Position numbers and translations under genes: made by a program. DNA of 64,000 bases from an uncultured Acidimicrobiales bacterium. Its GTDB lineage: Bacteria > Actinomycetota > Acidimicrobiia > Acidimicrobiales > SZUA-35. Positions within the stretch are counted from its first letter, which is position 1; every line of letters begins with the position of its first letter. Positions 1 through 64,000 of this stretch are shown piece by piece. The notes under the pieces are model-generated. The model saw only the letters and a list, made by a program, of their open reading frames with translations. It searched no databases and was not told where the DNA came from. The stretch covers positions 198,958 through 262,957 of the forward strand of contig CALAJQ010000009.1 in NCBI GenBank assembly GCA_937922785.1. The letters are read 5' to 3'.

Positions 1-154
1 AACGCTCCTGCCAAATCCAGTTCGGCCGACCGATCGACCTATGGTCTAGGCGGGCGCAAACCCAGTTCATAAGCGGGTCTTCGATCCGTTCGGTCTATTT
101 GGATAGGCCGAATGGCCCTAAGGGCTAACGTCATGAGCTCTTCTGAGTCGATGG

Positions 155-721
155 ATGTCCATGACCGATCAGAAGAAGAATGCGCCCACTCCTGTTGGGG
201 TGGCCCTAGAGAAGGCCCGCCATCGCGTCGGGTTTTCTTCAGAAGCAGCCGCAATGGCAGCGGGTATCTCAGCACGAGAATTGGCGCAGATCGAATCTGG
301 GCTACGGCTTCCAAAACCTGAGATTCTGAAGGACCTTTCTCGGGCTTATGGCGTTGATCCGATGCGATTCGGTACCGGTCGCTGGGTCCCACGTGTGCCA
401 CCTCGTTATGACGCTGAAGCTGGCGTTATATGGCTTGGCTATATCTCGATCGCTTACTCACACACCGTTCACGACAACGACTACCTATTGCGTTCAATCG
501 GCGGGGCCATCCGGACAATGCGGTCACTTGATAGCCAGAAACCAATATTCCTGCGTAGCAACGACTACGAAGTTCTGGCCGAATTGATTGACCTCGACCA
601 TCCAGAGCTTGTCGAAGACATGATGCGCAACCTGAATCAGGACAAAGAGCATGTGGAGTGGCTAATAGGCGCTCTCAAAGAAGTAGTTGACAAGCCTGCA
701 GTTCTGCAAGCGCCCTTCTAA
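155..721 (+). CDS. XRE-family helix-turn-helix regulator
   Basis: This 188-residue protein has an N-terminal HTH_XRE-like domain at about residues 15-70. It reads as an EKAR(H)R helix, a GISARELAQIE recognition turn, and then helices ending with 'LSRAYGVDPMRF', the usual XRE layout. The rest (about 75-188) is helical with no domain I recognise and could be a dimerisation or ligand-sensing part. The start is the ATG at 155; a nested ATG at 161 is also possible. The gene converges on the DUF4388 gene, with stops 17 bp apart. A DNA-binding role is inferred from the fold alone, and its targets are unknown. Confidence 0.75.
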   Translation: MSMTDQKKNAPTPVGVALEKARHRVGFSSEAAAMAAGISARELAQIESGLRLPKPEILKDLSRAYGVDPMRFGTGRWVPRVPPRYDAEAGVIWLGYISIAYSHTVHDNDYLLRSIGGAIRTMRSLDSQKPIFLRSNDYEVLAELIDLDHPELVEDMMRNLNQDKEHVEWLIGALKEVVDKPAVLQAPF

Positions 722-738
722 AGATCGAGAGAGCTGGT

Positions 739-1434
739 CTACTTCTCGGTAATTAGATCTTCCAACGCCAGTCGGTATAGCGCTGAGCAGACTCTGAAGG
801 CGCTGCTTCCGGTTCTTGTGATTACTTCTGCTACTGAGGTTTTGCCGTCTAGTAGTGACAAATAACGCCACTCGTCTGCGGTGATTACCTTCTCTTGAGT
901 TTTGTTTGGAAGCTCTGGACTTAGCTTGAAAGCTACGTCGGTGTTGGGAATCCGCACGGCAATTTCTCGCCAAATGTCCAATCGCTGACGCGCTTGGTTG
1001 ATCAAATCTTCGGCCAGCTCTGAAAAGCGGGAACCCAAGGGATGGGTCGCTCCCGGGGTGAAGGAATAGTCCTCAGTGCTTGGAACTAGTAGTTCGAACA
1101 GGCCATTTAAGTTGTGTTCATGCAGCAATCGACCCAGGACCGGCGTTGCTTCTGGTGACATCTGAGCCAGTGCCTGAGCTGCTGGTGTGGTGCTGTCGGC
1201 TGAAAGTAGCTCGGCGATTCGTCCCACTGAAGCCACGTTTGCGCCAAAAAGTACGTCAGCCACTCTTGGGCTTGACGGTGTCATCACCAAATAGATACGT
1301 CCGGCGTCGGTCCAGATTTCACTTTGAGCGCCAACGTTCAGCTTTCCACTGGCCGATGATCCGGCCAGCGACATCAGCACAGTGTCCAGCGGTTGCGACG
1401 CGAGATTGCCTTGAAAATCGGATTGAGGATCCAC
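739..1434 (-). CDS. DUF4388-like protein, partner of the Cvn operon
   Basis: The product has 231 residues. The N-terminus (about 5-110) resembles DUF4388 (PATAN-like): it opens 'DFQGNLASQPLDTVLMSLAG' and continues through SGKLNVG and a strand-rich section ending at 'LFGANVASVGRIAELL'. The C-terminal third (about 160-231) looks like a small winged-helix module of the kind in which DUF4388 proteins read out a domain state ('YLSLLDGKTSVAEVI...VCSALYRLALEDLI'). The only start in frame after the upstream stop is GTG at 1434. The gene is divergent from the Cvn kinase operon with a 114-bp gap. DUF4388 proteins often occur beside roadblock/GTPase systems, so a role in the same signalling pathway is plausible but inferred. 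Confidence 0.7.
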   Translation of the reverse strand: MDPQSDFQGNLASQPLDTVLMSLAGSSASGKLNVGAQSEIWTDAGRIYLVMTPSSPRVADVLFGANVASVGRIAELLSADSTTPAAQALAQMSPEATPVLGRLLHEHNLNGLFELLVPSTEDYSFTPGATHPLGSRFSELAEDLINQARQRLDIWREIAVRIPNTDVAFKLSPELPNKTQEKVITADEWRYLSLLDGKTSVAEVITRTGSSAFRVCSALYRLALEDLITEK

Positions 1435-1548
1435 AACATCAAAAGCTACTGCCTTCTTGGCCTTGACAGGTTGATTGTTTGCCTCAAGGTCAGCTCAGAA
1501 CGGCCGAAAGTAAGAGAACGAAGGCAAATCTAAACCTGTGAGAGGGCT

Positions 1549-3891
1549 ATGTTAGCTAACACAAAACTACGGACGAAACTCGTTGCAATCGCAGTTCCGC
1601 CCATGCTCGTTCTCGCAATTGTGGCGATTTATGGCGGATTCGTTACTTTCTTCAGAGACTCAATGTCAGCTGATGAGCTGCAGAGTGATCTCCGCATCAT
1701 CTCCATCCTTGCGCTTGTTGGAATTATCTCCAGCATCTTGGCTGTGTTCGCCATGCGCGACCGCATCATGGCGCCAATCATTGAAGTTACCGAAGGCGCT
1801 GTTGAGCTGGCGGAGAACCGCCTACCAGTTCTCATCGAAGGCCTTCGTAACCCCAACGCCGAGATACCAGAGTTCGACCCGATTGACTTCAACCAGACCG
1901 ATGAGCTTGGCGACCTTGCCGCTGCGCTCAACAAGGTTCAGATCACAGCCAGCGACATTTCGGCTGAGCAGAAGAACATATTCAAGCGAGGCATCAGTGA
2001 CCTCGTGGTCAACCTGGCTCGACGCAATCAAAGCCTTCTTGATCGTCAGATCGAAAGCATCGACCGTCTCGAATCAGACGAAGAAGATCCAGACCGTCTT
2101 GAGCAACTATTCAGCCTTGATCACCTAGCAACCCGAATGCGTCGAAACGCAGAGAGCCTCTTGGTTCTTGCCGGTTCAGAGCCTGCTCGCCGTCGCGGTG
2201 GGCCAGTTGCCTTGGCCGACGTGATGCGCGTCGCAATGAGTGAGATTGAGGACTACCGCAAGGTCCAGCTATCCAACATGGAACACGCGGAGATTGGCGC
2301 TCAGAGCGCTGTCGACCTTGCGCACCTCATGTCGGAGCTGATCGAGAACGCAACCCAGTTCTCTCCACCTGACGCCCCTGTTGAAGTTAAGGGTGGCGTT
2401 GGCGAAGGCGGAAGCTATGTGATCGGCATCATCGATCACGGCATCGGCATGAACGACGAGCAGCTTCTGGCCGCAAACGACCTCCTGAGCAACCCTCCAG
2501 ATCTCGGTATCACTTTGACCCGCTCACTTGGCTTCCTCGTGGTGGGCCAGCTTTGCAAGCGTCTCGGTGTTGCTGTTGAACTAGTGAAGACCCCTGGCGC
2601 AGGCACTACCGCAATCGTGGTGGTTCCCTCATCAATGTTGGCTGGTGCAGTTCGTCAGTCGGTTCAGGGCCCAGAGCACGGTTTGCCCGCAGCTCTTGCC
2701 ACTCCACCGGCCAGCTACGTGCCGGCCGCCGCCCCGGTTTCTGAACCAGTGGCTGCGCCTGCTCCTGATGCGGCTGCTGCCCCAGACACTGGGGGAGTAA
2801 TTGAAGCGCCCGAGGGTTGGGCTCAGCCTGCTCCTTCGCTGCAAGACTCTCCAGTTCTGGATGCTCCACCGCAGTGGGATCAGGCAATTGAGACTTCAGC
2901 TAACTTCGATACCCCTTCGGTTATCGCTCCTTCGTCTGATATCGAAGATTCATGGCAGCCTCCAGCGGTTCCAGAACGTCAGACCCCTGTAGCCGAAGCG
3001 CCGACGTATGAAGCTCCGGCGTATGAAGCTCCGGTTTATGAGGCTCCTGCCCCCGATCCAGCTCCAGCGTTTGAGACGCCTGTTGCGTTTGAGCCGGCCC
3101 CTGCTGAACAGCCAGCCCCGGCCTTTGACGAAGCTCCTGCCTTCGATTCTGCTCCGGCGTTTGATTCTGCTCCGGCGTTTGAGGCGCCTGCTGCGTTTGA
3201 GCCGGCCCCTGCTGAACAGCTAGCCCCAGCATTTGACGAAGCTCCTGCGTTCGACACCCCTGCTCCGGCACCAATTGCTGGCTGGGATGATCCCGAACCT
3301 GACTTCGCGGCTCCTGCACACGCATTCGATCAAGCCCCGGCTGTCGAACCAGCATCAGCTGCAGAGGTACACCGGCCAATTCCTGGTTGGGACGACGTTG
3401 ATCCAGCCGCCGACGACCCGGCACCGCTAATCGATTGGGCGTCAGAGCCTGACCCCGCATCTGCCCCATCAGCTGGCTATATCCCCGGTTGGGACGATCC
3501 ACCCGAAGAGGCTGCCCAGCAAGAAGCCCGACAGCACGATGCTCCCCAGCAGGCAGCCCCAGAGCCAGCACCAGCCTCGGCTACGCACTCTGACCCGTTT
3601 GCGGCAGCGTTCCAGACCCCAGTTCCGGGCCAGATGCCTCCAGTCGCAAGACTCGATCAGGCCATCCCGTCCGGCGATGATTTTGATGCCGGTGTCCAGG
3701 AACTTCTGGAGCCAGCCCCTAAGCGAACAACAGCGGGACTCACACGTCGAGACCGCGATACAAGTCAGGCCCCAGTTTCGGAGAGCCGCCCGGTTGCAGC
3801 CAGTGTTCGCAGCCCGGATGAAGTTCGAAACATGCTCGCGCGATATCGCAGCGGACTTAAGGGCAACCCTGGAAACGGAGACCAATCATGA
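1549..3891 (+). CDS. cvnA: CvnA-like membrane histidine kinase/ATPase
   Basis: This 780-residue protein heads a conservon. There are two membrane segments at about residues 10-33 and 47-68, with only about 13 residues outside the membrane between them, so the large nitrate-sensing domain common in the family is missing. A HAMP-like stretch follows (70-125). The dimerisation helix carries a possible phospho-acceptor His192 ('SLDHLATRM'), and the ATPase domain shows an N-box ('ELIENATQFSPP', about 262-273), G1 ('IIDHGIGMND') and G2 ('GAGTTAIVV'). Residues about 390-720 are a Pro/Ala/Glu-rich tail with 'PAFD/EAPA' repeats and at least three 'GWDD' motifs. The gene overlaps the next by 4 bp (ATGA). 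Whether it autophosphorylates is unknown. Confidence 0.85.
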   Translation: MLANTKLRTKLVAIAVPPMLVLAIVAIYGGFVTFFRDSMSADELQSDLRIISILALVGIISSILAVFAMRDRIMAPIIEVTEGAVELAENRLPVLIEGLRNPNAEIPEFDPIDFNQTDELGDLAAALNKVQITASDISAEQKNIFKRGISDLVVNLARRNQSLLDRQIESIDRLESDEEDPDRLEQLFSLDHLATRMRRNAESLLVLAGSEPARRRGGPVALADVMRVAMSEIEDYRKVQLSNMEHAEIGAQSAVDLAHLMSELIENATQFSPPDAPVEVKGGVGEGGSYVIGIIDHGIGMNDEQLLAANDLLSNPPDLGITLTRSLGFLVVGQLCKRLGVAVELVKTPGAGTTAIVVVPSSMLAGAVRQSVQGPEHGLPAALATPPASYVPAAAPVSEPVAAPAPDAAAAPDTGGVIEAPEGWAQPAPSLQDSPVLDAPPQWDQAIETSANFDTPSVIAPSSDIEDSWQPPAVPERQTPVAEAPTYEAPAYEAPVYEAPAPDPAPAFETPVAFEPAPAEQPAPAFDEAPAFDSAPAFDSAPAFEAPAAFEPAPAEQLAPAFDEAPAFDTPAPAPIAGWDDPEPDFAAPAHAFDQAPAVEPASAAEVHRPIPGWDDVDPAADDPAPLIDWASEPDPASAPSAGYIPGWDDPPEEAAQQEARQHDAPQQAAPEPAPASATHSDPFAAAFQTPVPGQMPPVARLDQAIPSGDDFDAGVQELLEPAPKRTTAGLTRRDRDTSQAPVSESRPVAASVRSPDEVRNMLARYRSGLKGNPGNGDQS

Positions 3892-4310
3892 CCGCAATGA
3901 GTACTCAGGCGAGCAACGTCAACTGGCTTGTCAACAACTTCGTTGGCCGAGTGCCAGGCGTGACCGAAGCGGTCGTTGTGTCTTCAGACGGACTGCCTAT
4001 CGCAGCTTCAGAAGGTATCGACCGTGACGGCGTGGATCGCTTTGCTGCAGTTTCCTCCGGACTGATCGGCCTCGCTTACGGCGCTGCCGGACGTTTCGGG
4101 GGCGGCGCAGTCACTGAAGTGATCGTCGAGATGGAGCACGCCTTCTTGTTCGTAACAGGTATCAGCGACGGTTCGCTGCTATCGGTCAAGGCAACATCAA
4201 ACGCCGATGTTGGCTTAGTGGCCTATGAGATGGCAGTCCTCGTTGAGAAGGCAGGCGCAGTGTTGTCACCTGAACTTCGAGCTGAACTACAGGCGGCCCT
4301 ACCACGATGA
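3888..4310 (+). CDS. cvnB: Roadblock/LC7 domain protein (CvnB)
   Basis: The protein is 140 residues long and consists of one roadblock/LC7 domain. Signature parts are 'WLVNNFVGRVPGVTEAVVVSSDGLPIAAS' near the start (given here in pieces: helix 'LVNNFVGRVPGV' and strand 'AVVVSSDGLPI'), then the 'FAAVSSGLIGLAYGAAGRF' helix and 'LFVTGISDGSLLSV'. In conservons this protein binds the small GTPase and acts as a regulatory partner or GAP-like subunit. It starts inside the kinase stop (ATGA) and its own stop overlaps the DUF742 start, so the genes are probably translationally coupled. Confidence 0.9.
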   Translation: MTAMSTQASNVNWLVNNFVGRVPGVTEAVVVSSDGLPIAASEGIDRDGVDRFAAVSSGLIGLAYGAAGRFGGGAVTEVIVEMEHAFLFVTGISDGSLLSVKATSNADVGLVAYEMAVLVEKAGAVLSPELRAELQAALPR

Positions 4311-4675
4311 GCGACGACGCCCTAAACGCGGGAGCAGCGTTTCGGGTGAGGCCTTACCTTTTGACAGGGGGCCGAACACGAAGCGTTGTTGACCTCCCAA
4401 TTGAAGCCTTGGTGCGATCGACCCCAATGGGTCACCGTGCCCTGGAGAACCTCTCCCATGAGCGGCGAGACATCGTCTCGCTTTGTGCAGAACCCCAATC
4501 AGTTGCCGAGATTTCGGCACGACTAAATATCCACCTGCAAGTAGCCCGTGTACTGGTCGGCGATCTCGTCCAGGCTGAACAAGTAGCAATTCACACGGCT
4601 TCCACCGATACGACCACACGTCGACCCGATCTCCAGTTACTGGAGAAGGTGCTAGACGGACTCCAGGCACTGTGA
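4307..4675 (+). CDS. cvnC: DUF742 protein (CvnC)
   Basis: This 122-residue protein has the DUF742 pattern: an N-terminal 'VRPYLLTGGRT' block, then a winged-helix-like body ('HRALENLSHERRDIVSLC', 'SVAEISARLNIHLQVARVLVGDLVQ'). The helix-turn-helix part suggests a nucleic-acid-binding or protein-interaction winged helix. In known conservons it is the third gene, and here it overlaps cvnB by 4 bp and precedes the GTPase by 7 bp. The molecular role of DUF742 is not established. Confidence 0.88.
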   Translation: MSDDALNAGAAFRVRPYLLTGGRTRSVVDLPIEALVRSTPMGHRALENLSHERRDIVSLCAEPQSVAEISARLNIHLQVARVLVGDLVQAEQVAIHTASTDTTTRRPDLQLLEKVLDGLQAL

Positions 4676-4682
4676 GGCGATC

Positions 4683-5240
4683 ATGAGTAACCCCATTCCA
4701 GTAAAGATCGTTGTCGCAGGCGGATTCGCCGTCGGTAAGACAACCTTCGTAACTTCAATCTCTGACATCGACCCGCTCACCACCGAGGCAGCAATGACCA
4801 AGGTGTCTGAGGGTGTAGACAACCTCGGTGATGCCCTTGGCAAGAAGTCAACCACTGTGGCCATGGACTTTGGTCGAGTTGCCCTTAGTGAAGAGTTGAT
4901 CCTCTACCTATTCGGTACTCCGGGCCAGGATCGTTTCCACTTCATGTGGGACGAACTTGTTCGCGGCGCTATCGGTGCCTGTGTTGTTGTAGATACCAGC
5001 CGCGTCGAAGACTGCTTCGCAGCGGTTGACTACATGGAACGCTCGGGCGTGCCTTTCATAGTTGCGATTAACGCATTCGATGGCATGCTGCGACACCACC
5101 CCGAGGACGTTCGAGAAGCCCTCGACATCCCGGCCCATGTGCCGGTAGTGGTAACAGACTGTCGTCACCGAGCCGCAGTCCGCGACACCCTGGTAGCGCT
5201 AGTACGCCACGCAATGATGATGGCCCATCAACCGGCCTAA
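4683..5240 (+). CDS. cvnD: Small Ras-like GTPase (CvnD)
   Basis: The protein has 185 residues, the usual size for conservon GTPases of the MglA/Ras-like group. The P-loop is 'GGFAVGKTTF' (about residues 11-20), the switch/G3 region is 'YLFGTPGQDRF', and the base-recognition strand is 'PFIVAINAFDG' with NAFD in place of NKxD. The last point is a common change in this family. It closes the operon cvnABCD. It probably switches state at the membrane together with the roadblock protein and kinase; its downstream target is unknown. Confidence 0.92.
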   Translation: MSNPIPVKIVVAGGFAVGKTTFVTSISDIDPLTTEAAMTKVSEGVDNLGDALGKKSTTVAMDFGRVALSEELILYLFGTPGQDRFHFMWDELVRGAIGACVVVDTSRVEDCFAAVDYMERSGVPFIVAINAFDGMLRHHPEDVREALDIPAHVPVVVTDCRHRAAVRDTLVALVRHAMMMAHQPA

Positions 5241-5307
5241 AGTCGGGGGTCAAGTCTCGAAGTTGGCTAACTCCGATTTCTGTGGATAACTCCGTTCGCC
5301 AAGCAAC

Positions 5308-7056
5308 CTAGCTGATGACGGCTACTACGTCGCCGCCGCCAACTGAGTCTCCGGGGCTAACCCGGACCTCAGATACGGTGCCGGCCTTTTCGGCGGCCAC
5401 GTTGTTCTCCATCTTCATTGCTTCAAGCACGATGATGGTGTCTCCGACTTCGACCTCTTGGCCGACTTCGACCGTCACCTTTACAACAGTGCCCTGCATA
5501 GGAACCGTCACCTGACCCGAGCCCGAACCACCGGAACTGGCGGCCGCACTACGACGCTTCTTCGGCGCCGCCGCCACTGCGCCGCCGGCAATGGGCGGAA
5601 CCCACATCGACACGTCGAACATCTTGCCGTTGACCTCAACCTTGACGTCACGGCGAACCTTTGGCTCGTCGTCCTCTTCAGACGCGGGAGCCGCCGGGCC
5701 CGACTTCACGCCGGTCAGGTCGAGATCGTTCTCAACCCACCTCGTGTAGTGATTGACAGCGGCGAAGTCGGCGTGTTCAAGAATTGCGATGTCGGCGGGA
5801 ATGGTGGTGGCTACGCCTTCGATCTCGAACTCTTTTAGTGCCCTCAACGTCCGAGCGATAGCGGTGTCACGATCCTGACCCCAACAGATCAGCTTGCCAG
5901 CGAGGTTGTCGTAGTACTGGCTGATTTCATCGCCAGCTTCGTAGCCGCCATCCCAGCGGACGCCGTAACCAGAAGGCACCCGAAGCTTGGTGATCTTGCC
6001 CGGACTAGGTAGGAACTTGCCTTCGGCGGGATCTTCACAGTTGATACGAATCTCAATTGCGTGGCCCAGGACCTTGATGTCCTTTTGAGTGAAGCCAAGT
6101 TCGTGGCCCGCAGCCACTTTGATCTGAAGCTCTACAAGGTCGGTACCGGTAACCATCTCGGTGACGGGGTGCTCAACCTGGAGACGGGTGTTCATTTCGA
6201 GGTAGTAGTAGCTCTCTCCGTCCCACATGAACTCGACAGTGCCCGCTCCGATGTAGCCACACTTAAGGGCAACATTGACAGCAGCCTCGCCCATTTCCTT
6301 GCGGATCTTCTTAGGCAAGTTCGGAGCTGGTGCCTCTTCAACCAATTTCTGGTGGCGGCGCTGAGCGGAACAGTCACGCTCTGCCAAGTAAACACAGTTG
6401 CCGTGAGAATCGGCAAGGACCTGAATTTCGATGTGGCGGGGGCGCTCAAGGTAGCGCTCCAAGTAGCACTCATCGCGACCGAAATACGCCGTTGATTCAC
6501 GTTGGGCCGACTCAAGAGCGTCGGCGGCTTCTTCGGCAGCGTGAACGACTTTCATGCCTCGGCCGCCGCCGCCAAAAGCAGCTTTGATGGCGATCGGGTA
6601 ACCGAACTCTTCGCCGAATGCCAGGACGTCATCGACGCTGGTTAGGAATTCGCTGGTGCCGGGCACGCCGTGGACATCGGCAGCTTCGGCCGCTTTGCGG
6701 GCGGAGATCTTGTCACCCATAACCTCGATGGCGGCCGGGGGAGGCCCGATGAAAGTGACGCCGGCTTCGGTAATAGCCCGGGCGAAGTCGGCATTCTCAG
6801 AGAAGAAGCCATAACCAGGGTGGACGGCTTGAGCACCGGATCTGGCGATGACGTCCATGATGGCTTCGGTGTTCAGATAGCTCTCGGCAGCAGTCTGGCC
6901 TCCAAGTGAATATGCCTCGTCAGCGAGCCGGACGTGGAGTGCCTCCCGGTCCAGATCGGAGTAGACGGCGACCGTGGCAATGCCCATCTCTTGGCATGCT
7001 CGAATGACTCGTACCGCGATTTCGCCGCGGTTAGCGATAAGGACCTTGTCAAACAC
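5308..7056 (-). CDS. accA: Acyl-CoA carboxylase biotin carboxylase/biotin carrier subunit
   Basis: The protein is 582 residues and matches the AccA3-type fusion of biotin carboxylase with a biotin carrier domain. The N-terminus starts 'VFDKVLIANRGEIAVRVIRAC'-like; the ATP-grasp has 'AAFGGGGRGMKVV' and 'MNTRLQVEHPVTEMV'. The C-terminal BCCP domain has 'EAMKMEN' with Lys548 as the predicted biotin site, after a short Ala/Ser/Gly linker. It carboxylates biotin with bicarbonate and ATP for acetyl- or propionyl-CoA carboxylase in fatty-acid synthesis. I chose the GTG at 7056 because the longer reading frame would run into the biotin ligase gene. The start lies 17 bp from the divergent biotin ligase start. 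No carboxyltransferase subunit is in the window. Confidence 0.93.
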   Translation of the reverse strand: MFDKVLIANRGEIAVRVIRACQEMGIATVAVYSDLDREALHVRLADEAYSLGGQTAAESYLNTEAIMDVIARSGAQAVHPGYGFFSENADFARAITEAGVTFIGPPPAAIEVMGDKISARKAAEAADVHGVPGTSEFLTSVDDVLAFGEEFGYPIAIKAAFGGGGRGMKVVHAAEEAADALESAQRESTAYFGRDECYLERYLERPRHIEIQVLADSHGNCVYLAERDCSAQRRHQKLVEEAPAPNLPKKIRKEMGEAAVNVALKCGYIGAGTVEFMWDGESYYYLEMNTRLQVEHPVTEMVTGTDLVELQIKVAAGHELGFTQKDIKVLGHAIEIRINCEDPAEGKFLPSPGKITKLRVPSGYGVRWDGGYEAGDEISQYYDNLAGKLICWGQDRDTAIARTLRALKEFEIEGVATTIPADIAILEHADFAAVNHYTRWVENDLDLTGVKSGPAAPASEEDDEPKVRRDVKVEVNGKMFDVSMWVPPIAGGAVAAAPKKRRSAAASSGGSGSGQVTVPMQGTVVKVTVEVGQEVEVGDTIIVLEAMKMENNVAAEKAGTVSEVRVSPGDSVGGGDVVAVIS

Positions 7057-7073
7057 CTGTCTATGGTGCCCAC

Positions 7074-7865
7074 ATGGCGAGTAAAAGTGAAACTTCAGGC
7101 GCACCAAATTCGAGATTCGTCACTTTCGAGGTGGTTTCAGAGACAGGTTCCACCAACCAAGACCTCGCCGTTGCCGCGGCAAAAGGGGCTCCCGAGGGCT
7201 CTGTTCTTATTGCCCAACACCAAACTGCGGGCAAAGGGCGCCAGGGGAGGTCATGGCTGAATGCCGACGGCTCTTTGTTGGCGGCTAGTTGGTTGATGCG
7301 GCCCAAATCTGCTCCCAGCACATGGGGCCTGATTCCTCTCATCACTGGTCTGGCTGCAGTTACTGAGGCGCAAGCGCTTGGGGTTCCCGCAAAATTGAAA
7401 TGGCCAAACGACGTTTTGGTGGGCTCCAAGAAGCTGGCCGGAATCTTGTGCGAGTCATCGCTGGGCTCAAACCCGGCAGTGATTGTGGGCATGGGCATGA
7501 ACATTTCGTGGGGATCTGAATCTGCCCCTGAAGAAATCGCCGATGTTGCGGTGAGTCTGGCCGATTATTGCGACGAACCCCCGAGCCCGATCGAGCTAGC
7601 GAGGAACGTGCTATCCAGGTTCGAATTATTGTGGCAAAACTGGCACGGTGATAGCGGCATTTCGTTGGACACGCAGGGTTTGCTTGATGCCTACGCTCCT
7701 CATTGTGTGACTCTTGACCAGCCCGAGATTGCCTTCTCTTTGATTGATGGCACCAAAGTGGTTGGCCGACCCTTAAGGATCCACTTAGAAGGCGGTTTAG
7801 TGATGGAAACCGCCGACGGCATCCAAACCCTTACCGCCGGGGACGCACACCATATTCGTACTTAG
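7074..7865 (+). CDS. birA: Biotin--[acetyl-CoA carboxylase] ligase, class I
   Basis: The protein is 263 residues and has the catalytic and C-terminal domains of BirA without the N-terminal DNA-binding domain, so it should be an enzyme only. Motifs: 'SETGSTNQDL', the biotin/ATP loop 'GKGRQGRSW' (about 52-60), 'KWPNDVLV' (about 108-115) and 'KLAGIL'. The C-terminal SH3-like domain ends '...TLTAGDAHHIRT'. It would attach biotin to Lys548 of the divergently encoded biotin carboxylase; the juxtaposition of the two genes supports this pairing. Confidence 0.93.
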   Translation: MASKSETSGAPNSRFVTFEVVSETGSTNQDLAVAAAKGAPEGSVLIAQHQTAGKGRQGRSWLNADGSLLAASWLMRPKSAPSTWGLIPLITGLAAVTEAQALGVPAKLKWPNDVLVGSKKLAGILCESSLGSNPAVIVGMGMNISWGSESAPEEIADVAVSLADYCDEPPSPIELARNVLSRFELLWQNWHGDSGISLDTQGLLDAYAPHCVTLDQPEIAFSLIDGTKVVGRPLRIHLEGGLVMETADGIQTLTAGDAHHIRT

Positions 7866-7897
7866 ATTTGGTGCCCCCCTGCCGATAGGTCTTGTGT

Positions 7898-9454
7898 ATG
7901 AGTAAGCGGGCGAAAAGGGTCAAAATGTCTATTGCCGTAAAGGCTGCATCTGTGGCAATTGCGCTTGTCCTGTTTGGAGCGCCGGTTGCCGCTCAAGAGG
8001 CCGAACCAGAGCCCACAACACCAGCAGCGCCAGCCCCCGAGCCAGCACCCGAACCAGCGCCAGCGCCAGCTGAAGGCGAAGCACCCGCTCCAGAGCCAGA
8101 GCCGGCTCCGGCTCCAGCTGAGGGCGAAGCTCCTGCGCCTGCGCCCGCCGATGGTGAAACTCCTGCAGAGGGTGAAGCTCCGGTCGACCCTAATCTTCCG
8201 GTACCTGAGAACGATGACCCGCTTGCGGATGAGGGCGAAGGCGAAGAAGCGCCTGCAGAAGACGTTCCGGTGCCTCGAAGCGGCCGTTACGCAAACCAGC
8301 CCGACTTCGAACCTCCGACAGTTCAGTGGGGCAACGTTCGTGACGCCGAGAATCGCCTAGCGATTGCCATTGAAGAACACGCCGATGCCGTCAACCAGGT
8401 GCGCAGCCTTCGCATTAGCGAAAAGGGCCTCCGGGTCAAGCTAAAGGATCTGGGCGAAGAAGCTCAAGAGACCATCGCCAAACTTGAGGCAGCGGAGAAC
8501 CGATTGCGGGCAAGAGCGCTTAACGCCTTCACCTCTGCCGACACCTCTACTGCGTCGGTATCGGCGCTTGACCACGACGACCTGCTCGAGGCCCGTTCTC
8601 AACAGTTCCTAGTTGAAACCGCCTTCAAGGTTGACCAAGCCACGATTGAAGAGATCATCCGGCTCAAGGGCGATCTGAACGACCAGTCCCTGGAAGCCTT
8701 CGACCGGCTAAGTCGGGTAGTTGAAACCATCAACCGAATGCAGCTGGTAGTAGTTGAGCTGGCCGGAGTAATCGAACAGGCTGAGCTAGAAGTTGAAGTG
8801 TTCAAGGCCGGCAGCGAGTTCTTTGTAGCCGACCTCGTCTTCCCGGTGTATGAGCCATATGACGAAGTGCTGATTGACTCTTGGGGTTATCCGCGAGCGC
8901 CGGGCACGCCTGACGAGCACTGGCACGAAGGCATCGACATCTTCGCCCCTGAAGGAACACCAATTGTTGCCGCCGAACGAGGAGTCGCCACCAAGGTGGG
9001 CACGGCAAAGCTTGGCGGCCTTCGAGTATGGGTTCAAGGCGAGAGCGGTACGAAGTGGTACTACTCACACATGTCAGCAATCGCTGAAGGTCTTGAAGTT
9101 GGCGACGTTGTTGAGGTAGGCGATCTGCTTGGCTACATCGGTCACTCGGGCAACGCTGTCGGCACGCCCGACCACCTTCACCTGCAGGTTCACCCTGACG
9201 GCGGCCGGCCAGTGAACCCTTATCCGATCCTTAAGGTCATTTCAGATCACGAACGAGCTGAGGCCGCTGCTTTGGAAGCAAAGCTGGCCGAAGAAGAGCG
9301 CAGGGCTGACGAAGAGTCAGACTCTGACACCGACCCGGTCCAGAATCTCGGAGAGTTCGGACCGCTCGAAGATCGGGCCGAGGGCGAAGGTATCGAAGAC
9401 AATGTTGCCGACGGTTGGGACGCCCCAGTTGGGTTTGGCAATATTCTCAACTAG
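7898..9454 (+). CDS. Secreted coiled-coil M23 metallopeptidase
   Basis: The protein has 518 residues. A signal peptide ends near 'FGAPVAAQEAE', followed by a low-complexity Pro/Ala/Glu stretch (about 30-120) and a long helical coiled coil (about 145-300). The M23 (LytM) domain has 'HWHEGIDI' with His343 and Asp347, and 'HLHLQVH' with His426 and His428. All zinc ligands are therefore present, predicting an active peptidoglycan endopeptidase rather than an EnvC-type activator. The tail (about 450-518) is acidic. ATG 7898 is preferred; ATG 7925 would still leave a signal peptide. It lies 187 bp before a second M23 gene, and the pair may act in cell division or separation. Confidence 0.88.
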   Translation: MSKRAKRVKMSIAVKAASVAIALVLFGAPVAAQEAEPEPTTPAAPAPEPAPEPAPAPAEGEAPAPEPEPAPAPAEGEAPAPAPADGETPAEGEAPVDPNLPVPENDDPLADEGEGEEAPAEDVPVPRSGRYANQPDFEPPTVQWGNVRDAENRLAIAIEEHADAVNQVRSLRISEKGLRVKLKDLGEEAQETIAKLEAAENRLRARALNAFTSADTSTASVSALDHDDLLEARSQQFLVETAFKVDQATIEEIIRLKGDLNDQSLEAFDRLSRVVETINRMQLVVVELAGVIEQAELEVEVFKAGSEFFVADLVFPVYEPYDEVLIDSWGYPRAPGTPDEHWHEGIDIFAPEGTPIVAAERGVATKVGTAKLGGLRVWVQGESGTKWYYSHMSAIAEGLEVGDVVEVGDLLGYIGHSGNAVGTPDHLHLQVHPDGGRPVNPYPILKVISDHERAEAAALEAKLAEEERRADEESDSDTDPVQNLGEFGPLEDRAEGEGIEDNVADGWDAPVGFGNILN

Positions 9455-9641
9455 TTAGTCTCAAATAGAATTTCTTAGCTAGCCGGCTTGTGTCGGTGCA
9501 GGGCCTGGTCAAAGCGCTCCGTGCAGAACCGGTTGTCGACTAAAGGCCAATCATCTACCTAGAGGCTGTTCCAAGGCTGTCGAACCAGCTTTTTCCCAGT
9601 CGGGGAGCGACTTTCGTATTCCTAGGATACGATCTGCCGCC

Positions 9642-10628
9642 GTGGGTAAAATGACTCGATCGGTGCGTCTCGCGCTCATTGCCCTCCTGCTGCTTGTGTC
9701 AGTAGGGGTACCAGTACTTGCTCAGCAGACCCCGGGTTTGGAAGAAGCTCGCACACAAGCTGGTGAATTGACCGCTGAATTCCACCGTTTAGAGTCAGCA
9801 CACCTTGAAGCCGAAGACAGGCTTGAGGAAAACCGTGCACGCACCGCAGATCTCCGAGCCGAAGTTGACCTTCTTAAGAAGGCCGTAATCACCACTGCTG
9901 TTTCAGGCTTCACTCGGTCGCTTGAGGTGCCAGAAGTTGTTAAGTCTGGCTCGCCAGTTGATGCGGTCCGGGCCGACGCCTTGGGTGATGCGGCCATCGG
10001 AGCCGACGACGACGCAATCGATTCCTACTCAACGGCACTTGCCGACCTTCGGCTTCTTGAAGGCCAGCTAGCGGTTGAGGAAGAGGCCGCACGGGCTCTT
10101 CACGACGAAGTCAAGGTGGCCTACGAAGAGATAATCGTGGAGCTTGAACGACTTGAAGCAGCCGAAGTTGAGCGTCTGGCTTTGGTTGCCAAGCGAGCTG
10201 AAGAGGCCAAGCGAAACGGCGGAGTGTTCTTCGAGCTTGAGTTCTGCCCACTTGCCGGTGCTCACACCTTCATTGACTCTTGGGGCTTCGCCCGATCTGG
10301 TGGGCGTCGCCACAAAGGCGTCGACATGATGGCCAAGACAGGCGTGCCTATCGTGGCTCCGCTTGACGGCACGGTTGCCCATCGTTCGAACCGCGTGGGC
10401 GGCCGCTCGTTCCACCTGACTACCGCGGATGGCACCTACATGTACGGCACTCATCTGTCGGCCTATGGCAAGAGCGGCGAAGTCAACGCTGGCGACATCA
10501 TTGGTTACGTCGGCGATGACGGCAACGCCGCCGGCCTGCCTCACTTGCACCTAGAGATTCACCCTAAGAAGGGCTCTCCAACCAACCCATACCCTTCAGT
10601 GGCCGTGGTCTGCGAAGGCGCCACCTAA
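9642..10628 (+). CDS. Secreted M23 metallopeptidase
   Basis: The protein is 328 residues. A GTG at 9642 (or ATG at 9651) gives a clear signal peptide ending near 'PVLAQQ', then a coiled coil (about 30-190) and an M23 domain. Zinc-binding motifs are 'HKGVDMM' (His224, Asp228) and 'HLHLEIH' (His301, His303), so it should be catalytically competent. It has the same coiled-coil plus LytM plan as the preceding gene but lacks the long acidic and Pro-rich segments. It is followed by tandem 49-bp repeats and the convergent enoyl reductase gene. Confidence 0.87.
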   Translation: MGKMTRSVRLALIALLLLVSVGVPVLAQQTPGLEEARTQAGELTAEFHRLESAHLEAEDRLEENRARTADLRAEVDLLKKAVITTAVSGFTRSLEVPEVVKSGSPVDAVRADALGDAAIGADDDAIDSYSTALADLRLLEGQLAVEEEAARALHDEVKVAYEEIIVELERLEAAEVERLALVAKRAEEAKRNGGVFFELEFCPLAGAHTFIDSWGFARSGGRRHKGVDMMAKTGVPIVAPLDGTVAHRSNRVGGRSFHLTTADGTYMYGTHLSAYGKSGEVNAGDIIGYVGDDGNAAGLPHLHLEIHPKKGSPTNPYPSVAVVCEGAT

Positions 10629-10644
10629 AAAACACCCCATCTCA

Positions 10645-10798
10645 GGTTCTGGCTGTGCTCAGGCCCGCTCTTTGAGGTTCTGGCTGTGCTCGGGCCCGCA
10701 TTCGGTCTCAGGCGCCGCCAGAAGCAGACGGCGCCTGTAAGTACCTTCGTTCTGGCTGTGCTCGAGCCCGCATTCGGTCTCAGGCGCCGCCAGAAGCA
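10645..10798. repeat. Intergenic 49-bp repeats, two full copies and one partial
   Basis: Two nearly identical 49-bp units occur at 10678-10726 and 10750-10798, and a third partial unit starts near 10645. Each full unit begins TTCTGGCTGTGCTC and ends GGCGCCGCCAGAAGCA. The ends TTCTGGC and GCCAGAA are inverted, so each unit can form a hairpin. The repeats fill the gap between two convergent genes and may act as a bidirectional terminator or be a REP-like element. Confidence 0.8.
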
Positions 10799-10815
10799 CT
10801 GGGTTCTTTGGCGCG

Positions 10816-11583
10816 TTAGGCGCCGATCATGTGGTAGCCGCCGTCGACGTGGATGATCGACCCGGTCGTTTGCGGGAACCAGTCGCTCAACAAGGCCACA
10901 CATGACCGCGAGACGCCTTCAGAATCGTTGACGTCCCAGCCCATTGGGGCTCGTTTGACCCATTCGTCTTCGAATTTCTTAAACCCTGGGATCGACTTGG
11001 CAGCGATGGTTCGCATAGGCCCGGCCGCTATCAAGTTGCAGCGGATCTGTTGCTCGCCAAGTTCACGAGCCAGGTAGCGGTTCAGCGATTCCATGGCTGC
11101 TTTGGCCATACCCATCCAGTTGTAGGCAGGCCAAGCAACGGTGGCGTCAAAGGTGAGGCCAACAATCGAACCGCCGTTTGGCATTAGGGGAGTGACGATG
11201 TCGGCGAGCGATCGAAGTGAGTACGCCGAGACCTCAATAGCGGTTGAAACGTCACCCCATTCGGCTCCGAAGAAGTCGTCGCCGAGGCAGGCCTCAGGAG
11301 CAAAGCCGATGGCGTGAAGGGCCCCATCTACGGTTCCCCAACGGCTCTTCAGTTCAGCTGAAAGTGCTTCGCGATGTGATGCGTCGGCGATATCAAGCTC
11401 GAGAACGTCTGGGGTTGGGTCTAGCTTGCGGGCGGTTCGCTGAGTCAACCGGAGGCCGCGCCCAAAGCCAGTCAAAATCACCTCGGCCCCTTCGGCGATT
11501 GCTGTTTCGGCTACACCGAACGCCAGAGAGTCGTCGGTGAGAACACCGGTGATTAGTAGCTTTTTGCCATCAAGTAAACCCAT
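10816..11583 (-). CDS. fabI: Enoyl-[acyl-carrier-protein] reductase, InhA type
   Basis: The protein is 255 residues and reads closely like InhA/FabI. It opens 'MGLLDGKKLLITGVLTDDSL' (NAD-binding, atypical Gly motif), has 'HAIGFAPEACLG', and a catalytic 'YNWMGMAKAA' with Tyr154 and Lys161 in the Y-(x)6-K spacing. It continues with 'AAGPMRTIAAKSIPGF' and ends 'IHVDGGYHMIGA'. It catalyses the last reductive step of each type II fatty-acid elongation cycle with NADH. The start is the ATG at 11583. Confidence 0.94.
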   Translation of the reverse strand: MGLLDGKKLLITGVLTDDSLAFGVAETAIAEGAEVILTGFGRGLRLTQRTARKLDPTPDVLELDIADASHREALSAELKSRWGTVDGALHAIGFAPEACLGDDFFGAEWGDVSTAIEVSAYSLRSLADIVTPLMPNGGSIVGLTFDATVAWPAYNWMGMAKAAMESLNRYLARELGEQQIRCNLIAAGPMRTIAAKSIPGFKKFEDEWVKRAPMGWDVNDSEGVSRSCVALLSDWFPQTTGSIIHVDGGYHMIGA

Positions 11584-11674
11584 AGCTATCTGACTAGCAC
11601 TGATCTGCTTCGGTTACTCCTAATGCCAGAGTTTCTTGCAATAGGGTTTCTTGTAGGGCGCTAGTTTGTTGTGC

Positions 11675-12415
11675 ATGAACTCTAGTGATTCGATTCAGCT
11701 AGACGCACTCAGGTCTGTATTGCAGCGAATCTCGGGGCTGGCCAGAGCTTGTGATCTGAAAACACCAGTTGCGCACCTTGGGCGCTGGAAGGTTCGAGAC
11801 GTAGTGGCACATTTGGGCGGTGTTCACCGTTGGGCAACTGAAATTGTGGTGACTCGGTCGATGGACGGGTCAGGCAGCACAAAGTCAAAGTTGGACGGAG
11901 TCGAGCTTTGTGATTGGTTCGACGAAGGAGTTCACGAACTGCTTGGTCAGTTGAGCCGTGCCTCGGCTGATGAGCCGTGCCCGAACTTCAACCCCGGTTC
12001 GGATAAGAACATTGGGTTTTGGATCAGACGTCAGCTGCACGAGGCAACAGTTCACGCGTGGGATATCGAACGGGCTTTGGGTGACACGACAGTGATCGAT
12101 CCTGCAATCGCAGCGGACGGGGTAGACGAATTCCTCGACGTGTTCGTCCGAACTCGTGGGAAACAAACTTTGACCGGGCCGCTGGTGTTGACCACAACCC
12201 AACCCGCGCAGTCGTGGACCTTGACTCTCGCTGCAAAACCAGGTCGGGTTGACATTGAACCGGGCAGATCGTCAGAGGTTGAAACGGAACTATCGACTAC
12301 GTCGGAGAAGTTGTTGCTGGCGCTTTGGGGTAGACATCGGTTCGATGACGTCGGCTTCGAAATCAAAGGTGACCGCCAGACAGGGGCCAGCATGTTCGAA
12401 CCAGCTGAGTCTTAG
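11675..12415 (+). CDS. Maleylpyruvate isomerase-family (DinB-like) mycothiol-dependent enzyme
   Basis: The protein is 246 residues. It fits the actinobacterial family TIGR03083/MDMPI: an N-terminal four-helix DinB-like bundle with 'WKVRDVVAHLGGVHRWATEIV' (metal-ligand His residues in HLGGVH), then 'RRQLHEATVHAWDIERA'. A C-terminal mixed alpha/beta domain (about 165-246) resembles SCP2. Family members use mycothiol or are of unknown substrate. The mshC gene in this window supports a mycothiol-making host. ATG 11675 is preferred over an upstream TTG. Confidence 0.8.
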   Translation: MNSSDSIQLDALRSVLQRISGLARACDLKTPVAHLGRWKVRDVVAHLGGVHRWATEIVVTRSMDGSGSTKSKLDGVELCDWFDEGVHELLGQLSRASADEPCPNFNPGSDKNIGFWIRRQLHEATVHAWDIERALGDTTVIDPAIAADGVDEFLDVFVRTRGKQTLTGPLVLTTTQPAQSWTLTLAAKPGRVDIEPGRSSEVETELSTTSEKLLLALWGRHRFDDVGFEIKGDRQTGASMFEPAES

Positions 12416-12497
12416 AACTTGGCCCGACACAAGCTCACCTAGCAGCGCGATCGCCTACGTATGAGCCGCCCAGTTGTCTGGATATATAGTCTTGGAC

Positions 12498-13142
12498 ATG
12501 GCTGGTGACCTAACTTTCGAGACAATCCTGCCGCAACTGAGCGGTGATGACGTCAAGCTTGGCGATCTGAAGAAGATGGCCAAGGAGATTAAGCGAGACC
12601 ACGACTTGGCGATGCAACTGTGGGCGACACAAGAAGTGCACCCTCGGATGATGGCGACGCTGATCTTCGACACGAAGCTGATTACGCAGGAGTTCATCGA
12701 TGAGCTGATTGTCGATCTCGACGTCCACGGCTCCGGCGATCGGTTGAAGATCGCCGAATGGCTCCTTGCCAATCAGCTGATGAAGACCAAGAAGACCAAG
12801 GCGCTGCTCGACAGCTGGCAGGACGCCGAAGCGCCGCTTCTGCGGCACCTGTTTTGGTATCACCAGGGTCGGATGCGCTGGGTTGGTCAAACACCTCCGG
12901 AAAACACCGTCGATCTTCTCGCTGCGCTTGAATCCAATATGGCCTCCGCCGAGCCCGAGGTGCAGTGGGCGATGAACTTCACCGCCGGTCACATCGGCAT
13001 CCACGACGCTCAACATCGCCAACGTTGTATCGACCTCGGCGAACGCCTCGGTCTCTACAAAGACGAAAAGGTCGCCCCAAATTGCACCCCCAACTACCTC
13101 CCGGAATTCATCCGCATCGAGGTCGAAAAGCTGCAAGCTTGA
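12498..13142 (+). CDS. DNA alkylation repair (AlkD-like) protein
   Basis: The 214-residue protein looks like the HEAT-like DNA alkylation repair family. Helical repeats run throughout ('KKMAKEIKRDHDLAMQLW', 'EVHPRMMATLIFD', 'GDRLKIAEWLLANQLM'), and the C-terminus has the characteristic 'CTPNYLPEFIRIEVEKL' block. AlkD enzymes excise positively charged alkylated bases. The exact substrate here is not known. The next gene begins only 14-50 bp later, so the two may be co-transcribed. ATG 12498 gives the family-typical N-terminus. Confidence 0.8.
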   Translation: MAGDLTFETILPQLSGDDVKLGDLKKMAKEIKRDHDLAMQLWATQEVHPRMMATLIFDTKLITQEFIDELIVDLDVHGSGDRLKIAEWLLANQLMKTKKTKALLDSWQDAEAPLLRHLFWYHQGRMRWVGQTPPENTVDLLAALESNMASAEPEVQWAMNFTAGHIGIHDAQHRQRCIDLGERLGLYKDEKVAPNCTPNYLPEFIRIEVEKLQA

Positions 13143-13195
13143 ACGGGGCTGCAAGCTTGAGCGGGTCAGCCTCGATAAAAGAGAAGCTTGCCGCC

Positions 13196-13843
13196 ATGAA
13201 GGTAAGGCGGCAAGAGCGCAGGGCCTTTGAGGAACGTATGCGGGCCGAGCGGCGCCTGCCTCCAGGGCAGCGGATCACATACAAATTTCCTGTCTTGCAT
13301 CTCGGGCGAGTGCCCGATTTTGATCCCGAGAACTGGACGTTCAAGATCTTCGGGGCAGTTGAAAATCCGGTTCAGCTCACTTGGGCACAGTTTCAGCAGC
13401 TGCCTCGCACGAAGGTGACGCTTGACCTTCATTGCGTGACTCAGTGGAGCAAGTTCGACACAGTTTGGGAGGGTGTATCCCTGCGAACCTTGATGGACCT
13501 TGGCCTCGTCGAACCGAAACCCGACGCAACGCATTTGATTCAAGTTGCCGAAGCCGGCTATCGAACCAACCTTCCGTTGGAAGTCGCCCTGCAAGAGAAC
13601 TTCCTGTTAGCCACGCATGTGAACGGCGAGGCCCTGGAGCCCAAGCACGGCTACCCGTTGCGGGGCGTGACGGGTCACATTGTTGGCCGCCACGATTTGG
13701 AAGACGTGTACTTGTGGAAGGGCGCGAAATGGTTACGTGGGCTGAAGTTCGCCACCCACGACGAGCCGGGTACGTGGGAGAAAACCGGCTACCACAACGA
13801 AGGGGACGTTTGGCGTGAAGAACGCTGGGGCTTTCGCATCTAG
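13196..13843 (+). CDS. Molybdopterin-dependent oxidoreductase (sulfite oxidase-like, YedY-type domain)
   Basis: The product is about 215 residues from ATG 13196; TTG starts at 13139 and 13157 are possible. It has the sulfite-oxidase Mo-cofactor fold: 'FPVLHLGRVPDFDPENWTF', 'LTWAQFQQLPRTKVTLDLHC' with the Cys as likely Mo ligand, then 'VTQWSKFDTVWEGVSLRTLM', 'PKHGYPLRGVTGH' and 'WEKTGYHNEGDVWREERWGF'. The last block is typical of small cytoplasmic family members. No Tat signal is visible. Substrate and electron partner cannot be told from sequence. Confidence 0.85.
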   Translation: MKVRRQERRAFEERMRAERRLPPGQRITYKFPVLHLGRVPDFDPENWTFKIFGAVENPVQLTWAQFQQLPRTKVTLDLHCVTQWSKFDTVWEGVSLRTLMDLGLVEPKPDATHLIQVAEAGYRTNLPLEVALQENFLLATHVNGEALEPKHGYPLRGVTGHIVGRHDLEDVYLWKGAKWLRGLKFATHDEPGTWEKTGYHNEGDVWREERWGFRI

Positions 13844-13879
13844 CCCGACACCAGCCTCAGTTGTGGCACGCTTTGTCTT

Positions 13880-14398
13880 ATGACCGATGGCCCGATTCTC
13901 ACAAGCGACCTGGCGTTGTGGCCGTTGGAAGTGGCTGATGCCCACGACATGGTCAACGTGTTGGCCGACCCTTCCCTTTACGAATTCACTGGCGGAGAAC
14001 CGCCGACCCTCGACGTGTTGCTTGAACGTAACCGCCACCAAGTTGCCGGATCACCCGACGTTGGCGAGACCTGGCTGAACTGGACGATCCGTAGCGCCGA
14101 CGGCGGAGTAGCCCTGGGATTCATCCAAGCGACAGTAGTGGGACACAGGGCGGACCTCGCCTGGCTTGTTGGGGTCGAACATCAAGGTCGCGGCATCGCA
14201 ACTAAGGCTGCGGCCGCAGCCAAAGACTGGCTCGCAAACACCGGCGTTGGCCGAGTGGAGGCCCATGTCCACCCGGATCATCTGGCGTCCCAAGCCGTTG
14301 CCCGACGGCTTGGAATGTCGTTAACCGGCGAAGTGGACCGAGATGGTGAAGAGGTGTGGGCGAGCGAGCCCACACCCAGCTGGGGCAAGCTCGACTAG
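13880..14398 (+). CDS. GNAT-family N-acetyltransferase
   Basis: The 172-residue protein resembles RimJ/RimL-type GNATs. The acetyl-CoA-binding strand and loop read 'LAWLVGVEHQGRGIATKAAAAA' (Q/RxxGxG/A signature), followed by 'RVEAHVHPDHLASQAVARRLGM', typical of the family's C-terminal half. The N-terminus 'LALWPLEVADAHDMVNVLADPSLYEFTGGEPP' is also typical. The acceptor substrate is unknown. Confidence 0.85.
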   Translation: MTDGPILTSDLALWPLEVADAHDMVNVLADPSLYEFTGGEPPTLDVLLERNRHQVAGSPDVGETWLNWTIRSADGGVALGFIQATVVGHRADLAWLVGVEHQGRGIATKAAAAAKDWLANTGVGRVEAHVHPDHLASQAVARRLGMSLTGEVDRDGEEVWASEPTPSWGKLD

Positions 14399-14411
14399 CC
14401 AGGCTCCTCGA

Positions 14412-14939
14412 CTAACTGGGGCGGCGCTGACTAACCGAACCCTCTATCGCTTCGGCAAGTCCGTGGGCTGCTCTACTTGCGAGGATCTCGAACGTTTTTG
14501 AGAAGGCATCGTCGGTAATCCCGACAGACTGGGCGAGGATCAGCTCGGCCGAATAGGTGACAGTGCAGCCGTCATCGTTTGAGACAATGGCGGTCTCATC
14601 ATTGGATGCCAGTAGGTCATGCTCGGCCTTCACCCGGAACCGCTCAGGTCTGACGAAACTGGTTACGACATAAGTGAGAGTCATCGGGCCCGAGAACCCG
14701 TCAACGGTCACCTCAAAAGCTGCGTCCAGACCCGGTTCGCTACCGCCGATTTGGGTGACTTTGTGAACACCTGGGTCCCACAAGGGGAGGTTCGTCAGGT
14801 CGGCCATGTACGCAAAGACCTTCTCCGCAGTCCACGGAGTTTGCACTGTGAACGACGACTTGGCCACGGGGTCGACTGTACTGCCACCGAATCCTCCCAC
14901 CGAATCCTCGCCCGAATTGGAGGTGTGCCAGACTGCCAT
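14412..14939 (-). CDS. SRPBCC/polyketide-cyclase-like lipid-binding protein
   Basis: The 175-residue protein has the START/SRPBCC pattern. After 'SSFTVQTPWTAEKVFAYMAD' comes 'LPLWDPGVHKVTQ', then a long antiparallel sheet ('AAFEVTVDGFSGPMTLTYVV') and a C-terminal long helix. Such domains form a hydrophobic pocket for lipids or polyketides. The start is uncertain: ATG 14939 leaves 26 bp to the divergent MOSC gene, and a downstream GTG would remove a Gly/Ser-rich leader. Function unknown. Confidence 0.65.
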   Translation of the reverse strand: MAVWHTSNSGEDSVGGFGGSTVDPVAKSSFTVQTPWTAEKVFAYMADLTNLPLWDPGVHKVTQIGGSEPGLDAAFEVTVDGFSGPMTLTYVVTSFVRPERFRVKAEHDLLASNDETAIVSNDDGCTVTYSAELILAQSVGITDDAFSKTFEILASRAAHGLAEAIEGSVSQRRPS

Positions 14940-14965
14940 TGAGCAGAACGAAGGTGAGCAATGGC

Positions 14966-15421
14966 ATGGCTAGTAACTCTGAAATCGGTTCGGTTCAGCG
15001 CATCTCGCTTGCCGTCGACCACGCGGCCGGTCTTGAAATCGTTGACGAAGCCCAAGCCGTAGCGGGCTCGGGCTTAAAAGGTGACCGGCACTGCGGCGCC
15101 CCGGCGCGCCAAATCAGCATCCAGTCGCGTACCGAGCTTAAAGAGGCCTCCCAGAAGTTAGGGCGAGATATAGATCCGGACCTGACGCGTCGAAATATCA
15201 CCATTGATAAGGGCGACCTTCCTCGCAATCGTGGCCAGCGGCTGTTCATTGGAGAAGTGGAACTTGAGGTATTCGCGGACGCCGCGCCATGTGAGCTAAT
15301 GACTACGTTGATTGGCGAAGGGGCACGTCCGGCTCTTACGCGTTTGGCCGGGATTCACTGCAAAATCATTTCTGACGGCCAGATCTATCTGGGTGACAAG
15401 CTCATGCTTAGCGAGGCTTAG
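14966..15421 (+). CDS. MOSC-domain protein
   Basis: The 151-residue protein carries a MOSC domain: 'GSGLKGDRHCG', 'ARQISIQSRTELKEAS', 'LTRRNITI', and a conserved 'APCELMTTLI' with the Cys expected to bind the molybdenum-cofactor sulfur. MOSC domains transfer sulfur or handle Mo-cofactor-bound substrates. The start is ATG 14966, with 'GAAGGTGAGCA' upstream as a possible ribosome-binding site. The stop overlaps the convergent patatin gene by 14 bp. Confidence 0.82.
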   Translation: MASNSEIGSVQRISLAVDHAAGLEIVDEAQAVAGSGLKGDRHCGAPARQISIQSRTELKEASQKLGRDIDPDLTRRNITIDKGDLPRNRGQRLFIGEVELEVFADAAPCELMTTLIGEGARPALTRLAGIHCKIISDGQIYLGDKLMLSEA

Positions 15422-16382
15422 CCGCACGCTGTAGCTGGCTGCACGCTTGCAGAATCTCAAGTCTCTCGGCAACAGCGCTGCTGGCCAGCCGTTCATGGGC
15501 TGATTTGAGCGCGGCCCGAGTTGTGGCTTTACGACGGCTGGGATCCATCGCGTTGCGGCCCATTGCCGACACTTCCGATGGCCTCGGTTGGAAGGTCAGA
15601 ACCTTGGTGCCGTTGTTTCGAATGTGCTTCACCTCTTTGGCCAACCGCAGACTATGAAGCGGCCTGGCCGTTGGTAGGCCAGGGGGCGGCCGTTCGCTAG
15701 TTGCCGACATCGGCGAAATTGCTACGACAAGGTCAAGCTCCAGGTCGGCCAATAGATCGGCGTTGGTAGCTGAATGCACGCCCCCGTCGACGTAGCGAGA
15801 TCCGTCGTGGATCACGGGCTCGAAGAATCCGGGAATCGCAGAGGAGGCCTGCACTGCTACGCCGATCGAAGCGTCGTGCCTATCTCGACCAAACACGACC
15901 CGCTCGCCGTTGTCCAAGTCAACCGCGCAGATCCACAGAGGAGCTTCCGGCCACTGCGACTGGTCATACAGCATGTTGATTCGCTCGCCAATTACGTCGG
16001 CGGAGATCTGACCGGTTGGCAAGATGCCAGCGAGAACTTTGCCCGGGCTCCCACTCGCTTTGAGTAGTAAGCTCGGCGATGCCGGCCGCGGAATACCAGA
16101 GATAGGTTTCGGCCGTAGGTCTAGCGCTGGCGGACCGCCAGTGAGCGCAACTAGAGCCGATGCCTCGGGCGAGATTGACTTTCCCAATGTTCTGTTGGCC
16201 AGGTCTTTCGGTGGGAAGCCGGCGCGAATGATTGCACCTGTGCTTGATCCGGCCGAGGTGCCCACGATGATTTCGGCGTCACGAGCATCAAAGCCGGCGT
16301 CGGCTAAAGCGGTCAGGACTCCGGCGTGATATGCGGCGCCCACTACGCCTCCGGCTCCGAGAACTATGCCCACTGATGTCAC
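15408..16382 (-). CDS. Patatin-like phospholipase
   Basis: The protein is about 324 residues from GTG 16382 (a GTG at 16406 is also possible). It has the full patatin catalytic set: oxyanion loop 'VLGAGGVVGAAYHAGVL', nucleophile elbow 'GTSAGSSTG' and the Asp motif 'YVDGGVHS'. The middle segment between elbow and Asp is long and Pro-rich. The C-terminus is basic and helical. It should hydrolyse acyl esters of lipids; the natural substrate is not predictable. No signal peptide is visible. Confidence 0.87.
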   Translation of the reverse strand: MTSVGIVLGAGGVVGAAYHAGVLTALADAGFDARDAEIIVGTSAGSSTGAIIRAGFPPKDLANRTLGKSISPEASALVALTGGPPALDLRPKPISGIPRPASPSLLLKASGSPGKVLAGILPTGQISADVIGERINMLYDQSQWPEAPLWICAVDLDNGERVVFGRDRHDASIGVAVQASSAIPGFFEPVIHDGSRYVDGGVHSATNADLLADLELDLVVAISPMSATSERPPPGLPTARPLHSLRLAKEVKHIRNNGTKVLTFQPRPSEVSAMGRNAMDPSRRKATTRAALKSAHERLASSAVAERLEILQACSQLQRAAKPR

Positions 16383-16442
16383 AGCCCAAGTATTGCAGAG
16401 CGACACCGGATCGCTTAGGTCAGGACCGGCGCGAGCCTGGGA

Positions 16443-17051
16443 TCATCGTGTGGCAACTAGCGCACCTGCGCCCAACATGGTTGCGCCCGAGGCTCGGCCA
16501 ACACGGCGGACAGCAGTTCGCGAGCGCATGACCGAACGCAGGCGGTCAGCCAACCCGGCATAGGCCACGGCGATCACCAGCCACAAGGTCACAACAATGG
16601 CTACAAGCGCCAGATACTGGGCCAGCGACACGGTGCCCACGTCTACAACCGTGGGCACCAGGGCCACATAGAACAACACTGCGTGCGGGTTGGAAACGCC
16701 AAGACCGAGTCCAACAAAGAGATCCTGTATTGGGCTGCGAGCTTCGACCTGATCTGGTTGGGTGTCATAATCTCGGCGAACTAGCTGTTTCAAGCCGAGG
16801 AAACACAAGTATCCGGCACCAGCAAACTTCACCCCAACAAAGGCGGTTTCGAACCGTTGGGCAACCTCGGCCGCTCCCAGCAACGCCAAGCTCAGCAACG
16901 AAATCTTGGCCAAAGTCACCCCGGCAATGAACGGACCTGCTGCACGGAGTCCGCCACCAAGCCCGCGACCGAACACCGTCAGCGTGTCGGGCCCGGGAGG
17001 GGCGGCTGATGCGGTAAACGCTGCAGCGAAAATCAAGAGTTGAAGCGTCAT
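16443..17051 (-). CDS. LysE/RhtB-family amino-acid exporter
   Basis: The 202-residue protein shows about six hydrophobic segments. Near the first helix is 'PPGPDTLTVFGRGLGGGLRAAG', which matches the LysE/RhtB signature (PGPxxxxxxxxxxxxGxxxG). 'GYLCFLGLKQLVR' and 'GLGLGVSNPHAVLFYVALVP' are also family-typical. It probably exports an amino acid or a similar small metabolite. The ATG at 17051 is the start; the gene lies divergent from the SnoaL-like gene. Confidence 0.85.
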   Translation of the reverse strand: MTLQLLIFAAAFTASAAPPGPDTLTVFGRGLGGGLRAAGPFIAGVTLAKISLLSLALLGAAEVAQRFETAFVGVKFAGAGYLCFLGLKQLVRRDYDTQPDQVEARSPIQDLFVGLGLGVSNPHAVLFYVALVPTVVDVGTVSLAQYLALVAIVVTLWLVIAVAYAGLADRLRSVMRSRTAVRRVGRASGATMLGAGALVATR

Positions 17052-17142
17052 GTGTGCTTGGAAAGTACCAGTGGTAACTGTCCGGTGCTAGCAAGTATCG
17101 AAATCGGTAAAGCAGAACGGGTTAGTGAGGCATACTGGCCGA

Positions 17143-17514
17143 GTGATCGAGCTGACCGAACTTGTTGAATTGGAAACCGCAGTGTGGCGGGCGCTTCAAA
17201 GTGGTGACGCCGCCGCCGACGTGGCGTCGTTGTCGGAAGACTTTCTCGGGGTCTACCCAACTGGCTTCTCGACTCGTGATGAACACGGCCAGCAACTTGA
17301 TGGAGGCCCGACCGTGGCTCAATTTTCGATTAGTAACGCTCGAATGATGTCGGTGTCAGAAGGCAACGCGCTGTTGTCATACCAAGCGGACTTCAGCCGT
17401 CCCGGCGAGGGAAAGACTGTGAGATGGTTTGTCTCTTCGCTTTGGTCGCTCCGAGATGGCCGCTGGGTGAACACGTTCAGCCAAGACACGCCGGCAGAGA
17501 TGAGCGGTCAGTGA
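17143..17514 (+). CDS. SnoaL-like/DUF4440 protein
   Basis: The protein is about 123 residues from GTG 17143 (GTG 17125 is an alternative). It has the NTF2-like cone: a first helix 'LVELETAVWRALQSGDAAAD', 'LSEDFLGVYPTGF', and later strands 'ALLSYQADF' and 'WFVSSLWSLRDGRWVNTFSQDTP'. The final 'WRDGRW...QDTP' block is typical of DUF4440/SnoaL-like proteins. Its stop overlaps the start of the next gene (GTGA), so the two are probably co-translated. No enzymatic role can be assigned. Confidence 0.75.
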   Translation: MIELTELVELETAVWRALQSGDAAADVASLSEDFLGVYPTGFSTRDEHGQQLDGGPTVAQFSISNARMMSVSEGNALLSYQADFSRPGEGKTVRWFVSSLWSLRDGRWVNTFSQDTPAEMSGQ

Positions 17515-18101
17515 AACCACAAGATGTGAGCTTCCGTGACGGTGCACCAGCCGACGCGTCCGACCTTGCGATATTGGCTGACGCTGCTGGTCGCCGGATC
17601 GTGTCGTGGATTTGGGATGGTGACGCAGCGCCTGGCGAAAGCAGCTTCGACCTGGGACGCACGGTTATTCGATCTGCCGAAGACAACACCACGCACCACA
17701 GCTATTGGCGAGTGGCAGAGATCAACGGTGAGGTTGTTGGCGGGCTGAACAGTCACCTGATGGCGCCATCGGACAGCGCGTACGTTGCCAGCCAGGACGA
17801 AGTGGTGAGGTCTTTGCTTGAGTTGAAAGCAATGGCGGTGGGAACTTGGTACATCTCGGTTGCCGCTGTCTTCCCCGAGCTACGCGGGCGCGGCATCGGA
17901 ACCAAGATTCTGGCTGAGGCCGAACTCGTTGCTAGTGCGGCTGGCATCAACCGAATGTCGCTGATGGTTGTCAGCGCCAATCAGGGCGCGCTGAGGTTGT
18001 ACGAACGCTTCGGCTACAGCGAATGGGCGCGTGATGCGTTTGTGCCGTTTCCTGGGTCAGACCCCAGCGGCGACTGGATCCTTATGGCCAAAGACCTCTA
18101 A
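17511..18101 (+). CDS. GNAT-family N-acetyltransferase
   Basis: The protein is 196 residues from GTG 17511, which overlaps the previous stop. The GNAT core is clear: 'WYISVAAVFPELRGRGIGTKIL' with the R/QGxGxGxxL pyrophosphate loop, then 'INRMSLMVVSANQGALRLYERFGY', the classic C-terminal motif. The substrate is unknown. Its stop faces the DEAD-box helicase gene across a region that contains a nested inverted repeat. Confidence 0.85.
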   Translation: MKPQDVSFRDGAPADASDLAILADAAGRRIVSWIWDGDAAPGESSFDLGRTVIRSAEDNTTHHSYWRVAEINGEVVGGLNSHLMAPSDSAYVASQDEVVRSLLELKAMAVGTWYISVAAVFPELRGRGIGTKILAEAELVASAAGINRMSLMVVSANQGALRLYERFGYSEWARDAFVPFPGSDPSGDWILMAKDL

Positions 18102-18172
18102 GCCGCCACTCACCGTCAGCCACTCACGCCCCCTCCCAAATTTCGGCCGCCCCTCTCCCAAACCACTCTCCC

Positions 18173-18248
18173 AAATTTCTGCTGGAGGTGACATCTAGTG
18201 TCACCTCCAGCAGACAGAAGGCTCAATTGTCACCTACAGCAGAAATTT
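18173..18248. repeat. Nested inverted repeats, likely bidirectional terminator
   Basis: Three related arms are present: 18173-18193 ending CTGCTGGAGGTGACA, 18199-18214 (TGTCACCTCCAGCAGA) and 18228-18248 (TGTCACCTACAGCAG plus AAATTT). Arms one and two form a perfect 16-bp hairpin with a 5-nt TCTAG loop. Arms one and three pair over 20 of 21 bases and include AAATTT at their outer end. The two hairpins exclude each other. The position between convergent genes suggests termination of both. Confidence 0.75.
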
Positions 18249-18291
18249 GACGCAGTTGATCGAGGCTTGCGGCCGAGGCGGAGTGAGCGGG

Positions 18292-19728
18292 CTAGCGAGC
18301 GTTTGAGCGTTGACCGCCCGAGCGTTGGCCACCATTGCCACCCGAGCGGCCTGAACCGCCAGACTTCTGGCCGTTGCTCTTCTTGCGATTGCCGCCGCCG
18401 TTTCGGGCTTGGCCGCCAGACTTTTGACCGCCACCGTTGCCGCCGCCGTTTCCGTTGCGGTTACCGCCGGAGCGCTTGCGTGACCCGTTCTTGCCTTGGC
18501 CTCGTCCGCCGCCAGAACGCCTGCGTCCGTTTCGTCCGCCGCCGTTGCCTTGAGGCTGTGGCTGGTCTGGTCGTGGGGGAGCGAGGGTAAGTGTGGCCGC
18601 TGGTGAGAGTGATGCCATCTTCGCCACATCGGGGTCTGTTAGCGGCTCGTCCAATCCGATTTTGCGCTGCACCTTGCCCATGTCTCGTCGCTGATCGCTT
18701 TGAATCAGCGAGATCACAACTCCACCCTCGCCAGCACGGGCAGTTCGGCCCGAACGGTGAACATAAGTCTTGAAGTCTTCAGGCGGGTCATAGTGAACAA
18801 CCAAGGCCACGCCGTCGACGTGGATGCCGCGGGCGGCCACATCAGTTGCGATCAGGGCCTGAACGCGATTCTCGGAGAAGTCGGCTAGCGCTCGGGTTCG
18901 CTGGTTTTGGCTGCGACCACCATGGATCGCTGTTGCTTTTACACCGTTGCGGGCCAGTTGCTTGGCAATACGGTCGGCGCCGTGTCGGGTCCGGGAGAAC
19001 ACGATTGCAGGCCAGACAGCGTTGATTGCTTCGGTGGTCAGCTTGGTGCGGTCTTCCTTGCGGGAGTTCCAGAACACGTGGCTGGCAGAGGTGATGTCTG
19101 GAGTTTCTTCGCCCACTTCGTGTCGAACCGGGTTGGTCTGATAGTCGCGGGTCAGCTTGGCGATGTCGCCATCAAGCGTTGCCGAAAACAGAACGGTCTG
19201 ACGCTTTTTGGCTGTCTTGTCGAGCAGACGTCGAACCGATGGCATGAAGCCCATGTCGGCCATACGGTCGGCCTCGTCCAAGACAACTTTGTTCACTTCA
19301 CGAAGCGAAACGTCGCCCCGGTCGATCAGGTCTTCAAGGCGTCCGGGGCAGGCGACCAAGATGTCGACGCCACGTCGGAGGAGGTTCAGCTGTGGTCCAT
19401 AACCAACTCCGCCATACACAACGCCGATGCGGACCTTGCCCGAGAAAGACGCAAGCTCTTCGTGAATCTGGTCGGCAAGCTCGCGGGTGGGGGCAAGAAT
19501 CAGTGCCTTGGGGAACTTGGGTTCAGCTCGATCGACAGTGGCCACCAGCGGGATTCCGAACGCAAGAGTCTTGCCCGATCCGGTAGGGGCTCGGCCGCAA
19601 ACATCTCGCCCGGCGAGGGCGTCTTCGATAGTCGCTGCTTGGATTTCGAATGGTTCGGTGATGCCTCGTTGTGCGAGCGCGTCAACAATTCTGCTGGGCA
19701 ATCCCAGCTCGGAGAAAGATTTAGTCAT
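18292..19728 (-). CDS. DEAD-box ATP-dependent RNA helicase
   Basis: The 478-residue protein has the whole set of DEAD-box motifs: Q motif ('SELGLPSRIVDALAQRGITEPFEIQ'-type start), motif I 'APTGSGKT', Ia 'APTRELADQI', II 'VLDEADRM' (Asp near 151), III 'SAT', V 'ATDVAARGIHV' and VI 'HRSGRTARAG'. The last 80 or so residues are an RGG/GGN-rich low-complexity tail that would bind RNA. It unwinds RNA, perhaps in ribosome assembly or cold response. ATG 19728 is the start. Confidence 0.94.
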   Translation of the reverse strand: MTKSFSELGLPSRIVDALAQRGITEPFEIQAATIEDALAGRDVCGRAPTGSGKTLAFGIPLVATVDRAEPKFPKALILAPTRELADQIHEELASFSGKVRIGVVYGGVGYGPQLNLLRRGVDILVACPGRLEDLIDRGDVSLREVNKVVLDEADRMADMGFMPSVRRLLDKTAKKRQTVLFSATLDGDIAKLTRDYQTNPVRHEVGEETPDITSASHVFWNSRKEDRTKLTTEAINAVWPAIVFSRTRHGADRIAKQLARNGVKATAIHGGRSQNQRTRALADFSENRVQALIATDVAARGIHVDGVALVVHYDPPEDFKTYVHRSGRTARAGEGGVVISLIQSDQRRDMGKVQRKIGLDEPLTDPDVAKMASLSPAATLTLAPPRPDQPQPQGNGGGRNGRRRSGGGRGQGKNGSRKRSGGNRNGNGGGNGGGQKSGGQARNGGGNRKKSNGQKSGGSGRSGGNGGQRSGGQRSNAR

Positions 19729-19965
19729 TTTGGTAATTCCTTATGGCGGCGCGGCTTGGTGCGCGACGCGGGTATTGGGTTCGATCGAAAGCCCTGGTAT
19801 TGGGGTAGGGCGCTAGGTGGAAGGTGGCTCACGTTGACTGGAAGAACCGATGCCTGCCTGCGAACCCAACGACAGCGAACTGTCGAAGCAACTGTTAACT
19901 GTAGCGCAGATATCAACGAAGCCTGGGCATGCGTGACCCATGTCCCAAGCCCCACCTCCTCCAGA

Positions 19966-20074
19966 TTTTGGCCGCACAAAGCGTCGGTAATCGTTGCTTT
20001 GGCCGCACAGCACCGACGCCTTTGTCGCTTTGTGCGGCCAAAGCCAGTCTGGGTGTCGGTTTGTGCGGCCAAAA
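19966..20074. repeat. Inverted-repeat element, copy A
   Basis: The element is 109 bp, bounded by perfect 15-bp inverted ends TTTTGGCCGCACAAA (19966-19980) and TTTGTGCGGCCAAAA (20060-20074). Two more copies of the GGCCGCACA module lie inside, one in each orientation, so it can fold into a long cruciform. It lies 43 bp before a methyltransferase start. It is related to the 77-bp copies at 33849 and 37252 and resembles REPIN or MITE elements. Confidence 0.85.
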
Positions 20075-20117
20075 TCCGCCGCAGCGGGGGAGCTTGGATA
20101 GCTATGGTCGTGAACGT

Positions 20118-20870
20118 ATGACCGACTGGATTGACCAACCCGACGCCCATCTCAACCCGATCGTGGCCGAGGCGTACGACGCTGGCGGCTCCCGCGAGCA
20201 GCAGCCAGAGTTCATCGCAAACGTCGTCGAGGTATTAGCGGACCTTGCCGATGGCGGATCAGTGGTCGAGTTCGCAATTGGCACTGGCCGAATTGCGGTG
20301 CCGTTAACCGAAGCAGGCGTAAGCGTCAGCGGCATGGACATCTCCCAGCCGATGCTTGATCGGCTCAACGCCAAGCCCGTGGCGGCAAACATCACAGCGA
20401 TAGTCGGCGACATGACCAGCACGGTGATGGGCGAAGACTTTGCGCTGGCCTACTTGGTTTACAACACGATCATGAACCTGAAGACTCAAGACGCGCAGGT
20501 CGAGTGCTTCATAAACGCCGCCAAGCATCTGAAGCCAGGCGGTCGGTTCGTGATTGAATGCGGCCTTCCGATGCTTCACAGACTCACCCCCGGCGAGACC
20601 ATCAAGCCGTTCAACGTGTCTGAGCAGCACCTCGGGTTCGAGGAACATGTGGATGCGGTGAACCAAATCAGCATCTCGCACCACTATCACATCAACGGTG
20701 ACCGGGTCCGAACGAACTCGCCCTCATTCCGGTACGTGTGGCCATCCGAACTAGACCTCATGGCCCGAATCGGCGGCATGGAGCTAGAGCATCGCTGGGA
20801 AGATTGGAACCGCACCCCGTTCAATGGCGAAAGCACTGGCCACGTCTCGGTCTGGCGCAAGCCGGCCTAA
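20118..20870 (+). CDS. Class I SAM-dependent methyltransferase
   Basis: The protein is 250 residues from ATG 20118. Motif I is 'VVEFAIGTGRIAVPL', followed by an acidic loop 'VSGMDISQPMLDRL', a motif II region ('FALAYLVYNTIMNL') and 'HLKPGGRFVIECGL'. This is the Methyltransf_25/11 layout. Its substrate is unknown. The stop overlaps the convergent MFS gene by 4 bp. The longer open frame upstream was not used because it runs through the inverted-repeat element. Confidence 0.87.
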   Translation: MTDWIDQPDAHLNPIVAEAYDAGGSREQQPEFIANVVEVLADLADGGSVVEFAIGTGRIAVPLTEAGVSVSGMDISQPMLDRLNAKPVAANITAIVGDMTSTVMGEDFALAYLVYNTIMNLKTQDAQVECFINAAKHLKPGGRFVIECGLPMLHRLTPGETIKPFNVSEQHLGFEEHVDAVNQISISHHYHINGDRVRTNSPSFRYVWPSELDLMARIGGMELEHRWEDWNRTPFNGESTGHVSVWRKPA

Positions 20871-22102
20871 CCAACCGTGGCTGAAGGCCGATCGAGGCGG
20901 GTCAGCAGCACGAACAGGGCTAGCGACAGCACTAGTAGTGAGGCCTGGTATGGATCTGCCGCAGAGGTAGAGCCCACACTTGCGCTAATCAAGAAGCCTG
21001 CGGCGAAGAAGCCCATCTGACCGGCGGTGGAGACAACGACGTCCAGGATGGTCAACACTGCCACAGAGGTGTCGGCCTGGCTGCGCTGGTGCGCCATCTC
21101 CAACAGCGACATGCGGATGACCGTTCCGGCAGCCATCGCTGCGGTGATCGCCGCCAAGGTTGCAATGGCGGCGGCCGTCCCCGAAACCGGCCGGCTGATT
21201 GCGATGATCACTCCGGCACTTATCAGCCCCACAAGCGCCCCGATCTTGGCTCGTCGAAGAAGGAACGTTTCGGTTGGTTGCCACAGGGCCGCAACTGCCA
21301 ATGGGCCGGCAGTAACCGCGGCGGCCACCCACCCCAGGTTCGCTGTCGGCCAGAACGCCTCCGCCGAGTAGGCGATGAAGAAGGGCCAAGCCGGCAGTGC
21401 CGAAAGCGCAATGGCTAGATACAGCGGGGCAAACTCGGCGTCGAACAACGTCTGCCTAAGTGAATACTGGCTCGCCAGTTCGATGTCGCTGGCGCCACCG
21501 GGCATCGAGGTTCGGTCGACGCCTCCAAGCCCAACGACGGCCATCACCAGCAAGCACCCAAGTAGACCGATCGTCAGAAGTACAGCTGTGCGGCCGTTAA
21601 CTCCCAGCCTTCCGATGATCACCACGATTCCGATGAGGATCAGGCCGCCGACTGCCCGGGCTTGGGCATTGAGGCGTTGGCGAAACGACGGGCTAACTCG
21701 TTCCGAAAGCAGGGGCTGCCACGACGTTGCCCAAAGAACAGATATCGCAAGTTCGGCGGTAACCGAAGCGACGATCGCGGCGGCAATGACCACGCTTGCA
21801 GACATCGGAACCTGAACGAGCCAAGCCATCACGGCGCACAGAACTGCCATTACCAGTACAAAGAGTCGAAGCCGAGATTGGGCTTTTCGAAGAGGAGAGC
21901 GTGCGGCTCGCAGCTGAACTGGAATCGACAATGCACCAAGGCCAATGGCTAAGCCAATTTGGTTCGGACTCATGCCAAGGTTTTCGACGGCGACAATCTG
22001 GAAGACGGGACCGATAAGCGACGCCGTGAGAATCGGAATTCCGACCGCAAGGGCGACGTAGTTCAGTCGTTCTCTCCCTAGTAGATCCACCGCCCAATTC
22101 AA
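20867..22102 (-). CDS. MFS-like 12-TM transporter
   Basis: The 411-residue protein has about 11-12 hydrophobic segments spread over the whole length, in two halves with a central charged loop around residues 210-235. Short basic inter-helix loops ('RAARSPLRKAQSRLRL') fit MFS topology. The substrate is not predictable; the protein could be a small-molecule exporter. ATG 22102 is the start, divergent from the DinB gene. Confidence 0.75.
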   Translation of the reverse strand: MNWAVDLLGRERLNYVALAVGIPILTASLIGPVFQIVAVENLGMSPNQIGLAIGLGALSIPVQLRAARSPLRKAQSRLRLFVLVMAVLCAVMAWLVQVPMSASVVIAAAIVASVTAELAISVLWATSWQPLLSERVSPSFRQRLNAQARAVGGLILIGIVVIIGRLGVNGRTAVLLTIGLLGCLLVMAVVGLGGVDRTSMPGGASDIELASQYSLRQTLFDAEFAPLYLAIALSALPAWPFFIAYSAEAFWPTANLGWVAAAVTAGPLAVAALWQPTETFLLRRAKIGALVGLISAGVIIAISRPVSGTAAAIATLAAITAAMAAGTVIRMSLLEMAHQRSQADTSVAVLTILDVVVSTAGQMGFFAAGFLISASVGSTSAADPYQASLLVLSLALFVLLTRLDRPSATVG

Positions 22103-22142
22103 TCAGCTATCTGGAGCGGAAAGGCCTTGCTAGGTTGAGCTT

Positions 22143-22709
22143 GTGGCAGATAAAGACCCTGAGCTTCCCGATCGAGAGTTTGGTTGGTGGGACATGTTCG
22201 TTCACGAGGACGACGACGCTCGAGCTGATGGTGACTGGGCTCACGACGAACGCTCGGTGTTACTTGGTTTCCTGTCTGACCGACGTTTGACGCTTGAAAT
22301 GAAGTGTTCGGGTCTCGACGCAAAACAAATGGCTCGCCAATCTGTTCCGCCCTCGGATCTGTCATTGCTTGGCATCGTGCAGCACCTGACAAGCGTCGAG
22401 AACTATTGGATTCAACAAGTCGTGTTGGGCCTAGAAGGCCAGCGGCTCTATGAAGATGGAGACGGCAACGACTTAGCGTTTGCCGTCGAGGCCGACCAGG
22501 AGATGGTCGAATCGGCTTGGGCGAATTGGCGTGAGGAAGTGGCGAAGACAACCGCAGCAATCGGCGCCATAACTGACATGGGCCAGATGGCGAAAGCCCA
22601 AGCGATGCCGATTCGGGAGATCTTGGTGCATCTCATACGGGAGTACGCCCAACACATGGGCCACGCCGATCTGCTGCGGGAACGAATCGACGGGCGGGTC
22701 GGCCAATAG
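22143..22709 (+). CDS. DinB/DUF664-family protein
   Basis: The protein is 188 residues from GTG 22143. It has a four-helix DinB-like bundle with metal-ligand-like histidines in 'LGIVQHLTSVENYWIQQ' and 'VHLIREYAQHMGHADLLRE'. The latter (HxxxxxxQHxGH) is the DUF664 signature. Members may be mycothiol- or bacillithiol-type thiol-dependent enzymes, but the reaction here is unknown. Confidence 0.8.
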   Translation: MADKDPELPDREFGWWDMFVHEDDDARADGDWAHDERSVLLGFLSDRRLTLEMKCSGLDAKQMARQSVPPSDLSLLGIVQHLTSVENYWIQQVVLGLEGQRLYEDGDGNDLAFAVEADQEMVESAWANWREEVAKTTAAIGAITDMGQMAKAQAMPIREILVHLIREYAQHMGHADLLRERIDGRVGQ

Positions 22710-22779
22710 CTAACGGGTAGCTAAATAGCCCAGCCGTCGCGACTCCCTTGGCCGAGCTTCGATAGTTAAAGTCAGAGTT

Positions 22780-23535
22780 GTGCCATTCACTTTGCTGCCA
22801 GCGGTTGATGTTGCTGGTGGGCAGGCCGTTTGGTTGGTCAAGGGCGCGGCTGGCTCTGAAATCTCTCATGGTGATCCCCGAGAAGTTGCCCTCGGTTTGC
22901 AAGCGGCGGGTGCCGAGTGGATCCACCTTGTTGACGTAGACGCAGCGTTTGGTCGCGGTTCGAACACTGAGCTGCTTAAGACAGTGATCGACGAACTGGA
23001 CGTGAAGGTGCAGGTGTCTGGCGGCATCAGCGATGAGGCCTCTTTGGAACAAGCGTTGGCTTCGGGCTGCACCCGAGTGAACCTGGGGACTGCGGCGCTC
23101 GATGACCCCGCCTGGTGTACGAGTGTCATTGCTAAGCACGCCGAACGCATTGCCGTGAGCTTGGACGTTCGGCTAGATGATCTGCCCGACGGTTCAACTG
23201 CCTACCAACTCTCAGCCCGCGGCGGTACCGGCGACAGTGGCGAACTGTGGGCCACTGTCGAATGGTTAGACGCAGTTGGTTGTGCTCGCTACGTAGTAAC
23301 CGACGTAGGTAGAGATGGTTCGTTGTTGGGCCCTAACGTGCAGCTGTATGAGGCACTGGCGCAGGTGACTTCAACTCCGGTCATAGCTTCGGGTGGGATA
23401 GCTTCGTTGGTTGACTTGGCCGTCCTTGCCGAACTGGCCAAAGTCACCAGCGTTGAAGGTGCGGTGCTGGGAAGAGCCCTACACGCCGGAAACTTCACGT
23501 TGGCTCAAGCCCTGGATGTGGTGCGCACCGGCTAG
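22780..23535 (+). CDS. hisA: Phosphoribosyl isomerase HisA/PriA
   Basis: The protein is 251 residues from GTG 22780. Its TIM barrel reads '[20 protein letters not shown]', '[20 protein letters not shown]', '[14 protein letters not shown]' and '[16 protein letters not shown]', all close to actinobacterial PriA. It isomerises ProFAR in histidine biosynthesis and may also serve the TrpF step of tryptophan synthesis, as PriA does where trpF is absent. I cannot decide bifunctionality from the sequence. No other his genes are in the window. Confidence 0.92.
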
Positions 23536-23553
23536 AGCGAGGACCCCGAAGAG

Positions 23554-24639
23554 CTAGTACTCCGGTGGCCAGTCATGCACCTTTGTTTCACCGTTCTTGA
23601 TTGACAGGTCAACACACTTTGCATGCGATGCCAGTTGATCTCGAAGCGAGTAGTCATGGGTGGTCACCCAAACTTGGCTGAACTTAGAGGCTCCAAGTAT
23701 CAGTGGAGCCAATGCGTCAACAGCCCCGGGATGCAAGCTGCTTTCGGGCTCGTTCAGCACTAGCAGTTCGGGCGGCCGGGTCGATAACAATGCCGTTGCC
23801 AAGCACAAGAACCGAAGCTGACCGTCGGACAATTCAGAACCTGTAAGTGGTCGGTTGAGCCCTGGCGCTTTCATCCCAACTGAGAAGATGCCGGGCGATG
23901 GAATATCCAGGTGTACCGAGTAGCCGGGGAAGGCCGACCCGACTGATTCCGACAGCGCCCTCATGTCTCCGCGTTCGGCGATGGTGGCGATGGCTGCGCC
24001 GAGGTCATCGCCGGTTGGACTTAATGCATCTACCCGAACACCAGGCTGTGGCCGGCGGGACTTGGCCGAAGGTGATGAATCGAACTGGTGGTAGAAACGC
24101 CACCCACCAAACGTGTTACGCAGCGAGCTGATTTCGGGGTAGAGGCTTGGGTCGCCGATCTGGCTGAGGATCGATTCGGCCGGGTTGAGCACGGCGGCGT
24201 GCATGGTTTGTGTGCCTTCTGAGCTGGTTAAGGTCGCCGAAGCTTTTGAGCGGTCAACGACGGTCATCTTCTTTGTGCGCTTCAGCCCGTAATAGACGTA
24301 TTCGTCTTTGATTTCGGGGTCAAGCACAAACGGCGTTCCGAGGCCGCTTTGCATCAAACCGGCCGCCAGCTCCAGCGTCAGGTCATCTAGGACCGCGGTG
24401 AACTTCATCCGTACGTGCCCCTTGCCACGCTTGCCCGCCCAAAGCGCCGACGGCATCCCGCCCTCGGCTAGCAAAGCCGTGCTTAGCTGGCCGGCGGCCG
24501 ATGCTTGAAGTAATCGCAGGGCGTTGTACAGGTTGCTCTTGCCCGACCCGTTCACTCCGGTAACCACTGTGAGCTGTTCGAGGTTCAAGTAGACGTTGCG
24601 CAGCGAACGGTAATTCTCGACGTGCAGTTGACGAAGCAT
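23554..24639 (-). CDS. RecF/SMC-like AAA ATPase (AAA_21 type)
   Basis: The 361-residue protein opens 'LRQLHVENYRSLRNVYLNL' and has Walker A 'GVNGSGKSNLYNALRLL', an ABC-type signature 'ELSDGQLRFLCLATALL' and Walker B 'ELLVLNEPESSLHP', with the H-loop in 'VWVTTHDYSL'. This is the COG4637/AAA_21 layout without a long coiled coil. Relatives act in DNA repair or as parts of OLD-like defence systems, but no TOPRIM or partner nuclease is adjacent. Function unknown. Confidence 0.85.
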   Translation of the reverse strand: MLRQLHVENYRSLRNVYLNLEQLTVVTGVNGSGKSNLYNALRLLQASAAGQLSTALLAEGGMPSALWAGKRGKGHVRMKFTAVLDDLTLELAAGLMQSGLGTPFVLDPEIKDEYVYYGLKRTKKMTVVDRSKASATLTSSEGTQTMHAAVLNPAESILSQIGDPSLYPEISSLRNTFGGWRFYHQFDSSPSAKSRRPQPGVRVDALSPTGDDLGAAIATIAERGDMRALSESVGSAFPGYSVHLDIPSPGIFSVGMKAPGLNRPLTGSELSDGQLRFLCLATALLSTRPPELLVLNEPESSLHPGAVDALAPLILGASKFSQVWVTTHDYSLRDQLASHAKCVDLSIKNGETKVHDWPPEY

Positions 24640-24721
24640 CAGTCAGTGTCGCCGGTTGTAGTCATGGCCTAACAAAATACCACCGGGTTCGGCCGCACAA
24701 CCAATGGCCTAGGTTGGTGCC

Positions 24722-25654
24722 ATGACTCAGTCTGGAAGCGACCGCATGAAGATCGGTGTACAGCTGCCCGAAGTCGAGTGGGAGGTGCCGTTTCCCGAGT
24801 TGATCAAGATTGCCCAGACGGCCGAGGCGGTCGGGTTCGATTCGGTTTGGTGTGGCGACCACTTGATTTATGACCTCCCGGTCGGCGCCCGCGGCCCGTG
24901 GGAAGCCTGGACGACGTTGGCCGCGCTGGCGGCCAGCACTAGCACGATTCAACTCGGCCCCCTTGTTGCCTCCACCAGTTTCCACGCACCAGCGATGTTG
25001 GCTAAACAAGCAGCGACGGTTGATGCAGTCTCCGAAGGTCGGCTGATCGTTGGGCTAGGGGCGGGTTGGAACAAACGCGAGTACGACGCCTTCGGCTTTG
25101 CCTATGACAATCGAGTGAGCCGGTTCGAGGAGGCGTTCACAATCATCCGAACCTTGCTGCGTGAGGGCGAAATCGACTTCCACGGCAAGTACTACACCGC
25201 CGACAAGTGTGTGCTTCACCCACGGTCACCACGTTCGGGTGGACCGCCTTTGATGGTTGGGTCAATCGGCGAGCGAATGTTGGGCATCACGCTGCCTCAC
25301 GTCAACGCGTGGAACATGTGGTGGAGCTCTTATGGCAACACCGCAGCTGGTTTCGCTGCCGAGAAGGCCCGGGTTGATCAGCTGATTGCAGCTGCGGGTC
25401 GAGCAGTAGATGACGTTGATGCCACGTGTGCGGTTCTGGTTCAACTAGATGGAGGCAAGGGTCGACAAATGGGCGACTACGACGCCGACGAAGATCCGGT
25501 GCAACCACTGCGCGGAACTCCAGCCGAGTTAGCCGACCAACTTCGTGAGTTTGAAGCCGCGGGTGCTGCGCATGTGCAGCTCTGTGTTGACCCGATCACA
25601 ATGGCCAGCATCGAATTCTTAGGCGATGTGTTAACCGAGTTTCGCCAGCACTGA
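24722..25654 (+). CDS. LLM-class (F420-dependent type) oxidoreductase
   Basis: The 310-residue protein has the bacterial luciferase-like TIM barrel: 'MKIGVQLPEVEWEVPFPELI', 'AEAVGFDSVWCGDHLIY', 'AASTSTIQLGPLVAS' and 'EGRLIVGLGAGWNKREYDAFGF'. Such actinobacterial members use F420 more often than FMN. The substrate is unknown. ATG 24722 is the start; the upstream gap holds one degenerate CGGCCGCACAA module. Confidence 0.85.
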   Translation: MTQSGSDRMKIGVQLPEVEWEVPFPELIKIAQTAEAVGFDSVWCGDHLIYDLPVGARGPWEAWTTLAALAASTSTIQLGPLVASTSFHAPAMLAKQAATVDAVSEGRLIVGLGAGWNKREYDAFGFAYDNRVSRFEEAFTIIRTLLREGEIDFHGKYYTADKCVLHPRSPRSGGPPLMVGSIGERMLGITLPHVNAWNMWWSSYGNTAAGFAAEKARVDQLIAAAGRAVDDVDATCAVLVQLDGGKGRQMGDYDADEDPVQPLRGTPAELADQLREFEAAGAAHVQLCVDPITMASIEFLGDVLTEFRQH

Positions 25655-25712
25655 CGCCTCGGGCTGGTCAGGCCCGCGCCCGAGCGCCCCGAAACCCCGC
25701 TTCAGAAGCGAA

Positions 25713-25730
25713 TTTAAGTTGGGTCTAAGT
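25713..25730 (+). promoter_or_regulatory. Candidate SARP operator (heptamer direct repeat) of the large regulator
   Basis: TTTAAGT (25713-25719) is followed after 4 bp by TCTAAGT (25724-25730), an 11-bp period. SARP regulators are known to bind direct heptamers spaced 4 bp apart near the promoter. The site lies 64 bp before the SARP gene start and so suggests autoregulation. A related pair is found before the secreted HExxH gene. Confidence 0.55.
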
Positions 25731-25793
25731 CGGAGTATTTACTCTTCAGTCAGCCAGCACCGTACGATGAGCCGAGCCTTGGAGGGAGGGCGC

Positions 25794-28700
25794 ATGGAGT
25801 TTCGAGTTCTTGGGAAGTTGGAGGTTTTTCGCGATGGCGAAGCCGTGAACCTCGGCTCGTTCCGTCAGCGGTCACTGCTGGCGCTCCTACTTTGTGCGCC
25901 GAACTCGGTCTTATCGACGGACCAGATTATCGACAGCCTTTGGGGTGATGACGGTGGGCCAGACAAGCAGAACGCCTTGTGGGTCTATGTGTCGGGGATT
26001 CGGAAAGCGCTTGAGCCTGATCGTCCCAAACGAACCGACGGAACCGTTCTTCTCACAAGGTCGCCTGGCTATCTGGCCGAGGTAGACCCCGATTCGGTCG
26101 ATTCGTTACGGTTTGAGCGGTTGGTGGTTGAGGGCCGGGCACTGATCGACACTGACCCTGCGGCTGCGGCGATCGTGCTTGGCGAGGCCCTGTCGTTGTG
26201 GCGGGGTCGCGCATTTGAGGAATTCACCTACGAATCGTTCGCCCAGATCGAGATCGGGCGGCTCGAAGAGCTTCGGGTTGAAGCTGTCGCGGCCCGAATC
26301 GAAGCAGACCTGCGGTGTGGCCGTTCACGCGAGCTTGTGTCCGAGCTCGAAACGTTGGTGAAGCAGCATCCCCATCGCGAAGAGTTTTCGGGCCAGTTGA
26401 TGTTGGCGCTTGCAAGGTCTGGCCGCCAGGCCGAGGCACTTCGGGTATTTACCGACCTGCGGGCGAGGCTCGTGGAAGAACTGGGCGTGGATCCCGGGCC
26501 TGCAGTTACGCGTATCCACGACGAAGTTCTTGCCGGGATGGACACCTCAATCTCGGGTGGGCTTTCCGGTGAAGTGAGCCCGTCGGCCGGGCTGGCAATC
26601 CGCGGTTATGAACTGCGGGAGAAGTTGGCCGAGACCGAGTCCTGGGTGTCGTTCAGCGCTTACCAGCCCGCGGTCGGCCGTGAAGTGGTGATCAAGGTTT
26701 GTCGTCCTGCCCGTGCCAATGACCCAGACTTCATTCGCCGCTTCGAAGCCGAAGCCAAGCAGGTCGCCCAGCTTGAGCACCCCCACATCGTGCCGCTCTA
26801 TGACTTCTGGCGAGAACCAAACGCTGCATACCTTGTGACAAGACGCGTTGGTGGCGGAAGCCTTGCCGACGTAATTGAGTCTTCAGCGCTGACGCCCGCC
26901 GATTCGGTCGGTGTTCTCGAACAGATTGGTAGCGCACTGTCGTTGGCCCATCGCTCGGGCGTTGTCCATCACGACATCTCACCAGCGAACGTTCTGTTTG
27001 ATGTGGAAGGCAACGCGTACGTGTCGGACTTTGCCATAGGTGACGCTGACTCCGGCTCTTCAAGCGCGGCCGACGTCGACCTGGACATCTCTGACCTGGG
27101 TTCAGCCATCGCGCAAGCTTTGACTGGGCTTTCCGGTGAGGCCGAACAAATCCGTGGTGCTTTGCCAGCGACGGCACGCGCTGTTATCGATCGCGCCACT
27201 ATTGCTGAACCTGGTGACCGCTATAGCGACGTCAGCTCGTTTGTTCACGACTTCCGAGTAGCAGTAGGCCCTCCCAGCGTTTCTCTAGAGCTCCCGATAG
27301 CTGCTGACACTCCCAACCCGTACAAAGGACTGCGGTCATTCGGCGGCCCCGACGCGTCTGATTTTTTCGGGCGAGAGCGCCTTGTTGAACGGCTGTTGGC
27401 AGCTTTGGGTCAGCCCGGTCTCGGTGGCCGCTTTGTAGCCGTGGTCGGCCCAAGTGGCAGCGGAAAATCCAGCGTCGTTCGGGCCGGTGTACTCCCTGCT
27501 TTGCGTCGTGATGCGCTGCCCGGCTCCTCTGACTGGTTCAACGTAGAGATGACCCCAGCACCTCACCCGTTCGAGTCACTTGAAGAGGCCTTATTGGCCG
27601 TAGCGGTCAGCCCTCCGCCTTCGCTAATCGATGTCTTGGTGGGTTCTGAACATGGGATCGATCGTGCCGTTCGTGCAGCGTTGCCCGACGACGGATCACA
27701 GCTGCTTCTGGCAATAGACCAGTTTGAAGAACTCTTCACCCAGGTTGACCAGGCCACATCGCTACAATTCATCGACTCGTTGGTTGACGCCGTAACGGCC
27801 AAACACAGCCGGGTTCGAGTAGTTGTCACTTTGCGAGCAGACTTCTATGACCGTCCGCTTGGCCACGCCCGCTTAGGTGAGCTGCTGCGTGACGGCACAC
27901 AGGTGATCACGGCCATGAACGCCGAGCAGCTCGAACGGGCGGTCGCTGGCCCGGTCGAACAGTTCGCCATTACATACGAACCGTCGCTGATAGCTCAGCT
28001 GGTGACAGACGTGGCCGACCGCCCCGGCGCTCTTCCGTTGTTGCAATATGCCCTGACCGAACTCTTCTCACAGCGCAAAGGAAACCAGATCACAAGTGCT
28101 GACTACGCCGAGCTTGGGGGCGTGTCCTGTGTGCTCTCCAAGCGGGCCGAGGGGCTTCTCGCCGCGTTGCCAGCGGGTGCTCACGATGTCGCTCGCCAGG
28201 TTTTCCTACGGCTTGTAACGGTCGGAGTTGATGCGGATGATACGCGGCGACGAGTTCTTCAGAGCGAGCTGGAGGCTTTGCAGGTCGATCGGTCGATCTT
28301 GGATTCGGTGCTTGCTTCATTCGGGCGCCGTCGCCTGATCAGCTTTGACAGAGACCCAGTCACCCGCAGCCCAACGGTAGAAATCTCCCACGAAGCCCTC
28401 TTGTCCGAGTGGGACCGGCTGGCCGGATGGATCGACGCGGCCCGGTCCGACCTTGTCAACCAGCGCCGGTTGGCTGAGGCGCTGGCCGAATGGAACGCGA
28501 GTGACCGTAGGGCTGACTTCTTGCTCAGCGGCGGCCGCCTCGACGAGCTGCACGGTTGGTCGACCGATTCGGCGATGATGTTGTCTGCGCCTGAGGCTGA
28601 CTTTCTCCAAAAGAGCCTTGCCGCAAGACACAACGCAATCGAAGCCGAACGACAACAGGAGAAGATCACTGCCGAGGCGATTCGAAACGAAGGCCAGCGA

Positions 28701-31349
28701 CGCAAGCAGCTAGTCGGCGTGGGTTTGGTTGCAGCCTTAGTTTCCGCTCTCGCGATATTCGGCATTTTCCAGTGGCGCACGGCGTCCAGCGAGCGGGCCA
28801 ACGCAGAAGCTTCCGCGCAAATGGAGGAAACCGCTCGCCGTGTTGCCGACAATGATCGTGAACGGCTTCAGATCGTTAACCAGAGCAATGAACTGGTGAC
28901 GCTCTCAAACGTCGCGTTGGCCACTGGCGACCCCGACCTTGCATTGGCCTACGCCGTGGAAGCCCTGCGGATTTCGGTCAACAACCCACTCACGTTTGAC
29001 CAATCGCTCGACGCAACGCACTGGGCGCTCCAAGCCCTAGGCGCACAGTACGACGTTGGGCCCGACGTTCAGGTGGTGGTGCGACCCGGTCCAGCCGGGC
29101 TTACTGGCGTGTTTGTCATTCCGGCCGACGAGATGATCGAACTTGCCGAGCGAACTAGCGACCGTCGCCTGACCGACAGCGAATGCGAGGCAGTCTTCGG
29201 AGATGGTTGTCAGACGGTCGAACCACTTCCGGCGGGGGCATCCGGCTATCGAGAAACCACAGGCGTTGGACCAATAGCCTCAGACGTACTTGCTGGCACA
29301 TCAGTGACCGTTTCGCAGTTCTCAATCGAAGTTGACCCGGCGCTTGAGGCCGAGTTCGAAGCCTTCACCGACGCAACTGGAATCAAAGTAGACCTCCAGG
29401 AGAGCACGTCCGCGAACGACCTGGACCGCTTCCTTTCTGGCGAGATTGCTCGACCCGACGTTGCAGTAATCGGCGGTCCGGTGCAATGGACGCAAGAGCT
29501 TGCCTTAGACCTAGGCACATTCCTAGACCACGGAACCTTGCGCTCGGATTTTGGCGACTACGCACTGAACCTCGGAGCCTTACGACCGGGCACTGCGGTG
29601 GCTGAAATAAACGAAGTGGCAACATCCATCCCGATAAACGCCAGTTTCGACAGCCTGGTTTACTACCCGAAAGGGGCCTTCGACGCTGCCGGCTACAAGG
29701 TGCCGGAATCGTTGGAAGAGCTATACGAACTCTCCCAACAAATGGTGGCAGATGGCCATACGCCTTGGTGCTTCAGCTTCAAGTCCGGCTACCCGTTTAA
29801 TGGTTGGCCGGGAACAAACTTGATGGAAAGTTTGGTGCTTCGCTTCGGCGGCGTCGAAACCTATGACGCTTGGATGGCAGGCGAACTTTCTTCAACGTCA
29901 CCGTCTATTGCCGAGGCCGGTCGGTATGGCGACTCTTTGCTGTTTGGCGAGGGCTTCGTGAGAAACGGGTCGGCATCGATTACTGCCAACGAGTTCCCCG
30001 CCGACATGCTGTTCCTGCTCAACCGAGACGCCGTCACCAACGAAGTGGACCCCCAATGTTGGTTGCTTCACCAGGCCGACTTCATGTACGGAACGGTGCC
30101 CCCAGGAAACACTCCCGGGGTAGATCTCGATCACTTCATTCTTCCTCCGGTAACCGCAGGCGAACAGGCGCCCACTAAGGCTGCCCTGTCCACAGCAACC
30201 GCTCTTACCGATCGCCCCGAGATCCGAGTGTTTATGGAATATCTGGCCAGCCCAGAGTTCGGAACAACCTGGGCTGCCCAACCAAACTCAAGGTTCGTTC
30301 CTGTCAACCGACGCTTTGATGGGTCGGCTTTCGGACCGGCGGGTGACGTGGTGGCCGATAGTCGGCGAGGCACCGCCGAATGGCTGGCCCAAGCGATTAA
30401 TTCAGATGCGATGCGCGTGGATGCTTCTGATCACATGCCGCCCGAGATTGGCGGCATCACTGAAGACGGCGCACCTGGCGTGTTCTACCAAGGAATGGTC
30501 GACTGGGCTGATGGTGTGCGAACCATCGACGAAGTATTGGCGGCCATGGATGCCGCATGGGAAGAGTGGCGGCTAGCGAACCCGCTTGGAGATGAGGGCC
30601 CTATTCCTGACGAGGCAGGTTCTCCCGATACTGGGTCTGATGTCGGGTCAAGTCCTGTTGACGATGGCCCGGTTGAACCGCCGGTGCCGCTTGGACCCGA
30701 TGGCGTCTACGCAGTTGAGGAGTTTCCTGCTGGCCCGCAGGCTCCCGGGACTTACCGCAGCGACATCCTGGGCACGCCAATAACGGTGACTTTGGAGGGC
30801 TCCTGGATATCGCCGCATAGCATCCCCGGTCACACTGTGTTTATTGATCCGGAGTCGCTGAGCGTTGGTGACCGTGACGTCACCTTTTTGCGGCCCTATG
30901 TGCTGGCGGACCCGACAGATCCCGGGGCGGCGCCCGCGCCTGGAGTCCTTCGACCGGCTGAGAACATCGAGGAATGGCTGGATACTTTGGTTGACGGAAT
31001 CGTCACCGGAGGTCCGGAAACTGTTGTCATTGGGGGCCGCGAAGCCGTTTATTTCGAGGCCCAAATTACCAATACCGAGGTTTGTGGGACATTCCTTTGG
31101 TGTGCCGGCTTTATTGCCAATACGGTCGACGAACAAGGCAACATAAGCGGCTGGAGTTTCGATCCAGGGACCCGTCAACGAGTCTGGTGGATTGATCAAG
31201 GTGATGAGCAACCACTTGTGATTATCGCTGCGACAAGGAGCGGCGACACGGGATTTGAGACTAGGGCTGACGAGCTGCTGGACTCGCTGATTATCGGCGA
31301 CCCACAGCCGCATCCGGTATCTCGCGCAGATTCGGGTCTCTCACAGTAA
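25794..31349 (+). CDS. Transmembrane SARP-kinase-nSTAND-solute-binding regulator
   Basis: The protein has 1,851 residues from ATG 25794, chosen for the strong GGAGGGAGGG just upstream. In order: a SARP DNA-binding plus BTAD domain (1-250, 'MEFRVLGKLEVFRDGE', 'LGVDPGPA'); a protein-kinase-like domain (about 265-460) with VIK lysine near 300, catalytic-loop 'HHDISPANVLF' near 391 and DFA in place of DFG near 411; an nSTAND1 NTPase (about 510-900) with 'NPYKGLRSF', Walker A 'GPSGSGKSS' near 551 and 'LAIDQFEELF' near 637; a TM helix (about 971-993); an extracellular solute-binding-protein fold (about 1164-1595); and a unique secreted C-terminal domain (about 1620-1851) after a Pro/Gly/Asp linker. 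It looks like a one-protein receptor that could couple an outside ligand to transcription. Kinase activity is uncertain. Confidence 0.88.
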   Translation: MEFRVLGKLEVFRDGEAVNLGSFRQRSLLALLLCAPNSVLSTDQIIDSLWGDDGGPDKQNALWVYVSGIRKALEPDRPKRTDGTVLLTRSPGYLAEVDPDSVDSLRFERLVVEGRALIDTDPAAAAIVLGEALSLWRGRAFEEFTYESFAQIEIGRLEELRVEAVAARIEADLRCGRSRELVSELETLVKQHPHREEFSGQLMLALARSGRQAEALRVFTDLRARLVEELGVDPGPAVTRIHDEVLAGMDTSISGGLSGEVSPSAGLAIRGYELREKLAETESWVSFSAYQPAVGREVVIKVCRPARANDPDFIRRFEAEAKQVAQLEHPHIVPLYDFWREPNAAYLVTRRVGGGSLADVIESSALTPADSVGVLEQIGSALSLAHRSGVVHHDISPANVLFDVEGNAYVSDFAIGDADSGSSSAADVDLDISDLGSAIAQALTGLSGEAEQIRGALPATARAVIDRATIAEPGDRYSDVSSFVHDFRVAVGPPSVSLELPIAADTPNPYKGLRSFGGPDASDFFGRERLVERLLAALGQPGLGGRFVAVVGPSGSGKSSVVRAGVLPALRRDALPGSSDWFNVEMTPAPHPFESLEEALLAVAVSPPPSLIDVLVGSEHGIDRAVRAALPDDGSQLLLAIDQFEELFTQVDQATSLQFIDSLVDAVTAKHSRVRVVVTLRADFYDRPLGHARLGELLRDGTQVITAMNAEQLERAVAGPVEQFAITYEPSLIAQLVTDVADRPGALPLLQYALTELFSQRKGNQITSADYAELGGVSCVLSKRAEGLLAALPAGAHDVARQVFLRLVTVGVDADDTRRRVLQSELEALQVDRSILDSVLASFGRRRLISFDRDPVTRSPTVEISHEALLSEWDRLAGWIDAARSDLVNQRRLAEALAEWNASDRRADFLLSGGRLDELHGWSTDSAMMLSAPEADFLQKSLAARHNAIEAERQQEKITAEAIRNEGQRRKQLVGVGLVAALVSALAIFGIFQWRTASSERANAEASAQMEETARRVADNDRERLQIVNQSNELVTLSNVALATGDPDLALAYAVEALRISVNNPLTFDQSLDATHWALQALGAQYDVGPDVQVVVRPGPAGLTGVFVIPADEMIELAERTSDRRLTDSECEAVFGDGCQTVEPLPAGASGYRETTGVGPIASDVLAGTSVTVSQFSIEVDPALEAEFEAFTDATGIKVDLQESTSANDLDRFLSGEIARPDVAVIGGPVQWTQELALDLGTFLDHGTLRSDFGDYALNLGALRPGTAVAEINEVATSIPINASFDSLVYYPKGAFDAAGYKVPESLEELYELSQQMVADGHTPWCFSFKSGYPFNGWPGTNLMESLVLRFGGVETYDAWMAGELSSTSPSIAEAGRYGDSLLFGEGFVRNGSASITANEFPADMLFLLNRDAVTNEVDPQCWLLHQADFMYGTVPPGNTPGVDLDHFILPPVTAGEQAPTKAALSTATALTDRPEIRVFMEYLASPEFGTTWAAQPNSRFVPVNRRFDGSAFGPAGDVVADSRRGTAEWLAQAINSDAMRVDASDHMPPEIGGITEDGAPGVFYQGMVDWADGVRTIDEVLAAMDAAWEEWRLANPLGDEGPIPDEAGSPDTGSDVGSSPVDDGPVEPPVPLGPDGVYAVEEFPAGPQAPGTYRSDILGTPITVTLEGSWISPHSIPGHTVFIDPESLSVGDRDVTFLRPYVLADPTDPGAAPAPGVLRPAENIEEWLDTLVDGIVTGGPETVVIGGREAVYFEAQITNTEVCGTFLWCAGFIANTVDEQGNISGWSFDPGTRQRVWWIDQGDEQPLVIIAATRSGDTGFETRADELLDSLIIGDPQPHPVSRADSGLSQ

Positions 31350-31401
31350 TTGACACCCAATTGGGCTAATTATCGCTGTTCAGGCGTGTTCACAGGTTGC
31401 C

Positions 31402-31419
31402 CTTAAGTCAGGCTTAAGT
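31402..31419 (+). promoter_or_regulatory. Candidate SARP operator before the secreted HExxH gene
   Basis: CTTAAGT at 31402-31408 and CTTAAGT at 31413-31419 are identical heptamers with 4 bp between them. The pattern and period equal those upstream of the large SARP gene. The site lies 44 bp before the next start. This makes the HExxH gene the best candidate target of the neighbouring regulator. Confidence 0.55.
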
Positions 31420-31462
31420 AACCAAAGGTCAGCTCAAAGTCGACTGTTTGACAGTCGAAGGC

Positions 31463-32110
31463 ATGTGGAATCACGTGCTTGGAACAGTTATCGGATGTGG
31501 GCTTCTTGTGGTCGGCTCAGTAACGACGACCGCGCCTGCTGATCCTATTCAGCCGATAGCTCTGGTTGCCGAGGCGCCCGTTGCCGAGGCTCCGGTCGAA
31601 CCGGCGGCTGTTGAGCTTGTTGACATGAATTCAGAGATGACCGAGATGGCCAACTGGGCATTGGACCTGTTTGACCAGGCCCAGCTCGAACTGCCCCCGA
31701 TGCGCTTCGTTCACCACCAGGGTGACCGAGAGCCATGCCGTGGCCGAGACGGCCTACATCGCCTGGTCGATGGTGTAAGCGTCATCGAGGTGTGTGCGAC
31801 CGAGGCCACTTTCCCAACCCAAGTCATGATCCTGCACGAAACCGCCCACGCATGGGTTGGTCATCAGTTAACCGACGAGCGCAAGGCCGAGTTCAAAGAC
31901 TTACGAGGCTGGGAACACTGGCGAGACTACGAAGCGGCAGCATGGCACGACAACGGCACCGAACAGGCAGCTGAAATCATGGTGTGGGGTTTGATAGATC
32001 GCCCGCTTCGGATGGTGCGAATCTATGACACGACCTGTGCTGATCTCGAGGCCGGGTATTCAACTCTCACTAGTGAACCACCACTTCACGGCTTCCGCGA
32101 CTACTGCTAA
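31463..32110 (+). CDS. Secreted HExxH zincin-like protein
   Basis: The protein is about 215 residues from ATG 31463 (a TTG at 31448 is in frame). A signal peptide ('HVLGTVIGCGLLVVGSV') is followed by an Ala/Pro/Val/Glu linker. The core has 'VMILHETAHAWVGHQL' with His125, Glu126 and His129, a zinc metalloprotease signature. Downstream 'EQAAEIMVWGLID' could supply the third ligand. Several cysteines suggest disulfides outside the cell. It lies 98 bp after the SARP receptor stop and has a matching SARP-type repeat. Substrate unknown. Confidence 0.72.
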   Translation: MWNHVLGTVIGCGLLVVGSVTTTAPADPIQPIALVAEAPVAEAPVEPAAVELVDMNSEMTEMANWALDLFDQAQLELPPMRFVHHQGDREPCRGRDGLHRLVDGVSVIEVCATEATFPTQVMILHETAHAWVGHQLTDERKAEFKDLRGWEHWRDYEAAAWHDNGTEQAAEIMVWGLIDRPLRMVRIYDTTCADLEAGYSTLTSEPPLHGFRDYC

Positions 32111-32173
32111 CGCGTTCTGCGACCGGGACACTTCGCCGCGATTGTGCAATGCTCGGTGCAACGAGGAGGAGAG

Positions 32174-33823
32174 ATGGAATTCGTAACGCCTGGTGCCGGC
32201 CAATGGGACCTTGATAGATCTCACTATGAGGGTGGGCTAACTCCAACAGCCGCCGACATCGGAGTCAGCTCGCTCACCAATGCCTACCGCAAGTTGTTCA
32301 AAAAGTTGGGTGTGCCCGCCGAGACGGTCGACGTTCGTTTGGTCAACGGATTCTTCTACACCCGGATACGTCCGCTAATCGGGCCAGACCGCAACGTTTC
32401 CAAACCGCCTCCGGCGTTCGCCATAAAACTGGTCTCACGGATTCACCCCGAGTTCCGACGACGTAACGCTTCGGCTCAACAAACTCTTGACAACAAACCG
32501 TGGGAGGCAGTTGTTGCCGAGTGGAACAACGAGATTCGGCCCCGCTACGCCGCCCGCAACGCGGAACTTCAGCGGGTCGACCTTGCGGCACTAAGTAACG
32601 ACGATCTGGCTGGCCATCTGGATGAGTTGATCGCTCATCTTCGAGAGACGAATGAAGAACATCATCGGCTCCATGGTTATGACCTGGGCCCGATCGGCGA
32701 ACTGCTGGTTGCTGGGCGAGAATGGGGTATCCCGATCCCTGAGATGTTGTCCACTCTCGTCGGGGCGTCACCTTCAACCCAAGAGCCGGCCCGCAAACTG
32801 ATGGAGATCAGGCGCTCAGTTGAATCGGCGGGTGGCTCACTCGATTCGCTTGAGCAGATCAAAGCCGCCTCGCCCGAAAGCAGTCGGCTGTTGGATGACT
32901 ACATCGCCGAACACGGCCACCTCCTGTACGCGGGGTATGACATCGACACGCCGACGCTGGTGGAAAATTTGGATGTTCTGCTCAGTTCCATTCAGTCGGC
33001 CAAGGAGCCAGTTGACGTTTTGAAGATGGCCGCCCAAGCCGCTGCTAGCGTGAGGCAGCGCTTGTCGGTGGCGAACCAGGCCGAGTTCGACACTCTGCTT
33101 GTTAGTGCTCGGCACGCAATGGACATGAGGGATAACAACGGCCCGCTCACTCTTCAATGGCCGTCGGGTCTGTTGCGGTTGGCCTTGCTGGAAGCCGGCC
33201 GACGGTTGGTTGAGAGTGGCCGGATTGTGGAGGCCGAGCACATGTTCGAACTAGAGCCGCGTGAAATGTCGGCGATCGTTCGTGCGGGTTCGGGGCCGTC
33301 AGCGCAGGAGTTGGTGGCCCGGGCGGCGCACCGAGTTGAACTGGCCCAGCTCGACCCGCCTCCCACTTTAGGGACACCCGAGCCGCCACCGCCTCTGGAC
33401 GCGTTACCGGAAGCGACCGCCCGGCTGTTGTCGATTGTGAACGTCTTGGTTGATGAGTTGTTGACCACCGCTGCGGTGGACGAGGCCGCGATTGCTAACC
33501 GGACGTTCAGCGGGTCGGGGATCGGCACCGAGCCCTTTGTCGGGGTTGCTCGCACCGCAACCACGGCCGAAGAAGCAATGGCGGAGATGGAACCCGACGA
33601 AGTCTTGGTCACCCGCACCACCTCGCCGGCCTACAACCTGGTCATCTCGATGGCCGGTGCTCTGGTCACCGAAACTGGGGGAGCAGCTTCCCACGCGGCG
33701 GTGTTGTCCCGGGAGTTGGGCCTGCCTGCGGTGATAGGAGCCGCCGGTTGCCTGCAGGGCATCAACAACGGCGACCGGGTTGAAGTTGATCCAGCAGCAG
33801 GAACCGTACGAGTACTCAGCTAA
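32174..33823 (+). CDS. PEP-utilising-enzyme mobile (swivelling His) domain protein
   Basis: The protein is 549 residues from ATG 32174, with GGAGGAGAG upstream. The C-terminal 80 residues are a phosphohistidine swivelling domain: 'LVTETGGAASHAAVLSRELG' with His507 and then 'LPAVIGAAGCLQGINNGDRVEVD'. The large N-terminal part is helical and resembles the central region of rifampin phosphotransferase/PpsA-like proteins, but I see no ATP-grasp domain. Without it the protein would need a partner to be phosphorylated, or it acts on another substrate. The next gene lies beyond inverted-repeat copy B. Confidence 0.75.
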   Translation: MEFVTPGAGQWDLDRSHYEGGLTPTAADIGVSSLTNAYRKLFKKLGVPAETVDVRLVNGFFYTRIRPLIGPDRNVSKPPPAFAIKLVSRIHPEFRRRNASAQQTLDNKPWEAVVAEWNNEIRPRYAARNAELQRVDLAALSNDDLAGHLDELIAHLRETNEEHHRLHGYDLGPIGELLVAGREWGIPIPEMLSTLVGASPSTQEPARKLMEIRRSVESAGGSLDSLEQIKAASPESSRLLDDYIAEHGHLLYAGYDIDTPTLVENLDVLLSSIQSAKEPVDVLKMAAQAAASVRQRLSVANQAEFDTLLVSARHAMDMRDNNGPLTLQWPSGLLRLALLEAGRRLVESGRIVEAEHMFELEPREMSAIVRAGSGPSAQELVARAAHRVELAQLDPPPTLGTPEPPPPLDALPEATARLLSIVNVLVDELLTTAAVDEAAIANRTFSGSGIGTEPFVGVARTATTAEEAMAEMEPDEVLVTRTTSPAYNLVISMAGALVTETGGAASHAAVLSRELGLPAVIGAAGCLQGINNGDRVEVDPAAGTVRVLS

Positions 33824-33848
33824 CCCCTGGCAGCCGCCCCCTTCTCCG

Positions 33849-33925
33849 TTTTGGCCGCACAACCCGTCACTTTTGTCGCTTTGTGCGGCCAGAGCGCCTG
33901 TCAGCGTCGCTTTGTGCGGCCAAAA
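33849..33925. repeat. Inverted-repeat element, copy B
   Basis: The element is 77 bp with perfect 14-bp inverted ends TTTTGGCCGCACAA (33849-33862) and TTGTGCGGCCAAAA. One internal TTTGTGCGGCC module lies in the right-hand orientation. It differs from copy C at 37252 by a single base, and the flanking CCGCCCCCTTCT is shared too. It sits between two genes on the same strand, 40 bp before a methyltransferase start. Confidence 0.88.
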
Positions 33926-33965
33926 TCGACCAGTGTCCTCGGACGTGACATGCGATGCTGGTGGC

Positions 33966-34721
33966 ATGGGTGCTGCCGGTGTGGACTACGACGGTGAGAT
34001 CTCGAAACAGTATGAGCAGGGCCGCAGCCTTAGCCCGGCAGCTGTCTCGACGTGGCGTGAGGCAGTGGGAGACCTCATCCCTGACACAGGACTGATAGCC
34101 GACGTCGGGGCGGGCACCGGTCGGTTCGCTCGACAGTTTGATTTGCTTGCTCCGGGCCGAGTGCTGGCGATCGAGCCATCATCGGGGATGAGGGGATCGG
34201 CCCAGCGTTCACACCCCGGTCAGGTCATCTGGATGGGTGGCAGCGCCGAGCGAATGCCGCTGGCTGACAGTTCGGTCCAGTTGGTCTGGACCGCGTTCAC
34301 AGCCCACTATTTCGATCTAGCCGCGGCGGCGTCGGAGTTCGCGCGGGTCTTGGCGCCCGGTGGCCAGGTGTTGGTGTGGCACGCATTCCCGGACATATTT
34401 GACGGGCTCGAGTGGTTTCGATGGTTCCCTACCGCTCGGGCACTAGCGGACCAGCAAGGAGTTCCTTCGGCGCAATTGGTTCAGCGGACCTTTGAGGACG
34501 TTGGGATGATCTTCGAGGGCCGGACTGAACATCACATGCGAATCGCCGACGATATGGCTGTGCTTGCCGATCGGCTGGCACATCGTTCGATCTCCACCCT
34601 GAGTTTGATCTCCGACGAAGATTTCGAGCAAGGATTGACCAATCTCCGGGCCCACGCAGCCGAATCTGACGGTGGCGATCCGGTGTATGCCGTAAATGTC
34701 ATGCTGCGGTTCCGGGCTTAG
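33966..34721 (+). CDS. Class I SAM-dependent methyltransferase
   Basis: The protein is 251 residues from ATG 33966. It opens with the Methyltransf_11 pattern 'VDYDGEISKQYEQGRSLSP', has motif I 'IADVGAGTGRFARQF' and 'VLAIEPSSGM', and continues with 'AERMPLADSSVQLVWTAFT' and 'LAPGGQVLVW'. Substrate unknown. Its stop overlaps the end of the broken nucleotidyltransferase gene on the other strand. Confidence 0.87.
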   Translation: MGAAGVDYDGEISKQYEQGRSLSPAAVSTWREAVGDLIPDTGLIADVGAGTGRFARQFDLLAPGRVLAIEPSSGMRGSAQRSHPGQVIWMGGSAERMPLADSSVQLVWTAFTAHYFDLAAAASEFARVLAPGGQVLVWHAFPDIFDGLEWFRWFPTARALADQQGVPSAQLVQRTFEDVGMIFEGRTEHHMRIADDMAVLADRLAHRSISTLSLISDEDFEQGLTNLRAHAAESDGGDPVYAVNVMLRFRA

Positions 34722-35182
34722 GTGTCTCCGGATGGCTCAGCAAGGAAGTCGATGGTGATCATCGGCCACCGCTCTTGCCAGGCTTTGGACGCCATCCGGT
34801 GCCGATAGACGTCGGCTGAGGTTGGGGTTGAAACGTTGGCGTGACCCGCAACTCGAAGAGGTCCTTGAGCCCTCCGCCTGGGTCCAGGATGGTGATGGTG
34901 TCATCGTGGTTGAGGCGGGCTCCGACAGCAGTAACCAGATCCGCCCATCGGGACATGGCGTCTTCGATGGACGTGTAAGGCACGGAGTCACCGGTGTAGG
35001 TGTGGATCGTCGCCTGGTTGACAACCTCCCAAGTCACCTCAGGAATCACAGATGAGAGTTGGACTTCGAGTTCACTCTCATACGCCGAGTCAGTGCGCAC
35101 ATCGTCGAAGATCAGCACGTCTATATCCGACGGCAGCGTTGGCTCGGGCAGCGAGTGCAGGTGATCCCACACGAGGTGGGTT
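34718..35182 (-). pseudogene. Decayed COG3575-like nucleotidyltransferase
   Basis: The recognisable part begins 'HLVWDHLHSLPEP' and 'SDIDVLIFDD', the active-site region of COG3575 nucleotidyltransferase-fold proteins, and continues to 'DPGGGLKDLFELRVTP'. Two defects are visible. The usual 40-50 residues before WDHL are absent, because the frame upstream is the shadow of the neighbouring gene. Near 34850 the frame must shift to recover the family-like C-terminus 'YRHRMASKAWQERWPMITI', which then runs to TAA at 34718. It is either a pseudogene or contains an assembly error. Confidence 0.6.
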
Positions 35183-36460
35183 CTAGCTCTTGGGGTCCCG
35201 CAATCTGGTGCGTAGGTCACGAATCGTGCTGCGAGTCGACAATCTGATGGCTCGAACGCTTGCTCGAACCGTGGTTGCGGTCGATCGAAGCTTAAGTCGA
35301 ACCGCAGTGATGGGTCTGGCGACCACGCGCAACGCGTTTCGTGAGGCAACAAGTCCAGATCGAATTGATGAGCCCACCGCAGCACCGACGGACCGAAATG
35401 GTCTCCACACCGCCGATCCAATTCGACGAACTATCTGCGTCGCACTCACGAAGCTTCGGAGCACCGCGGCCGCCGCCTGCATAACTGGCCTTCCTACCAT
35501 CCGAGCCAGCGTCAACGCATGTGCGCGAATGACACGACTGAATGCCAGCGCCGCGTCCCAACCGGATCGCAGCACGCCCCGAATTCGGGCGGCCACCTTG
35601 AGTAGCGGTTGAAGCACGGCTCGCCCGAGCCGGATCATCGCCGTCCGCGCGCTAACAAGCACTCGACTAACCGCCTGCGCGACTTGACGGAGAGGGACCA
35701 GGATTCGCTTGCCCAGTTTGGCGATTGCCCGGCCGGCGTGTTTGAGGGCGTTGAGCACAGCCTGGGCGAACTGGCGTAACGGGACGGCCAGGCGCCGAGC
35801 AAACCCAGCGATTGCTCTACCCATTCGTTTGATTGCGTGAAGTGCCGCTTTTGCGGCCTCGCGCAACGGTATGAGGATTCGCTTAGCCAAGGCCGCGATT
35901 GCTCGTCCCAGTTGGCGCACCGAGTTGAGCACCGCCCGTGCGGCCTCGCGCAACGGAATCAGGATACGTTTGGCCAGGGCTGCGATTGCTCGGCCGAAGT
36001 GTCTGAGGGCACTCAGGACGGATCGAATCAATTCGCGGGCGGCTACGGCGAGCCGTTGTAGTAACTGCGCAACGTACCGAAACGGCTTCAGTACCACGTG
36101 ACCCAGCCGGCGTAGCGCATCAGTCACTGCCCGAGCCGCTTTCCGCACCGCCGACACGACCGCCCGGCCAAACGCTCGGACGGGAGCTGCGATGGCGTTC
36201 CACATCTTGCGAATCGCGGCGGGCAGAGCTTGTGTCAGAAAGGCCTTGGCTCCATCCCAGGCGATAATCACCGGAGCCAGGGGAACGGCCAGAGTCTTCG
36301 CCAGCCAACCTAAGTCTTCGTCTGTTTTGGAGGGTTCGGAGTCAATCTCAGGAGGCGCGTCCGTTGGTTCAGCTGGAACCTCGGATTCGGAGGCGATCGC
36401 CTCGGCGTTGGAGGACGCTGGTTCTTCGGCCTGGGCCTCGGCCCAAGAGCTATCGGTCAT
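35183..36460 (-). CDS. Basic amphipathic 29-residue-repeat protein
   Basis: The protein is 425 residues from ATG 36460, overlapping the upstream stop by 11 bp. The first 50 residues are acidic (Glu/Asp/Ser/Pro), followed by a hydrophobic patch 'LAVPLAPVIIAW'. Residues about 151-266 contain four tandem 29-residue repeats of the type 'GRAIAALAKRILIPLREAA'. Other degenerate copies lie on either side, so most of the protein is Arg/Lys-rich amphipathic helix. This should bind a membrane surface or an acidic polymer. No known family is recognised. It is probably co-transcribed with the preceding membrane protein. Confidence 0.65.
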   Translation of the reverse strand: MTDSSWAEAQAEEPASSNAEAIASESEVPAEPTDAPPEIDSEPSKTDEDLGWLAKTLAVPLAPVIIAWDGAKAFLTQALPAAIRKMWNAIAAPVRAFGRAVVSAVRKAARAVTDALRRLGHVVLKPFRYVAQLLQRLAVAARELIRSVLSALRHFGRAIAALAKRILIPLREAARAVLNSVRQLGRAIAALAKRILIPLREAAKAALHAIKRMGRAIAGFARRLAVPLRQFAQAVLNALKHAGRAIAKLGKRILVPLRQVAQAVSRVLVSARTAMIRLGRAVLQPLLKVAARIRGVLRSGWDAALAFSRVIRAHALTLARMVGRPVMQAAAAVLRSFVSATQIVRRIGSAVWRPFRSVGAAVGSSIRSGLVASRNALRVVARPITAVRLKLRSTATTVRASVRAIRLSTRSTIRDLRTRLRDPKS

Positions 36461-37178
36461 GTTCAATCCGAAGATCAGCCGCCAGCAAGGCAGCCTCATC
36501 AAGGGCCGTGCTGCCAACCTCGGCGTCCAGTTGCATCCGCGCCTCGGCGCTGGCTTGGCGCAACCCATCGTCCGGCTTGCGCTTCAGCTCTTCGACGGCC
36601 ACCAGTAGGTTGCGAAGCGAATCGAGTCGATCGGTTGCGTAGCGATCTTCCGCGTCAGTACTGAGTTCGTGTCCGTCTAACAGCATCGCAACTTCAGTGA
36701 CCAGGCCATGGGCCGCGTTGCGCACCCGGATCTGCTGGAACTCCGGAAGATCATCCGACATTGCAATCGCTTGTTGATGGGCAGCGACCAGTTCTTTGAT
36801 GGGCGCTGGGCGTTTGTTCAGAAGTCTGCCGTCACCAATGAGCGACTGAATCTTTGAGTCTCGCCGCTTGCCCTTTAGTCGGCGGAGCCCGGATCGAATC
36901 GGCAACACCGAGCCAAGTCCTACTCCGGCAAACCCGCCGAACAGCACAATCGCTGGCAGTGCAACCACTTGGCTAGCGACAATTGCCGCTGCGCCTCCTG
37001 CTAGTAAGACTGCGTCGGTGGTGCCTGGTCCGTCGTCATCGACATCGCCGAACAAGTCGTCGAGGATTTCATCCACTTCGCTGCGGTTGCGGTCCACCTG
37101 GGCCAGGGGCAGCAACGGTCCAGGCTTGGCAGGAACCACGACGAGGTGCGATATGTCGGTTATCCGCCCAGCACTCAC
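36450..37178 (-). CDS. Membrane-anchored protein with hydrophobic hairpin, unknown function
   Basis: The start is uncertain; GTG 37178 gives about 242 residues ('VSAGRITDISHLVVVPAKPG'). An acidic stretch ('DEILDDLFGDVDDDGPG') precedes one long or two short hydrophobic segments (about residues 45-85: 'AVLLAGGAAAIVASQVVALPAIVLFGG' in pieces). Then comes a basic motif 'RRLKGKRRD', and the last 120 residues are helical. The longer open frame upstream runs through inverted-repeat copy C and was not used. It overlaps the repeat protein gene, so the two may work together. No family is recognised. Confidence 0.55.
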   Translation of the reverse strand: MSAGRITDISHLVVVPAKPGPLLPLAQVDRNRSEVDEILDDLFGDVDDDGPGTTDAVLLAGGAAAIVASQVVALPAIVLFGGFAGVGLGSVLPIRSGLRRLKGKRRDSKIQSLIGDGRLLNKRPAPIKELVAAHQQAIAMSDDLPEFQQIRVRNAAHGLVTEVAMLLDGHELSTDAEDRYATDRLDSLRNLLVAVEELKRKPDDGLRQASAEARMQLDAEVGSTALDEAALLAADLRIEHDR

Positions 37179-37251
37179 AAGAAGCAGGTTAGAGCGACCT
37201 AGCCCTGCGCGCTCTTCATACCAGGTGCCTACCCAGCCGCCCCCTTCTGCG

Positions 37252-37328
37252 TTTTGGCCGCACAACCCGTCACTTTTGTCGCTTTGTGCGGCCAGAGCGC
37301 CTGTCAGCGTCGCCTTGTGCGGCCAAAA
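37252..37328. repeat. Inverted-repeat element, copy C
   Basis: The element is 77 bp with perfect 14-bp ends TTTTGGCCGCACAA (37252-37265) and TTGTGCGGCCAAAA (37315-37328). It matches copy B at all but one base. It lies in the intergenic region between the divergent membrane protein gene and mshC, upstream of both. Confidence 0.88.
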
Positions 37329-37391
37329 TCTGAACATCGCCACGAGTTTCTTGTCTGGACCAAATTGGCGATACGGTGTCCCGCTGTGACG

Positions 37392-38513
37392 ATGATGCTT
37401 TTTGACACCGCTCGCCGGGAAATTGTGCCTTTCGAACCGGGTGAGTTGGTCAAGATTTACACCTGCGGTATCACCCCATATGACGCCACTCACCTGGGTC
37501 ACGCTGCTGCTTATATGGGTTATGACATTCTCCAGCGTCGCCTACGAGATCTTGGTCACGAAACCCGAGCTGTCCGCAACGTCACCGACGTTGATGATGA
37601 CCTTCTGCGCAAGGCCCGTGAGGTTGGCATGCACTACCTCGACCTGGCAGCGAAAGAGACAGCCAAGTTCGACGAGGACATGATTGCCCTCGAAATGATC
37701 CCCAGCTATTCCGAGCCTCGGGCCACTTCGGCTATCTCGGAAATTCGCTCGCTCATCGATGTTCTGCTCGAGAAGAACCACGCCTATGTCGTGGATGGTT
37801 GGGTCTATTTCGACGTGACCACGTGGGACAAGTTCGGCTCGGTTTCGGGTTATGACCACGAGACCATGCTGACGCTTCACGCCGAACGGGGCGGCAACAA
37901 CGAAGACCCGAACAAGCGCAACGCTCTTGACTTTGTGCTGTGGCAACCGTCGGCTCCGGGTGAGCCTTCCTGGGAAGCGATGTGGGGTGCGGGCCGGCCG
38001 GGCTGGCACGTGGAATGTTCGGCCCTGGCGATGCGTGAACTGGGCGAAACGCTCGACATTCACGGCGGCGGATCCGACCTGATCTTCCCGCACCACGAAG
38101 GCGAGGCTGCACAGTCTGAGGCCGCAACCGGCCAGCCGTTTGTGCGTCACTGGATGCATCAGGCGATGGTCCGGATGGATGGCGAGAAGATGAGTAAGTC
38201 GTTGGGCAACCTCGTCTTTGTTTCCGAGCTGCGCAAGACCTATGACCCTCGAACCATTCGCCTGGCGATCGTGAACCATCACTACCGCGAAGAGTGGGAG
38301 TGGAACGACCAGATCATGCCCGATGCGGTTGCGAGGCTTGCAGCGTGGGAGGCCAGCGACGGTTCTTCCAGCGGTGATGAAGTCCTCGAACAGGTGAGAG
38401 CTGCGCTGGATAATGACCTGGACACCCCGGCGGCGGTGGCGGCAATCGACGCTGCGGCAGCGGCTGGTGCCGACATCAATAAAGCGGCAATGTTGCTAGG
38501 TGTGCGGGTCTAA
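37392..38513 (+). CDS. mshC: L-cysteine:1D-myo-inosityl glucosamine ligase (mycothiol biosynthesis)
   Basis: The protein is 373 residues from ATG 37392 (GTG 37386 also possible). It is CysRS-like, but the opening 'TCGITPYDATHLGHAAAYMG' is the MshC form of the HIGH region. Other motifs: 'RNVTDVDDDLLRKA', 'WHVECSALAM', 'HGGGSDLIFPHHEGE' and KMSKS. The protein ends early, without the CysRS anticodon-binding domain, which also favours MshC. It joins cysteine to GlcN-Ins with ATP in mycothiol synthesis. thrS starts 10 bp after its stop. Confidence 0.88.
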   Translation: MMLFDTARREIVPFEPGELVKIYTCGITPYDATHLGHAAAYMGYDILQRRLRDLGHETRAVRNVTDVDDDLLRKAREVGMHYLDLAAKETAKFDEDMIALEMIPSYSEPRATSAISEIRSLIDVLLEKNHAYVVDGWVYFDVTTWDKFGSVSGYDHETMLTLHAERGGNNEDPNKRNALDFVLWQPSAPGEPSWEAMWGAGRPGWHVECSALAMRELGETLDIHGGGSDLIFPHHEGEAAQSEAATGQPFVRHWMHQAMVRMDGEKMSKSLGNLVFVSELRKTYDPRTIRLAIVNHHYREEWEWNDQIMPDAVARLAAWEASDGSSSGDEVLEQVRAALDNDLDTPAAVAAIDAAAAAGADINKAAMLLGVRV

Positions 38514-38523
38514 ACTTGATTCG

Positions 38524-40479
38524 GTGATTACCGTTTCCCTTCCCGATGGATCTGAACGCAAGCTCGATCCGTCAGCAACCGCACATGATCTTGCGGCCGA
38601 TATTGGCTCTCGTTTAGCCAAAGATGCCTTGATTGCCGTCGTCGATGGCACCGAGGTGGACATCAACGCTCCTTTGACCGACGGGGCAACGGTAGAGATA
38701 GTCACCCCTTCTTCCGATCGAGGCCTGCACACTATCCGGCACTCAACCGCCCATGTATTAGCCCAAGCCGTACTTGAGCTGTGGCCAGGGTCAACCTTTG
38801 CGATCGGCCCGCCTATCGAAAACGGTTTCTACTACGACTTCGAGCTGCCCGACGGCGGAACCTTCCAAGAGGAAGACCTAGAACGCATCGACGCCAAGAT
38901 GCGCGAAATCATCAAGGCCCGTCAACCGTTTGTTCGCACCGAAGCCTCGCCAGCTGAAGCGCTTGAGTTGATGAAAGACCATCAGTACAAGCGGTCGATC
39001 ATTGAGGCCGTGAACTCGGGCGACGCCGATGCCGAGTTGGCCGATGAAGCCAGCGGCGACGTCATCAGCTTCTACCGCAACACTGATGAGTTTGTGGACA
39101 TGTGCCTAGGCCCTCACGTGCCTCACACCGGTCACCTCGGTCACTTCAAGTTGATGTCGGTGGCTGGCGCCTACTGGCGTGGCAGTGAGAAGAACCCGAT
39201 GCTCCAGCGGATCTACGGAACCGCGTGGGATTCAAAGAAGGAGCTGGCTGCTCACTTGCATCGCCTGGAAGAGGCAGCCAAGCGTGACCATCGCAAGCTG
39301 GCGAACGAGCTTGACCTGTTGAGTTTCCCCAGCGAGCTTGGCGGTGGTTTGGCCGTGTGGCACGCCAAGGGTTCGATCATGCGCAAGTTGATGGAAGACG
39401 ACGCCAGGGAACGTCACGAGGCTGGCGGGTACGACTTCGCTTATACCCCTCACTTGGCGAACGCCAAGTTGTTCGAGACTTCAGGCCACCTCGATTTCTA
39501 TGCCGACGGTATGTATCCGCCCATGGAGATGGACAACGGCACTTATTACCCGAAGCCGATGAACTGCCCGATGCACACTTTGGTTTACAGCTCGAACCAG
39601 CGCAGCTATCGGGATTTGCCCATTCGTCTGTTCGAACTTGGAACCGTCTACCGGTATGAGCGGGCCGGCACTTTGCATGGGCTCATGCGCATCCGTGGTT
39701 TCACTCAGGATGACGCTCACATCTTTGTCAGTCAGGAAGGTCTTCAGGACGAGCTGGCTTCGTTGCTGGCCTTTGTTCTTGACGTGCTGCGGAGTTATGG
39801 CTTCACCGAGTTCCAGGCCAAGTTGTCGACTAGGCCCGAAGAGAAGTCGGTCGGTTCGGACGAGCTTTGGGAACAAGCAACTGAGGCCTTGAGGCAGGCG
39901 CTTCATGTTGCGGAGGTCGACTATGTGGTCGACGAGGGCGGCGGTGCTTTCTATGGCCCGAAGATTGATGTTGACGTTCGTGATGCCATTGGCCGTAGTT
40001 GGCAGCTGTCGACTATTCAGGTTGATTTCCAGTTGCCCGAGCGGTTTGATCTGACCTATATCGATTCTGATTCTCAGCGCAAGCAACCGGTGATGGTTCA
40101 CCGGGCGTTGATGGGTTCGTTGGAGCGTTTCTTTGGTGTGCTCATTGAGCATTACGGCGGCAACTTCCCGGCGTGGCTTTCGGCCGAGCAGGTGCGGGTG
40201 CTGCCAGTCGCTGAGGCTCATGCCGAGTATGCAGAGCAGGTGACTGAGCGTTTGAAAGACGCCGGGTTCCGGGCTCATCTTGACGATGCTGACGATGGAT
40301 TGGGTAAGCGGATCCGCAATGGGAAGACTCAGAAGTTGCCTTACATCTTGGTGGTTGGTGATGACGATGTTGCTGCTGGGACTGTTGGCGTGAATCCTCG
40401 TGGTGGTGAGGTGGAGCGTGATGTTCCGGTCGACACTTTCATTGAGCGCTTGGCTGCTGACGTTGCGGCCCGCGTTTAG
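38524..40479 (+). CDS. thrS: Threonyl-tRNA synthetase
   Basis: The protein is 651 residues from GTG 38524. The full-length order is TGS domain (1-60), editing domain ('HSTAHVLAQAV' with HxxxH, then 'DMCLGPHVPHTGHLG' with a second metal motif), class II core ('MNCPMHTLVY' with zinc Cys, 'FELGTVYRYERAGTLHGLMR', 'TQDDAHIF') and the anticodon-binding domain ('VRVLPVAEAHAEYA'). It charges tRNA-Thr. The stop precedes the HIT gene by 5 bp. Confidence 0.96.
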   Translation: MITVSLPDGSERKLDPSATAHDLAADIGSRLAKDALIAVVDGTEVDINAPLTDGATVEIVTPSSDRGLHTIRHSTAHVLAQAVLELWPGSTFAIGPPIENGFYYDFELPDGGTFQEEDLERIDAKMREIIKARQPFVRTEASPAEALELMKDHQYKRSIIEAVNSGDADAELADEASGDVISFYRNTDEFVDMCLGPHVPHTGHLGHFKLMSVAGAYWRGSEKNPMLQRIYGTAWDSKKELAAHLHRLEEAAKRDHRKLANELDLLSFPSELGGGLAVWHAKGSIMRKLMEDDARERHEAGGYDFAYTPHLANAKLFETSGHLDFYADGMYPPMEMDNGTYYPKPMNCPMHTLVYSSNQRSYRDLPIRLFELGTVYRYERAGTLHGLMRIRGFTQDDAHIFVSQEGLQDELASLLAFVLDVLRSYGFTEFQAKLSTRPEEKSVGSDELWEQATEALRQALHVAEVDYVVDEGGGAFYGPKIDVDVRDAIGRSWQLSTIQVDFQLPERFDLTYIDSDSQRKQPVMVHRALMGSLERFFGVLIEHYGGNFPAWLSAEQVRVLPVAEAHAEYAEQVTERLKDAGFRAHLDDADDGLGKRIRNGKTQKLPYILVVGDDDVAAGTVGVNPRGGEVERDVPVDTFIERLAADVAARV

Positions 40480-40484
40480 TACCT

Positions 40485-41006
40485 GTGGCGATTGAACGAT
40501 TGTTCTCGGGTTGGCGCCTCGGCCACGGCAAGGGTGTGGCGAGTGATGGTCTGGAGTTTGAAGACCTGTCGCCGGCTGAAGGCCTAACGCTGTTTGAGAC
40601 CATTCATCAGAGTGATGCTGGTGATGACCGGACCTACGTGTTGTGGCGGGGTGAGCATGTGTATGCGTTGATGAACGTGTATCCGTATTCGAGCGGGCAT
40701 GTGTTGGTGGTGCCGAATAAGGCGTTTAAGTCGATGGACGTCTTGCCTCAAGAAGTGCATGAGGAGTTGTGGGACACGGTTCGCACGGCGTCGATTGTGA
40801 TTAAGAAAACGTTCAACCCGCATGGGCTGAACATCGGCCTGAACGAAGGCACGGCCGGGGGAGCGTCAGTGCCGGATCACCTTCATGTGCACGTGGTGCC
40901 CAGATGGGCGGCCGACACGAACTTCATGACCTCAATCGCCGAGGCCCGCATCTTGCCAGTGTCGCTTGGAGCCACATGGGAAATGTTGCGGGAGAACTGG
41001 GTATAG
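40485..41006 (+). CDS. HIT-domain protein
   Basis: The protein is 173 residues from GTG 40485. The HIT catalytic motif is 'DHLHVHVVPRW' (HxHxHxxPRW), preceded by 'YPYSSGHVLVVPNKAFKSM', which fits nucleotide hydrolases or AP4A-type phosphorylases. In actinobacteria a HIT gene regularly follows thrS, and this one has that position (5 bp after thrS). It may act on adenylylated products of tRNA synthetases; the true substrate is not known. Confidence 0.9.
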   Translation: MAIERLFSGWRLGHGKGVASDGLEFEDLSPAEGLTLFETIHQSDAGDDRTYVLWRGEHVYALMNVYPYSSGHVLVVPNKAFKSMDVLPQEVHEELWDTVRTASIVIKKTFNPHGLNIGLNEGTAGGASVPDHLHVHVVPRWAADTNFMTSIAEARILPVSLGATWEMLRENWV

Positions 41007-41099
41007 CTGGCCTACGGCTCTGGCTTTCTGCCTGCAGCGGGTGAGACAAAATGTATGCCATGCCGAATTCGCCGACAGCTACGCCGATGACAATTTGGG

Positions 41100-41128
41100 C
41101 GTCATCTGATCGCCAAGGGCAGATGACG
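41100..41128. terminator. Inverted repeat after the thrS-HIT operon
   Basis: CGTCATCTG (41100-41108) and CAGATGACG (41120-41128) are perfect 9-bp inverted arms with an 11-nt loop. They lie 94 bp after the HIT stop. No T-run follows (TGTTGACC), so it is a weak terminator or another hairpin element. The rest of the 228-bp gap shows nothing else recognisable. Confidence 0.4.
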
Positions 41129-41234
41129 TGTTGACCTCAGTCGTACCGCGGCGTAAGGGAGGCTCGGTCGACCGAAGATCAACGCGATTCCGTGTTTACG
41201 AATTCTACGAGACGGCTGAGGGAGTTAAGAGGGT

Positions 41235-42851
41235 TCACGGCAGGTACGGATATGAGTTGCGGAACTCCTCATTATCTGTCACATAGAACACCATGTCTGG
41301 ACGAGTGAGGCGATCTCGTTTTGGGTTGTTGCCAAATTCGTTGGAACCTCTGACTAGATCGAGCCAATAGTTGTATCCGGCTTGATCGTATGAGCGGCCG
41401 AGTACGTTCGAATACACGATCTCAACGAACTGGTCGGGGCTCGTGCCAGCGTAGTTGTTTTCCCACTCAGCGGAGGCTGACATGAAGCGGGCAATCTCAA
41501 TAATTCCATACTCTGTGCCGTCCTCCTCGCCATCGAGCACTCGAATCCAGTACTTCACGCCTTCAACGTCAGGCTCACGGGCAAAGATGGCCCGATATAA
41601 GCGAAGTACGGGTGGGTACTTGCGCACGTCGTAGTCACTAGCCCCGACGAGCTCGGCGATTGTCTCAGCGTTCTTAACTCGCTGGGGCGTGTCCGGGGGC
41701 AGCGGACCAGATTCCCCCCATACGTATATGTCGGAGTAGCCAGTGACGTCCCGGCTGAGAATTTCGTCTGGTGAAGAGAATGCCATGAAGCTCCCGTTCC
41801 GATCGAGCGAGATACTGCGGAATCGATCTGAGCCATGGGGGGTCTCGATTGCCGTGCCCGGATAGTCGGAGATTCCGAAAAACCTCCTGGTCAGCGTGCC
41901 GCGGAAATACGCGATCCTTCTTCCCGACGCCGAAACCACGCCCTCAGAGGAAAAGTCAACAACCTGGTCAGTCGAAGATGGCGCTCGGATACCTGCTATC
42001 ACTCTGAACCCGCGACTGTCATTGACCCCAATCTGATTACCAGAATCGGTTGTCGACAGCCGAATAGTTGATCCATCTCCGTCCGTCTCATAACCGTTGC
42101 CCCCGCCAACACGAAACGTTTCACCTGTGTCGAAGTCGTGCGCAAACAGAAACTGGTCATACTTACCATCACCTGGTCGATGCAGCTCTGATGCGCTTGA
42201 AGAAAACACCACGTACCGGCCATCCCCACTGATGGCGGGACTGGGCTTAGGCTTAAATTCGAACCCAATTGGGGCGATGTTAATCGTGCGGTTGTTTGCT
42301 CTGTCCCATCGATACAAGTCGTCCCCGTGATTGAACACCACCCGTGAGCCGTCAGCTGAGACTCCCGGAGCGACCGCAGCACGCGTATCCAGATTCGAAC
42401 CCGTCAGTTTCATGCTGATTTGACCTGTCGCAGTGTCCAAGATCATCAGTTCTGTGCTGAACCGAAATTTCCGAGATTCGGGAGCTATGTCGGAAGCGCG
42501 AGAGACGAAGGCGATCGTCGATCCATCAGCGGAAATGGTTGGGTTGGTCGAGTCGCCGTTTCCGTCGGTCAATTGGCGCGTGACACCAGTTGCTCTGTTC
42601 CATAAGAAGATGTTTGATCTGATAGTCGATGAGACCGGCGCATCCGGGTCGATCAGGTTCGTCGCTTCGGATTGGAACGCGACAAGGTTCCCGTCCCCGG
42701 ACACGCTTGGGTTAAGCGAACTCCTATTCCCGTTCGGGGTCACAAGGAAAAACCATGAGTCTTCCTGCGCCGAAACCGGTCGCGGCGACACGACTGCTGC
42801 AATCAGAGTGGCAGCAACAACCACTCTTGCTAGAAACTTGCAAATCGGCAT
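41235..42851 (-). CDS. Secreted TolB-like beta-propeller with C-terminal DUF4214
   Basis: The protein is 538 residues. A signal peptide ends near 'VSPRPVSAQED'. Residues about 35-390 hold repeated PD40/TolB-like blades ('NPSVSGDGNLVAFQS', 'NPTISADGSTIAFVS', 'SPAISGDGRYVVFSS'). The C-terminal 140 residues match DUF4214, with 'VLRLYRAIFAREPDVEGVKYW' and 'VEIVYSNVLGRSYDQAGYNYW'. DUF4214 is usually on extracellular or surface proteins. It is unclear whether it belongs to the accessory region to its right. No enzymatic role is predicted. Confidence 0.82.
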   Translation of the reverse strand: MPICKFLARVVVAATLIAAVVSPRPVSAQEDSWFFLVTPNGNRSSLNPSVSGDGNLVAFQSEATNLIDPDAPVSSTIRSNIFLWNRATGVTRQLTDGNGDSTNPTISADGSTIAFVSRASDIAPESRKFRFSTELMILDTATGQISMKLTGSNLDTRAAVAPGVSADGSRVVFNHGDDLYRWDRANNRTINIAPIGFEFKPKPSPAISGDGRYVVFSSSASELHRPGDGKYDQFLFAHDFDTGETFRVGGGNGYETDGDGSTIRLSTTDSGNQIGVNDSRGFRVIAGIRAPSSTDQVVDFSSEGVVSASGRRIAYFRGTLTRRFFGISDYPGTAIETPHGSDRFRSISLDRNGSFMAFSSPDEILSRDVTGYSDIYVWGESGPLPPDTPQRVKNAETIAELVGASDYDVRKYPPVLRLYRAIFAREPDVEGVKYWIRVLDGEEDGTEYGIIEIARFMSASAEWENNYAGTSPDQFVEIVYSNVLGRSYDQAGYNYWLDLVRGSNEFGNNPKRDRLTRPDMVFYVTDNEEFRNSYPYLP

Positions 42852-43166
42852 TCAGCTCTCCTTCTTGGCTGTCCGCCAGTTTCGCTATGAGCGCGCAACG
42901 CAAGCGCAACAGGGTGATCAACGGGTGGGTGCCGTCCCTGTGGAACCGGCTAAGTGCCCTCCTAGTGATGTTTCGCCAGCGCAGCAGGCCGACCAGCCCG
43001 GCGTGACGCGGTCCAGGCGAGTGTGTATCGTTCTCCCTCTGGCGTGAGTCCGGCGAAATTGGTCTCTTGGGGGTAAGCATGGCCGTCAGAACGGGACGAA
43101 ATCAGATTGAGTCGGGACCCTTAGCCTCTGGCCACGCTACCGCACCGGCGAGGTCAGTGCAGAGCT
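42852..43166. other. Intergenic region before the first CHAT gene
   Basis: This 315-bp stretch has no credible gene on either strand. It must hold the divergent promoters of the beta-propeller and CHAT genes, but no clear -35/-10 pair or long inverted repeat stood out. It is a candidate left boundary of the accessory region. Confidence 0.5.
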
Positions 43167-46157
43167 ATGCCTGAGTACTTTGACACACAGGTCACGATTC
43201 TCGATGAGCTACTGCGTCGCAATGGTGTGACAGCGGACATCAGCGAGGATGGTTTGGAATTTGAGGTCTTGGACAATACGGCCCTTGGCCAGTTCTCAAT
43301 CAGGTTGGCATTTGTGCCGCCCGATGATGCGTCACTCAACTGGCTAGTCGTCATCGTCTCGCCGCAGATTCAATCCCTCGGTGTGATTGGGGATTTGATT
43401 GACGATCTTCTTGACGTCGAGGGAATCGTCGATTGTGAGTTTGACGTTGTCGATGGATCGGCGCGAATGCTGGTATTCGTCCAATTTGACATGGAACCGA
43501 CTGGCTACCGGGAAGTCGTGGACGACGCAAGACAACTCTTTGAGGAAATCGCAATTGAGCATTACGCGGCGGGTGGCGTATTCTATGAAGCGGAACACGC
43601 TGGCGCTCTGGTCACTCCGGGTTTTCATGAACTCGACGCAGTCGGCAAAATCTTGGCCGGCGGAAAGGCCGAGAGTGTTGCGTATGCACTTGCAAAGGAC
43701 TTACTTTCTTCTGCGATAACTCACTTCACGCTCGCCGATCTCGATTGGCATTCCCTATTTTGCAGGCTCGCCCAGGCCGACGCCGCTCACGTTTGCGGAG
43801 ATGTCGAAGAGTCGCTTCGTCTAGGGGAACAGATTCTGTCAGAGCTACGCCAACTCGACTACGAAGACTTAACTGCAACGGCGTTACATCTCCTGTTTGC
43901 TGCTGAACATCGATTGGGTAATCAGTCTCGAGCAGCCGCATTGATCGATGAGGCGCTCCTGATAGGGGAACGCATCTCGCACGACGAGGTCGCGAACTGG
44001 CAGTCAGACCGGGACGCCTTTGTCGGGATGACGTCAGGAAACATTGCGCTAGCACTGGATACAGCCCGGTTCCGACTTCGGAATACTCCGGAGGGCGACA
44101 CCGTTGCGTGGACGACACGGGCTGTCGAGCTTGGACGGAGCCTGACGGCAGCGGGAAACGAGAACGAGGGGATTGGGATCATTCGTGAGGCGTTGGCGCG
44201 TGCTCGGCAGGCGGCGCTTGAGATCGAGGCAGAGATTGGAATAGAGCTTGCAGCCTCACTGGTTGAGACCCAGAGGTTTGATGAGGCGCTCCTGCTTCTC
44301 AACGACTACGAACCTCGTTTAGGCGTTGGTGCGGTTCTCGCTCGTAAGCTGGCTACCGATTTGAGATTCATGTGCGGTGATCCTGACGTCAAGTTTGGGA
44401 ATGATTCGTCTGGCTACGAGGCCCTGGTCAATAGGGGTTCAGTGCTCTATCAAGCTGGAAAGTTTAAAGAGGCTCTGTCGTGTTTTGAGGAAGCTGACCC
44501 GATCACGACAGCTGCTGGGAATCGAGTCGCTCATGCTCTCAACCGTGCGAACTTGGCAGCCGCTAAGATTGCCCTAGGGGTCACCTCAGGACAGATATCG
44601 ACGGACAAAATTTCCGATGAGTTGATACACGATCTTCTCCCGGCGATCGCAACCGCCGAAGAAGTTCGGCACTCGCTTACGACCAGCAACGAACGATCGA
44701 GTTGGGCCAGCAAGCTGGGCCAGGTGTATGAAATGGCGTTGGGGATGTGCCGGTTCGCAGATGAGCACGGTCTAGCTATTGAGCTAATCGAGCGAATGAA
44801 GGTTCAAGGCATGCCCGATTCCTACCAGGGCCGCCTGGTTGGCCGGGGGGAGCAGCAGAACTCAGGTGTTAACTCGGTGCCTGCCGTAGCCGCCGCGCTG
44901 CGGACCGGCACCGAGGTCATCTCACCGCCACACCACTATTCGGTCGGCGGAGTCAGCCGTCTCGCGCCGCTCCACGCGAAAACGATGGCCCTAGAGCGGC
45001 GAGCCGAGGCGCAGGGAGGTGAGGGTGCGTGGTGGTGGACGATGTGGTCAGGATCAGCTGGCGTTTTCTGGGGGGTTGTAAACCCAATCGGCAAAGTGTT
45101 TTCAGGCAGGCTGGACAAGTCTTCCGATCTACTGGAGGTTGACTCGCTAGCCCCGGATCTTGAGAAATGTGAAGCAGCCCTATCCAGCCCTGGACGCGGG
45201 CTAGATGGTCTCTTCGGCGCCGATCACGAAGAATTCGTTAGAGTCTTCTCCTCGCTCGGGTCGAAGCTCATACCTGAGCCACTCATGGAAGCGCTAGCGA
45301 AAGCGTCAGAACGGGACCCGGTTCGAATCATCTATTCGCCCTCTTCGTCGATGGCGTGGCTGCCGATCGGACTGCTATCCGCTGAGGGCAAAGGACGCCG
45401 AAACTCCTTCCGCTTGCTCGAAAGGGCAGTCGTCCAGCTCGCGTCACCCTACACGACTCCGAACGAGTCGAAGCGGGATCGCATCACCAGCGCGAGCCAC
45501 TCGATCTCGATACTAGACCCGACGAGTGAATTCCCAGATTTGGAAGACCTTGTCCCAGGGGCCGAACTCCTGATGACGGGAGCTGTGATGCAGAACTCGA
45601 AACCTGGCACGGCCATCGCCATCGCGACGAGGAAGAACATAATCAACCTTCTCTCGCAGAAGGGCTGTTCAGGTATGCCGGTAATGCTGTTTGGGGGCCA
45701 CGCGGCTGGTCCCTCTCGCTCGGACCCTTTGTCCGGTGGACTCGTTTGTGCACAGGCCGAAGGTGAGCCCGCGTTGCTGACGGTTAGGGATCTGGTCGAA
45801 CGCGCAGATGCTCTTTTCCCACCCCGCAGTGTCATCCTTTGTGCGTGCTCGTCGGCACGGGACAGCTCGGATAAGTACCGAGAAAGATGGGGGCTGGGGG
45901 TCGGGTTTCTGATCGCGGGCGCCCAAGCGATAGTGGGTTCCACTTGGGATCTGCTCGACAGCCCTGCAAACTCCGATTTCGCCAGGCACCTTAGGGAAGA
46001 ATTCAAGAAGCCTGGAGTTGACCACGCTCTCGTTGTCAGGAACGAACAAATGAGGTTGCTGCGGGCTTGGGAGAATGCAGTAGCAACTGAGGACAGCGAC
46101 TTGATTCCCAACCTGTTCCCGTACTACTGGGCTCCCTGGGTAGTGATGACGGCCTAG
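43167..46157 (+). CDS. TPR-CHAT (caspase-like) protease, paralogue 1
   Basis: The protein is 996 residues. The first 160 residues form an alpha/beta region of unknown fold, and about 160-560 are TPR-like helical repeats ('SALYQAGKFKEALSCFEEAD'-type units are seen near 430). The CHAT domain (about 690-990) has 'IIYSPSSSMAWLPIGLL', the catalytic His845 in 'LFGGHAAG' and Cys894 in 'ILCACSSAR', followed by 'IAGAQAIVGSTWDLLD'. Both catalytic residues are intact. It ends 'YYWAPWVVMTA'. A paralogue of very similar length lies on the other strand at 58434-61412. It heads the chaperone operon after a 188-bp gap and is a likely effector protease; substrates are unknown. Confidence 0.88.
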   Translation: MPEYFDTQVTILDELLRRNGVTADISEDGLEFEVLDNTALGQFSIRLAFVPPDDASLNWLVVIVSPQIQSLGVIGDLIDDLLDVEGIVDCEFDVVDGSARMLVFVQFDMEPTGYREVVDDARQLFEEIAIEHYAAGGVFYEAEHAGALVTPGFHELDAVGKILAGGKAESVAYALAKDLLSSAITHFTLADLDWHSLFCRLAQADAAHVCGDVEESLRLGEQILSELRQLDYEDLTATALHLLFAAEHRLGNQSRAAALIDEALLIGERISHDEVANWQSDRDAFVGMTSGNIALALDTARFRLRNTPEGDTVAWTTRAVELGRSLTAAGNENEGIGIIREALARARQAALEIEAEIGIELAASLVETQRFDEALLLLNDYEPRLGVGAVLARKLATDLRFMCGDPDVKFGNDSSGYEALVNRGSVLYQAGKFKEALSCFEEADPITTAAGNRVAHALNRANLAAAKIALGVTSGQISTDKISDELIHDLLPAIATAEEVRHSLTTSNERSSWASKLGQVYEMALGMCRFADEHGLAIELIERMKVQGMPDSYQGRLVGRGEQQNSGVNSVPAVAAALRTGTEVISPPHHYSVGGVSRLAPLHAKTMALERRAEAQGGEGAWWWTMWSGSAGVFWGVVNPIGKVFSGRLDKSSDLLEVDSLAPDLEKCEAALSSPGRGLDGLFGADHEEFVRVFSSLGSKLIPEPLMEALAKASERDPVRIIYSPSSSMAWLPIGLLSAEGKGRRNSFRLLERAVVQLASPYTTPNESKRDRITSASHSISILDPTSEFPDLEDLVPGAELLMTGAVMQNSKPGTAIAIATRKNIINLLSQKGCSGMPVMLFGGHAAGPSRSDPLSGGLVCAQAEGEPALLTVRDLVERADALFPPRSVILCACSSARDSSDKYRERWGLGVGFLIAGAQAIVGSTWDLLDSPANSDFARHLREEFKKPGVDHALVVRNEQMRLLRAWENAVATEDSDLIPNLFPYYWAPWVVMTA

Positions 46158-46288
46158 CGGCCGTCAAAGCAGCAGCGCTGCAAGCCAACCTGGAATCGGC
46201 TCATAGCAGAGCGTGTTGCGCGGCTGTTGCGCGCCCAAATGTACCTTTCGGGAATGGCGGATCTGGAATCTAGAGAGGCCAGGAAGAC

Positions 46289-46325
46289 GTGTTGACTCGG
46301 GCTGCTTGAGCCGGCAGCTCAACAC
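46289..46325 (+). promoter_or_regulatory. Imperfect hairpin before the chaperone operon
   Basis: GTGTTGA (46289-46295) and TCAACAC (46319-46325) are inverted, with GGCT and AGCC inverted again inside. The hairpin lies just before the AAGGAGGGGG ribosome-binding site (from 46331) of the TTG-started membrane protein gene. It could shield initiation or terminate read-through from the CHAT gene. Function is inferred from position only. Confidence 0.35.
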
Positions 46326-46345
46326 CCGTTAAGGAGGGGGACCCC

Positions 46346-46927
46346 TTGATCTGGACACTTTTGGGATGGATTCTGATGGTTGGCCTTGTGGTGGCCGGCG
46401 CTGGTTTGTTAATGCGAATGATTCCAGTAAACCTGAAGAATATCCGGTTTGCGGATACCGACATGGAGCACGCCTTTTATGAAGTAGTGGGATTCTCCCA
46501 AGGTGTGTACGAGGGAGATCTTGGGTTTCCCTCCGGGTTCTTTTACGTAGATCCCGAGAAAACGAACGAGCCCTCTCAAATCCGGATAGTTGAGGCCGAA
46601 CCGAGCGGATCAGTCGCAGACGGTTGTTCTGAGTACATCGGATCTTTCGCGGCAGCTGGCCTGGATGGTGGCGGACTCTACGGGTGTTTTTGGTTCATGG
46701 CGGTCGCCGCTATTGGGTCGCCCTTCTTCATAGTTTCGTTCCTCGATCGCCTCTACCGCTTCTGTTTGAAATCTCGAATCGAGGTGAAGCTGCGCCAGGC
46801 CAGTTCAGACTCATTCGCCGACTTTGCGTTCTACGGGGCGTCCGGGTATCTCGTCCGGAAGCGGTACCGCTTGGCACTTTCTGAACCGCCTAAGCCACTG
46901 GCCTCTGTAGAGGAGTCGAGCGCATGA
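46346..46927 (+). CDS. Two-TM membrane protein of the chaperone-CHAT operon
   Basis: The protein is 193 residues. TTG 46346 is chosen because a very strong AAGGAGGGGG lies 7 bp before it. TM1 is at about residues 3-24 ('LLGWILMVGLVVAGAGLLM'), then a soluble loop of about 85 residues with two Cys, then TM2 at about 112-134 ('CFWFMAVAAIGSPFFIVSFL'), then a basic cytoplasmic tail ('RFCLKSRIEVKLRQ'). No family is recognised. It overlaps grpE by 4 bp, so it is likely a membrane partner for the Hsp70 module. Confidence 0.65.
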   Translation: MIWTLLGWILMVGLVVAGAGLLMRMIPVNLKNIRFADTDMEHAFYEVVGFSQGVYEGDLGFPSGFFYVDPEKTNEPSQIRIVEAEPSGSVADGCSEYIGSFAAAGLDGGGLYGCFWFMAVAAIGSPFFIVSFLDRLYRFCLKSRIEVKLRQASSDSFADFAFYGASGYLVRKRYRLALSEPPKPLASVEESSA

Positions 46928-47424
46928 CTGACGAACAACCTGATCTAGGTCCGGTTGCTCTAACGACGGAACACATCGCCGAGCTGACCGAGCACATGAA
47001 CCGGCTGGCAGCGGCCGCCGTTCCACTGCTTTCCGATACCCATCAGAAAACTCAGCATAGGGTCCGACAGTTAGAGCAGCGGCTTCATCTTCGGCAGGAG
47101 CGACCGACCGTCATGAAGATGGCTTCACTGCTTACCAGTGTGCAGAGGATGGGGAACCGAGAGGAGCTTGGGACTCATGTTGAAGAAGGCCTCCTCAACA
47201 TCCTGTTCGGACTTGGGTACGAGCAGTTCGCAGACGTGGGAGACCCCTTTGATAGCGCCGAGCACGAGGTCCTCGAGGCCCAGGAGGGCGCACAAGATCC
47301 GGTCGTGGCGCAGGTTCATGCCAAGGGTCTCCGAGCCTTTGATGACGTGATCATACGAGCACGAGTAACTGTCGGAAGTGGCCAAGCCGTGGGACAACAA
47401 CAAGAGAATGGAACTAGCACATGA
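46924..47424 (+). CDS. grpE: GrpE-like nucleotide exchange factor
   Basis: The protein is 166 residues. A helical N-terminal section with coiled-coil character (about 15-65) is followed by a GrpE head: 'VMKMASLLTSVQRMG', 'VEEGLLNILFGLGYEQF' and a terminal beta domain 'VHAKGLRAFDDVIIRARVTV'. The fold and position next to Hsp70 support the call, though the sequence is diverged from housekeeping GrpE. It would exchange ADP on the neighbouring Hsp70. The start overlaps the previous stop (ATGA), and its stop overlaps the Hsp70 start. Confidence 0.75.
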   Translation: MTDEQPDLGPVALTTEHIAELTEHMNRLAAAAVPLLSDTHQKTQHRVRQLEQRLHLRQERPTVMKMASLLTSVQRMGNREELGTHVEEGLLNILFGLGYEQFADVGDPFDSAEHEVLEAQEGAQDPVVAQVHAKGLRAFDDVIIRARVTVGSGQAVGQQQENGTST

Positions 47425-48959
47425 GAGTTGTAGGCATTGACTTAGGGACGACGAATTCTGTAGTTGCGTTCGTCGACGAGAACGGCGAGGCACACGCGAT
47501 AGCGGACGAGTCAGGTTCGAGGATTACGCCCTCAGTCGTTTACTTTCCGAGCGGGGAGGACCGAATGGAGGTCGGAGCGTTGGCGCAGCGCCAGTCAGTC
47601 CTAGAGCCCGACCGGGTCGCCAGGTTGTTCAAAAGGGGCATGGGACTAGAGACATTCCTGCCCGACGGCAGTCAGTTCATGGTTGATGGCAAAGAGCTTC
47701 GGCCAGAGCTGCTCTCATCCTTTGTGATCCGCAAGCTGGTCAACGTTGCCGAATTGCACCTTGGAGAAACTGTCTCTGACGTGGTTATCACTGTCCCCGC
47801 ATACTTCGGAGAAGCTGAGCGGACGGCTACTCAAAGTGCAGGCGAGATTGCCGGAATGACAGTCCACTTACTGCCGGCAGAGCCGATGGCCGCAGCTGTT
47901 GCATTCGGTCTTGAGGAGCCCGGAGCGGCGGGGACGATTTTGGTGTTTGATTTGGGTGGCGGGACATTCGATGTAACCGTGCTTCGGCGAGACGGGTCGG
48001 GTGAGCTCCAGGCGGTCGCCCACGAAGGGAACCGCACACTTGGAGGTGCCGACTTTGACCAGCTCATTGTCAACAGAATGGCGGTCCAGGCGGCGACGGA
48101 GGTGGGCGCAGACCTAGCTTCTGACCCGCAAGACTTAGCATCGGCTCAAGAAGCAGCCGAGGAGATCAAGAAGGAGCTGAGTACCCGTGACAAGGCTGAG
48201 ACGGCACTCATCGTCGGTGGGTCGCGGGTCCGATTCGAACTCACTCGATCCGATTTCGAAGGTCTTATCGCCCACGCCGTAGAAGATACCGAGCTGACGG
48301 TTGAGCGGGCGCTCGACGCAGCTGGCTTGACGGCGCAGGACATAGATCAGGTTCTCATGGTCGGTGGTTCCAGTCGCATCCCGGCGTTCAAGGAAATGTT
48401 GGCGAAGTACTTCGGCAAGGATCCATTGGCGTCGAAAAATCTGGACGAGGACGTGGCCAGGGGCGCCGCCTTGATGGGGACTCTAAGACTGGGGCTTGCC
48501 CCAACGGAGTCTGCGCTGAGTCGGCTTCCTGCCCCTCGAGACATCTCGTCTCATGGGCTTGGCATAGAGGCCCTGGACGAATCCGGTAACACGATGAACG
48601 TGGTCATGCTTCCGAGTGGAACGCCACTACCGCTGCTCGAACCTGTCAAGCATACTTTCGGCACAGCATCCAACAATCAACAAGAGATTCAGATATTGAT
48701 TTACGAGGGGGATCAGTCCGATATCCGATTCGTGGAGGAGCTCGGACGTGGTATGGGCCGGTTCGATCAGCCGAAACCGATTAACCACCCGATAAATGTT
48801 GAGATGTCACTGACCGAGGCGGGCACGGTTCATGTTACAGCCAGCGACGGGTTGAGCGGGTCACACCTTTGTGACGTCGAAGTGCATCGCAAGACCTCTC
48901 TTTCCGCAGTCGACATGGCGGCAGGCACCGAAATGCTTAACGACTTCGAGGTGTTCTAG
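47421..48959 (+). CDS. Hsp70-family chaperone lacking the C-terminal lid
   Basis: The protein is 512 residues against about 610-640 for DnaK. The nucleotide-binding domain is clear: 'GIDLGTTNSVVAFV', 'VVITVPAYFGEAERTAT', 'LVFDLGGGTFDVTVL' and 'VLMVGGSSRIP'. Residues about 365-500 keep a beta substrate-binding domain ('VVMLPSGTPLPLLEPV', 'VEMSLTEAGTVHVTASD'), but the alpha-helical lid and the EEVD-like tail are missing. That implies weaker or altered client holding. The gene sits between grpE and a J-like protein, so a dedicated chaperone triad is probable. Confidence 0.88.
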   Translation: MRVVGIDLGTTNSVVAFVDENGEAHAIADESGSRITPSVVYFPSGEDRMEVGALAQRQSVLEPDRVARLFKRGMGLETFLPDGSQFMVDGKELRPELLSSFVIRKLVNVAELHLGETVSDVVITVPAYFGEAERTATQSAGEIAGMTVHLLPAEPMAAAVAFGLEEPGAAGTILVFDLGGGTFDVTVLRRDGSGELQAVAHEGNRTLGGADFDQLIVNRMAVQAATEVGADLASDPQDLASAQEAAEEIKKELSTRDKAETALIVGGSRVRFELTRSDFEGLIAHAVEDTELTVERALDAAGLTAQDIDQVLMVGGSSRIPAFKEMLAKYFGKDPLASKNLDEDVARGAALMGTLRLGLAPTESALSRLPAPRDISSHGLGIEALDESGNTMNVVMLPSGTPLPLLEPVKHTFGTASNNQQEIQILIYEGDQSDIRFVEELGRGMGRFDQPKPINHPINVEMSLTEAGTVHVTASDGLSGSHLCDVEVHRKTSLSAVDMAAGTEMLNDFEVF

Positions 48960-48961
48960 CG

Positions 48962-50200
48962 ATGACCGCCACCGACACTGCATGGCTTGTAGAACATCTG
49001 GACTACGGACCAGAGCCGTCACCCCAGGACCTCAAGGAGTTTTTCGGGGTTCCACCCTCGCCCGAATCAGAGCTTGAAGGGAACATCCGCGAGAAGCGCA
49101 AATACTGGAAGGGACAAGAGAGCAGGTCGCGCGTTGAGACCGGCAGGGAAATCGCCAAGGCTGTGCTTCAGGCCATCCAGGAAGCTGAGCATGCGTTGTT
49201 ACGGGGGTCAGACGTCGAGACCAGCGGCCCCGTTCCCGAGTTCGCCCCGACGGGTCCTGCCAAGTCGATAGACGACATCTTCAACGAGATCGAACAGCTC
49301 CTATTCCGCGGCCGTCACAGTGACGCCCTCGACCGGTTGGGTACCTCCGAGGCCGACTGGGGCAAGCTGTCCAGATTCAAGGATCTCCGAGCACGTGTCA
49401 TTCTTGATGTTCTTGAACAACGGCCTGACCTGTTGCACGGCCATTCGGCGGTCCAGAGCGCTATTGACGATGCTAGGAGCGCGATTGACGAGCTGGGTCC
49501 GGAGGAAGCTCGGTATCTAATTCTTGTTGATCTGCTCGAAGCGTCCGGCAAGCGCCCGGAGGCAGACCAGGCCTTTGAAGAAGGTCTGCAGAAAATAGAG
49601 AAGCCGTCGCCCCACTACCGTGTGCGGGAACTTGTGATTCTCACGCGATCAGCAACAGTTGATCAGCTGATCGTCCGCGCTTTGCGTTTCATCGACAGCG
49701 CAGAAGGCGACGCCGACGCTAGGTCCTCGGTTGTCCAAATGCTGGTGACGAAGGCTGAAGGTGTGTTGCCACTGACCGACCCCACCAGGCTCGCTCAGTA
49801 CATCTCGTTGGTGGATGCCGCTGCGTGGGCTGCCATCGGAATCCCCGAGGCAGAAAACGCGGTGCGCCCACACAGGATGTGGGCGGCGTCGGCCGGTCAA
49901 AAGGTCTTCTCCGGTAACTGGCAATGGCGTGCGTTAGTCGCAGTGCTCACGGGCTTCATAGCGTTGCCAGTCTTTAACATCATGCTGTCTAAACCTGCGT
50001 ACCAAATACTCCTGCTAGGTCCGGCCAAGGCGACGACCAAGAAGCTGGCGATGAATGTTCGGGCTCAGAACCGCGCCTACTTCATGGTCACCCGCAACAA
50101 CTACGTGGAGCACGTCCATGCAAAGGCAAAACTTCCCTGGCAGTCAGTTCGAGGTCAGTTCTATGAGATCGACAATGCTGAAGCACTCTTCGACTTTTAG
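48962..50200 (+). CDS. Membrane protein with J-like N-terminus and helical repeats
   Basis: The protein is 412 residues from ATG 48962, 2 bp after the Hsp70 stop. Residues about 20-80 look like a J-domain layout ('DLKEFFGVPPSPESELEGNI', then a basic helix and 'AIQEAEHALL'), but the HPD tripeptide is absent. Residues about 100-310 are TPR-like helices ('AVQSAIDDARSAIDELGPEE'). A TM helix lies at about 321-341 ('LVAVLTGFIALPVFNIM'), followed by a soluble tail of about 70 residues. It could bring Hsp70 to the membrane. The J-domain call is inference from shape and neighbours. Confidence 0.6.
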   Translation: MTATDTAWLVEHLDYGPEPSPQDLKEFFGVPPSPESELEGNIREKRKYWKGQESRSRVETGREIAKAVLQAIQEAEHALLRGSDVETSGPVPEFAPTGPAKSIDDIFNEIEQLLFRGRHSDALDRLGTSEADWGKLSRFKDLRARVILDVLEQRPDLLHGHSAVQSAIDDARSAIDELGPEEARYLILVDLLEASGKRPEADQAFEEGLQKIEKPSPHYRVRELVILTRSATVDQLIVRALRFIDSAEGDADARSSVVQMLVTKAEGVLPLTDPTRLAQYISLVDAAAWAAIGIPEAENAVRPHRMWAASAGQKVFSGNWQWRALVAVLTGFIALPVFNIMLSKPAYQILLLGPAKATTKKLAMNVRAQNRAYFMVTRNNYVEHVHAKAKLPWQSVRGQFYEIDNAEALFDF

Positions 50201-50208
50201 GAGAATCC

Positions 50209-50589
50209 ATGACTAATACTCCTCCCCCCGAACCCTACAGAGCGCCGCCAATGACGCCTCCTGCGATTGAGCAGAGCGTGTCTCCGGAAGACCGAGAACA
50301 CTGGGATCGAGTCATAGAACGCTCATTCGAAACCTATTCGGAAGTCCAGGGCGCGGCCTTTGACGCGATTGAACACAAGAACCAAGAGAACGAACGTGTT
50401 CAAAAGGTCCTCAACGAGAACAAGGCCGAGGCGGACCGGCAGTTCGCAGCGCAAGACGCAGAGCGCGCTAAGAGGAAGCAGGACAAAGGAAAGCAGGGTA
50501 AGAAAGAGCAGGCAAAAACAAAGCAGCCCAAAAAGAAGCAAGGTAAGAAGAAAACTAAATCCAAGGGCCGTTCGCGGTCGAGGGACTAG
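50209..50589 (+). CDS. Lys-rich small protein of the chaperone operon
   Basis: The protein is 126 residues. The N-terminus is Pro-rich, the middle (about 25-85) is a charged helix ('EDREHWDRVIERSFETYSEV'), and the last 40 residues are almost all Lys, Gln, Gly and Ser/Arg ('KKKQGKKKTKSKGRSRSRD'). The tail could bind nucleic acid, acidic phospholipid or teichoic-type polymer. No family is recognised. It is 3 bp before the VirD4-like ATPase gene. Confidence 0.6.
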   Translation: MTNTPPPEPYRAPPMTPPAIEQSVSPEDREHWDRVIERSFETYSEVQGAAFDAIEHKNQENERVQKVLNENKAEADRQFAAQDAERAKRKQDKGKQGKKEQAKTKQPKKKQGKKKTKSKGRSRSRD

Positions 50590-50592
50590 TCG

Positions 50593-52098
50593 ATGTCTTG
50601 GTGGAAAGTGGCGGGTGCCGCTGCGAAGGGCGTCAATCGTGCGAGTCGCGACCTTGGAGAGGCGGCAGGCGAGGCGTCAGCATCTCGGGCTCTAAACAAG
50701 ATTCCGCGCAACGTGGCTCGTCGTGGTTACCTCATTCCTGGAGACCCAACGCCGCCAGCAGGAAGCAACCTTCTCGACTTTCGAGGGCTCACTACCACCT
50801 CAGAGGCAAAGAGTCTCTCTGCTAGGGGACAAGGTGCTGCCGCGTTGGGTGCTGTAGTTGACCTGAACCAGTCACTTCCCGCGGGCCCGTTTCGACTTCC
50901 TGTCGATCATTTCTACCGACACCTAGCGATCCTCGCCCCGCCAGGTATGGGCAAGACCTACGGAATTATCGCTCCGCTCGCGGTGCGATTACTAAGAGCA
51001 GGTGCAAGCGTCGTGCTACTCGACGTCACCGGCGATCTGCCAGAGCAACTCTCGTCCTTTTCTAGAGAGACTCCCAGTAATCAGGCGGCAAAGGTTGCGT
51101 CATATCACTGGTCCGTGCACCCGAACCGGGGACGCCATCGGTGGAATCCTCTTGATGGGTTAAGCCCCGACGATGTTGTCGGTATTGAAGGAATCAAGTC
51201 GGCCGTCATGGGAGACGAACCACCGGATCCTAAGCATCGTGATTTTCACGATCGTGATCTTCGCCTGTTCGGCGGTTTGCTGACGCTGGCCCTACATACT
51301 GAGCCGCGAGCGACCCTTTCTCATGTTGCAGAGATCGCTTCGAGTCATTCCCGACTCGAAGATGTAGCCAGTCGAGCGCCAGCAGGGCTTCGCTACCTAG
51401 TGGCAGACCTTCTTGAGGACGAGAGCTCGGGCTTGTGGGGTCTTCGCAACAAGCTTGAACCATTCCTCGATCCGGCAGTACGTCGGGCCACAGAACAGAG
51501 CGACTTCTCCCTGGAATCGATTTCGCGACAACCTTCGCTCTTGGTTGTTGGTGCCGAACTTGAACTTCGCCAACGGTCCAAGATGTCGTCAGCTCTTCTG
51601 GTTAACCGCTTGATGGCAATTCTGCAGGGCCAATACGGAGACCAGGGTCGTCAACCTGTTGTGTTGGTAATTGATGAGGCACCCGAGATTGCGAAGCGAA
51701 TCGACCTTGCAGCGATACTTGCGACAGCTCGCGGTGCTCGAACGGGAGTCGTCTTGGCGGCTCAAAACGCCACGCAGTTTGGCGATGAGCGCGAGAGCTC
51801 TTCGTTGTTGGACAACTGCGACGGAATGATCTTGCTCCCGGGTGCATCTAAAGCGAGCCTCGAGATCTTTAAGACACGGCTTGGCCAGCGTGAGATTGAG
51901 CGGCGCAGTGTGGGAGAAGATGCCTCAGGCTTCAAACGAAATGTTCGAGTTGAACGTTCGACTGAACGAATCGATCTAATCGGCGATCGAGAACTTCTTG
52001 ACCCGCCGTTCTCCCGCCATGCCGCCTTCTACCACTCGAGAACGTTAGGCACTTCACCGATCGCGCTCGACATGACTAGGGGAGTGATAAGAGAATGA
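50593..52098 (+). CDS. VirD4/TraG-like P-loop ATPase
   Basis: The protein is 501 residues. Walker A is 'LAPPGMGKTYGIIAPLAV' (about 115-125), then 'VVLLDVTGDL'. Walker B is 'VVLVIDEAPEIAKR' (about 355-367) and motif III-like 'VVLAAQNATQFGDE' follows. The order fits type IV coupling proteins (TraG/VirD4/TrwB). No N-terminal TM pair is seen, unlike conjugative coupling proteins, so it must dock on a membrane partner. It may move DNA or protein through the envelope. The stop overlaps yidD by 4 bp. Confidence 0.82.
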   Translation: MSWWKVAGAAAKGVNRASRDLGEAAGEASASRALNKIPRNVARRGYLIPGDPTPPAGSNLLDFRGLTTTSEAKSLSARGQGAAALGAVVDLNQSLPAGPFRLPVDHFYRHLAILAPPGMGKTYGIIAPLAVRLLRAGASVVLLDVTGDLPEQLSSFSRETPSNQAAKVASYHWSVHPNRGRHRWNPLDGLSPDDVVGIEGIKSAVMGDEPPDPKHRDFHDRDLRLFGGLLTLALHTEPRATLSHVAEIASSHSRLEDVASRAPAGLRYLVADLLEDESSGLWGLRNKLEPFLDPAVRRATEQSDFSLESISRQPSLLVVGAELELRQRSKMSSALLVNRLMAILQGQYGDQGRQPVVLVIDEAPEIAKRIDLAAILATARGARTGVVLAAQNATQFGDERESSSLLDNCDGMILLPGASKASLEIFKTRLGQREIERRSVGEDASGFKRNVRVERSTERIDLIGDRELLDPPFSRHAAFYHSRTLGTSPIALDMTRGVIRE

Positions 52099-52316
52099 GA
52101 CTCAAACAACACACACTGAAGACGATCGCTGCGTGGCAGGAAAATCCTAATCGGCCTCGCGGGCTATGCAAGTATGAACCATCGTGCTCGGCCTATGCGC
52201 ACGAAGCAATTGAGAGCTATGGGCTGACCCGCGGCTTCCTCCTTTCTTTCGGTCGCATCATGCGATGCAGCCCTATCGGGCGCGGCGGGCATGATCCTGT
52301 GCCGGTTCGGAACTAA
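52095..52316 (+). CDS. yidD: YidD membrane-insertion efficiency factor
   Basis: The protein is 73 residues and has the whole YidD pattern: 'GLCKYEPSCSAYAHEAIESY', 'GFLLSFGRIMRCSPIGRGGH' and 'DPVPVRN'. YidD normally lies between rnpA and yidC and helps YidC insert membrane proteins. Here it is inside an accessory operon, overlapping the ATPase gene (ATGA) and 2 bp before the SH3b gene, which points to a dedicated copy for the system's own membrane proteins. Confidence 0.88.
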   Translation: MRLKQHTLKTIAAWQENPNRPRGLCKYEPSCSAYAHEAIESYGLTRGFLLSFGRIMRCSPIGRGGHDPVPVRN

Positions 52317-52318
52317 CT

Positions 52319-53287
52319 GTGGACCGACACCACAACATTCCCTTGTACCTATCAATCGTTGCTGCGCTCGTTGTCTTCGCCGGAATGGTGACCGGTGTTG
52401 GCACGGCAAGCGGGGGGCGACCATCTCCTATTGCAAGCTCTAACGCTCAGGGCTCGGGTGCAGTCGCTACCACGCCCGCAACATCCAGTAACTCTGGACA
52501 GACTGTCAACCAACCTGCAGCGACTACCCAGGCCACGGTCGTCGGATCGTCAACGCCAGCTTCCGGGCGGCTATGTAACGCGATTGCAAACGACCGAGCT
52601 GGTGAGCAGCTGACCTCTCTTACATATCGGCGAAGCGTGTCGTTTGGTGTCGAGATTTGCGTGTCGCAGTCCGGGCAAGCTTGGTACCACGGTGCACGTC
52701 TAGCGGGTGACGCTCGCAACGACTCGATCACGCTGAGGGCGAATGAAGTTGGCGCCGGAATCTATGCCGCTTCTAACGGCGGGTGGCAGTACGAAGCCAC
52801 AAACAGCCGTCTGCTGGTTACGTCCCCCACAGGTGAGGTTGCAGTTGACCAACCGATGGTCGAGCTGCGCCAGCTACCGGGTGCGAATTCTCAGCGGACA
52901 GCCACACTCCTGGTCAATGTTGCGCACATTCGCGCGGAGCCCGACCTGAGCTCCCGCTCGATCCGGAGAGTCTCAGACATCGAGGGGGCCTCGATGCAGG
53001 TCACTGGTCCAAATATCGATGGGTGGCATCGCGTAGATCTTGATGGAACAAGCGGCTGGCTCTTTGGCGCATTCGTATTCCCAACAGATTTCAACATGAC
53101 GATCGCACGCACGCTAGACGAAAAGACCGCACCCCTATTAGATCGAGGCGGCCGTTCTATCGATGTCGAGAATGCGTCTGGCAGCTATGTGCTTGTCATC
53201 GAGCAGAGCAGCGGACTCTGGCAGGTGATCCTGCCAGACGGCATGACCGCATACATCGACCCTTCTGAATTTCGGGTTGTCCGATAG
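52319..53287 (+). CDS. Membrane-anchored SH3b protein
   Basis: The protein is 322 residues from GTG 52319. The N-terminus 'MDRHHNIPLYLSIVAALVVF' is a signal-anchor, followed by a Ser/Thr/Ala linker (about 30-80). Two SH3b-type domains follow at about 195-260 ('VNVAHIRAEPDLSSRSI' and 'GWHRVDLDGTSGWLFG') and about 270-320 ('GLWQVILPDGMTAYID'). Bacterial SH3 domains usually bind cell-wall peptides. The N-terminal block recurs in the BON-SPOR protein two genes on. Confidence 0.75.
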   Translation: MDRHHNIPLYLSIVAALVVFAGMVTGVGTASGGRPSPIASSNAQGSGAVATTPATSSNSGQTVNQPAATTQATVVGSSTPASGRLCNAIANDRAGEQLTSLTYRRSVSFGVEICVSQSGQAWYHGARLAGDARNDSITLRANEVGAGIYAASNGGWQYEATNSRLLVTSPTGEVAVDQPMVELRQLPGANSQRTATLLVNVAHIRAEPDLSSRSIRRVSDIEGASMQVTGPNIDGWHRVDLDGTSGWLFGAFVFPTDFNMTIARTLDEKTAPLLDRGGRSIDVENASGSYVLVIEQSSGLWQVILPDGMTAYIDPSEFRVVR

Positions 53288-54132
53288 TGAAGCGGATTCT
53301 CGGAGCGCTGTTTCTTGCGTTCGGCATTGGGTTTGGATTCGGATCCATTGTCGCGCCCGATACCGGAACGACCTCCATAACAACCTTGGTTCAGCAAGTT
53401 GGTGATCAAGCCCAGGTGCGGGCGGAGCAGGTGGCAACGACAGCTCCAGCAACGACGGTGGTTGTCGCCGAATCCACTCTTCCGACACCAGAGCCAGTGG
53501 TGATTGTGCTGCCAATCGACCCTCCAACCTATGAGATCGCTCTAGCAGCGAGTGAGCATCTCTCTGCAACCGTCCGGCTGCCCAGCGACTGTGGCCTGCC
53601 GGTTGACGTCGCTAGCTCTTTGCCTAACGCCGAGCGCTCGTACCGCTCTGGCGTTCACCAGGGCATTGATTTCATCTGCGCCGAGACTGGCCGCGCAGCG
53701 ACGGCTGCTCTGCCAGGGCGCGTTTCGGTAGTGGTGCGATCATTCCGCGAACCGACACCAGCGGATAGGAATGCGCTTCTTGGGGTGGCTGCTGAGATTG
53801 ACCGCACCCCCAGCTCATTGCTCTCCATGTTGTTCGGCAACTTTGTTGTTGTTGACCACGGTCGCTTGGACGGAATTGGGCATGTCGTTACGGTCTACGC
53901 GCACCTGGCAGAAGTGGATGACTCGATTGCGCCCGGAGTGGTCGTCGAAGCGGGTCAGCGACTCGGCGAAGTTGGCAACACCGGCACCTCGACTGCCTCT
54001 AGCGGAGGAAGCCGACCCCAGTCGCTTCACCTTCACTGGGAAATCCATGTCGATGACTTGTACCTAGGTGCGGGGCTGAGCCCGTCGGAGACACGGGCTG
54101 TTTATGCCGCTCTTTTCGAGGAAGGCCGGTAG
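53287..54132 (+). CDS. M23 metallopeptidase of the chaperone-CHAT operon
   Basis: The protein is 281 residues from GTG 53287, overlapping the previous stop by 1 bp. A signal anchor ('ILGALFLAFGIGFGFGSI') is followed by a Thr/Val/Pro linker. The peptidase domain has 'HQGIDFICAETG' (zinc His and Asp) and 'LHLHWEIHVDD' (second His motif), so the metal site is intact. A long insertion ('FREPTPADRNALLGVAAEID' and onwards) separates the strands. It should cut peptidoglycan cross-links, perhaps to open a local passage through the wall. Confidence 0.85.
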   Translation: MKRILGALFLAFGIGFGFGSIVAPDTGTTSITTLVQQVGDQAQVRAEQVATTAPATTVVVAESTLPTPEPVVIVLPIDPPTYEIALAASEHLSATVRLPSDCGLPVDVASSLPNAERSYRSGVHQGIDFICAETGRAATAALPGRVSVVVRSFREPTPADRNALLGVAAEIDRTPSSLLSMLFGNFVVVDHGRLDGIGHVVTVYAHLAEVDDSIAPGVVVEAGQRLGEVGNTGTSTASSGGSRPQSLHLHWEIHVDDLYLGAGLSPSETRAVYAALFEEGR

Positions 54133-54139
54133 TTCCTCG

Positions 54140-54916
54140 ATGAGCCTCGACACAATCCTGAAACGGGACCACAACATTCCGCTGTACGTTTCGATTTTCG
54201 CAGCGTTGGTAGTTGCTGTCGGCACAATCACGAGGTCTGGTACATCAGTAGGGGCAGTGCAGCCAGCCCCGGCGGTCACGACCCAGGTCAACAGCTCTGG
54301 AGTAACTACTACTGACAGCCCTGATGGAGACGAAGTGCCGGGCGATGCAGACGGGTTCGAGATCTCGACGGCCCTGGCCCAGAGTGGCTTTCCTTCGGTC
54401 CAGCTCTCGGCGTTTGGAACGACAGTCACCCTTCACGGCCAAGTCGCTGATGAGATCACTCGCCAGTCGATTCTGGATTTTGTAAGTCGGCAACCCAATG
54501 TCGACAGAGTCGTCGACGCCATGGTTTTGGAAAACGCTGAACCAGCCCCCACAGAGCTGGCGGGCTGTAGTGATCCGTTCGGATCTGCAAGCTGGCCCAC
54601 TACAACGGTTGGTCCGGTCATCGAGTGTCCTGAGAATCCGTTTGGCACTCCAACGAGGCAATTGAGTTCGAAGTCAGGCAGATGGATCGCCGTCCTTGAC
54701 TCGATCGATATTCGGAATGCGAGCGCCGTGGACTCTGCGATCAATGAACTCGAAACCCTTCTAGGAAGTGTTGAGCTCTACGACTCGCGAATGCATGCAG
54801 GACTTCGCGATCCGTATTGGGTGGTCTTCGCCGGGCCGTTCAGCACTCGCGACCAGGCAAGTGCGTTCTGCGTGTCACGGCCCGAGCTCGAGCCCTGCTA
54901 TCCGCGTGAGAGATGA
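54140..54916 (+). CDS. BON-SPOR envelope protein
   Basis: The protein is 258 residues from ATG 54140, which lies 7 bp after the M23 stop. The signal anchor 'RDHNIPLYVSIFAALVVAVG' closely copies the SH3b protein N-terminus. A BON domain (about 75-140: 'LAQSGFPSVQLSAFGTTVTL', 'GQVADEITRQSILDFV') and a C-terminal SPOR-like domain (about 190-255: 'WIAVLDSI', 'YWVVFAGPFSTRDQASAFC') follow. SPOR domains bind peptidoglycan stripped of stem peptides, the kind of wall M23/amidase action can leave. It is the last gene of the tight run. Confidence 0.75.
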   Translation: MSLDTILKRDHNIPLYVSIFAALVVAVGTITRSGTSVGAVQPAPAVTTQVNSSGVTTTDSPDGDEVPGDADGFEISTALAQSGFPSVQLSAFGTTVTLHGQVADEITRQSILDFVSRQPNVDRVVDAMVLENAEPAPTELAGCSDPFGSASWPTTTVGPVIECPENPFGTPTRQLSSKSGRWIAVLDSIDIRNASAVDSAINELETLLGSVELYDSRMHAGLRDPYWVVFAGPFSTRDQASAFCVSRPELEPCYPRER

Positions 54917-55051
54917 TTTGTGCTTTGCAGGTCGGCGGTCACCACAGCGAGTCGTTGCGCGACCGTTGCGCCTGCTCGAACACCATGTCCTAGTCAGCCC
55001 AACGCCGCTTTGGCGAACGCGATTACGACAAACAAATGAAAGAAGAAAACA

Positions 55052-55195
55052 ATGCTTAAGTGCAAGAAGTGCAACAAAAACGTCCATGAATGCCCAGTCT
55101 GCAAAGGCCAGGGAGGCACGCGATTCACCCAATGTCGCAAGACATGTGACATGACCGGGTATGTCTGCAACGAACACGGCGGCCATTGGAAGTGA
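55052..55195 (+). CDS. 47-residue Cys-rich DnaJ-zinc-finger-like protein
   Basis: ATG 55052 follows AGAAGAAAAC. The 47-residue product has seven Cys: 'CKKC' (4, 7), 'CPVCKGQGG' (14, 17), 'QCRKTC' (28, 32) and 'YVCNEHGGH' (39). The CPVCKGQG block equals the CxxCxGxG repeat of the DnaJ central zinc finger. It probably folds around one or two zinc ions. It lies 135 bp after the BON-SPOR gene and 40 bp before the next gene, on the same strand. A role with the nearby Hsp70 is inference. Confidence 0.6.
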   Translation: MLKCKKCNKNVHECPVCKGQGGTRFTQCRKTCDMTGYVCNEHGGHWK

Positions 55196-55235
55196 TTGAG
55201 AGACTGTGTGTGGCGACACCAAGGAGTGTTAAGAA

Positions 55236-55640
55236 ATGGGGATAAGGGGAGTCGGGTATCAGTTCCAGACGAGTGCTTCCGAGGAGCAAGTTAAGGAGGC
55301 GTTCCACTACGGCTTTTGCCGAAAATTCTCGTTCATGCAAAGGCTTATGTCTCCGTCAGCGAAGTACAGGGGGTGGGGCTATGACGGCAATCCTCCCGAT
55401 GACGCCCGCGGCTTTGACGGCGTGATCGCTGCAGCGGGAAGCGGCACAGGTTGGCATGTTCTCCTGATTGAGGCTGCAGGACCGAGTTATAAGGTGGCGA
55501 TGGTGGATGAAGACGGCCACGTGGTCGGGACAAACCGAAGCTCGTCAGCGTTTGGAGTTGGCTTAGTCAAGGGTTATGCAGATCTTGAGACCTCGTTGCG
55601 CTCTGGGGGTCACAAGTTTGACGGGAGTAAGATCCGTTAG
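55236..55640 (+). CDS. Conserved-looking 134-residue protein, unknown function
   Basis: The protein opens 'MGIRGVGYQFQTSASEEQVK', and has 'GWGYDGNPPDDARGFDGVI' and 'GTGWHVLLIEAAGPSYKVAM'. It looks like a small alpha/beta domain without signal peptide or TM. No family is recognised. It is preceded by AAGGAGTG-type sequence at about 55221, a good ribosome-binding site. It stands 18 bp before the CHAT gene at 55659, so the two are probably co-expressed. Confidence 0.6.
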   Translation: MGIRGVGYQFQTSASEEQVKEAFHYGFCRKFSFMQRLMSPSAKYRGWGYDGNPPDDARGFDGVIAAAGSGTGWHVLLIEAAGPSYKVAMVDEDGHVVGTNRSSSAFGVGLVKGYADLETSLRSGGHKFDGSKIR

Positions 55641-55658
55641 CTGCGGGAAGGTACCGGT

Positions 55659-58010
55659 GTGTTTGGTCGTGAGAGAGGAGCTCTTAAAGCTAACGCGGCG
55701 ATGAATGCGCTTGATCGAGGCGACCTTGTGAAGGCTCAGAACCTGATCGAGCAAGCGCGCGTCCTCTTGGCTCAACAGCGGGACTCGGTCCTTAGAGACG
55801 CTGATCTTGGAAACGCGGAACGGCTTCAGGCGAATGTCTACCTCGAACGTGGCGACATCGAGTCAGCGCTGAGGCACCTCGATCGAGCCGAGAGGTACCT
55901 CCTAACCGAGCGCTGCCTGTCGCGACAGGTCGGACGCGAAGACGCATCTCGTTTCCTGTATGACACGAGTATCACACTTGCTGAATTGGGCCGGGCCAAA
56001 GACGCGCACGATTATCGGAAGCGAGCCGACGAGCTTGCCCAGGGTTCTGAGCTCATGGCCAAGCTCACTAGTTCAAGGGTCGCAACATCCGGGGCGGCTG
56101 AAATTCTAGTTGGAGACGATTCGACTGACGCTGCCGATATCGCCCGCTTGCGCACACTTGCTAGCCATTCTGTAGGAGCGGACAGGCTAGGAGCTCATGG
56201 GAACTTGATCACCGGTCTGCTTCTATCAAGTTCTCACCGTTATGTGATGGAAGGGTGCCGGCTACTGCCGGATTGGTGGCTGGCCGCCCGCGAGTCAGTA
56301 AATATCGACGCGGCCACGCGTCCTGCAGTTGCCCTGGCAAATCTCTACGACGTTGACGTCAGCCCCCATGTGGCCACTTTGACCAAGACAACAACCGATA
56401 TGGCCAATGCAGCGGCTGCTCAACACAACCGGATGGTCGAAGCTCAAGTCCGCGTTGCTTCCAGCGCAATCTACGCGGGCAGCGCACTCTGGCCACAGGC
56501 GCTGTCCGAGTCATCGATGGCACTGGTGTTAGCGTCGGTTGGTTTGGGTTCACAGACATCATCTGCCTTGCGGAACGCGCTAGTAGAGCTCGACGATCGA
56601 GCAAGGCACATAGCTTGCTTGGCTGCGTTCAAGCTCAACATGCCGCAGCTACTAGCTGAGTTAATTGAGCACTCCCGAGTACAGGCACTTCCGGCCGACA
56701 CAAAGCCCGCCTCTGTCTCGAGCGTCGGGGCCTCGGGCAGGGTGCTGGAAACTGGATACCGGGTCTTCGAAAAGCAGCATTGGGTATCCGTCGACGGCCG
56801 CTCACATCTTGGTGAAATCGCAGCTAGCAGAGGATTCGAGGCAGAGACGTCTGCACTCGACGCTGTATTTCAAACTCAAACGGGTGACAACCGCTCGTGG
56901 CTTGGCATTTGGCTCAGCGGCGGCTCGTCGTTTTCAGCGTTCAGGGATGACGTTGGAGCTTGGGATCTTCGTTACATCGAATCGCAGTTAGTGACGTGGC
57001 TTGAGACAAATGTGGAACCCCTATTCGATATTCAAGACACATCAAGTGACCTGTTGACACTCCTAAAAGAGGACCTGTATCGCTCCACTGATAGCGAAAG
57101 GAGCGCTATGGCGGAAGCCGGCCAAATGCTGCTCCCGACGCTTCTAATCGAGCAGGCCCGTCGAAATCTGACAGACAGCACACCATCAACGCTCATTCTC
57201 TCAGCAGATCGATTGATGGTCACCTTGCCCGTTCCGGCGCTGTGCGTTGAAATCGACAGCGAACCAGTGCGTTTAGTGCAGGCGTTTGACTTACTTGCAA
57301 CTCCGCCGGTGCGAATATGGGAACAGCTGTCGTCTGAACGCGGTGATCGTCCTCAGCTTGGTGCTAGCTTCATCACCTGTCTTAATCCCACGGGGGACTT
57401 ACAGAACGCATACGCCGTGCCGCCCCAAACCACGCTCCTCCTCACCCATGAATCTCTCACGAGCGCGTTCGGTCGACCGTCCGCTCATGCCACGACGGAA
57501 AACCTTGGTGCGGCCTTTTCAAGAGAGGCAAACGCTCTAGGCGCGCTGTTTTACGCCGGTCACACATGCATCGGCGAAATCGATGAGCCTCTGAACGGTG
57601 CCTTGGTGCTCCAGGACGGGAGCGTAACAGCGCGAACAATTCTTGAAGACGACTGGCAGTTCCCGCAAAGGGTATTGATGTCTAGCTGCAGCTCCTCGGG
57701 CGGTCCCTCACTGATGACGGGGGAGTGGCTTGGTCTCCCAACGGCTCTGATGCTCTCAGGTGCGCGGGAACTCCTGGTCACGAATTGGTCGCTTCTCGAT
57801 ACTGAGTTCACCGAACAATTTGAGAGCCGGTTGTGCAACCGATTGCTGGATGTTACGCCTTTGCACAAGAGTCTTAGCCAAGCGCAGCGGGAGGCACTTG
57901 AGCAGTGGTCCCGGCGAAGCGAAGGTGCGGACTCCCCACAGCTTCCGGACCAGTTCACGACAGCTCCGTTTCCTATGATTTGGGGCTCGTACGTTTGCGT
58001 GGGCGTTTAG
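55659..58010 (+). CDS. TPR-CHAT protease, divergent type
   Basis: The protein is 783 residues from GTG 55659. The N-terminal third has TPR-like helices ('ERGDIESALRHLDRAERYLL'). The CHAT domain (about 500-783) has 'ADRLMVTLPVPAL', His635 in 'LFYAGHTCIG' and Cys677 in 'VLMSSCSSSGG', followed by 'LMLSGARELLVTNWSLLDTE'. It ends 'MIWGSYVCVGV', as CHAT proteins do. The dyad is intact. It is clearly different in length and sequence from the 992/996-residue pair, so it is a separate lineage in the same locus. Confidence 0.85.
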   Translation: MFGRERGALKANAAMNALDRGDLVKAQNLIEQARVLLAQQRDSVLRDADLGNAERLQANVYLERGDIESALRHLDRAERYLLTERCLSRQVGREDASRFLYDTSITLAELGRAKDAHDYRKRADELAQGSELMAKLTSSRVATSGAAEILVGDDSTDAADIARLRTLASHSVGADRLGAHGNLITGLLLSSSHRYVMEGCRLLPDWWLAARESVNIDAATRPAVALANLYDVDVSPHVATLTKTTTDMANAAAAQHNRMVEAQVRVASSAIYAGSALWPQALSESSMALVLASVGLGSQTSSALRNALVELDDRARHIACLAAFKLNMPQLLAELIEHSRVQALPADTKPASVSSVGASGRVLETGYRVFEKQHWVSVDGRSHLGEIAASRGFEAETSALDAVFQTQTGDNRSWLGIWLSGGSSFSAFRDDVGAWDLRYIESQLVTWLETNVEPLFDIQDTSSDLLTLLKEDLYRSTDSERSAMAEAGQMLLPTLLIEQARRNLTDSTPSTLILSADRLMVTLPVPALCVEIDSEPVRLVQAFDLLATPPVRIWEQLSSERGDRPQLGASFITCLNPTGDLQNAYAVPPQTTLLLTHESLTSAFGRPSAHATTENLGAAFSREANALGALFYAGHTCIGEIDEPLNGALVLQDGSVTARTILEDDWQFPQRVLMSSCSSSGGPSLMTGEWLGLPTALMLSGARELLVTNWSLLDTEFTEQFESRLCNRLLDVTPLHKSLSQAQREALEQWSRRSEGADSPQLPDQFTTAPFPMIWGSYVCVGV

Positions 58011-58281
58011 GTAGCTACGAATATGCGCCCTGATTGTGCTTGGTCATCAGCGATCTCAGGATGCAACCGCAATTCAGCCACAATCAGCGTCCACCCGATC
58101 ATCGGGCTCATATCCCGAAGATCGCAGAATGGGTCCACGTCGCGATTTCTGCAAGGGTTGCGGCTTCGTCGAACGATTCGTTTGCGCATGGACGTAGCAG
58201 CCTGATCGAAGCCAGTGATTCAGAGAGCGGCGCCGCAACTTGCCTCAGATAGTCGGACTCATCCGACATGTCGGATCCCAT
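58007..58281 (-). CDS. Possible pair of small ORFs or one frameshifted gene
   Basis: From ATG 58281 a 57-residue frame runs to TGA at 58108 ('SDESDYLRQVAAPLSESLAS' and 'EAATLAEIATWTHSAIF'). An ATG at 58111 overlapping this stop (ATGA) opens a 34-residue frame ('MIGWTLIVAELRLHPEIADD') ending at 58007. Both halves look protein-like. It could be two tiny coupled genes or one gene broken by a frameshift. The second stop overlaps the CHAT stop on the other strand. Evidence is weak. Confidence 0.3.
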
Positions 58282-58382
58282 GATCTACCGAAATTCCCTA
58301 CTTGTCAGGGAGACGCCCTGCCTCAGTCAATAGGGCACGAGACAAGGAGGTGTGGCATGACTCTCGGCCGATAACAAACGAG

Positions 58383-58415
58383 GTCAGCGTCGGAGGCGAA
58401 AGCCCCGGCGCTGAC
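58383..58415. terminator. GAAA-loop hairpin, likely bidirectional terminator
   Basis: GTCAGCG...CGCTGAC closes a 14-bp stem with one T-G wobble, one bulged A and a GAAA tetraloop. On the + strand GTTTTCGT follows at 58420; on the minus strand CTCGTTTGTT follows. It lies 18 bp after the end of the minus-strand CHAT gene and downstream of the +-strand CHAT gene, so it fits as a shared terminator. The rest of the 58011-58433 gap holds the small ORFs described separately. Confidence 0.65.
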
Positions 58416-58433
58416 TGACGTTTTCGTAACACC

Positions 58434-61412
58434 CTATCTGGGAGAGCTTGATGTCATAACAATCCATGGCGCCCAGTAGTGCGGGTAGAGTTCGGCAGCG
58501 CCTACTTTGTCTTCTTCGACGAGCGCCTGTTCCCACATCCGCATCAGTTCCAGTTGCACATTCCGAACAATGAGCGGGTAGTCAGCAAGTGGGTCACGAA
58601 ACTCTTTCCTGAGACGCTTCGCGAAGTTAGAGGTCGTGGGACTGTCGAGAAGATCCCAAGTTGATCCAGCGACTGCGTCAGCTCCCGCCAGGAGAAACCC
58701 GATTCCTAGGCCCCACCGTTCTCGGTGATCATTCACGTCATCTATAATCGAAGAGCAGGCACACAAAACGACACTCCGGGGTGGATAGAGGCTGTCTGCT
58801 GCTTTGACTAGATCTCTGACCGTGACGCGTGATGACTCGGATCTTGTTCGATCGAAGACCAATCCACTCGACAACGGGTCGGTACGTTTAGCGCCGCATG
58901 CATGTCCGGCGAACAACAACACAGGAATTTCCGCTGAGGCAGGTTGGGCGAGTAAGTCCAAGAAGTTCTGGCGGGTTGCAGCGGCGATTCGTTGATCAAG
59001 ATGTGTCATGACTTCGCCAGCCATAAGCAGTTCTGCGTCCTCGACTAGGTCTTCGACAAACACCAGCTCATTTGTGGGATCAATAACCGAAATCGAACCT
59101 ACGGAGGTTTGCGCAGTCATCTTGCGCTCCCGGGGATGTATATATGGCGAAGCGAGCTGAATCACTGCCCGCTCGATTAGCCGAAACGACTTCTCTTCCT
59201 GTTCGGTCTGGACTTCCAACAGTCCAACCGGGAGCCAAGACATTGATGAAGCAGGCGAGTAAACGATTCGAATCGGGGCATCCTCCGATGCTGCCGCCGC
59301 AGCCTTTGCTAGGAGGTCGGGAACTAAGGCCGCACCTAGTGAAGCGAAGAGTCGCTCGAAGGTGCTGCGGTCTTCGCCGAAGATCCCCTTGAGTGCCACA
59401 TCCGGGGAGGAAAGGTTGGCGAGAACCTCCTCGAGTTCGGTATTGGTTAGCCCGTTCTCGAACTCGGCAGATCGGTCGATCCGTCCAGCGTCAACTTGAC
59501 CGGTTGGGGCGAATACAGCCCAGTAGGTACCCATACCGCCCGCCCAGATCGTCCACAGCCAGGCATCTGAACCCGCCTGCGACCGGGCCAGATCCTCGAT
59601 TCTGGTGACGCTGTCACCTTCACTAGCTAGCTGACTCCTCCCGCTGACAGAGAAATGATCAGGCGGCTCAATGACTTCAGAATGACTATTCAGCGCAGCT
59701 AGCAGACCTGCTGAGTGTTCGCTTGGGGAATCGCCGATTTCAGGACTCTTCCGCTCTTGCAGGTCGGGAATGCCCTGTGCCTTCATGCGCTCAATTAACT
59801 CGAGGGCAAGGAAGTGGTCGCCCGTCATTGCGCACATGCGCAAGGCGACTTCGTAGAGGTCACTTGAGTTTGTCGCCCACCCTTGTCTGGCATCAGAAGT
59901 CGTAAGTGAGTGCTGTATCTTCTCGGCCAATTTGATTGCCGGAACTAGGTCCTCAATCGCCTCACACGCAACGGCAATTTGCGCCTCAGTGTCCCAAAAG
60001 GCAGCGCGCGCCAGCTTGGCTATCACGATGTTCGCTCGATTCAGAGCTTGCGTGAAGTTGTCACCTGCGGCTTCAGCCAGCCGGTGCACTTGCTGGAAAC
60101 ATTCCAATGCTTCATCTGAGCGCCATTGTTTGATCAAAGCGAGGCCTTTATGGGTCAATGCGTGGTAGCCCGACCCTTCGTCAATTTGATCGGGCTCCAG
60201 GTCACTTAACGTGACGCGTAAGCTCCTTGCAATACTCAGTGTCAGAGGGTCTCCAGCGGTAATCATGGGCTCATGTTCATCCAGGAGCGACCGGGCTTCG
60301 TCGAATTGTTTGACTTGAATTAGCGCTTGCGCGAGACGTAGACCGATGTCTGGGTATCTCGCGAGACCGGCGGCCTTTGCCTTCCGAACTGCCTCCCGCA
60401 GAAGGCCGATGCCTTCGTTTCTACTTCCTGTATTTACGAGCTGGTATCCCAGGTCTGCGGCCCTCTGGGTCCAGGTGCCAACATCTTCCTCCGGCGTATC
60501 AAGCAGCCTGGCCCTTAGTGCCTTTAGCCCGGCGGCAGTTTCTCCAGTGGCGCCTACAACAACATCACGTTCTACAATCCAAGCAGGAACGTCTTTGTGA
60601 TCGATGCTCTCACCGATCTCGATAGCTTCATTGATCAGGTCTAAGGATCGGGCGTAGTCGGCCTCTACCCCGAACTGCTGGGCGAGCCCCATCGCACGCA
60701 AGTCATCGAAGCCACTCACTCTGAGCTCGGGAGCCATGTCTTCCATCAATCGCTTGGCCCCAACGACGTCCCCACTCAGCTGAAGTGCATCGGCCAACGT
60801 CAAAAGCATTAGGAGCCTGTGCCACTCCAGTCCCGCGTTGTCGAAGACTTCGGCGGCCACGGCCAGCCGATCCAGACCGAATGAATAGTCAGCCAGGTTC
60901 GACACGTACTTGCCGTAAGCCCGATCTATGGCGAGAATCAAGTCAAACCCCTGGGCCTCGTAGATCGCTTCATTAGGACCCTGCCACTCGCGGTAAAAGC
61001 TCCCGCCGCGCTCGTAGTGAGCGGCAGTCAGCTCTTTGAAGACATCAGCCAGATCTGATGACACAACATCGAGATCAGCAGTATCCATAAAGATCTCGGC
61101 AAGCCAAACAGCACACGCGGTTGCATCTTCAGACCAAAGAAAGCACTCAACGCCCTCTTCGGAATCTTGCCCCTCGTCAATCAGATAGCCGACCTTGCCC
61201 AACATGTTGATCGGTGGAGTCTTGAACCCTGCCCGCCAGGGGATTTCTTCGTCATATGACGGCCAAATGATTATCGTCAGGACGAACTCGCCGTGCGAGG
61301 TCCGCACAGTCCGCAAGAATTCGAACCGTTCGTCGATTTCGAGCACGGGGATATTGCGGTCGATGAGCGCCTGGTGAAGCTGGGCGCACTGGCCCAAGAA
61401 GTATTCAGTCAT
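58434..61412 (-). CDS. TPR-CHAT protease, paralogue 2
   Basis: The protein is 992 residues and lines up end to end with the 996-residue protein at 43167. Shared blocks include 'SLTTS(N/D)', 'LELIERMKAQGIPD', 'RIVYSPASSMSWLPVGLL' and 'AVIQLASPYIHP'. Catalytic His837 is in 'LFAGHACG' and Cys886 in 'VVLCACSSII'. TPR-like repeats fill about 160-560. The start is ATG 61412, 11 bp after the preceding gene's stop, and it is the last gene of the right-hand operon. It is likely the protease effector of the Clp-sigma module. Confidence 0.88.
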   Translation of the reverse strand: MTEYFLGQCAQLHQALIDRNIPVLEIDERFEFLRTVRTSHGEFVLTIIIWPSYDEEIPWRAGFKTPPINMLGKVGYLIDEGQDSEEGVECFLWSEDATACAVWLAEIFMDTADLDVVSSDLADVFKELTAAHYERGGSFYREWQGPNEAIYEAQGFDLILAIDRAYGKYVSNLADYSFGLDRLAVAAEVFDNAGLEWHRLLMLLTLADALQLSGDVVGAKRLMEDMAPELRVSGFDDLRAMGLAQQFGVEADYARSLDLINEAIEIGESIDHKDVPAWIVERDVVVGATGETAAGLKALRARLLDTPEEDVGTWTQRAADLGYQLVNTGSRNEGIGLLREAVRKAKAAGLARYPDIGLRLAQALIQVKQFDEARSLLDEHEPMITAGDPLTLSIARSLRVTLSDLEPDQIDEGSGYHALTHKGLALIKQWRSDEALECFQQVHRLAEAAGDNFTQALNRANIVIAKLARAAFWDTEAQIAVACEAIEDLVPAIKLAEKIQHSLTTSDARQGWATNSSDLYEVALRMCAMTGDHFLALELIERMKAQGIPDLQERKSPEIGDSPSEHSAGLLAALNSHSEVIEPPDHFSVSGRSQLASEGDSVTRIEDLARSQAGSDAWLWTIWAGGMGTYWAVFAPTGQVDAGRIDRSAEFENGLTNTELEEVLANLSSPDVALKGIFGEDRSTFERLFASLGAALVPDLLAKAAAAASEDAPIRIVYSPASSMSWLPVGLLEVQTEQEEKSFRLIERAVIQLASPYIHPRERKMTAQTSVGSISVIDPTNELVFVEDLVEDAELLMAGEVMTHLDQRIAAATRQNFLDLLAQPASAEIPVLLFAGHACGAKRTDPLSSGLVFDRTRSESSRVTVRDLVKAADSLYPPRSVVLCACSSIIDDVNDHRERWGLGIGFLLAGADAVAGSTWDLLDSPTTSNFAKRLRKEFRDPLADYPLIVRNVQLELMRMWEQALVEEDKVGAAELYPHYWAPWIVMTSSSPR

Positions 61413-61423
61413 TTCCCGTCGGC

Positions 61424-62620
61424 TTACTCTTCGGGCGAGATTCCACGCTCGGTCTCAGCCCAAAACTCTTGGTGGTGATCTTCGTCAAGCGCAGCTGCCG
61501 CAGCCTGGGCTAGATCAATCTCACCAGCGGCGGCATACATCTGGCTCGAGAGGTACCACCACCTGCGGGCCGAGCGCTCATCACTCGAGCGACTGGCGGC
61601 GAGCGCCAAAAGCGCCCACTGCTCTGCGCGAACCCTCTTGTGATCCTGAGCTGACAGAACCTGTATCGCTAGAGAGCTGACTACTTCGACTCGGTAGTGT
61701 TCCATGTCAAAACCAGGAGGCGAGTCAGCCTCCGAGACATAGACCAAGTCATCGCGATGCATAGCGTCGGTGTAGACCACTGGGAATCCTGGCTGCCGTT
61801 CGTCGATGCAACGTACAAAAAGAGGGGTCGTGCTTCCGTCCGGGTATGGAATGGTGACCTTCAACCTAACTGTGCCCTCGTGTAGATACGTCTCCACCGT
61901 TACGATGCCCGCGAACATGCCAGCCTGGAAATGATCGGCGGGCAGTTGCATCCAGAGAGCATCGCCCAGCCCGGCAGTTCCTAGCGTGCTTCGCGTCCCT
62001 ATCCGCAATGCTGGCCCAATCGGTCCAGCTGGTCCAGCACTTTCGGCGCCTGTCCAAAGCCGGGTTAGTTCTTGATGTCTGGTGTCGCTTTGATCCAAGA
62101 GATTCATTGTGACGAGCAGCGCTTCGACTTCGATTGTGTCAAGGTCAGCCGAACGACTCTTAAGCAATCGCGGCACCGCCTCCTCCAAACAGATTGATGT
62201 CAGTTCCGGAAGCTGAAGTCCTGCTGAGCGAACCCGCCCGAGTACCACGATCTGATCGATAGCCCACGCAGACCTTGGCGATCGATTCATCGGCAGGTTC
62301 TGAAGAAGATCGATTACTGCAAGGCGAGAGAGTTGATCGGCCAGGGCGTCGTTGAGGACTTCGACGTTCGTTAATCGCTCTGGGTTGCCCAGGATGGATT
62401 GAGCCTGGTGGTCGCCAAATAGGAGGCTCAGTGTCACGGCGCTAGCGGCTTCGGGGTCTATCCAACAGGAAGTGACGGCTCCGATCCGCATTGAATCGAA
62501 ACGGCAACTGATTCCTGGCCCCAGTCGGAGCCCAGCATCGCCAGCGGGACCGGGCGCCGATCCGCTGAGATGGATCATCTCGGCTTCTGGGACGAACTCG
62601 ACGTCTAGTACCTGCGTCAT
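61424..62620 (-). CDS. Unknown protein of the right-hand CHAT operon
   Basis: The protein is 398 residues from ATG 62620, which overlaps the preceding stop by 4 bp (ATGA). The N-terminal 270 residues mix strands and helices ('ISCRFDSMRIGAVTSCWIDP', 'GRVRSAGLQLPELTSICLEE'). A beta section contains 'VTVETYLHEGTVRLKVTIPY' and 'MEHYRVEVVSSLAIQVLS', and the last 80 residues are TPR-like helices with 'SSDERSARRWWYLSSQMYAA'. No family is recognised. Its position suggests an adaptor between the upstream regulator or AAA+ protein and the CHAT protease. Confidence 0.6.
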   Translation of the reverse strand: MTQVLDVEFVPEAEMIHLSGSAPGPAGDAGLRLGPGISCRFDSMRIGAVTSCWIDPEAASAVTLSLLFGDHQAQSILGNPERLTNVEVLNDALADQLSRLAVIDLLQNLPMNRSPRSAWAIDQIVVLGRVRSAGLQLPELTSICLEEAVPRLLKSRSADLDTIEVEALLVTMNLLDQSDTRHQELTRLWTGAESAGPAGPIGPALRIGTRSTLGTAGLGDALWMQLPADHFQAGMFAGIVTVETYLHEGTVRLKVTIPYPDGSTTPLFVRCIDERQPGFPVVYTDAMHRDDLVYVSEADSPPGFDMEHYRVEVVSSLAIQVLSAQDHKRVRAEQWALLALAASRSSDERSARRWWYLSSQMYAAAGEIDLAQAAAAALDEDHHQEFWAETERGISPEE

Positions 62621-63705
62621 ATTGTTTTCGCCTCGCTGTCTGGCACCAGACCGGCATAGGCCAGTCTGAGCAGGCCGCATACGCCATACCGGCTGGCTAC
62701 GACCGGCGACTCTCCGCGGTATCCGCGGGTGACTCGCTGGAGGGTGACGTAGTCAGAATTCTTCTCATCGCCAGGAGCTTCGTCTTTGTAAGCACTGCCC
62801 CAAACCGGGTCTAGCACACACATAGCGTCGCACACCTCACTTCGGACCCAATTCCCGTTGTCTGTCTCCTGATCCCTTGCCAACCCGGCGGCGAGATCTT
62901 CGATGACAAGTTCTTCGGATCGCCGTTGAGCAGCGATAAGCATGAGTGTGATCTGGAAGCGTTGAGCTACCAATCCCCTTTGGTTGTTCGTTGCCTGCTC
63001 TCTCCACTGGCGCTGGTACGCGCGGCCAAGTAACCCCGGCGCTTGCCACGATTGAACAATCATCTCGCGCATGAACTCACTGAACATAACCTCGTAGATG
63101 GCTTCCTGGGCAACGTCGTCTGTTGCGGTAAAATCATCGTCGTAACCGGTGTTATCGCCGGGTGGAGCGAACCTCGCATTGTCGGAGTGCAAGTCGTGAA
63201 ATCTATTCTTCACGGCCTTAATGAAGTAGGCAATCTCTGATGTCAGAACAAGTGGACCTGCGTCCAGACGGTCAAGCCAACGCAGGCGCACATAGACTCG
63301 AAATAGCACCTCTTGCGTGAGATCTTGATCGTGGCTGGTCGATGCTGCTAGGCGTCTTGCAACCTTGACGACGGCACCCGCAGTCACGATCTCAGTAGAA
63401 AACCGAAGCTTCTGCTTGCGAATTTCAGGATCGGATATTTGGAGTTCGGATTGAATCCGTTTCCTTTCCCTTGGGATCCAATACTCGAGGAAATTGTCAG
63501 GGTCGCTCTTGTCAATGTTATGGCGCGTGTCTCCTGCGATGTCGCTGATTGCTCGTGACAGGTGAGTTGTGATCTCGCGCGAACTCGTCAGCTGATTCAG
63601 CTTAGTTTGGACCGTCTCGACGAAGTTGTCGTCTGTGAGGTCAGGAGGCATCTTTTGATCGCCGTAGTTTGCACCCTCGTCGGGCTCTGCGGGCAGTTCG
63701 CTCAT
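62617..63705 (-). CDS. Sigma-70 region 2-like regulatory protein
   Basis: The protein is 362 residues. Residues about 125-180 look like sigma region 2 of ECF factors: 'HDQDLTQEVLFRVYVRLRWL' and 'IAYFIKAVKNRFHDLHSDNA'. A helical C-terminal half follows ('QRFQITLMLIAAQRRSEELV'), but no plain region 4 helix-turn-helix is visible. The N-terminal 120 residues are an extra helical domain. It could be a dedicated sigma factor or a protein that reuses the fold. It overlaps its neighbours by 4 bp on both sides, so it is part of the operon. Confidence 0.5.
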   Translation of the reverse strand: MSELPAEPDEGANYGDQKMPPDLTDDNFVETVQTKLNQLTSSREITTHLSRAISDIAGDTRHNIDKSDPDNFLEYWIPRERKRIQSELQISDPEIRKQKLRFSTEIVTAGAVVKVARRLAASTSHDQDLTQEVLFRVYVRLRWLDRLDAGPLVLTSEIAYFIKAVKNRFHDLHSDNARFAPPGDNTGYDDDFTATDDVAQEAIYEVMFSEFMREMIVQSWQAPGLLGRAYQRQWREQATNNQRGLVAQRFQITLMLIAAQRRSEELVIEDLAAGLARDQETDNGNWVRSEVCDAMCVLDPVWGSAYKDEAPGDEKNSDYVTLQRVTRGYRGESPVVASRYGVCGLLRLAYAGLVPDSEAKTI

Positions 63706-64000
63706 GTGACCTCAACCTCGACGACTCGCTCGCCCGGCCTATGGCCAGCGGATGCGCTAATAACCCTGATTCGGGCTCCAGGTTGAGTATTCAGACTAAA
63801 CAGCTGTTGAGCAAGTGGGGTGACGAAAGCGTTTTCAATCGCCCCGATGATCCCGCGCCCGCCCATCTCTATATCTGTCACGGCATAGGCTTTAAGCTCC
63901 GCCTCGGCGTCTGCTGACACTTCTAGCGACGCCCTGAGTTCGCTCTCAACCAGTGAAGTAACGTCGCGAAACAATTGGTCGTAGATGAGTTCTGCAGACG
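63702..64000 (-). CDS. Clp-type AAA+ C-terminal fragment (cut by window edge)
   Basis: Only the last 98 or so residues are in the window; the frame stays open to the edge. They read 'AELIYDQLFRDVTSLVESEL', then 'VTDIEMGGRGIIGAIENAFV' and 'TPLAQQLF', which fits the small C-terminal subdomain of ClpB/ClpC D2 ('YGARPLRRAI...DPLAE'). The family usually remodels or unfolds proteins with ATP. Its stop overlaps the sigma-like gene start (ATGA). The N-terminal composition is not visible. Confidence 0.6.
   Translation of the reverse strand, partial: SAELIYDQLFRDVTSLVESELRASLEVSADAEAELKAYAVTDIEMGGRGIIGAIENAFVTPLAQQLFSLNTQPGARIRVISASAGHRPGERVVEVEVT

Follow-up and report, generated by a model that had tools for sequence, protein, structure and literature searches.

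In the window, by which we mean the whole 64,000-nucleotide stretch of DNA analysed, a single frame without an internal stop at 25794-31349 encodes a predicted receptor of 1,851 residues, as the first-pass annotation had read it. The order of its domains is wHTH, BTAD, kinase-like domain, nSTAND1, one transmembrane segment (TM), a solute-binding domain (SBP) and an extra C-terminal domain. Two putative operators and the gene for a secreted HExxH protein, termed here the partner, belong to the same locus:

25713..25730, forward strand: putative SARP operator 1, TTTAAGT-n4-TCTAAGT, 63 bp before the receptor ATG (pattern search)
25794..31349, forward strand: receptor gene, 1,851 aa (open frame)
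25863..26531, forward strand: SARP module, OmpR-type wHTH (aa 24-93) and BTAD (aa 102-246) (Pfam; AfsR structure)
26577..27293, forward strand: kinase-like domain, probably a pseudokinase, about aa 262-500 (Pfam match 287-416; motif table)
27318..28514, forward strand: nSTAND1 NTPase, aa 509-907, Walker A GPSGSGKSS, Walker B LAIDQFEE (Pfam, E 1e-109; motifs)
28710..28766, forward strand: single transmembrane segment, aa 973-991 (hydropathy; segment at the same place in relatives)
28767..29333, forward strand: outer helical stub and R.LT..EC..YF....C-like motif (the C-terminus of propeller-type relatives)
29346..30569, forward strand: solute-binding domain of sugar ABC type, aa 1185-1592 (Pfam matches of orthologues; profile)
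30747..31319, forward strand: extra C-terminal domain, fold without match, aa 1652-1842 (alignment; common to Bmp-type receptors)
31402..31419, forward strand: putative SARP operator 2, CTTAAGT-n4-CTTAAGT, 43 bp before the ATG of the peptidase-like gene (pattern search)
31463..32110, forward strand: partner gene, secreted HExxH zincin-like protein, 215 aa (HETAH at 31835-31849)

A TTG 75 bases upstream of the ATG is a possible alternative start for the receptor gene; we prefer the ATG at 25794 because a GGAGGGAGG stretch precedes it and because the operator would otherwise be intragenic. The order of domains given by the first-pass annotation was right, on the evidence of Pfam for the cytoplasmic half, of hydropathy and, for the SBP, of the orthologues. 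A false join of two genes, which it had named as a danger, is ruled out, since independent contigs carry the identical order. Its overall interpretation stood in part: the order, the TM, the SBP and the heptamers hold, whereas the role of the kinase and the supposed uniqueness of the C-terminal domain and of the architecture do not.

Domains of the receptor

The N-terminus has the make-up of a SARP, in which an OmpR-type wHTH (Trans_reg_C, aa 24-93, Pfam E 1.8e-10) is followed by a BTAD (aa 102-246, Pfam E 9e-47), and the module matches the AfsR structure 8hvr with an E of 8.2e-32. We compared the receptor within a set of 15 full-length SBP-type genes, the window gene included, of which 12 contain a kinase-like domain and three (L193-L195) do not. 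The nSTAND1 domain is a STAND NTPase core with both Walker motifs; Walker A is present as G..G.GK in 15 of the 15 genes, and the Walker B pattern is seen in 14, the one in which it was not found being L191.

The Pfam match of the kinase-like domain (Pkinase, aa 287-416, E 2.3e-19) covers profile positions 16-145 of 263 only. The window protein keeps Lys301, Glu320 and Asp394, and the motifs of a Hanks-type Ser/Thr kinase (G-loop, HRD, DFG) are not found in it: the G-loop is without glycines, HHD replaces HRD and DFA replaces DFG. Among the 12 SBP-type receptors with a kinase-like domain, the full motif set occurs only in L009, the sister of the window receptor in the chassis tree. The other ten each deviate in at least one motif, with HGD and DFA in the L190 trio, HGD and GFG in L191, HGD in L192 and L199, HGG in L196-L198, and no Lys in L188. 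HGD alone need not abolish kinase activity. Since the motifs are intact only in L009 and the domain is missing in L193-L195, kinase activity falls outside the shared mechanism. The annotated kinase-like domain is present, but judging from its motifs it is probably a pseudokinase here and of no conserved enzymatic role; an active kinase is ruled out for the window protein on this evidence. An alternative is phosphorylation signalling by a receptor Ser/Thr kinase that has the SARP and NTPase parts as its substrates or helpers. This would suit the clear kinase fold, the three residues kept and the intact motifs of L009; the altered motifs of the window, the Lys lost in L188 and the three receptors that lack the domain make this reading very improbable.

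The segment at 973-991 (mean Kyte-Doolittle 2.58) is the only hydrophobic one in the receptor and is preceded by RRK, and in relatives a similar segment comes directly after nSTAND1 and is flanked N-terminally by basic residues. By the positive-inside rule these basic residues place the DNA-binding half inside, which agrees with the topology first proposed, a single TM with an inner DNA-binding half, as a prediction. A protein that joins a DNA-binding domain to one or more TMs within one chain is by definition a transmembrane transcription regulator (PMC10269533), and the receptor is built in this way. In a profile search, 24 of 96 non-SBP rows carried the motif R.LT..EC..YF....CP, and in every case only 0-13 residues separated it from the frame's end; L076, among the 24, is a short frame with the motif directly after the stub. 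In the SBP types, by contrast, the motif sits between the helical stub and the SBP, with both cysteines invariant in 16 rows. The SBP thus comes after what in propeller-type proteins is the end, and the propeller is gone.

Querying Pfam with the whole receptor gave no SBP match, and the SBP region of the window alone scored 26.0 bits with SBP_bac_8, below the cut-off of 27; it is through the orthologues that an SBP_bac_1/8 domain, as expected of a sugar ABC SBP, is recognised. Two orthologues score above the SBP_bac_1 cut-off in their outer halves (E 1.3e-11 and 1.8e-12), and this family matched 14 of the 54 outer halves scanned, 15 of the 54 being of SBP type by alignment. A profile of 16 outer halves matched sugar ABC binding proteins in the PDB (best E 4.4e-16, 2hfb), and also a xylo-oligosaccharide binder and AcbH. 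The orthologue and PDB matches together support the sugar-type SBP that had been claimed for the outside, and we take it to be AglE-like in kind. Stand-alone proteins in plasmid records match the SBP at about 25-32% identity in the 12 rows listed from 31 records. One annotated relative lies on Sinorhizobium meliloti pSymB, where two sugar permeases and an alpha-glucosidase come after it, and a second lies after a LacI regulator and before transporter genes and an amylosucrase; from these two settings, the ligand is most likely an alpha-glucoside-like sugar. The window SBP lies on a long branch of the SBP tree (0.89), and given this and the score just under the Pfam cut-off its ligand may differ from that of its relatives, or may have been lost.

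We also considered that the SBP might be a docking or scavenging domain and that a different protein, for instance a sugar ABC transporter or the secreted peptidase, would be the true input. The chassis does carry very different outer parts (propeller, SBP, Bmp, and Bmp plus SBP_bac_3), which would fit such a role. Against it, no sugar transporter family was matched in the ten neighbouring window ORFs scanned (four of them matched nothing, and one AAA_21 gene gave a weak ABC_tran match), and the gain of unlike binding-protein families at the same position argues for binding as the common trait. We judge docking to be quite unlikely.

None of the 15 other SBP-type outer halves in the alignment has the extra C-terminal domain, and of the 395 class genomes only 6 were found to carry it. 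It had been called unique, wrongly, as it recurs in the nSTAND1-TM-Bmp proteins L048, L049 and L209. It has no match in Pfam or NCBIfam and one chance-level row in the PDB (E 1.6), its single-sequence model has a pLDDT of 37.6, and profile comparison with the partner protein gave nothing. The same domain is found in L177-L181, proteins of 400-720 aa of which most have a hydrophobic segment and none another clear Pfam domain; one of them sits in the own genome (G000:C14).

The putative operator and the partner gene

The two heptamer sites noted in the first pass are real and form one putative SARP-type operator, CTTAAGT-n4-CTTAAGT. A heptamer with a 4-nt spacer, that is, 11-bp spacing, is the classical SARP site (PMC5930380), and tandem heptamers 11 bp apart are present, in silico, in the target promoter. 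The pattern has an expectation of 0.03 in shuffled windows, and the 4.9 Mb of the own genome contain two exact sites only, both at the receptor locus. Searching 11 whole genomes with YTTAAGNNNNNBYTAAGB returned 19 rows, equal to 12 distinct places because palindromic sites are counted on both strands, with 10 for the backward control. Ten of the 12 places are just upstream of SBP-type receptors, one is before the partner and one is elsewhere (G203:C4); as 11 of the 12 were known before the pattern was written, the presence at receptors is partly circular, while the near absence elsewhere is not. G029, G412 and G379 gave no exact match, and the variant box of L009 (G029), CTTATGT, was missed by the pattern.

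With start codons assigned from the alignment of the BTAD start, the box lies 55-74 bp before the start in 11 of the 12 kinase-containing SBP types, a result reached by 0 of 300 single-base shuffles; the one without a box is L199. Three independent cases found through the partner only (L240, L259, L263) score 12/14 at 52-82 bp before the start (0/300 shuffles), and L059, also independent of the pattern definition, has a box of 12/14. L264, which is truncated, kinase-containing and partner-linked, has a weak box (10/14; 9/300 shuffles). No comparable box was found in the three kinase-less SBP types (L193-L195), four Bmp types and ten propeller types tested, among which the best was L266 (10/14; 12/300 shuffles). 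Being kept in kinase-containing SBP types and without match in the others, the box follows a chassis subclade. When up to two mismatches were allowed, the own genome gave 46 rows against 99 in the control, so weaker boxes are not enriched; no clear box precedes the L009 partner gene itself (9/14; 28/300 shuffles), and no -10 element was made out by eye beside the operator. An inverted repeat, TCGACTG-TTTGA-CAGTCGA, is found at 31440-31460, just before the start codon of the peptidase-like gene.

STAND NTPases are common in defence, and two genes upstream of the receptor an AAA_21 ATPase (23557-24639) resembles HEC-01A-type defence models, both of which would speak for a role in anti-phage defence or immunity as an Avs-like STAND sensor. 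All of the PADLOC matches listed (25 of 32) fall on the kinase region of the receptor only, on which ground we rejected a defence system, and the receptor's effector is of the transcription-factor kind and has an operator of its own. We give the immune reading hardly any credence.

The partner is, from its sequence, a secreted zinc-peptidase-like protein, with peptidase activity as its putative function. The HExxH of zincins, two cysteines and E-x-A-A are invariant in 13 aligned homologues. Pfam gave no family at cut-off, although a few weak zincin-type matches cover the HExxH, and NCBIfam gave no family at all. The model built from four sequences has a mean pLDDT of 66.7. A second comparison of it with known structures gave mainly zincins, at Z 6-8, which is too low to distinguish relatives from common arrangements, and its Foldseek search gave no E under 0.001, with unrelated folds mixed in. 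Homologues stand beside L009 (58%), L188 (45%) and L192, L197, L199 and L190 (31-36%), and by profile the partner is adjacent to 11 of the 15 SBP-type receptors. The four without it are two inner members of the L190 array, L194, where the contig starts 167 bp upstream, and L195. It is found beside 2 of 42 other BTAD proteins, truncated ones included, in one copy in the own genome and in at least one copy in 43 of 395 class genomes. Among the best 30 partner loci, 20 neighbour a BTAD gene or receptor end, one of them about 1 kb away; nine of these 20 had supplied the profile, leaving 11 of 21 new loci. The regulators paired with it include propeller, Bmp and soluble NB-ARC-TPR types, and since BTAD regulators without any outer part are among them (L262, L270, L277), the partner is not specific to receptors. 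A partner-type HExxH domain occurs within longer frames of about 500-700 aa in L256, L257 and L249.

A conserved neighbour with an HExxH motif, whose predicted model weakly resembles zincins, would be consistent with regulated proteolysis, by which the cytoplasmic half would be freed after sensing as a soluble AfsR-like activator and the HExxH protein might trim the outer half. Given the pairing with regulators that have no outer part, cleaving the receptor cannot be the general role of this family, and we regard this explanation as unlikely.

Spread of the family and its outer sensors

We searched 148 related genomes, 395 genomes of the class and 296 across the phylum; receptor counts are lower bounds, as few candidates were scored per genome and the best rows listed. 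In the related genomes, L009 is 55% identical over residues 1-1591 and L010/L188 42% identical over 1-1592, and both end at the SBP and have no extra C-terminal domain. A class search with a profile of TM plus SBP (A1) found the nSTAND1-TM-SBP order in at least 12 of 395 genomes, the own one included (G000, G379, G462 with three in tandem, G296, G337, G385, G242, G373, G203, G341, G214 and G412, the receptor of G379 being a fragment ended by the contig end), in addition to two nearer relatives. The phylum-wide set added two more long frames, in G696 and G579. Many of the closest named relatives are Acidimicrobiia assemblies, and locus L101 is from Ilumatobacter, which makes Acidimicrobiia the likely source of the window.

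The architecture is not unique either: it is one outer-sensor type within a wider BTAD-nSTAND1-TM family. The propeller is the commonest outer part (33 of 54 outer halves of BTAD proteins scanned), and Bmp-type outer parts were found in L048, L049, L265 and L266 and, by BLAST, in L209. The frame L266:4907-6640 has two different outer ligand domains, Bmp and SBP_bac_3, the latter in the place that the extra C-terminal domain takes in L048 and L049. Two SBP domains per frame are seen in L183 and L208, and two adjoining SBP genes in L184.

A tree of 83 nSTAND1 rows spreads the SBP types over several places. The window receptor groups with L009, L190, L191, L192, L188, L200 and the truncated L263 (91/95); L196-L198 group with the truncated L259 and have a propeller-type sister group (fork 96/91); L194 groups with Bmp types (99/92). 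The seven SBP changes (five forced) on the chassis tree overstate the swaps, because its 12 truncated rows are labelled separately; in this tree 'PROP' is the default for untruncated rows that are neither SBP nor Bmp, and the Bmp label of L025 comes without a domain result of its own. In the tree of SBP domains, a single origin is not rejected (p-AU 0.548). The outer sensor appears to have been swapped more than once in the family.

Locus L190 (G462:C122) consists of three tandem SBP-type receptors, each with its own operator, with one divergent peptidase-like gene at the head. The cytoplasmic domains of the trio are 71-86% identical and the SBPs 49-53%, whereas the SBPs of the same-genus sets L191/L192 and L196/L197/L198 are 77-93% identical, about equal to their cytoplasmic domains. 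The pattern of the trio is what sensor divergence after duplication would be expected to look like. In the BTAD-kinase-nSTAND1 proteins L094, L110, L112, L128 and L132, about 200 additional residues separate the BTAD from the kinase. L201, L202, L203, L205, L206 and L207 are TM-SBP proteins with some 250-640 aa before the TM and no Pfam domain there, possibly another class of SBP receptors.

Proposed mechanism and known systems

From these observations, we hypothesize that the receptor is a ligand-gated, membrane-anchored, one-chain SARP-STAND activator that controls itself and the secreted peptidase, a reading that we hold to be reasonably probable. The outer SBP would bind a small molecule, most likely the alpha-glucoside-like sugar, and binding would change the helical stub next to the membrane. 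The signal would pass through the single TM, whereupon nSTAND1, by analogy with AfsR, MalT and other STAND proteins, would leave its resting state and take up ATP. The freed SARP head would then bind the two 11-bp-spaced CTTAAGT heptamers found here and recruit RNA polymerase to the receptor's own promoter and to the adjacent zinc-peptidase-like gene, in a short, nearly private circuit, with the kinase-like domain as a scaffold rather than an enzyme and the outer sensor as an exchangeable module. As PMC10936776 reports, the NTPase and TPR parts of AfsR inhibit its SARP domain and ATP binding relieves the inhibition; the closed state of STAND proteins is described in PMC6468293 as held by sensor contacts, and membrane-bound transcription regulators are described as common in PMC10269533.

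The activator model is supported by the domain order and TM conserved in the 15 full-length SBP-type genes, the Walker motifs, the near-private operator, the partner in 11 of 15, the sugar SBP matches and the AfsR precedent. Weighing against it are the sub-threshold score and long branch of the window SBP; the box that is missing in L199 and L193-L195, weak in L264 and unclear at the L009 partner; the lack of enrichment of weaker boxes; the pairing of the partner with regulators lacking an outer part; and propeller-type relatives with the same chassis, whose outer part is no usual small-molecule binder.

A wider proposal, which we put forward only tentatively, is that these proteins would form a modular receptor class of Actinomycetota, parallel to two-component systems, in which the outer module (propeller, sugar SBP, Bmp, or Bmp plus SBP_bac_3) is exchanged on a STAND-SARP chassis. 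The SBP branch would be a closed private loop, with one operator type driving the receptor and a secreted zinc peptidase by which the signal is produced or removed. The tandem paralogues of L190, within one genome, show how sensors diverge while the chassis stays nearly constant.

The locus bears on how STAND proteins could report on the outside of a bacterial cell and on which signals the many large SARP-NTPases of environmental actinobacteria receive. It offers a complete, testable case, with a predicted ligand class, an 18-bp operator almost unique in its genome and a defined target gene; the natural sensor swaps could guide the building of reporters, and a secreted HExxH family without a name would gain a regulatory setting.

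AfsR and the other large SARPs (SARP-NOD-TPR) share with the window receptor the N-terminal wHTH-BTAD, the STAND-type NTPase behind it and the 11-bp-spaced heptamer operator. They differ in having a tentative TPR sensor, whereas the window receptor adds a kinase-like domain, a TM and an outer solute-binding domain. The DNA-binding domain of ToxR and CadC is a wHTH. Transmembrane regulators of this type (PMC10269533) likewise unite a DNA-binding domain, a TM and an outer part in one chain, but the window receptor has a STAND NTPase and a kinase-like domain between DNA-binding head and membrane. The main text of that source mentions neither SARP, BTAD nor solute-binding, and the main text of a SARP review (PMC10972967) contains neither 'membrane' nor 'transmembrane'. 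In the open PMC literature, we found no paper pairing nSTAND1 with BTAD and none with at least four of the terms SARP, BTAD, transmembrane, solute-binding and NTPase.

Closer in build are the BTAD-kinase-nSTAND1-TM-propeller proteins of Actinomycetota and Chloroflexota, which have the whole cytoplasmic half, the TM, the helical stub and an EC..YF....CP-like motif in common with the window receptor; they differ in their outer beta-propeller and in that the motif, where found, is C-terminal, whereas in the window receptor the SBP comes after it. The nSTAND1-TM-Bmp proteins (L048, L049, L209, L265, L266) share the NTPase and TM, and a BTAD is present in all except L048, which is cut before it; the four complete ones have no kinase-like domain, and their outer domain is PnrA/Bmp, not a sugar SBP. 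The sugar ABC SBPs resemble the outer domain in sequence, but the window domain is tethered to a receptor behind a TM and has no transporter genes beside it. The parts are known singly, from AfsR, STAND proteins and ToxR-like regulators; their combination with an exchangeable sensor, an operator and a partner looks new.
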